Shown here piece after piece: positions 1-21,079 of a stretch of 21,079 nt of DNA. Position 1 is the first letter of the stretch. The number at the start of each line of letters is the position of its first letter. The DNA comes from a virus. Where the stretch lies: IMG/VR virus record IMGVR_UViG_3300046459_000316, positions 1-21,079 of that record; one strand, given 5' to 3'. The translations under genes were made by a program, and so were the position numbers. The notes under the pieces were generated by a model, which was not told where the DNA came from, did no database searches, and worked only from the letters and a program-made list of their open reading frames with translations.

Positions 1-195
1 GATCCAGGCATCGAGGATGCGGTACACGTTCCAGTCGTCCCACGGGATCGTCTCGAACCGGAGCATGTCGCGGAACACGTCGCCCGAGCTCAGGCCAGCG
101 AGGCCGTGGAGGTCGTTGCCGTTGCCCATGCCGCCGCTGGCGCTGTCGAGCGACTGCTCCTTGTAGCACTCGCGTGACTTGGTGACGTGGGCCAT
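1..195 (-). CDS. Partial minor tail protein (5' part, runs off the left edge)
   Basis: An open frame starts with ATG at 195, shares a base with the tape-measure stop (TGATG at 197-193) and runs 65 codons without a stop to the left edge. The visible residues include SRECYKEQ near the N-terminus and a segment reading DMLRFETIPWDDW near residues 45-57. The position directly after the tape measure is where siphoviruses encode distal-tail or minor tail proteins. The 'R-D-x-L-R-F-x-x-I-P-W' stretch loosely recalls beta-sandwich segments in phage tail proteins, but that resemblance is weak. The function is inferred from position only. Confidence 0.6.
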   Translation of the reverse strand, partial: MAHVTKSRECYKEQSLDSASGGMGNGNDLHGLAGLSSGDVFRDMLRFETIPWDDWNVYRILDAWI

Positions 196-1850
196 CAGGA
201 ACGCCTCGGGGTCGAGTAGCGGGCGCCGGCGGACTGGCTGGCCGACAGCAGGATCGCGGCCACGCCCGCGGCATCGCCACCGACTGCCACGATGTTCCGG
301 GCCGCGGTCTGGTCGAGGTGGTGCCAGACGTCCTGGCGGCCACCGTGCGGGACTATGGTCCCGTCGGTCGCGGGAACGAACCGCTCGGGACCGCGCTCGC
401 CGACCATGTAGGTCATGCCACGGGTGACGGGGCCGCCGGCTGCGCGATGCTTCGGGTGCGTGATGGCCCAGATCGCGGCCCGGGCCTTGGCCCGCTCGGA
501 TGGGTCGCCCTGCTGCGCGGCCCATTGCAGGCTGCCATTCGTGTCGATGTTGTTGACGAGGTTCTGGGCGATGACCGCCCATGCGTCCTGCGCCGCCTGC
601 CGGATGGCCGGGATGTTCGACCGCAGGCCGCGGGCGAGCGCCTTGCTGAACAGTCGCGCCCGGAGATAGGCGATGTTCTCCGCGAGGGTGATGGGATGCT
701 CCATCTCGTACTTGAGCGCGACCATCGCGGAGCGCACGTGATCGCGCTGCGAGCGGAGACCCTTGCCGATCTTCTCGGGGATCTTGGCCGCGGCGTGCTC
801 GATGTCCGGCATCGCCGTCGTCATCCCCTTCGCTATCTGCTTGGAGGTATCGGCGCCGACGGCCTCGCTGATGGTCTCCAGCTGGGGCTTGTGGACGACT
901 ATGCCGTCGATGATCCCCAGGACGATCTGCGCGGCGATGTCCTGTCCAGCCTGGTTGGCAGCGGCCTCGGCTCCTCCGAGGTTGTTCGTGAGCAGTGGGG
1001 CGAGGATGGGCGCGATCTTGTCGAACGCATCGACGATGCCCAGGATGGCGGGGACCAGTTGGTCACGGGCGAACACCGCGGCGTCCTTCATGACCGGCAG
1101 GAGCTTCTGCCCGATGGCCTCCTTGGCGTCCTCGATGGCGATATCGAGCGACTCCATGGCACCCTGGGTCGTATTGGCGTACGCCTCCGCCTGGCCCGCC
1201 GTCTGCTTCGATATCGCGCCCAGCGCCTCGGTCGCGCTGGCTCCGGCCTTGACCGCGATGCCGTACCGCTTGAGGACGCCGACATTGCCCGAGTAGACCT
1301 TGCCGAGGACGGTGGATGCATCGGCCAGCGACATGCCGCGGAGCCGCGCCAAGTCCATGGCCTGGCGTTGCAGGCCGAGGGCCTTGTTGACGTCGTGCGT
1401 GATAGCGACGAGCTTGGCCAGGCTATCCCGCTGGTCGCCATCGCTGAATGCGAGTTTCTCGCGCTCGGCGATGACCTTCTCGATGGCGTCGGTATTGCCG
1501 TTCCAGCCGGCCACGTTGGCCTTGAGCGATGCATTCAGGCGCTCGATGCCGGCTTGCTCCTCCTCGGCCAGCGTGACGAACTCCTTGGCCATGTCGACGG
1601 CAGTGCCGACGGCCGAGGTGATGGAGCTGAACGCAGCCAGGCCGGCACCGACGCCGATGCCACCCATCAGCGCACCCGGGATGCCGCCGCCCTTGCCGAG
1701 GTCGGCCTTCAGGCTCTTGATCCGGCCCGAGAACGACTTGTCGAACGACTTGGCGCCCGCCTCGCCGGCGTCGGCTCCGGCCGCGGTCGCGTCCTTCTTG
1801 AGCGGTGCGCCGTCGCCACGCAGTCCGAAGACTAAATCTCCGATGTTCAT
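195..1850 (-). CDS. Tail tape measure protein
   Basis: This 551-aa protein is the likely tape measure, which sets siphovirus tail length and is threaded through the tail tube. Its supports are position (after the tail assembly chaperone), a hydrophobic Gly/Ala-rich segment at about residues 54-85, long Ala-rich helical stretches, and the motif MVGERGPERFVP at residues 482-493, which is common near tape-measure C-termini. At roughly 1.5 Å per residue it would give a tail near 80 nm, short for a siphovirus. The ATG at 1850 follows GGAAG with a 6-nt spacer. It also overlaps the stop of a 10-codon mini-ORF (ATGA), and its first nine bases (ATGAACATC) are repeated 29 bp upstream. Confidence 0.9.
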   Translation of the reverse strand: MNIGDLVFGLRGDGAPLKKDATAAGADAGEAGAKSFDKSFSGRIKSLKADLGKGGGIPGALMGGIGVGAGLAAFSSITSAVGTAVDMAKEFVTLAEEEQAGIERLNASLKANVAGWNGNTDAIEKVIAEREKLAFSDGDQRDSLAKLVAITHDVNKALGLQRQAMDLARLRGMSLADASTVLGKVYSGNVGVLKRYGIAVKAGASATEALGAISKQTAGQAEAYANTTQGAMESLDIAIEDAKEAIGQKLLPVMKDAAVFARDQLVPAILGIVDAFDKIAPILAPLLTNNLGGAEAAANQAGQDIAAQIVLGIIDGIVVHKPQLETISEAVGADTSKQIAKGMTTAMPDIEHAAAKIPEKIGKGLRSQRDHVRSAMVALKYEMEHPITLAENIAYLRARLFSKALARGLRSNIPAIRQAAQDAWAVIAQNLVNNIDTNGSLQWAAQQGDPSERAKARAAIWAITHPKHRAAGGPVTRGMTYMVGERGPERFVPATDGTIVPHGGRQDVWHHLDQTAARNIVAVGGDAAGVAAILLSASQSAGARYSTPRRS

Positions 1851-1879
1851 ATTTGGCTTCCGGGGCTATGGATGTTCAT
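1847..1879 (-). CDS. 10-residue mini-ORF bridging zinc-ribbon gene and tape measure
   Basis: ATG at 1879 overlaps the stop of the zinc-ribbon gene (ATGA). The frame encodes MNIHSPGSQI and ends in TGA at 1849-1847, which overlaps the tape-measure ATG (again ATGA). It starts with the same nine bases as the tape-measure gene. It could be a translational relay that keeps ribosomes moving into the tape-measure gene, or simply a small duplication of the start region. Whether it is translated cannot be told from sequence alone. Confidence 0.35.
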   Translation of the reverse strand: MNIHSPGSQI

Positions 1880-2103
1880 GGCCTACCCGCCCGCAGGGTC
1901 TCGGGCGTGATGACCCGGCCCGTCACCGGGCCGCGTGCCGGTGCGTGCCGTCCCATGCCCGACCGCTCGCCGGTCTCGCGGTAGGTGCCCCAGCAGCGGG
2001 GGCACAGGTACAGCGGCACGCCGGGTCGGGGCGAGGGCATCAGGAGCCCGCCGCGCTCGACCAGGCGCACCCCGCGCCACGCACCGCACCAGCCGCAGGG
2101 CAT
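1876..2103 (-). CDS. Small zinc-ribbon-like protein
   Basis: This 75-aa protein has two CxxC pairs, CGWC at residues 3-6 and CPRC at 34-37, the pattern of a four-cysteine zinc ribbon. The C-terminal part is basic and Gly/Pro-rich. The ATG at 2103 lies one base after the stop of the tail assembly chaperone frame (TGACATG), and the stop overlaps the mini-ORF start. A zinc-ribbon protein between the chaperone and the tape measure is not a universal siphovirus gene. A role in tail assembly is suggested only by position. Confidence 0.65.
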   Translation of the reverse strand: MPCGWCGAWRGVRLVERGGLLMPSPRPGVPLYLCPRCWGTYRETGERSGMGRHAPARGPVTGRVITPETLRAGRP

Positions 2104-2104
2104 G

Positions 2105-2425
2105 TCAGTTCACCAGCCGCTCGCCACCGGACAGCAGCGTGCCCGTCCAGATGCGGGCCAGCTGCTGCCAGCCCGCGACGTTCGCCTGGCCGGTCCGGGC
2201 CGGCCTGGCGGGCTCGTCCTGCCAGGCGCGGGCGCGCTTGGCGGCGTAGTCCTTGACGGTCGCCATCAGGGTGCCATGCGCCACGGCGTACTCCATCAGC
2301 CGGCTGCGCTCGTCGATGTCCCGGCGGTCCCGGTCCTGCGCGTACGTCCAGTGGATGAGGAGCTGCTCCTTGGTCCACCGTCCCCGGATGTCGCGCCAGT
2401 CGAGGCCCCAGGTCCGGAGGGCGTA
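2105..2425 (-). CDS. Tail assembly chaperone, downstream (gpT-like) frame reached by apparent -1 frameshift
   Basis: This frame is -1 relative to the upstream chaperone frame and carries convincing protein sequence: EYALRTWGLDW, then GRWTKEQLLIHW and DRDRRDIDERSRL before the first ATG (2296). Because the good coding signal begins well upstream of that ATG, it is probably made as a C-terminal extension of the upstream product, like lambda gpGT. The exact joining point is not determined, so the start given here is approximate. I see no canonical X XXY YYZ heptamer in frame; the nearest homopolymer is GGGG at 2409-2406. An alternative is independent start at ATG 2296, which overlaps the upstream stop (TGATG). 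A sequencing indel is also possible. Confidence 0.7.
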   Translation of the reverse strand, partial: YALRTWGLDWRDIRGRWTKEQLLIHWTYAQDRDRRDIDERSRLMEYAVAHGTLMATVKDYAAKRARAWQDEPARPARTGQANVAGWQQLARIWTGTLLSGGERLVN

Positions 2426-2880
2426 CTCAGCGATCGCACCAAGCGGAGCACCGGCTCGTTGATCGCTGCCTCGACCCGCTCCAGTGCGATCTGCGAAGGC
2501 AGACCAAACACCATGGCCGCCAAACGGGGCGCCGTCGCCGATAAAGGGTCCTCCACCGTCACCATGAGCTCCAGCGCGGCAGTGATCTCGCGCCGTGTCG
2601 CCCGGGCCCGGACGGCATCGGCGCCGCCCAGCACGCCGTCGATGTCGTACGCCAGGACGAGGTCGAGCGCCGTCCGGGTGGCAGCGGTCACCAGCGAGCG
2701 CATGCGCGCCTCGTCGGTATCGCCGTCGGTGGTCTCGGTCGACGACAGGGCGTCGGCGTACCGCTCGAGCCAGACCTCCGACTCGTCATAGGTCAGGGCG
2801 CGCAGCCGCACCGGCTCGCCGCCCATGGTCACATCGAGGACGCCGGCCAGGCCGGCATCCTCCGTCCGCTCGACCGTCAC
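2296..2880 (-). CDS. Tail assembly chaperone, upstream (gpG-like) frame
   Basis: The 194-aa frame starts with GTG at 2880, overlapping the major tail protein stop (GTGA). Its first ~150 residues look like a globular, helical protein (LRALTYDESEVWLERYADAL, then AALELMVTVEDPL). This is the gene that normally lies between the major tail protein and tape measure and makes the gpG-type chaperone. From about residue 152 the sequence turns into Ser/Gly/Thr-rich low complexity (GASTGATSGDGG and a run of serines). That tail is probably the out-of-frame shadow of the real gpT-like sequence. The zero-frame product still ends at a proper TGA, so a short form could be made without frameshifting. Confidence 0.75.
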   Translation of the reverse strand: MTVERTEDAGLAGVLDVTMGGEPVRLRALTYDESEVWLERYADALSSTETTDGDTDEARMRSLVTAATRTALDLVLAYDIDGVLGGADAVRARATRREITAALELMVTVEDPLSATAPRLAAMVFGLPSQIALERVEAAINEPVLRLVRSLSTPSGPGASTGATSGDGGPRSSSSSTGRTRRTGTAGTSTSAAG

Positions 2881-3680
2881 GGGACGCGCAGTCGCCAGCG
2901 CGGGGTGTTGGGGGTGGCGCCCGAGTAGCGGCTCTGGATGGTGGTCCGGATCGAGCCGGTGGCCTCGTCGCCCCAGGTGATCTCGGCCGCGTCGGTGATG
3001 GAGATGCCGGAGTCGAGGATGAGCTCGTAGTAGCCGTTGGGCGCCTCGCCCACGAACGCCCACTGGTTGTAGGCCGTGTCCGGCATGCGCCGGATGGTCG
3101 AGCCCGTGATCTCGGTCTTGCCGTCGCCGTTGGCCTCGACCACGGCGACGCCCGAGAGGTGGGACTTCTTGAGGGCGTCGCGGAACTGGAGCCCGGTGCC
3201 GCCCGCGCCGAGGGTGCCCACGAAGTCGATGACCCGGTACTCGGCGAGGGCGCCGGTCACGTTGATGCGGACGTAGTCGCCGGCCGTGAAGTTGGTGATG
3301 GCCGCGACCTTGATCGCGAAGTCGCCGATGTTGGCGGCTGCGGCCAGGGTCGTCGTGCCCGGGGTGCCGGTCGCGTCGGTGTTCAGCGTCGTCGCGTACG
3401 TCGCGCCCGGGATGGCCAGCGGCAGCTTCGCGCCCGCGATCTCGACCATCGTGAACTCGCCCTCGACGACCTGCTCGGTGAGGTAGTCGAGGCCCTGGAT
3501 GGGACCCAGCATGCCGTTGAGGTCCGGGCGATACCACGCCTGGTTGACCCGGATGGTCGTGTCGTCCATGGTCGCGCCGACGCCGTTCCAGGCTGTCAGC
3601 ACGCCGAGCGCCCGGTAGTAGATCTGTGCCGCCCCGATGGCGACGGCATTGGGATCGATGACCTGGGGCATTCCCCACAT
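2877..3680 (-). CDS. Major tail (tube) protein
   Basis: This 267-aa protein has beta-rich, Thr/Gly-rich sequence typical of tail tube subunits. It lies between the tail terminator and the tail assembly chaperone, the usual slot for the major tail protein. Features include GEFTMVEIAGAKLPLAI near residue 75 and a central Ala/Thr-rich loop region. ATG at 3680 is preceded by GGAG with a 5-nt spacer; a second ATG at 3671 is possible but has poorer spacing. The assignment rests on position and composition, since no diagnostic motif is visible. An inserted Ig-like domain around residues 105-165 is possible. Confidence 0.75.
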   Translation of the reverse strand: MWGMPQVIDPNAVAIGAAQIYYRALGVLTAWNGVGATMDDTTIRVNQAWYRPDLNGMLGPIQGLDYLTEQVVEGEFTMVEIAGAKLPLAIPGATYATTLNTDATGTPGTTTLAAAANIGDFAIKVAAITNFTAGDYVRINVTGALAEYRVIDFVGTLGAGGTGLQFRDALKKSHLSGVAVVEANGDGKTEITGSTIRRMPDTAYNQWAFVGEAPNGYYELILDSGISITDAAEITWGDEATGSIRTTIQSRYSGATPNTPRWRLRVP

Positions 3681-3687
3681 CCCTTCT

Positions 3688-3701
3688 CCGGGCGTACCCG
3701 G
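3688..3701 (-). other. Short hairpin overlapping the major tail protein ribosome-binding site
   Basis: CCGGG and CCCGG form a 5-bp stem with a 4-nt loop in the 36-bp gap before the major tail gene. The stem partly overlaps the GGAG Shine-Dalgarno sequence, so it could modulate initiation. It is short and may be chance in GC-rich DNA. Confidence 0.25.
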
Positions 3702-3716
3702 CTATCTCTGCGCCTC

Positions 3717-4118
3717 TTAGGCCGTTGCGTAGAACTCCAGGAACACGTCGTAGAACGGTCGGCGCGTCTGCGGATCGCGGGTCACCCCGTCGATCGTGGG
3801 CGCGTACGCCCGGTGGATGACCCGCCCGCTGACCGTGGCCGGCGTCAGGTTGTGGACCGCGTCGCTGACGGCACCCGCCAGCTGGCGGGCGGTGATGGCG
3901 CCGGTCGGCGAGTCCTCCGCCCAGCAGCGCCCGATGCCCTGCCAGAACTGGAGGCCGACGCGCCCGGAACCCGGGCCGAACGGCGTCCGGCTGGTGGCGT
4001 TGTCGATGATCTGGACGCAGGGCAGCGCCTGGATCTCGGAGCTCACGCGGGGCGTGATGGCGGCCACGTCGGGGTCGCTCTTGATGACCGTCAGGACGGC
4101 GCCGAAGATGTCGATCAC
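3717..4118 (-). CDS. Tail terminator / tail completion protein (gp17-like, DUF3168-type)
   Basis: This 133-aa protein starts MIDIFGAVLTVIKSDPDVAAIT and contains PCVQIIDN and a C-terminal FYDVFLEFYATA. That pattern fits tail completion proteins: a short N-terminal helix, then a beta-sheet ending in a strand. The GTG at 4118 overlaps the stop of the gp10-like gene (GTGA), which fixes the start well inside a longer open frame. It lies between the gp10-like gene and the major tail protein, where tail terminators cap the tube. The family call is from pattern and position, not a search. Confidence 0.7.
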   Translation of the reverse strand: MIDIFGAVLTVIKSDPDVAAITPRVSSEIQALPCVQIIDNATSRTPFGPGSGRVGLQFWQGIGRCWAEDSPTGAITARQLAGAVSDAVHNLTPATVSGRVIHRAYAPTIDGVTRDPQTRRPFYDVFLEFYATA

Positions 4119-4552
4119 AGGTTCACCCGGGGGAACCGCTCGCGGACCGTGCGCACGAGGCTGGGTCCCATGCGCAGGCCGGCGGGCCCGAGGAACGGGT
4201 GCGGTGACTGGCGCGACGTGCCGGTCTCCTGGAACCGGGCGGGGAACGAGAAGCCGACCGCGACGTCGGCGCCCTGGCGGTCGGGCTTGAACCGGCGCGG
4301 AGTCGCCACGTCGGTGTTGTGGTCGATGCGCTTGCCGAGCGCGAATCCCGCGACGCCGCCCCGGGTGACGAGGCCCTGGCCGTAGGGTGCCGCGTCGGGG
4401 ACGTGGGGATGGACGTCGGCCAGCAGCTGCTCGCCCACGTCGACCATGGCGTCGGCCACCTCGAGGATGACCGGGTCGGTGTTGACGCGCATCCGGATGC
4501 GGTAGCGGGCGCCCCGCGAGATGGTCGGGCCGAACTTGGGCGCGCGGGCCAT
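4115..4552 (-). CDS. HK97 gp10-like tail component
   Basis: This 145-aa protein has an N-terminal region with a helix (VILEVADAMVDVGEQLLADVHPH), then PDAAPYGQGL, and a C-terminal segment ending HPFLGPAGLRMGPSLVRTVRERF. This order matches HK97-gp10-type neck/tail proteins, where a helix, a 'tG.L..s' loop and a closing 'hPfl.pAl' segment are typical. ATG 4552 directly abuts the previous stop (TAGATG). Its neighbours are the stopper upstream and the tail terminator downstream, the standard connector order. The family assignment is moderately firm. Confidence 0.72.
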   Translation of the reverse strand: MARAPKFGPTISRGARYRIRMRVNTDPVILEVADAMVDVGEQLLADVHPHVPDAAPYGQGLVTRGGVAGFALGKRIDHNTDVATPRRFKPDRQGADVAVGFSFPARFQETGTSRQSPHPFLGPAGLRMGPSLVRTVRERFPRVNL

Positions 4553-4882
4553 CTAGGTCGCCTCCTCGACGAGGTGGCAGTCGATCTCGACGTGGTGGTG
4601 GGCGCCGGCGGCATCGCGGATGCCGACGACCTCGAACACCCGCGAGCCCTCGGTGATGCGGTCGGAGTCCGCTATATCGGGGACTCCCGGGATATACATG
4701 GTGTACTCGCCGACGACCGGGCCGCCCTGGCTGAGCTGCGCCATCTCGACGATGCTCTTGGGCTGGACGCTCGCCGCCAGCGTGGCGACCGTCGACCACG
4801 TCTGGCTCGGGATGCCCCGGTCGTCGAGGGCGCCCTCGGCCGGCCGCTCGATGGTGACCTGGTGATTGAGCTTGTTGGTCAC
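4553..4882 (-). CDS. Head-tail stopper / joining protein
   Basis: This 109-aa protein starts at GTG 4882, overlapping the connector stop (GTGA). The sequence has the layout of phage head-tail joining (SPP1 gp16-like) proteins: an opening strand pair (HQVTIERPAEGALDDRGIPSQTW), a middle region (ASVQPKSIVEM) and a C-terminal barrel with VFEVVGIRDAAGAHHHVEIDC. The length is normal for the family. It would close the portal after packaging and attach the tail. Much longer open sequence upstream in this frame is shadow. Confidence 0.75.
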   Translation of the reverse strand: MTNKLNHQVTIERPAEGALDDRGIPSQTWSTVATLAASVQPKSIVEMAQLSQGGPVVGEYTMYIPGVPDIADSDRITEGSRVFEVVGIRDAAGAHHHVEIDCHLVEEAT

Positions 4883-5490
4883 AGGGAGATGACCCCCGGC
4901 AGCGCGCCCAGGATGGCATCCCGCTGGGCGGTCATCGAGCCGCTCGCGGAGTAGATCTCGCGCCAGTCGCCGATGTCCTGCTGCACCAGGCCGGGGTTGG
5001 AGTTCATGGTCAGGCTGGCCAGCTGGATGCAGCCCTCGCGTGCCCACGACGGCACGGTGGCGGGGCCGAACGCACCAGTGGCGGTCACGGTGTTGAAGCC
5101 CCGGTAGAACATGCCCGTGCCCAGCAGCGCCAGCGTCGACGCCGGACCGTCGGGGCCCGGGCGGGGACGGAGCAGGACATTGGCCAGCGAGGCGGTGACG
5201 TAGACGCCGCCCGTCTCGGGCTGGTCGCCGGACGCGATGCCGAGCGCCGTCAGGCTCCGGATGCCGCAGCGGCGGCCGGCCTGCGATGGCTTGAGGCTGC
5301 TGGCCGTCCGCTCCACGTCGAACAGCAGCGTGGTGGATGTGCTGGCGTCGCTCGGCCGCGGCGCCAGCCACATCCCGAGATATCCCTCCATCAGGTCCGA
5401 GGCGGCCTCGATGAGGGCGCCCAGCGCGTCGTCCTCGATGGTCGAGTCGGTACGCGCCCGGATGTCGGCGATGGAGCAGAGGAGGGGCAT
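4879..5490 (-). CDS. Head-tail connector / adaptor (gp6-like)
   Basis: This 203-aa protein begins with CSIADIRARTDSTIEDDALGALIEAASDLMEGYLG. Such an N-terminal helical pattern (an 'L..i...ta..dd..l..li..as..ie.y' shape) is typical of gp6/gp15-type adaptors that sit under the portal. A helix after residue 150 (WAREGCIQLASLTMN) would complete the bundle, with a longer-than-usual central beta region between. ATG at 5490 is 3 nt after the preceding stop and has no clear Shine-Dalgarno, so it probably relies on coupling. Confidence 0.7.
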   Translation of the reverse strand: MPLLCSIADIRARTDSTIEDDALGALIEAASDLMEGYLGMWLAPRPSDASTSTTLLFDVERTASSLKPSQAGRRCGIRSLTALGIASGDQPETGGVYVTASLANVLLRPRPGPDGPASTLALLGTGMFYRGFNTVTATGAFGPATVPSWAREGCIQLASLTMNSNPGLVQQDIGDWREIYSASGSMTAQRDAILGALPGVISL

Positions 5491-5493
5491 CGC

Positions 5494-5859
5494 TTAGAAG
5501 TAGTCCGAGGTGAGGGTGACGTTGGTATTGGCGGCCATGTTCAGCTTGTAGAACTGCTCCGCCCGGCCGGCCTGGAGCCGGTAGTAGGCGGTCGTGGCCG
5601 TGGTGATGGTGAGGTCGGCGGTGGTGTATGGGAGCGCCGTGCCGACGGTGTACGGGACCTTTGTGAATGTCGTGCCATCCACGCTTCCCAGGATCTGGAC
5701 GGTGGCGGTCGGGGTCGCGCCCACCGTGGAGACGATGCGGATGGTGGCCGGACGACCCGTGTCGACGAATCCCGCCCGCGTGTCCTGGATGGTGTTGGTG
5801 CTGTCGGCATTGCCCGTCTGGGCTGCCTGCATGCTGCCGGGTGCCGCGATGGTGGCCAT
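5494..5859 (-). CDS. Small beta-rich virion protein, possibly head decoration
   Basis: This 121-aa protein is rich in Thr, Ala and Val with alternating beta-strand pattern (ATIRIVSTVGATPTATVQILGSVDG and later AYYRLQAGRAEQFYKLNM). It is placed directly after the major capsid gene, where head decoration or stabilisation proteins often lie, but no family motif is certain. ATG at 5859 is preceded by AGGAG with a 6-nt spacer. A strong hairpin separates it from the capsid gene. Only the structural-protein assignment is reasonably safe. Confidence 0.55.
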   Translation of the reverse strand: MATIAAPGSMQAAQTGNADSTNTIQDTRAGFVDTGRPATIRIVSTVGATPTATVQILGSVDGTTFTKVPYTVGTALPYTTADLTITTATTAYYRLQAGRAEQFYKLNMAANTNVTLTSDYF

Positions 5860-5882
5860 CTGGGTCTCCTGGGATGGATGGA

Positions 5883-5916
5883 CCGGGGGAGGCGAGGAGG
5901 AGCAAGCCTCCCCCGG
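5883..5916 (-). terminator. Perfect 11-bp hairpin just after the capsid gene
   Basis: CCGGGGGAGGC (5883-5893) and GCCTCCCCCGG (5906-5916) are perfect inverted repeats with a 12-nt loop. On the minus strand the hairpin begins 6 nt after the capsid TAA. No U-tract follows, so a classic intrinsic terminator is not shown. It may attenuate transcription, or protect or separate the abundant capsid mRNA from downstream genes. Confidence 0.6.
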
Positions 5917-5922
5917 AGCCGA

Positions 5923-7728
5923 TTACGCGGCAGTGACGGAGAGACCACCGAGGCGGGCGACAGCCACGAGGTAGGCCCAGATCCCGATGCGGACGGCCTG
6001 CGGACCGACGGGCTGGTCATACGAGAACGTCGCGACGGGCGATTCGTAGATGACGTAGTCGTTGGGCACCGCGAACACGCAGACGTTGGCCGTGGAGGCG
6101 TAGGACAGGTAGGCGGACGCACCCAGGACATTGGCCTGGATGCCCCCGGACGCCACGGTGCCGTCGCTGTTCATGCTGCCGATCATCGGCAGGAACGGGC
6201 GACCCGTGGTGTCGCCCTGTGCGAGCAGGACGCTATAGAGCGCGGACGGGATGAACGCACCCTGTGCCGGCTTGAACCGGGTGGCGTAGTACTTGATGAC
6301 GTTGCCGAGGACGCCGGCATATGGCGTGGCCGCGGTGATCGCGGTGCCCGATGCCGTGGCGCCTGCCTCGACGGCCGTCTTGATGACGGTCTCGGATGCC
6401 TGCGCGTACGCCTCGATGAGGTCCTGCATGACGAACTGCTCGGCGGACGGGTCAGCGGAGTCCAGCACCTGGCGGCTGACATCGATGGTCGTGCCGTACA
6501 TGAGCGGGGTGGCCGTGACGGCGGTGGTCGCGATGTCGGTCGCGGTCAGTGCCGCGCCTTCTGCCGACTGCACCGCGACGGAGCTCGACGTGGTCACCTT
6601 GGCGAAGATGCGCGGCCGGGAGTCGCTGATCGGGACGCGGGTGAAGAAGCTGCCCATCGGGCGCCCCTTGAGGATGCGCGGGGTCAGCAGCCCGGGGAGG
6701 TAGTCGTTGGGCAGGGCGCCCGGGATCTCCGATTGGAGCAGGTCGCCGGCTCGCTCGATCTTGACGGCGATGTCCGTGAGGTGCGACTGGTGGCGAGCCT
6801 GGCGTTCCATGGCCTGCCCGTCGCCCTGTCGGGCGGCCTGGAGGTCGCGGAGGAAGCTGTTGCCGCTGTTACGGGCATAGACGGAGGGCTGGGCGGAGAT
6901 GCTGATGGGGGCCTGGTAGCCGCCCATCTGCATGATCACGCCGAGCCGCTCCACCAGGTCACGGACAGCAGGGTCGGATGACTGGGCGGCCTGCACGACG
7001 AGGTCGCGCTGGGCCGGGGTAGCAGGTACGGGGGCCGGTGCGGGCGGTGCAGCCACGGAACCGGGCGGGATGTAGATGGCACCCGGTACTGGCGGGGTGA
7101 CCTCCGGTGTGGGAGGTGGCTCCGGCGTGGGCGGGGGGGTCGGATCGGACACGGGTCCTCCTTGTTCCGGCTCGGCCGGCGTTGGCTCGGGTTCGGTGGG
7201 TGCCGCCTCTGGCGGGTCGGGCTCCATGTCACGGAGCGCGATACGGGCGCCATCGAAGGCCGGCATGTCGGAGCCGGCGATGGCGTGCAACTTGATGTCC
7301 CGGTGGACGACGGTCCCGTCGCGCATCCGGCTGTCGCGGACCGAACCCGGTCCGAACTCCACCGACACGCCGTTGATCCCAGCGGCGACCTCGGAGAGAT
7401 AGGCGTCCCCGGCCGGGGACTCAAGGATGTGTGCCCGGAACGACACGCCGGCCGGCGTGTCCTCCAGCACCTGGACGGTGCCCACGGGTCGCTCGCCGTG
7501 TCGCGCCCGGAAGGGCATCCTCGCCCCGTCCTGGCGTCCCATCCAGTGCTCGACCGATGACAGGGCTGCCTGCGGGTAGTGGACCTCGCGACCGATGGTG
7601 CCGCGTCCGTCGAGGTCGACCTGGCCGGAGACCACGCCGTACGGCAGCGCGATACCCTCGATGGCTCGCGGGTCGTCCGCGACCTGGCGGACGGTGGTCA
7701 GGGCCTCGGTCTGTCGCCAGCTGGTCAT
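5923..7728 (-). CDS. Fused prohead protease - major capsid protein (HK97-type)
   Basis: The 601-aa product combines two functions. Residues ~20-165 look like an HK97-type (U35) prohead protease. They contain IEGIALPYGVVS, a RHG motif with likely catalytic His77, GVSVEF with likely catalytic Ser122, and the closing strand HRDIKLHAIAGSDMPAF. Residues ~170-235 are a Pro/Glu-rich linker. Residues ~240-601 are the capsid protein, with a helical delta-like region (RDLQAARQ onward) and an HK97-fold body (PVGQAVRIG-like C-terminal end, here PVGPQAVRIGIWAYL). An internal GTG at 7152 has a strong Shine-Dalgarno sequence. ATG 7728 sits 3 nt after the previous stop. Confidence 0.85.
   Translation of the reverse strand: MTSWRQTEALTTVRQVADDPRAIEGIALPYGVVSGQVDLDGRGTIGREVHYPQAALSSVEHWMGRQDGARMPFRARHGERPVGTVQVLEDTPAGVSFRAHILESPAGDAYLSEVAAGINGVSVEFGPGSVRDSRMRDGTVVHRDIKLHAIAGSDMPAFDGARIALRDMEPDPPEAAPTEPEPTPAEPEQGGPVSDPTPPPTPEPPPTPEVTPPVPGAIYIPPGSVAAPPAPAPVPATPAQRDLVVQAAQSSDPAVRDLVERLGVIMQMGGYQAPISISAQPSVYARNSGNSFLRDLQAARQGDGQAMERQARHQSHLTDIAVKIERAGDLLQSEIPGALPNDYLPGLLTPRILKGRPMGSFFTRVPISDSRPRIFAKVTTSSSVAVQSAEGAALTATDIATTAVTATPLMYGTTIDVSRQVLDSADPSAEQFVMQDLIEAYAQASETVIKTAVEAGATASGTAITAATPYAGVLGNVIKYYATRFKPAQGAFIPSALYSVLLAQGDTTGRPFLPMIGSMNSDGTVASGGIQANVLGASAYLSYASTANVCVFAVPNDYVIYESPVATFSYDQPVGPQAVRIGIWAYLVAVARLGGLSVTAA
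7150..7163 (-). promoter_or_regulatory. Internal ribosome-binding site and GTG start within the protease-capsid fusion
   Basis: On the minus strand AAGGAGG (7163-7157) is followed by ACCC and then an in-frame GTG (7152-7150), codon 193 of the fusion. Starting here would give a capsid-only protein of 409 residues that begins inside the Pro-rich linker. The Shine-Dalgarno match is stronger than that of the fusion's own start. Confidence 0.55.
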
Positions 7729-7731
7729 GAC

Positions 7732-7965
7732 CTAGCCCTTCCCCTTGTCCCTGGCGAGCTCGGTCGTCTGGACCGGGCCCGTCGTGACGGACCTGACGCC
7801 GGCCGTGGTGGACGCGGGCACGTCGGCCTCGTCGCCCTTCGGCACGCCGTTGTCGTCGCCGAGTCCCGGCAGTTCCTCCTTGTGCGCCCGCTCGACCTCC
7901 TCGATGACGTATGCCTGGCGGGCGAGCTCGGCCTTCTGGTCTGCCTTGGTGGTATCGCTGGTCAT
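7732..7965 (-). CDS. Small charged hypothetical protein
   Basis: This 77-aa protein starts at ATG 7965, overlapping the previous stop (ATGA), with GGAGG 5 nt upstream. It is hydrophilic, with a helical charged N-terminal half (KADQKAELARQAYVIEEVERAHKEEL) and a Thr/Val/Gly-rich second half ending in DKGKG. Position between portal and protease-capsid genes suggests a head-related role, but I do not recognise the family. Confidence 0.65.
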   Translation of the reverse strand: MTSDTTKADQKAELARQAYVIEEVERAHKEELPGLGDDNGVPKGDEADVPASTTAGVRSVTTGPVQTTELARDKGKG

Positions 7966-8180
7966 GGCTTCCTCCGTGGTCTGGACAGCTTCTCGACGGT
8001 GATGATCGGTGGCGGTGCGGCCCGGACGACAAGGCCGTTGGCGACCCATGAGTCGGCCAGGGCCTTCGGGATGTGGGTCCCGCCGCGGGGCACCTCGGCG
8101 AGGATCAGGCCGGGATACGGCCGGACGAACACGACGTCAGAGCCGACGGACGTCAGATCGCGCAGGTCCATGACGGTCAC
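7962..8180 (-). CDS. Small hypothetical protein after portal
   Basis: This 72-aa protein starts at GTG 8180, overlapping the portal stop (GTGA), with GGGGAAG just upstream. An alternative ATG lies at 8171. The sequence is beta-rich in the first half (SDVVFVRPYPGLILAEV) and has a short helix (IPKALADSWVANG) and a basic tail (RPRRKP). Its size and site match small unnamed head-region proteins in phages. The function is unknown. Confidence 0.6.
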   Translation of the reverse strand: MTVMDLRDLTSVGSDVVFVRPYPGLILAEVPRGGTHIPKALADSWVANGLVVRAAPPPIITVEKLSRPRRKP

Positions 8181-9394
8181 TTCAGCTTCCCCAGTGGTGG
8201 TGGCTCGGTGCCCTGCGGCTGTCCGGCGGGCACTGGTTCGTTGAGCCGCTCGGTGACCTTCACCGGGGGCTCCAGCTCTGTCGGGTCCTCCAGGTGCGGC
8301 CATCCCTGCGCCTCGCGGACCTCGCCGGGCGTCACCCATGCGCGACCGGCGGTGGCGAGCTGGTACGCCTGCGCCTGCTCCAGCTGGGTGCCCGCCACGA
8401 GCCGGTCGGGTGGCATGTCCATGTACCGCCCGCCCGGCAGCAGGTCGGTGATGGCGTCCTCGATGGCGCCGATGTAGTTCTGGAGCGTGAAGCGGACGAG
8501 GTCCAGGTTGGCGGCAGGCGTCGAGGTGTACGTCTCGCTGTCACCAGTCGGTGCGTTGAGGTGCCGGGTCGGGATGCCGAAGTAGCGTCCGATGTCCGCG
8601 ACGAGCTCACGGCGCGCCTCGACCGCGGACTCGGACGTGGGGTCGGCACCGAATGACTTAGCGTGCAGGCCACCGGACAGGACGGGCGCGTAGTCCGGGC
8701 CCCGGCTGCGCTTCGCTGCCCACAGCTCGGACGTCTCCTCGATCTGGGTGCCCGTCAGTCGCTGGTCGGTCTCCAGGACGGTCGTGGGCGAGCCGCCTGC
8801 CTGCCAGTACCGGCTGGCGTACCGCTCGGCCGCGAGGGCCGCCGCGAAGGTGGTCCGGGCGATGTTGATGATGCCGCCGAGCGCATCGGACACGGTCGGC
8901 TGCGGGCTCCGGTGGAGGATGACCAGCTGGTCCCGGTGGATGCGCTGGCCGGAGACGAAGTACCACTCGGGCGGCAGCAAGAAGGTGATCGTGAACATGT
9001 CGATGGTCTCGGGCGTGACGATCGTCGGGTCGAGATACCAGAGCCCGAGCGGCACGCCCTCCTGGTCGGTGCCGCCGGTCTTCAGCAGGTAGCAGACGTC
9101 GAACAGTGCGAGCGTGCGCACGACGAGGCTCGTCCACTCCCGGCGCGTGCGCTGGGCCTGGGGGCGCTTGACCAGCCGCGACGGCGGCAGGTCGAGGTTG
9201 CCGCGACGCTCGCGCCACTCCAGTTGGCTGACAGCGGTGGCCAGGATGTCGAGCGAACGCCAGACCGACGAGAGGCCGGCGACGGAGTGTGCGGACACGG
9301 TGCTCGCTACCCCGGCACCCGCCGAGAATCCCACCATCGTGACGGGGCTCGTGAGTGTGTCTCGCTTTCCGAATATCACATCACGAAGACCCAT
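8177..9394 (-). CDS. Portal protein (HK97 family)
   Basis: This 405-aa protein has the features and length of HK97-type portals, the dodecameric ring through which DNA enters the capsid. The N-terminal region (VAGLSSVWRSLDILATAVSQLEW) matches the usual opening 'al....v..ci..ia..va.lp'. The central region has YLDPTIVTPE and an IHRDQLVILH segment. The end of the core has DIGRYFGIPTRHLN, like the common 'i...fgvP..ll' motif. ATG at 9394 is preceded by GGAG about 10 nt upstream and lies 13 nt after the terminase stop. It is followed by two small genes and the protease-capsid fusion. Confidence 0.9.
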   Translation of the reverse strand: MGLRDVIFGKRDTLTSPVTMVGFSAGAGVASTVSAHSVAGLSSVWRSLDILATAVSQLEWRERRGNLDLPPSRLVKRPQAQRTRREWTSLVVRTLALFDVCYLLKTGGTDQEGVPLGLWYLDPTIVTPETIDMFTITFLLPPEWYFVSGQRIHRDQLVILHRSPQPTVSDALGGIINIARTTFAAALAAERYASRYWQAGGSPTTVLETDQRLTGTQIEETSELWAAKRSRGPDYAPVLSGGLHAKSFGADPTSESAVEARRELVADIGRYFGIPTRHLNAPTGDSETYTSTPAANLDLVRFTLQNYIGAIEDAITDLLPGGRYMDMPPDRLVAGTQLEQAQAYQLATAGRAWVTPGEVREAQGWPHLEDPTELEPPVKVTERLNEPVPAGQPQGTEPPPLGKLK

Positions 9395-9407
9395 CAGGGC
9401 GTGTCTC

Positions 9408-10958
9408 CTAGCCGATCAGTGGTCCACCTCCGAGCCGGGAGATGGAGTGGGTGGCGATGGCGGCGGCGACCACCGCGTCGATGGGGCCGCTGCTCTCCTT
9501 GCGCGAGAACCGGAAGGCGCCGTCCTGGCCGACCGGGCGCCTGGCGAGGCCCCCCATCTCGGTGTCCAGCAGGGGATCATCCGCCGCGAGCATGCCCGCG
9601 AGCACCCGCTCGGTGAAGTCCATGGAGACCGTCACCATCTCGCCCATCTTCAGCGGTTCCCATGGCAGGCCGGACTCCTGTGCAGCGCGGGCGAAGGCGG
9701 CGGCTGCTCCGCTGAAAGCGTCGTAGCTGATGCTCAGTACCTGGTCGATGGCCGGGAAGGTCTCGACCTCCCTGATGATCCGCGCCGCCGCCAGCGGTTC
9801 ACCGTCGGATCGCCGGAGGTCGGCATGCACCTCGACGCCGACCCGTCCGTCGTCGCGGATACCGGCGACCGCGATGGTCGCCCGCTCCCATCCCGGCTGG
9901 ATGTCGACACCCAGGGCATATGGCCCGTGGAGGCCTTCGAGCGGCGCCACCACCCGGTTGGCGGCCCAGGCACCGGGCGGGAAGGCACTATCGGCCACTA
10001 CGTCGACGAAGTGGTTCAGCCGCTCGCGCTGCCACCCTTCCCGCGGCCACTTGCGATGCTCGTTCGCGATGGCCGTCCGCACCAGACGTCCGTCGCCGAG
10101 TCCTGGATTCGCCTTGGCCAGCTCGACCCAGTCGCCCCTGGTCAGCTCACGCCTGCCACCGGTCGAGTCATATCCGACGTCGGGGTCGTCCGTCTCCCAC
10201 CACACACCATAGAGCGATGGGTCGGGCTTCTCGTCGCCGACAGCTAGCCGCCGCAACCGGTCGTATCGCTCTCGCAGGACGACGCTGTCGGCGTGTCCTG
10301 CCGTGGAGGTCAGCAGCAGGAGGGCATTCCTCTGCGCGGACTGGGTCGGCTCGACCGCCTCCATCATCACGTTATCGCGTTGGGTCAGGACCTCGTCGAA
10401 GGCGATAGCGCCGAACGAATATCCACGGGCGCTGCCTGGTTCACTCGTGAGGGTGTCGAAGAACAGGCCCTCGGTCTCGATGCCCAGCCAGCGCGACAGC
10501 CGCACCGGAGGGTATATGCGGGGTTCGCCCCGGGCACGGTCGGGACCCTTCGTCAGCCTCGGGATAGCCTTGAGATCCCCATAGACCGCCCGATAGATGA
10601 TCCGGGCCTGGATACCATCGTGCGCTGCCGACCGGATGTCTCGCCAGGCGCGGAATGGCCCGACTGTGCGCCCGACATCGAAGAGCCAGCCGTAGAACGA
10701 GCGGACGATGACGCTCTTGCCGTTCTGCCTGGCGGTCGAGAACAGCGCCTCCCGGTGGATGAGGTCGCCATCCTTGCCGTGGCGCAACATCTTGATGACC
10801 ACGTACGCCTGCCATGGTCCGAATACCAGGTCGAGCTCCCGGCTGGCCCACTCGATGACCGCCGGACCGTAGCTGCCGGTCACGCCAGGCGGGTCGGGGG
10901 TCTCCCAGCGGGGCTGGAGGCGCTTGGGAAGGGTGGGCGGCCGGTAGCCGCGCTTCAT
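9408..10958 (-). CDS. Terminase large subunit
   Basis: The product packages DNA, using an ATPase motor and a nuclease. With the 10958 start it is 516 aa. The Walker A-like motif STARQNGKS is at residues 74-82, Walker B AIAFDEV at 184-190, and the coupling motif LLTSTAG at 215-221. The likely nuclease acidic residues are D352 (GVDIQPG), D413 (SISYDAF) and D494 (GPIDAVVA). The start is uncertain: in-frame ATGs at 11096, 10991 and 10958 all lack a good Shine-Dalgarno sequence. I prefer 10958 because it leaves the phased repeat arrays almost wholly non-coding. The longer forms would read through repeats whose 11-bp period cannot reflect protein repeats. Confidence 0.92.
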   Translation of the reverse strand: MKRGYRPPTLPKRLQPRWETPDPPGVTGSYGPAVIEWASRELDLVFGPWQAYVVIKMLRHGKDGDLIHREALFSTARQNGKSVIVRSFYGWLFDVGRTVGPFRAWRDIRSAAHDGIQARIIYRAVYGDLKAIPRLTKGPDRARGEPRIYPPVRLSRWLGIETEGLFFDTLTSEPGSARGYSFGAIAFDEVLTQRDNVMMEAVEPTQSAQRNALLLLTSTAGHADSVVLRERYDRLRRLAVGDEKPDPSLYGVWWETDDPDVGYDSTGGRRELTRGDWVELAKANPGLGDGRLVRTAIANEHRKWPREGWQRERLNHFVDVVADSAFPPGAWAANRVVAPLEGLHGPYALGVDIQPGWERATIAVAGIRDDGRVGVEVHADLRRSDGEPLAAARIIREVETFPAIDQVLSISYDAFSGAAAAFARAAQESGLPWEPLKMGEMVTVSMDFTERVLAGMLAADDPLLDTEMGGLARRPVGQDGAFRFSRKESSGPIDAVVAAAIATHSISRLGGGPLIG

Positions 10959-11016
10959 GAGAGCCGGGTGAGTAGTTCCTGAGATCAACATGAGCGCTTC
11001 ATGAGAGCCGGCTGAG
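10958..11016. repeat. Array A: six TGAG motifs at exact 11-bp spacing
   Basis: TGAG begins at 10958, 10969, 10980, 10991, 11002 and 11013, so every step is 11 bp. Two longer near-repeats (10951-10972 and 10995-11016) differ at one base in 22. All motifs face the same way and would lie on roughly the same face of the helix. The terminase start codon at 10958 overlaps the first unit. Confidence 0.9.
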
Positions 11017-11099
11017 GCGAGCCACTCTCGCGATTTGTTGGAACGAACCCCCCACAGGTGTCTGGGCACCCCCCGGACCAGAAAAGTGACCCCCATCCG
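11017..11099. other. GC-rich spacer between the arrays, candidate cos/pac cutting region
   Basis: This 83-bp segment lies between the two arrays and contains two CCCCCC runs around an imperfect dyad (GGTG at 11057-11060, CACC at 11067-11070). Its site just upstream of the large terminase is where cos sites are often found in siphoviruses. No cleavage site can be assigned from the sequence. Confidence 0.3.
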
Positions 11100-11158
11100 T
11101 GAGATAAACGTGAGTCTGGGGTGAGTGTTTCATGAGAGTCGAGTGAGACTCACATGAG
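11100..11158. repeat. Array B: six TGAG motifs at exact 11-bp spacing
   Basis: TGAG begins at 11100, 11111, 11122, 11133, 11144 and 11155, again with steps of exactly 11 bp and the same orientation as array A. The longer segment 11126-11147 matches the 22-bp repeat of array A at 18 positions. The array ends 2 bp from the HNH stop codon. Confidence 0.9.
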
Positions 11159-11159
11159 T

Positions 11160-11444
11160 TCAGCGCCATCGCGACCGTCGAGCGCGAGGCAGCACGATCG
11201 ACGGTCGGGGCGTGATGGCCGGCGTGCCAGCCACGTCCTTGTCCTGTCGCTGGCTGTTGCATGAGCGATGCGCGGCACGGAGGTTGGCGTCGCCATGTCC
11301 GCCGCCCTGCGAGCGCGGCACGAGATGGTCGAGCGTATCGGCGCCAGGCTTGCGACAGATCCAGCAGACGCCGCGATCACGGGCGAGGATGCGCCGACGC
11401 GTACGCTGCCAGCCCGGTGGGCGGTCAGTGAACGGCATGGTCAA
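11160..11444 (-). CDS. HNH endonuclease
   Basis: This 94-aa protein carries a complete HNH module: CWIC at residues 27-30, the core LDHLVPRSQGG at about 38-48, a Gly/Asp/Asn stretch (GDANLRAAH) and HRSC. The CxxC and HxxC pairs form the structural zinc site, and the His-Asn-His set cleaves DNA. Small HNH proteins beside terminase genes are common in cos phages, where some are needed for genome cutting and packaging. The start is TTG at 11444, overlapping the previous stop (TTGA), or ATG at 11438. Confidence 0.88.
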   Translation of the reverse strand: MTMPFTDRPPGWQRTRRRILARDRGVCWICRKPGADTLDHLVPRSQGGGHGDANLRAAHRSCNSQRQDKDVAGTPAITPRPSIVLPRARRSRWR

Positions 11445-11926
11445 GCACCCGTCCTGCCTGCCCTCGACGAGTCAGCGTCCCCTCGCCGGTCTATCGCTGT
11501 TGGTCGATAACGTAGCACACGCCCTCGGGGCTCCCTGCGGTACAGCCCATGCAGCAGCTCGAGGGCTACCTGGACATAGGCACGACGTACGGGCTGCACC
11601 ATGCCGAGGCTGCGACATGCGCTGTCCCAGTCACCCCCGATACAGGCTGTCCGGTACAGCACCTGTGCCATGAACGGCTCGTCATGCGCCAGCTCCCGCA
11701 GGGCAGCACGCATGGGGAAGCGGTAGTCCTCGTCCCTGTCGAGGGCACCCGGCTCGCCCAGGTACGTCGCCATCTCGTGGCTGAGCACGGGGTAGTCGCC
11801 ACCCGTCGAGAGGCGGATCGGCACATCCGCCCGGACGCCATCGAGGAACCAGCGCAGGAGGTCACGCGGCCTCGTGGGCGGTGGGTGGTATGGCGCCAGG
11901 CGCAGCTCGGTGACGTCGACGCTCAT
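11441..11926 (-). CDS. Hypothetical protein with possible HTH (candidate small terminase or late regulator)
   Basis: This 161-aa protein starts at ATG 11926, overlapping the previous stop (ATGA). The N-terminal part is unrecognised. Residues ~85-125 (MAQVLYRTACIGGDWDSACRSLGMVQPVRRAYVQ and following) are helical and look like a helix-turn-helix unit, in a region that might bind DNA. A basic C-terminus follows. No small terminase is otherwise seen in the window. Being next to HNH, the TGAG arrays and the large terminase makes a packaging role plausible, or a sigma-like late regulator. Both are inference. Confidence 0.55.
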   Translation of the reverse strand: MSVDVTELRLAPYHPPPTRPRDLLRWFLDGVRADVPIRLSTGGDYPVLSHEMATYLGEPGALDRDEDYRFPMRAALRELAHDEPFMAQVLYRTACIGGDWDSACRSLGMVQPVRRAYVQVALELLHGLYRREPRGRVLRYRPTAIDRRGDADSSRAGRTGA

Positions 11927-12195
11927 GCCGTCTCCGAGCGGCGTACGTACAGCCGTCCTCCCCCGGCGCTGGTCACGGCGCCCGTGCCCACGAAGCGGTA
12001 TGACCAGACACCCGGCTGGTCGATGGGCACATCGGACGAGTACACGCCGCTCGTGCCATGGGTGACGGCGGGCGTGGAGCTCGTGCCGTCGGGCTTCTTG
12101 ACCGTCAGCACCGCCGTCGTGTCGGTCGGCGCGCCGGCCGCGTTGCTGAACGTGGCCGTCAGGCGGACCACGTCACCGATGTCGTACTCACTCAT
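11923..12195 (-). CDS. Small Ig-like beta-sandwich virion protein
   Basis: This 90-aa protein begins MSEYDIGDVVRLTATFSNAAG and continues with a strand-loop pattern (TAVLTVKKPDG, GVYSSDVPIDQPGVWSYRF). This is the layout of an Ig-like or bacterial macroglobulin-like domain, with 'D.pG.w.y.w.g' near the end. Similar one-domain proteins are found among phage structural genes. ATG 12195 overlaps the stop of the repeat protein by 8 nt and follows GAGG with a 6-nt spacer. The precise role is unknown. Confidence 0.65.
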   Translation of the reverse strand: MSEYDIGDVVRLTATFSNAAGAPTDTTAVLTVKKPDGTSSTPAVTHGTSGVYSSDVPIDQPGVWSYRFVGTGAVTSAGGGRLYVRRSETA

Positions 12196-13213
12196 CTGTC
12201 ACCTCGACCGCGCCCACGCCGGCCGGCTCGCGGGATAGCGAGCCCACGGCCGATGCCGTGGTGGTGGATGCACCGGCAGACGTGACGCCCATGCCCAGCG
12301 AGCCGACCCGCGACGAGGCGATCAGCACCGTGCCCGCCAGGACGTCGGACAGCGTGACCGTGCCCTTGACGTTGGGCGGCACCACGGCGACCGTCGGCAC
12401 GCGGCCCGTCAGCACCAGCGACGCGGTGGGCACCGTCACCAGCTGGTTGGCGATGGCCGTGATGACGGGCGCGAATGTGGCCAGGACGAGCGCCCGGACG
12501 GGCACCGTGACGACCTGGTTGGCCGTCGCTGTCACGACCGGCGCGAACGTGGCCAGCGTCAGGGCGCGGACGGGCGGGATGATGGTCTGGCCCGCGCCAC
12601 CCGTGACCAGCGGCGGGAACGTGGTGAGGGTGAGCGTCGCGGTGGGCGGTGTCGCGACCGCGCTGGCCCCTGCCGTGATGACCGGGGCGAGACCCGTGAG
12701 CGTCAGGGCGGTGACAGGCGGTATGACCGCGAGCCCGATGACCGGCACGAGCCTGGTCAGCGCCAGGGCCGTCGTGGGCGGCGTGACCAGGACCGGCGTC
12801 AGGACCGATGGCGCCAATGGGGCGAGGGTCAGCGATGCGGTCGGCACCGTGACCAGGCGCGGCGTGCTGATGACCGGGGCGAGGCCCGTGATGGTCAGGG
12901 CGGCCGTCGGTGGCGTGGCGACCTGGTTGGCCGTCGCGCTCGCCGTCGGGGCGAACGTCGTCAGCGTCAGGGTCGCTGTCGGCACCGTGACCGTCTGGTT
13001 GACCGCGACGTTGGCCGAGGGTGCGAACGTGGTCAGCGCCAGGGCCGTCGTGGGCGGGCTGACGGCCAGGCCGAGCACCGCCGCGAAGGTGGCCAGCACG
13101 AGGGTCGCGGTGGGCACCGTGACCAGTTGGTCGCCGCCCGACGCAGCCGGGATCAGGGCAGGCGAGAGGCGCTGCCCTGATTGCGGGTTGGGCGGCCGGT
13201 GGAAGATGCCCAC
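12188..13213 (-). CDS. Repeat-rich structural protein with eleven ~22-residue repeats
   Basis: This 341-aa protein starts at GTG 13213, 2 nt after the previous stop. Residues ~31-276 are eleven degenerate repeats of 20-25 residues. A typical unit reads VTVPTATLTLTTFAP followed by a variable turn of 6-9 residues. The alternating hydrophobic/Thr pattern suggests one or two beta-strands per repeat, with a conserved P-[TV]-x-[AR]-L core. The C-terminal 65 residues are non-repetitive (GTVTLSDVLAGTVLIASSR onward). I associate repeats of this kind with uncharacterised phage virion proteins, but can name no function. A fibrous or surface role is likely from the repeats and neighbours. Confidence 0.7.
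   Translation of the reverse strand: MGIFHRPPNPQSGQRLSPALIPAASGGDQLVTVPTATLVLATFAAVLGLAVSPPTTALALTTFAPSANVAVNQTVTVPTATLTLTTFAPTASATANQVATPPTAALTITGLAPVISTPRLVTVPTASLTLAPLAPSVLTPVLVTPPTTALALTRLVPVIGLAVIPPVTALTLTGLAPVITAGASAVATPPTATLTLTTFPPLVTGGAGQTIIPPVRALTLATFAPVVTATANQVVTVPVRALVLATFAPVITAIANQLVTVPTASLVLTGRVPTVAVVPPNVKGTVTLSDVLAGTVLIASSRVGSLGMGVTSAGASTTTASAVGSLSREPAGVGAVEVTDE
12386..13123 (-). repeat. Coding repeats of the 341-aa protein
   Basis: About 740 bp encode eleven degenerate repeats (unit about 60-75 bp). Copies differ in length and sequence, with segments such as GTGACCGTGCC recurring. The divergence argues for an old protein-level repeat, not a recent DNA amplification. Confidence 0.75.
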
Positions 13214-13215
13214 TG

Positions 13216-13710
13216 CTAGGTCAGCTCACCCAGGGTGACGCTGGCGTTCCAGCCGGTCAACGTCGTCGGCGTCCCCTGGAGCTGGAGCAGGAACGTCAGG
13301 TCGGGCCCGACGATGATGCGTTCCTTGTCGGTCGCGATCCACTCGAAGCCGGCCAGGTTGTTGAAGCCCCGGCCATCGAGCACCGTGAGCGTGCCCGCAC
13401 CGTTGGCAGAGGCGTTGACGCCCGCCGATGCCGCGGCGTTGCTCGTCGACCCGGCCAGGGCCGAGGCGACCGCGTTGAGGACGATGGGCGAGGGCGTGGC
13501 GGCCGTGAACGTGCCGAAGGCCGAGGCCTTGAGACCCCAGCGGCAGCCCAGCTGCTGGCTGGTCGTGGTGCCCCGCTGCGAGATGTGCATGCGCAGGATC
13601 TCGAGCAGCGAGCCCCGGCTGGTGAACGCCGTGGCGGCGCGGATGGTGACCAGCTCGCCATCCGCGATGACGGTGGCGTTCTGCATCGTGACGATATAGC
13701 CGTTGCTCAT
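13216..13710 (-). CDS. Hypothetical virion protein
   Basis: This 164-aa protein starts at ATG 13710, 4 nt after the previous stop, and is beta-rich with an Ala/Ser-rich middle (ALAGSTSNAAASAGVNASANG). N-terminal residues include GYIVTMQNATVIADGELVTI and a segment LLEILRMHISQRGTTTSQQ. It ends LTGWNASVTLGELT. The 'E-I-L-R-x-x-I-S-Q-x-G-T-x-T-S-Q-Q' segment recurs in my memory of small phage structural proteins, but I cannot name a family. It belongs to a run of structural genes. Confidence 0.6.
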   Translation of the reverse strand: MSNGYIVTMQNATVIADGELVTIRAATAFTSRGSLLEILRMHISQRGTTTSQQLGCRWGLKASAFGTFTAATPSPIVLNAVASALAGSTSNAAASAGVNASANGAGTLTVLDGRGFNNLAGFEWIATDKERIIVGPDLTFLLQLQGTPTTLTGWNASVTLGELT

Positions 13711-13714
13711 ATCG

Positions 13715-14140
13715 TCACGCCAGGGTGAACACGCCGGACGCGTTGGCGGCGACGGTCAGGGTGTTGCCCGATGTCGCGGTCACGTCGGCGGGGGTGGTGT
13801 CGAGGGTCGACCAGCAGAGGACGTTGCCGGCGACCTCGTAGATGACGGCGAACCGGGCGACGATGGAGCCACCGGACGCGGTCCATACCGGATCCGTCGT
13901 GATGTCCACGGTCACCGTGGTCGTGCCGGCCAGGGTGAGGACGACCGCGATGCCGCCCGTGGTGTAGCCGTTGGCGTTGGCGACCTCGTTGGTCACGCCG
14001 GCATACGTCGTGGATGCGGCGCCGATATTGGAGGTCGACTGGAACAGCGCGCATTTCCAGGAGTCGCTGTCGATGTCGAACGTGCCATTGATGAGGCTCG
14101 TCCTGCCCGTGTTGGTGAAGGCCCATGCGGATGCGGCCAC
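13715..14140 (-). CDS. Small phage structural protein of the 'KxALF...Ev...GYTTGG' type
   Basis: This 141-aa protein starts at GTG 14140 (GAGG with a 7-nt spacer upstream). It has the recognisable order SLINGTFDIDSDSWKCALF, then TNEVANANGYTTGG, then WTASGGSIVARFAVIYE and a closing NTLTVAANASGVFTLA. This sequence pattern recurs in many unnamed phage virion proteins that sit near tail fibre or tail tip genes. A structural role at the virion surface or tail is likely. The biochemical function is not established. Confidence 0.7.
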   Translation of the reverse strand: MAASAWAFTNTGRTSLINGTFDIDSDSWKCALFQSTSNIGAASTTYAGVTNEVANANGYTTGGIAVVLTLAGTTTVTVDITTDPVWTASGGSIVARFAVIYEVAGNVLCWSTLDTTPADVTATSGNTLTVAANASGVFTLA

Positions 14141-14152
14141 GTCGTTACCTCT

Positions 14153-15349
14153 CTAGCTCGGGAGCAGCTGTGGATAGATAGGCCGCATCGTCGGCAGGCT
14201 GGTGAGCACCTCGTACTCGATGGACACGCTGTCCCAGTAGGGCAGCGGCGTGACGTCGGTGCTGTAGCCCCACCGGGCCTCGGTGCTGTTGAGCTTCTCC
14301 ATGGTCCAGGCACCGCCCGATGCCGGCGCGGCGAGTATCGCGTGGAGGTATTGCGCCGTGGTCGTGGGACACGACAGGAGCGCCCATACGGCCGTCTCGG
14401 CTGCCCAGTTGTTGTCGCTGACCCGCAGGGACATGGTGTTGGCCGCCGCGGTCGAACTGTGATGCGTGCTGGTCACGGCGACGGCCCCGATGTTCGTCTC
14501 GACCGTATCGGCGAACCGCACGGCGACGCGGCCGGCGGCGTTGATGACGATCTGGCGGATGAGGATGCCGTCGGTGATGCTCGTCTGGTCGTCGTCGTCC
14601 ACGAACGCCCAGACGCCGGTATCGCTGGTCAGGACGTTGGCGCCTGCCGTGTCGTAGCCGAAGTCGCCAGCCGTGAACGAGTGGACGCCATCGGACGTCG
14701 GGCGCAGCCGCAACACCTTGCTGTCCCGTGGCCGGGTGTCGCTCCAGTCCGCGTTGGGGGTCGTGCCCCAGCCCATCTTGATATTGTCGAGGCGGACCTT
14801 GGAGCCGGTCGTGAGGCTGTTCACCTGGCCCACAAGGATGCCGTTATCGAAGTTCGAGATGGCCTGGGCCAGGGACACGTTGGCCCAGTCGGTCCAGACC
14901 CCGGTCGGGCTCCTGGTCCTCCACTTGCTGATGGAGGGCGTCACGGACACGTCGTCCTGCACCTCCAGCCCCCACCACGTATTGGCCGCGATGGTCGGGC
15001 CGTTGACGCTCGAGGCGCCCTTGGTGGCATTGACCACGCCGGTCGTGCCGATGGTGATGAGGAGGTCGGAGACGCCCGTGTTGTTGGGCTGGAAGATGCG
15101 GATCGGATTGGTGGTCGGCAGCACGTCGATATTCACGTCACAGGCGAGCCAGCAGACCGTCATCGACAGCGGGTCGAGCTCGAAGTACGTCGACGGCGCA
15201 TTGAACGAGACGGAGCGTGCCCCGTCCTTGACGACCGTGGTCTCGATGGCCGGCGTGCCCACGGTCGACGACCAATGGCGGTTGGTCAGGGCAGCGGCAC
15301 CGCCCGACGTGACGATCCCGCATTCCAGGCCGCACACGAGCGTGGGCAT
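14153..15349 (-). CDS. Jelly-roll/lectin-like minor virion protein
   Basis: This 398-aa protein starts at ATG 15349, sharing a base with the fibre gene's stop (TGATG). Its beta-rich sequence includes ARSVSFNAPSTYFELDPL, NTWWGLEVQDDVSV and SKVRLDNIKMGWG, consistent with a concanavalin A/LamG-like sandwich. Such domains bind sugars or polymers. A second, similar half may lie in residues ~225-360. The gene is next to the fibre gene, so a receptor-contact or tail-tip role is plausible. The fold call is from pattern only. Confidence 0.6.
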   Translation of the reverse strand: MPTLVCGLECGIVTSGGAAALTNRHWSSTVGTPAIETTVVKDGARSVSFNAPSTYFELDPLSMTVCWLACDVNIDVLPTTNPIRIFQPNNTGVSDLLITIGTTGVVNATKGASSVNGPTIAANTWWGLEVQDDVSVTPSISKWRTRSPTGVWTDWANVSLAQAISNFDNGILVGQVNSLTTGSKVRLDNIKMGWGTTPNADWSDTRPRDSKVLRLRPTSDGVHSFTAGDFGYDTAGANVLTSDTGVWAFVDDDDQTSITDGILIRQIVINAAGRVAVRFADTVETNIGAVAVTSTHHSSTAAANTMSLRVSDNNWAAETAVWALLSCPTTTAQYLHAILAAPASGGAWTMEKLNSTEARWGYSTDVTPLPYWDSVSIEYEVLTSLPTMRPIYPQLLPS

Positions 15350-16689
15350 CAGACGGACGCGCCCGCCACGAAGGCGTAGTAGCTGGAGTTCTTGACGCCC
15401 CAGTCGGAGGTGAACAGGGTCCGCTGGCCATCGGGTGACGGGCAGGCCATGGGACTGCGGATGTAGTTCGGGTCGCCGTTGAGCTCCGTCACGGATGACG
15501 TGCTGGCGTGGTGCGACATCGCCACCCGCTCGATGGTGCCCGAGTCATCGAGTCGCAGGTTCACGATCTCGTCGTGACCCGCCTTCGTGGTCCGGTTGTA
15601 GTCGCCGTATGCGCAGAGGGTCACGTACCCATGCCGGCCCTGGTTGCGACCGCTGATATGGCCGTACCAGTAGGCGGTGTCCCTGCCCAGCTGGGTCGTC
15701 TTGGCGCCCGTGGACATGACCCACTTGACCACGTTCTCGACCGCCCCGGCGCTCTGGTCCGAGACGCAGACGATGACCTCGCGGTCCTGCGTGTCGTACG
15801 CCACGTCGTAGTGGCTGATGTGGTCAGTGACCTGGCGCACCGGCTTGAGGTCGGCGGTCGCGTACAGCCACAGGCCCGCATCGGTGGCGCCCACGGCACC
15901 CGGCGGATGGGCGACCACGACGTACGTGCCGGCCGGGCTCATGGTGCAGTCGTAGGGCACGCCCCCGATGGACCGCTCGACCACGCTGTCGTTGCTGAAG
16001 TCGTAGCGCAGCAGCCACCAGGTCTGGTTGGTCTTGCGCCCGATGAGCGCCGCGTAGCGCCCGTCGTCGGAGAGGTTGCCCTCGCCGTAGCCCAGCGATA
16101 CGTGCTCGTAGCCGCCGAAGGTATGCGCCACGGTCTTGACGTTGGGATCCATCGTCCAGCGGTCCAGGGTGTTGACGTTGTCCTGGGTGCCGAAGCAGAC
16201 ATTCGGATCGGTGCGTGACCAGTTGAAGTTGCCGGGCACGGAGCGCTTGCCGAGGTCCTTGTACGTGGTGCCATCCAGGAGCTTGTTGCCGCGACCCAGC
16301 CAGATGCGCGTCTGGTCGCAGTTGAACGCGGTCCGCTTGGCGTAGCCCGAGCCGTAGCCGGTATCGGTGAGGCGCATCAGCTGCATGCCGGTATCGGGGT
16401 CGGTGACGGGCACCAGGAGACCCGGCAGCGCGAACGTCGTGGTCGGGTGATAGGCGAGCTTCGTCGCGGGTGGATAGCTGCCGCCCGACGGGGGCGGCTT
16501 CGTGCCGCCCGAGGGCACCGTGGACAGGGCACCCGTGTCGGACACGGCGAGCGTCCAGGTGCTGCCGTTGGGTGACGTCAGGGTGGATGTGCCCGCTGGT
16601 CCGGCTGGTCCCTGCGGGCCCGCCGGTCCGGTCGGACCGGGGACGGGGTCGGGGATGGGGATGGTGACCGGGACCGTGACGTCAGTCAT
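15349..16689 (-). CDS. Tail fibre/receptor-binding protein with collagen-like stalk and beta-propeller-like head
   Basis: This 446-aa protein has a collagen-like Gly-X-Y run at residues 18-33 (GPTGPAGPQGPAGPAG), a Gly/Pro/Ser linker, then a C-terminal ~370 residues. The C-terminal part contains repeating propeller-type units such as MQLMRLTDTGYGSGYAKRT, LSDDGRYAALIG, MSPAGTYVVVAHP and CPSPDGQRTLFTSDW. The 'S.DG.y....' pieces resemble TolB/PD40-like blades. A collagen-like trimeric stalk with a ligand-binding end is typical of phage fibres. ATG 16689 follows AGGAGG with a 5-nt spacer. Specific receptor unknown. Confidence 0.75.
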   Translation of the reverse strand: MTDVTVPVTIPIPDPVPGPTGPAGPQGPAGPAGTSTLTSPNGSTWTLAVSDTGALSTVPSGGTKPPPSGGSYPPATKLAYHPTTTFALPGLLVPVTDPDTGMQLMRLTDTGYGSGYAKRTAFNCDQTRIWLGRGNKLLDGTTYKDLGKRSVPGNFNWSRTDPNVCFGTQDNVNTLDRWTMDPNVKTVAHTFGGYEHVSLGYGEGNLSDDGRYAALIGRKTNQTWWLLRYDFSNDSVVERSIGGVPYDCTMSPAGTYVVVAHPPGAVGATDAGLWLYATADLKPVRQVTDHISHYDVAYDTQDREVIVCVSDQSAGAVENVVKWVMSTGAKTTQLGRDTAYWYGHISGRNQGRHGYVTLCAYGDYNRTTKAGHDEIVNLRLDDSGTIERVAMSHHASTSSVTELNGDPNYIRSPMACPSPDGQRTLFTSDWGVKNSSYYAFVAGASV

Positions 16690-16701
16690 GGCCGCCTCCT
16701 C

Positions 16702-17727
16702 TCAGACCTTGTCGGGTGCATTGGCGTCGGTGTCGAGCCAGTGGCGCCAGGCGGCGTCGTGCTCGTTGCCGGTGCGAACGGGCTCGGTGGCGGATTCCTT
16801 GACGTACACCACGGTCGGGCGGTCGACGCCGTCGTCGTAGGGCTGGCTGGTGGTCACGATGATGGCCCGGGCGCTGCCGTCGATGACGCTGCCGACATAC
16901 CGCTGGCTGCGGGTGCTCGAGAAGTCGCCCAGCTTCTGGGTGAGCGCCGCGTCGGCGTAGAACGCGGTCCCCTTGCGCACCTCGCAGAGGTAGTCCGACG
17001 TCAGCGAGTCGGGTGCCCGGATGGCCATGTCGGAGCCTCCCTTGTGCGCATCGCTGGCGGTGTACATGACGGCGCGCGGCCCACCGGTATCGGCCGGCTC
17101 GGGGTCGGCATCGAACCTCGCCCGGTCGGGCCGGTAGCGGTCGAGGAGCGCCAGCGCCGATGCCGCCATGACGATGGGACCGGCCTCCTGGTACGCCTCC
17201 GGGCTGACCGGGACGGGCAGCGGGTCGCCCCTGGTGGCCTGGCCGTAGACCCGCATGCCCCAGACCTCGGCGCCCTTGCGCAGCTTCGCCTCGTCCCACC
17301 ATGTCCATTTCGGCGGGCTGCACCACGGGTCGGAGACCAGCCACTTGCCCGAGGCGTTCTGCTCGGGGGCGATGGCCATCGTGTGGCCGTAGCGCCCGGT
17401 GCCCGACAGGCAGGGACCCTCGGCGGCCTCGTGCCAGACGTCGATGTGGACGAGGCGGCCCGCCTTGAGGTCGGTGATGGCGTCGTCGAAGGTGCGGCCG
17501 TCGCGGATGGTGATGACCTGGCCGTAGGACTGCCACGCCCGGGCGATGTCGTCGCTGGTGGTGCCCCCGGCAGGGTCACCGCACCTCCGGCGCATCTCGA
17601 CGCCAGTGGAGGTGACCCCGCCGAGGGTGTCGTAATCGATGCCCGTCGCGCCCGCCGCCATCCGGCAGTTGCTGAACTGGAGCCGCGAGCCGTCGCGTTG
17701 CGTGACGGGAGCAGCCCTATACGTCAC
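16702..17727 (-). CDS. Papain-fold (C39-like) peptidase, candidate endolysin or virion peptidoglycan hydrolase
   Basis: This 341-aa protein starts at GTG 17727, overlapping the holin-like gene (GTGA). The N-terminal half has the order of a papain-like C39/NlpC-type domain: Cys21 in SNCRMAAGATG, then His115 in GRYGHTMAIA and Asp133 in KWLVSDPWC. Cys-His-Asp in this order and spacing suggests a working catalytic triad. The C-terminal half (about residues 200-320) is beta-rich and SH3-like in places (YLCEVRKGTAFYADAALTQKLGDF), possibly a wall-binding domain. Its position after two holin-like genes supports lysis. No signal peptide is visible. The substrate is unproven. Confidence 0.7.
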   Translation of the reverse strand: MTYRAAPVTQRDGSRLQFSNCRMAAGATGIDYDTLGGVTSTGVEMRRRCGDPAGGTTSDDIARAWQSYGQVITIRDGRTFDDAITDLKAGRLVHIDVWHEAAEGPCLSGTGRYGHTMAIAPEQNASGKWLVSDPWCSPPKWTWWDEAKLRKGAEVWGMRVYGQATRGDPLPVPVSPEAYQEAGPIVMAASALALLDRYRPDRARFDADPEPADTGGPRAVMYTASDAHKGGSDMAIRAPDSLTSDYLCEVRKGTAFYADAALTQKLGDFSSTRSQRYVGSVIDGSARAIIVTTSQPYDDGVDRPTVVYVKESATEPVRTGNEHDAAWRHWLDTDANAPDKV

Positions 17728-17882
17728 GCCAGCGCCACCAGGATGAACACGACGCCCAGCACGACCACGCCCAGCGCGGTCAGTGACGGTGGCGCGGCGG
17801 GCGTGGCGCGCAGCGCGTCGATGCCGCCCAGGATGACGGCGATGATGCCGCCCACGAGCATGGCGATATCAGGGTTGCTCAT
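17724..17882 (-). CDS. Small two-helix membrane protein (holin-like)
   Basis: This 52-aa protein begins at ATG 17882 (AGGAGG about 9 nt upstream) and is almost all hydrophobic. It has two membrane helices, IAMLVGGIIAVILGG at ~6-20 and LTALGVVVLGVVFILVALA at ~34-52, joined by a short polar turn. It overlaps the preceding membrane gene by 14 nt and the peptidase by 4 nt. A holin or antiholin role is inferred from size, topology and its place next to the candidate endolysin. Confidence 0.6.
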   Translation of the reverse strand: MSNPDIAMLVGGIIAVILGGIDALRATPAAPPSLTALGVVVLGVVFILVALA

Positions 17883-18111
17883 CAGGCTTGGCCTCCTGGT
17901 CCTCGTCGGTGCGGGTGATGTCCGCGTCCTCGATGTAGCGGTAGCGACCACGCCGGATGTCGATGCCGACCAGCATCAGGATGATGAGCGCCAGCGCGAT
18001 GATGGCGAACACCACGTCGCGGGTCTCCCACTGGGTCTGGTCGTTGGTCATGATCCAGATGCCCAGCAGCATCGTGAGGGCACCGGCGATGGCAGCACGC
18101 GCATGGCTCAC
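17869..18111 (-). CDS. Small membrane protein (holin-like), first of a pair
   Basis: This 80-aa protein starts at GTG 18111, overlapping the stop of the 49-aa gene (GTGA). It has two hydrophobic segments, AIAGALTMLLGIWIM at ~7-21 and VVFAIIALALIILMLVGI at ~33-50, and a charged C-terminus (RRGRYRYIEDADITRTDEDQE). That layout is typical of small holins. Together with the next gene it resembles a two-gene holin/antiholin set. Confidence 0.6.
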   Translation of the reverse strand: MSHARAAIAGALTMLLGIWIMTNDQTQWETRDVVFAIIALALIILMLVGIDIRRGRYRYIEDADITRTDEDQEAKPDEQP

Positions 18112-18257
18112 GACCGGGCGCGGTAGGGGCTCGATGACGCGCCTGCGGATCGGGGCTGGGGGTAGGTCAGGGTCCTGACGGCGGCTGTGATGGCGGCCAC
18201 CAGGCGGGCGTCGCGCTCGCGCTCGCGACGCACCTGGTCATACACGTCGGGGGTCAT
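18108..18257 (-). CDS. 49-residue protein at the start of the lysis block
   Basis: ATG 18257 opens a 49-codon frame ending at 18108, and its stop overlaps the next GTG start (GTGA). The product is basic and helical at the start (YDQVRRERERDARLVAAITAAVRTLT) with a Pro/Ser-rich tail. A GTG just before it (18260) is an alternative start. It is the nearest gene to attP. The tight overlap supports a real gene. The function is unknown. Confidence 0.5.
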   Translation of the reverse strand: MTPDVYDQVRRERERDARLVAAITAAVRTLTYPQPRSAGASSSPYRARS

Positions 18258-18309
18258 CACGCCCGCCACGCGGGGCGGCGGGAAGGCGAGACGTCCATGG
18301 CGACTGCCA

Positions 18310-18330
18310 TGGTAGTCATCTGGTAGTCAT
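18310..18330. repeat. Tandem TGGTAGTCAT repeats, candidate integrase arm sites
   Basis: TGGTAGTCAT occurs at 18310-18319 and 18321-18330, an 11-bp tandem step. Directly left, GACTGCCATGGTAGTC (18302-18317) is a near-palindrome. The sites are within about 130 bp of the att core on the side away from int, where arm-type sites are expected. Binding is inferred. Confidence 0.4.
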
Positions 18331-18386
18331 GTCGCTGGGAAACCGTGCCGAAGGGTGGCGACGGCTGCAACCAGCTACATGCCGGT

Positions 18387-18477
18387 TTCGTGCTCAGGAG
18401 GTGGTGCGGGAGAGGGGATTCGAACCCCCACCAGGTCGCCCTGACTGGCTCCTAAGGCCAGTGATCCCGAGCACGAA
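18387..18477. repeat. 9-bp inverted repeat flanking the att core
   Basis: TTCGTGCTC (18387-18395) and GAGCACGAA (18469-18477) are perfect inverted repeats bracketing the tRNA-derived segment. They may mark protein-binding sites around attP. The ~70-bp gap makes a simple hairpin unlikely. Confidence 0.5.
18402..18463 (-). other. attP core: 3' half of a tRNA-Leu(UAG) gene
   Basis: On the minus strand the segment reads as a tRNA from the anticodon arm to CCA: stem CTGGC, loop CTTAGGA with anticodon TAG, stem GCCAG (18461-18445), a variable region, a T-arm with loop TTCGAAT and 5-bp stem, acceptor half CTCCCGC, A, CCA. The matching 5' half (acceptor GCGGGAG, D-arm) is absent, so it is not a working tRNA. 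Phages that integrate in tRNA genes carry this 3' part so that the host tRNA is restored. It lies 17 bp after the integrase stop, and phage genes on both sides indicate attP. Confidence 0.8.
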
Positions 18478-18480
18478 TCG

Positions 18481-19632
18481 TCAGGATTTGTGCCCATTGG
18501 CAGTCTTGTTGGCAGCGATGTTCGCGCGCCCGTCGCCCAGTACCTCGTCCATGGCGTCCGCTGCCTTGCGCATGGCCTGCTCGGCGATGCCGCCGTAGCG
18601 GTCGACGGTGGTGGCGATGGTGGAGTGCCCCAGCGCCGACATGACGAGCCGGAGGTCGCCGCCCGACGAGTCGAGCATGAGCGACGCCGCGGTATGGCGA
18701 CTGGCGTGGAAGACGAGCCGTGGCAGGCCGGCAGCCACGAGCGCATCGGAGAACGTCCTGGACACCCACGACGGCTCCAGCGGCTTGCCGTCGGCCTTGG
18801 TGAACACCAGCACCGCGGACGCGGCACGGACACGGTGCTCGGCCAGGGCATCGACGGCTCGGCGTGACAGCGAGAGCGTGCGGCGGGCCCGGTCGGTCTT
18901 CGGCTCCTCGAAGTCCCAATCGACCTTGGACACCCGGCGCAGGCTCCCCGCGATGGTGAGCCGGGAGCGGGCCAGGTCGATGTCCGACCAGCGCAGGGAC
19001 AGGATCTCGCCGCGCCGCATCCCGGTCGTCAGGGCGAGGACCCAGATGGCGTAGTGCGGGTGTTGCCGGTGGCCGTCGAGGAATCCGCGCACCTGCGCCG
19101 CTGACAGGCGCGCCACGGGCCGCTGGGGCACGCGGACGGCATCCACCAGCGCCGCGACGTTGCGAGCCACCAGCCCGCGTTTCTCGGCGTCACGCAGGGC
19201 GCTGCGCAGTGCGGTGTGGACGTGCTTCGCGGTCTGCGGCGCCCTGCCCGAGCGGAGCACGGCGTTCATAACGTCCTGGACGTCGTCGGGTGTCAGCTCG
19301 ACCAGCGGGATGTCTCCGATGAGCGGCAGCGCCAGCTGGTGGGCGTAACGGTAGCGCTCGAGGGTCCGGGGACGGATGCGATGCCGGGCGACCTCGGATC
19401 GCCAGCGAGCCAGGTACTCAGCGACCGTCTCGCCGCTCGGCGGGGTCGAGGAAGGTGTACCGGATGGTGCCTGTGCGAGCTTCGCCCTGAGCTTCCGGCG
19501 TGCCTCCGCCATCGAGAGGGTGGAGGTCCCGCGGACCACTGTCCCGTCCTGCCTTCGGCCGAGCGCGACGTGCTGGCCGGAGGCTGTCACGTACTGTGAC
19601 CCCGTCCCCCACGCCCTGCGCGGCTTGTCCAC
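18481..19632 (-). CDS. int: Tyrosine integrase
   Basis: This site-specific recombinase integrates the phage at attB. With GTG at 19632 it is 383 aa; that start is preferred because GGAGG lies 6 nt upstream, while the ATG at 19683 has poor spacing. The N-terminal part (GTGSQYVTASGQ, then ARRKLRAKL) is an arm-binding domain; a core-binding SAM-like domain follows at ~70-165. The catalytic domain has Arg206 (TTGMRRGE), Lys245 (PKTDRARR), His309/Arg312 (HASRH), His336 (LGHST) and Tyr346 (VDRYGG), all present. It ends just before the attP core and overlaps the xis-like gene out of frame. Confidence 0.95.
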   Translation of the reverse strand: MDKPRRAWGTGSQYVTASGQHVALGRRQDGTVVRGTSTLSMAEARRKLRAKLAQAPSGTPSSTPPSGETVAEYLARWRSEVARHRIRPRTLERYRYAHQLALPLIGDIPLVELTPDDVQDVMNAVLRSGRAPQTAKHVHTALRSALRDAEKRGLVARNVAALVDAVRVPQRPVARLSAAQVRGFLDGHRQHPHYAIWVLALTTGMRRGEILSLRWSDIDLARSRLTIAGSLRRVSKVDWDFEEPKTDRARRTLSLSRRAVDALAEHRVRAASAVLVFTKADGKPLEPSWVSRTFSDALVAAGLPRLVFHASRHTAASLMLDSSGGDLRLVMSALGHSTIATTVDRYGGIAEQAMRKAADAMDEVLGDGRANIAANKTANGHKS

Positions 19633-19792
19633 TGCCGCCCTCCACCCAGCTCCGGGCCACGCGGATGGCGCCCCGGTCGCCATGGCTCCGCAGGACGGGG
19701 ATGCTACCAGCGGCGATGCCGCGCCGGATGGTGGTGTCGCTGAATCCGGTCAGCTCGGCCGCCTCGCGGATGGTGATCCACAGGCGGGTCAC
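19418..19792 (-). CDS. Excisionase-like HTH (MerR/HTH_17-type) DNA-binding protein
   Basis: GTG 19792 overlaps the ASCH gene's stop (GTGA). Residues ~4-50 form an excisionase/HTH_17-type domain: WITIREAAELTGFSDTTIRRGIAAGSIPVLRSHGDRGAIRVARSWVE, here quoted as the pieces REAAELTGFSDTTIRR and IPVLRSHGDRGAIRV. Such proteins direct phage excision or regulate int. The remaining ~70 residues share DNA with int in another frame and have biased, low-complexity composition, so the functional part may be only the first half. The frame runs to 19418 without a stop, giving a 215-bp overlap with int, unusually long for an xis/int pair. Confidence 0.75.
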   Translation of the reverse strand: MTRLWITIREAAELTGFSDTTIRRGIAAGSIPVLRSHGDRGAIRVARSWVEGGSGQAAQGVGDGVTVRDSLRPARRARPKAGRDSGPRDLHPLDGGGTPEAQGEARTGTIRYTFLDPAERRDGR

Positions 19793-20127
19793 AGATAACG
19801 CCAGGCGATCCGGGTGACGTCATCGTCCAGGCGGCATCGCATGTGCTCCTGGAAGAACCGCGCGAACTCGCGGGGGGACATGCCTGGGAAGCCCTCACGC
19901 TCGACGTCCTCACGGGTCACCGCGGACAGTCGCTCGCGCCGGACGCTGACCACCTCCACCTCGGCGAGCCGGATTAGCGGCTCGCCTGGCTTGCGGCCCA
20001 TGACCTTGCGACACAGGGTGAGCCGGTCGCCGGGCTTGAGGAACGTCCAGCCGAGGCGCCGCGTCACGGTCTTGCGACGCTCCACGACCGCCTGCTCGGT
20101 CAGGGTCACGGACATCAGCCGCGTCAC
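19789..20127 (-). CDS. ASCH-domain (PUA-like) protein
   Basis: This 112-aa protein starts at GTG 20127 (GTGA overlap; ATG at 20115 is an alternative). It has the family layout of small phage ASCH proteins: KTVTRRLGWTFLKPGD near the start, then GEPLIRLAEVEVVSVRRERL, EDVEREGFPGMSPREFARFF, and a closing VTRIAWRYL. ASCH folds resemble PUA domains and are thought to bind RNA or nucleotides; a few act as nucleases or on modified nucleosides. Its position after a DNA methyltransferase may hint at a link to DNA modification, but this is inference. Confidence 0.8.
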   Translation of the reverse strand: MTRLMSVTLTEQAVVERRKTVTRRLGWTFLKPGDRLTLCRKVMGRKPGEPLIRLAEVEVVSVRRERLSAVTREDVEREGFPGMSPREFARFFQEHMRCRLDDDVTRIAWRYL

Positions 20128-20342
20128 AGGGGATGGTCCCAGGGGTCATCGTCGGGCGGGTCGAGCTCGGCCGCGATGGCGACCGTGAGTCGGTGGATGA
20201 CGTGCGACAGGCGGCGCACCACGCGGTCGGCCTCCGGCTCGCCGAGGCCCCGGACCGACGCCATGATCTCGAGATGGGCACGGCGCCTCCGCTCGTACTG
20301 CGCGGCGGCGTTCATGCCCATGCGGTCGGAGTGCTCGGTCAT
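20124..20342 (-). CDS. 72-residue hypothetical protein
   Basis: ATG 20342 overlaps the methyltransferase stop (ATGA) and the stop overlaps the ASCH start (GTGA), which fixes both ends. The protein is helical and charged (AAAQYERRRRAHLEIMASVRG, then EADRVVRRLSHVIHRLTVAIAAEL) with an acidic end (DPPDDDPWDHPL). I do not recognise it. Its place in a tightly coupled early operon suggests an accessory role. Confidence 0.6.
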   Translation of the reverse strand: MTEHSDRMGMNAAAQYERRRRAHLEIMASVRGLGEPEADRVVRRLSHVIHRLTVAIAAELDPPDDDPWDHPL

Positions 20343-21016
20343 GCGGCCTGCGCTCTCAGCGCAGCCATCAGCTGGTGTCCGATGTACTCGGTATAGGCGG
20401 GCGGGATGGCCTCGCGTAGCTCGTCGGTCGTCATCCAGTCGATGCCCATCGCGGGGCCCCACTCGTGGGTCTCGGCGCCGTTGCCATACACCTGGACGGT
20501 CGTCGCTCGCCGCTTGTTGCCTACGCCATGTCCGCCCTGGGTCCAGCCAGTCCAGTAACGGCGCTCCGTGAAGCGGTCGTGGCGGCATTCCAGGCCGAAC
20601 AGAAACACCGGGGACTCAAAGAGTCGGTGACGTCGTAGCGGCCGGTCGAAGCTGGTCCCGCAGAGCCGGACCGGTGACAACATCGGGGCACCCACCACGT
20701 TCTCGATGACGTAGGGGACCCCAGACTGCCGCAGACGTTCGCGCATTCGCTCGATGAGTCGCGGATGCTCGTAGGCCCGGCCGAGTGTCTCGTTGGTGCT
20801 GCGAGGGCCAGCGGCATACGCCTGGCACGGTGGGCTGGCATGGATGGCGTCGAAGCCGTCCAGCGGGAACGTCAGGGCGTCTGCCTGGTGGAACTCGAAG
20901 GGATAGTGCGGCTGGGGGTTGATGTCCACGCCGACCACGTCGAAGCCTGCGCGGCTGTAGCCCATGCCAGCACCACCAGCACCGCAAAAGAGGTCGAGCA
21001 GCCGAGGCTTGTTCAT
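20339..21016 (-). CDS. C5-cytosine DNA methyltransferase (phage type)
   Basis: This 225-aa enzyme should transfer a methyl group from S-adenosylmethionine to cytosine C5. The motifs occur in order: motif I FCGAGG (10-15), motif IV PPCQ with catalytic Cys64, motif VI ENV (105-107), motif VIII RRHRLF (128-133) and motif X AIPPAYTEYIG (203-213). The target-recognition region (~135-190) is short, as in small phage orphan methylases. No matching restriction enzyme is seen, so it probably protects phage DNA against host restriction. ATG 21016 is chosen because it overlaps the upstream stop (ATGA); an ATG at 21061 would lie within that upstream frame. Confidence 0.92.
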   Translation of the reverse strand: MNKPRLLDLFCGAGGAGMGYSRAGFDVVGVDINPQPHYPFEFHQADALTFPLDGFDAIHASPPCQAYAAGPRSTNETLGRAYEHPRLIERMRERLRQSGVPYVIENVVGAPMLSPVRLCGTSFDRPLRRHRLFESPVFLFGLECRHDRFTERRYWTGWTQGGHGVGNKRRATTVQVYGNGAETHEWGPAMGIDWMTTDELREAIPPAYTEYIGHQLMAALRAQAA

Positions 21017-21079
21017 GCCGTGCGCCGTGCCATCAGGCGGTCGCCGACGAGCCATCGCCATGTCTCGTCGTAGTCGTCG
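21013..21079 (-). CDS. C-terminal end of an upstream gene (cut by the right edge)
   Basis: A frame entering from the right edge encodes DYDETWRWLVGDRLMARRTA and stops at 21013. Its TGA overlaps the methyltransferase ATG (ATGA), like most junctions here. Only 21 residues are visible, so no function can be given. Confidence 0.5.
   Translation of the reverse strand, partial: DDYDETWRWLVGDRLMARRTA

Follow-up and report, generated by a model that had tools for sequence, protein, structure and literature searches.

We analysed the window, a 21,079-bp stretch covering positions 1 to 21,079 of the IMG/VR virus record IMGVR_UViG_3300046459_000316, around two blocks of a phased TGAG motif. The genes for p161, the HNH endonuclease, the terminase large subunit (TerL), portal, capsid and head-tail adaptor are all on the minus strand. 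Read along that strand, the order is p161, HNH, the TGAG arrays, terL, portal, capsid and head-tail adaptor. The features are:

9408..10958, minus strand: terL, terminase large subunit, 516 aa from the ATG at 10958 (phrog_9, E=1.5e-54)
10958..11016, plus strand: block 1, six TGAG in 11-bp steps (10958, 10969, 10980, 10991, 11002, 11013)
11017..11099, no strand: spacer between the blocks, 83 bp, predicted cosN region
11100..11158, plus strand: block 2, six TGAG in 11-bp steps (11100, 11111, 11122, 11133, 11144, 11155)
11160..11444, minus strand: HNH endonuclease, 94 aa, just before the predicted cos site (Pfam HNH, 5.2e-9)
11441..11926, minus strand: p161, a 161-aa protein with a possible helix-turn-helix near its C-terminus, no family match
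18481-19683: integrase

The terL start preferred in the initial annotation is backed by alignment with relatives, which match from near residue 1 of the 516-aa form. A longer frame of 562 aa is unlikely on the same grounds, and the differences found upstream in L126 (IMGVR_UViG_3300047321_000622, a record whose sequence is almost the same as that of the window) would for the most part be non-synonymous in it. A query with the portal protein gave no confirmed relatives. The window probably derives from a temperate tailed phage, the integrase being the reason to call it temperate.

No small terminase (TerS) was identified in the window, and none lies between HNH and terL. A MerR-like protein at 19418-19792 gave a weak TerS match only (phrog_57, 0.0011). 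The protein p161 was considered for this role and set aside, with no matches in Pfam, PHROGs or phage records and an unusable AlphaFold model (pLDDT 44); a weak relative is encoded at the same place in L141 (E=0.002). It is kept as an unproven candidate for the array binder. Two further proteins were noted in passing: a 341-aa protein near the packaging genes (12188-13213), with many degenerate repeats resembling VTVPTAxLxLTTFAPVxxxxANQ, and a weak DNA cytosine methylase-like protein at 20339-21061 (Pfam below cutoff) that has 43-46% identical relatives in L118 and L051.

The 12 TGAG positions given in the initial annotation, all on one strand and in exact 11-bp steps, were confirmed. The first TGAG of block 1 overlaps the start codon of terL and the last TGAG of block 2 ends 1 bp short of the HNH stop codon, with 87 bp between the facing motif starts (11013 and 11100). 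When all 4-mers at periods 8-15 were considered, the two TGAG runs of six were the only runs of at least 4 in the window, while 60 shuffled windows reached a maximum run of 3 in 54 cases and of 4 in 6 cases. The three-unit TGAG pattern was matched 8 times against 0.01 expected from dinucleotide shuffles. TGAG itself is invariant (12/12); the runner-up column is a C two bases before it, present in 8/12 units.

The 7-bp spacers within the blocks have a mean identity of 0.30-0.32, which is near random, so the blocks are not simple tandem repeats and a tandem-repeat origin could be ruled out. A coding origin was likewise rejected: 11 is not a codon multiple, and by our reading the L126 changes upstream of 10958 are mostly non-synonymous in the extended 562-aa frame. 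In their spacer letters, block 1 units 2, 3 and 4 match block 2 units 6, 8 and 9 at 5/7, 5/7 and 4/7 positions, respectively, and unit 0 shares 6 letters with unit 4 and 5 with unit 9. This likeness between units makes a common ancestor of the two blocks probable, with units gained or lost in whole 11-bp steps. The spacers would then have drifted while TGAG and its phase did not.

The spacer between the blocks had been described as holding a dyad, which folding analysis did not support: the predicted DNA fold is no better than that of shuffles (z 0.72), and the one hairpin is a 5-bp stem at 11017-11031. Rfam searches gave no match. No sigma-70-like promoter was found in 10800-12000, an AT-rich unwinding tract is absent beside the blocks, and TGATC does not occur in 10958-11158.

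For the position of the genome ends, relatives of terL were collected with a four-sequence alignment, giving 33 contigs of 49-100% identity that reach the terL start region. Twenty of the 33 stop at 0-171 bp upstream of terL, one stops just within the gene, and the 12 that run on all have HNH next to it. The ends are not scattered: 12/20 fall 1-6 nt before one conserved motif, TCGRAA (GCGAAA or TTCG in a few). L126 is among these, stopping mid-spacer at window position 11051 with GGGGTTCGTTCC, and 11 further contigs begin 1-6 nt before the homologous TCGRAA/GCGAAA motif. The relatives have no repeats at their contig ends, so repeats cannot explain where they stop. The ends of L145 and L147 map inside the intact contig L146, between CCCCCCAAAAT and CCTCGGAATAAACCG, and that of L153 maps inside the intact L152; both comparisons confirm a placement at that conserved point. 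Two further features of the window are:

11051..11052, minus strand: predicted left end of the genome (nick in the terL-coding strand), between CACCTGTGG and GGGGTTCGTTCC, at the L126 contig end
11078..11086, minus strand: CTTTTCTGG, conserved cos-core element, YTTTTCTRGG-like in relatives

In the HNH-terL gap of the relatives, the YTTTTCTRGG-like element comes first and the cut motif follows. An element like CTTTTCTGG was found between HNH and terL in L129, L140, L141, L144, L146, L152, L154, L156, L161 and L165, as well as at the right end of the 38,103-bp record IMGVR_UViG_3300046809_000255 (L128, also handled as L204, L205 and L134). The L128 contig begins about 15 nt ahead of terL, runs to 64 bp past HNH and has the appearance of a full-length linear cos genome from this phage group, with terL at the left end and HNH at the right. 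It has no terminal repeats, which fits a loss of 3′ overhangs. Another contig, L164, opens (positions 1-80) with an inverted repeat that is almost perfect (GGTCACGCTGGGCGCC... and its complement) and that probably arose as an artefact of assembly or amplification where a molecule ended.

Taking contig ends as a proxy for virion ends, a genome end within the 83-bp spacer is strongly indicated, and from the ends of L126 and its relatives the two blocks very probably flank cosN. The predicted nick lies 35 bp from block 1 and 48 bp from block 2. As at HNH-associated cos sites, HNH is directly before and the terminase directly after, and the gap between them holds genome ends that are unique as far as contig ends report them. 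Their single fixed place argues for cos and against headful (circularly permuted) packaging. No contig carrying the other half of the L126 site was found.

Among the relatives, the arrays are less widely distributed than the cos core. L126 keeps 5/6 TGAG of block 1, with one lost, and its array region has changed more than terL (4/96 versus 12/1548). Relatives with 49-73% identical TerL have the core and no arrays in the gap. Not one three-unit TGAG array occurs anywhere in 20 relative records, and the whole L128 genome lacks a phased array at period 11 of any 4-mer. The conservation of the motif upstream of terL that the initial annotation predicted therefore fails in the window's own relatives. 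Since these keep the core without the arrays, the latter are lineage-specific, optional at the level of the TerL family and unneeded by that family as such. Any requirement for them would lie in a component that differs from one lineage to the next, for example a small terminase. This patchy presence would also be expected of a lineage-specific element with no part in packaging (for example one recognised by a satellite, a host DNA-bridging protein or a methylase). Such an element would hardly be placed on both sides of the cut, nor recur independently beside terminases of unrelated families as described below, and we regard this explanation as very unlikely.

Outside the window's own relatives, double arrays recur upstream of unrelated terminases. 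IMG/VR was scanned for two three-unit TGAG blocks in 11-bp steps, 55-85 bp apart, and blocks with a spacer identity of 0.6 or more were treated as tandem. The scan returned 44 stretches, with 13 matches left after tandem removal, 12 of them non-coding. All 12 belong to one unrelated phage group and lie upstream of its TerL gene. The reversed-motif control (GAGT at 11-bp steps) gave 17 stretches and 0 non-tandem matches. A control with TGAG at period 12 gave 17 non-tandem matches, 14 inside long frames; coding repeats contaminate this control, 12 being divisible by the codon length.

The array-bearing group has a phrog_38 TerL, 57-98% identical to the L193 protein. Its blocks have 3+4, 4+3, 5+3 or 3+3+3 units, lie 0.3-0.55 kb upstream of TerL in both orientations, and occupy the intergenic region between the divergently transcribed terL and other genes. 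Arrays were present in all phrog_38-group contigs seen except ct2KA10, which has a 77% identical TerL and no arrays, though its N-terminal helix-turn-helix looks alike. The TerL of this group (622 aa at L193:6910-8778, with relatives in L195, L188, L064, L021 and L077) carries an N-terminal helix-turn-helix that resembles a small terminase (phrog_4044, E=5.9e-5 in L195).

A third unrelated group, with a phrog_2 TerL, carries blocks of 3+4 units some 1.2 kb upstream; in a member whose TerL is 50% identical, the blocks have 4+5 units in the opposite orientation. The isolates SSU5 and ST13-OXA48phi12.3, which are close to this group, have no arrays. Across the long contigs G055, G061, G033, G036, G042 and G058, three-unit arrays are confined to the region upstream of terL, and G055 has an additional copy about 1.4 kb upstream. 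Neighbouring blocks are 70-81 bp apart in most of the phrog_38 group and 72 bp apart in the phrog_2 group, against 87 bp in the window. By tblastn, no array-binding protein common to the window and the other array-bearing phages was found. Two phrog_38 relatives with about 45% TerL identity, FlowerPower and Manuel, carry terminal repeats (253 and 276 bp, respectively) directly upstream of terL, which is compatible with a location of the arrays at genome ends in the phrog_38 group. Inside its 253-bp repeat, Streptomyces phage FlowerPower has ATGTC four times in 10-bp steps (L196:144-181, with a copy near 46024); at periods 10-12 its genome has no other phased 4-mer array as strong as this.

These distributions also bear on two regulatory or replicative readings. 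The arrays could form a phased operator, on which a phage transcription regulator would control late genes or terL, the cos neighbourhood being incidental. They do abut the terL start codon, and the phrog_38-group arrays sit between divergent genes. Moreover, an SPP1-like terminase complex represses its own operon (PMC4737164), so the roles can overlap. We nevertheless find an operator unlikely: 10800-12000 lacks a sigma-70-like promoter, array orientation flips within one TerL group, which is unusual for a promoter-tied operator, and the blocks bracket the mapped genome end symmetrically.

Alternatively, the blocks could be replication-origin iterons, bound by an initiator protein that starts replication near the genome end. 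Many other TGAG arrays with 11-bp steps in IMG/VR are located within replication-initiation genes, next to a (CCCTTC)n tract. Their motif is TGAGnnYTCnn (L003:6628, L009:904, L043:5186, and on the minus strand L065:1594, L097:4052 and L175, among others). The gene in L003 matches phrog_1408 with E=1.4e-74, and the arrays in genes of this type are probable origin iterons. Because their motif is longer, whereas TGAG alone is conserved in the window, we treat them as a separate phenomenon; they still keep the origin reading alive. That reading is quite unlikely for the window, which has no rep gene near the blocks (the neighbours are HNH and terL) and no AT-rich unwinding tract beside them. An origin split by cosN would also be unusual.

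Packaging, the guess made in the initial annotation, is partly supported. For it speak the cos end mapping into the spacer by contig ends, with HNH and terL on opposite sides, the double arrays upstream of unrelated terminases, and the constancy of TGAG and its phase over drifted spacers, as well as the gene order of HK97 and Scamander, the geometry of P1 pac and the domain spacing of small-terminase rings, all compared below. Against it count the lack of conservation among the window's own relatives, the stronger change of the L126 array region with its lost motif, the absence of arrays in ct2KA10 and the failure to identify a TerS in the window. On balance, we consider it fairly likely that the two blocks are recognition arrays for a packaging initiator at a cos site. 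Such an initiator would be multimeric, most likely a small terminase or its replacement, and would read TGAG once per helical turn. On either flank of cosN, six DNA-binding domains could then be aligned along the same helical face over about 66 bp. The pair of nucleoprotein complexes so formed would bring TerL and the HNH protein to the 83-bp spacer for cutting of the cohesive ends, and packaging would start into terL. The arrays, their exact phase and their recurrence beside unrelated terminases are observed, whereas the kind of protein that binds them, the wrapping of DNA around it and the roles of the two blocks are inferred.

A broader proposal is offered tentatively, as a possibility we would not yet bet on. 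The arrays may represent a general, previously undescribed class of packaging-initiation site, in which sequence-specific 4-bp motifs recur exactly once per helical turn in two blocks that enclose the cut, and which serves several terminase families that are not related to one another. They could be the trace left in the genome by DNA that wraps around initiator domains arranged as a ring or filament. Whether small terminases read DNA by wrapping or by threading has long been debated. The structure of the HK97 small terminase in complex with DNA dates from 2024 (PMC11331095). A natural site that presents the same 4-bp word twelve times along one face of the helix, around the predicted cosN, would make a ready substrate for testing sequence-specific wrapping, and the phased-motif signature can be used for locating packaging sites and genome ends in uncultured phages.

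Outside packaging, the layout resembles parC of plasmid R1, where two sets of five 11-bp repeats surround a promoter. The period and the arrangement in two sets are the same as in the window, and a ParMRC-type partition (centromere) site was considered accordingly. The window differs in having no par genes, no promoter between the blocks and a motif of 4 bp only. With no ParM- or ParR-like gene among the proteins searched (from an incomplete genome), an integrase present and the blocks located at the predicted cos, a partition site is extremely improbable.

In lambda, cosB holds multiple sites for gpNu1 (TerS) beside cosN, as is proposed here for the window. The lambda sites are three longer R sites on one side of cosN together with an IHF site, whereas the window has twelve 4-bp sites on both sides. 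HK97-type cos sites (HNH gp74, TerS gp1, TerL gp2) share with the window the order HNH, cos, terminase, and in the recorded linear ends of HK97 and of Microbacterium phage Scamander, HNH is at the right end and the terminase at the left. The gp74 HNH protein stimulates cos cleavage (PMC9410871), and HK97 TerS reads a short site with the DNA in its channel (PMC11331095). HK97 lacks an 11-bp array. In the window, terL follows directly after the predicted cos with no TerS gene between. Near the HK97 right end (L203:39623-39676), about 60-110 bp from the cos end, ATCA occupies 4/6 positions at a 10-bp step, a weak array and the only such match in that genome at periods 10-12.

The wrapping model for the SPP1/SF6 pac site is also pertinent. 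In SF6, a single DNA-binding domain of the small terminase spans 3-5 bp, and adjacent domains in the rings of small terminases are spaced by about one helical turn (PMC4737164). If this model were made sequence-specific, one would expect a 4-bp motif to recur every 11 bp; SF6 binding itself is nearly sequence-independent and no comparable array has been described there.

The closest known design is the pac site of P1 (HEX4/HEX3, PacA/PacB), in which short direct motifs, 4+3, flank the cut near the terminase genes. TGATCA occurs at 90722, 90729, 90741 and 90756, and TGATCR at 90852, 90864 and 90875, around annotated cuts at 90804-90811; the pacase binds these hexamers (PMC10028697). The clusters are 96 bp apart in P1 and 87 bp in the window, where the 6+6 TGAG enclose a predicted cut near the middle. 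Steps are irregular in P1 (7, 12, 15; 12, 11) and exactly 11 bp throughout the window. In P1 the motif is also a Dam site and IHF binds between the clusters; the window has a 4-bp motif and a cos-type site beside HNH. The P1 combination of TGATCA/G hexamers with Dam sites, an IHF site between them and PacA/PacB is not that of the window, whose motif is TGAG, and the fixed place of the contig ends does not conform to headful packaging either. Given the irregular steps, the other motif and the headful packaging of P1, the window is not classed as a P1 pac site. In layout it would work like one, with a short direct motif clustered on each side of the predicted cut. The initial annotation knew of no described packaging site with this exact two-times-six layout; P1 pac, with its two motif clusters on either side of the cut, provides a precedent for the arrangement.
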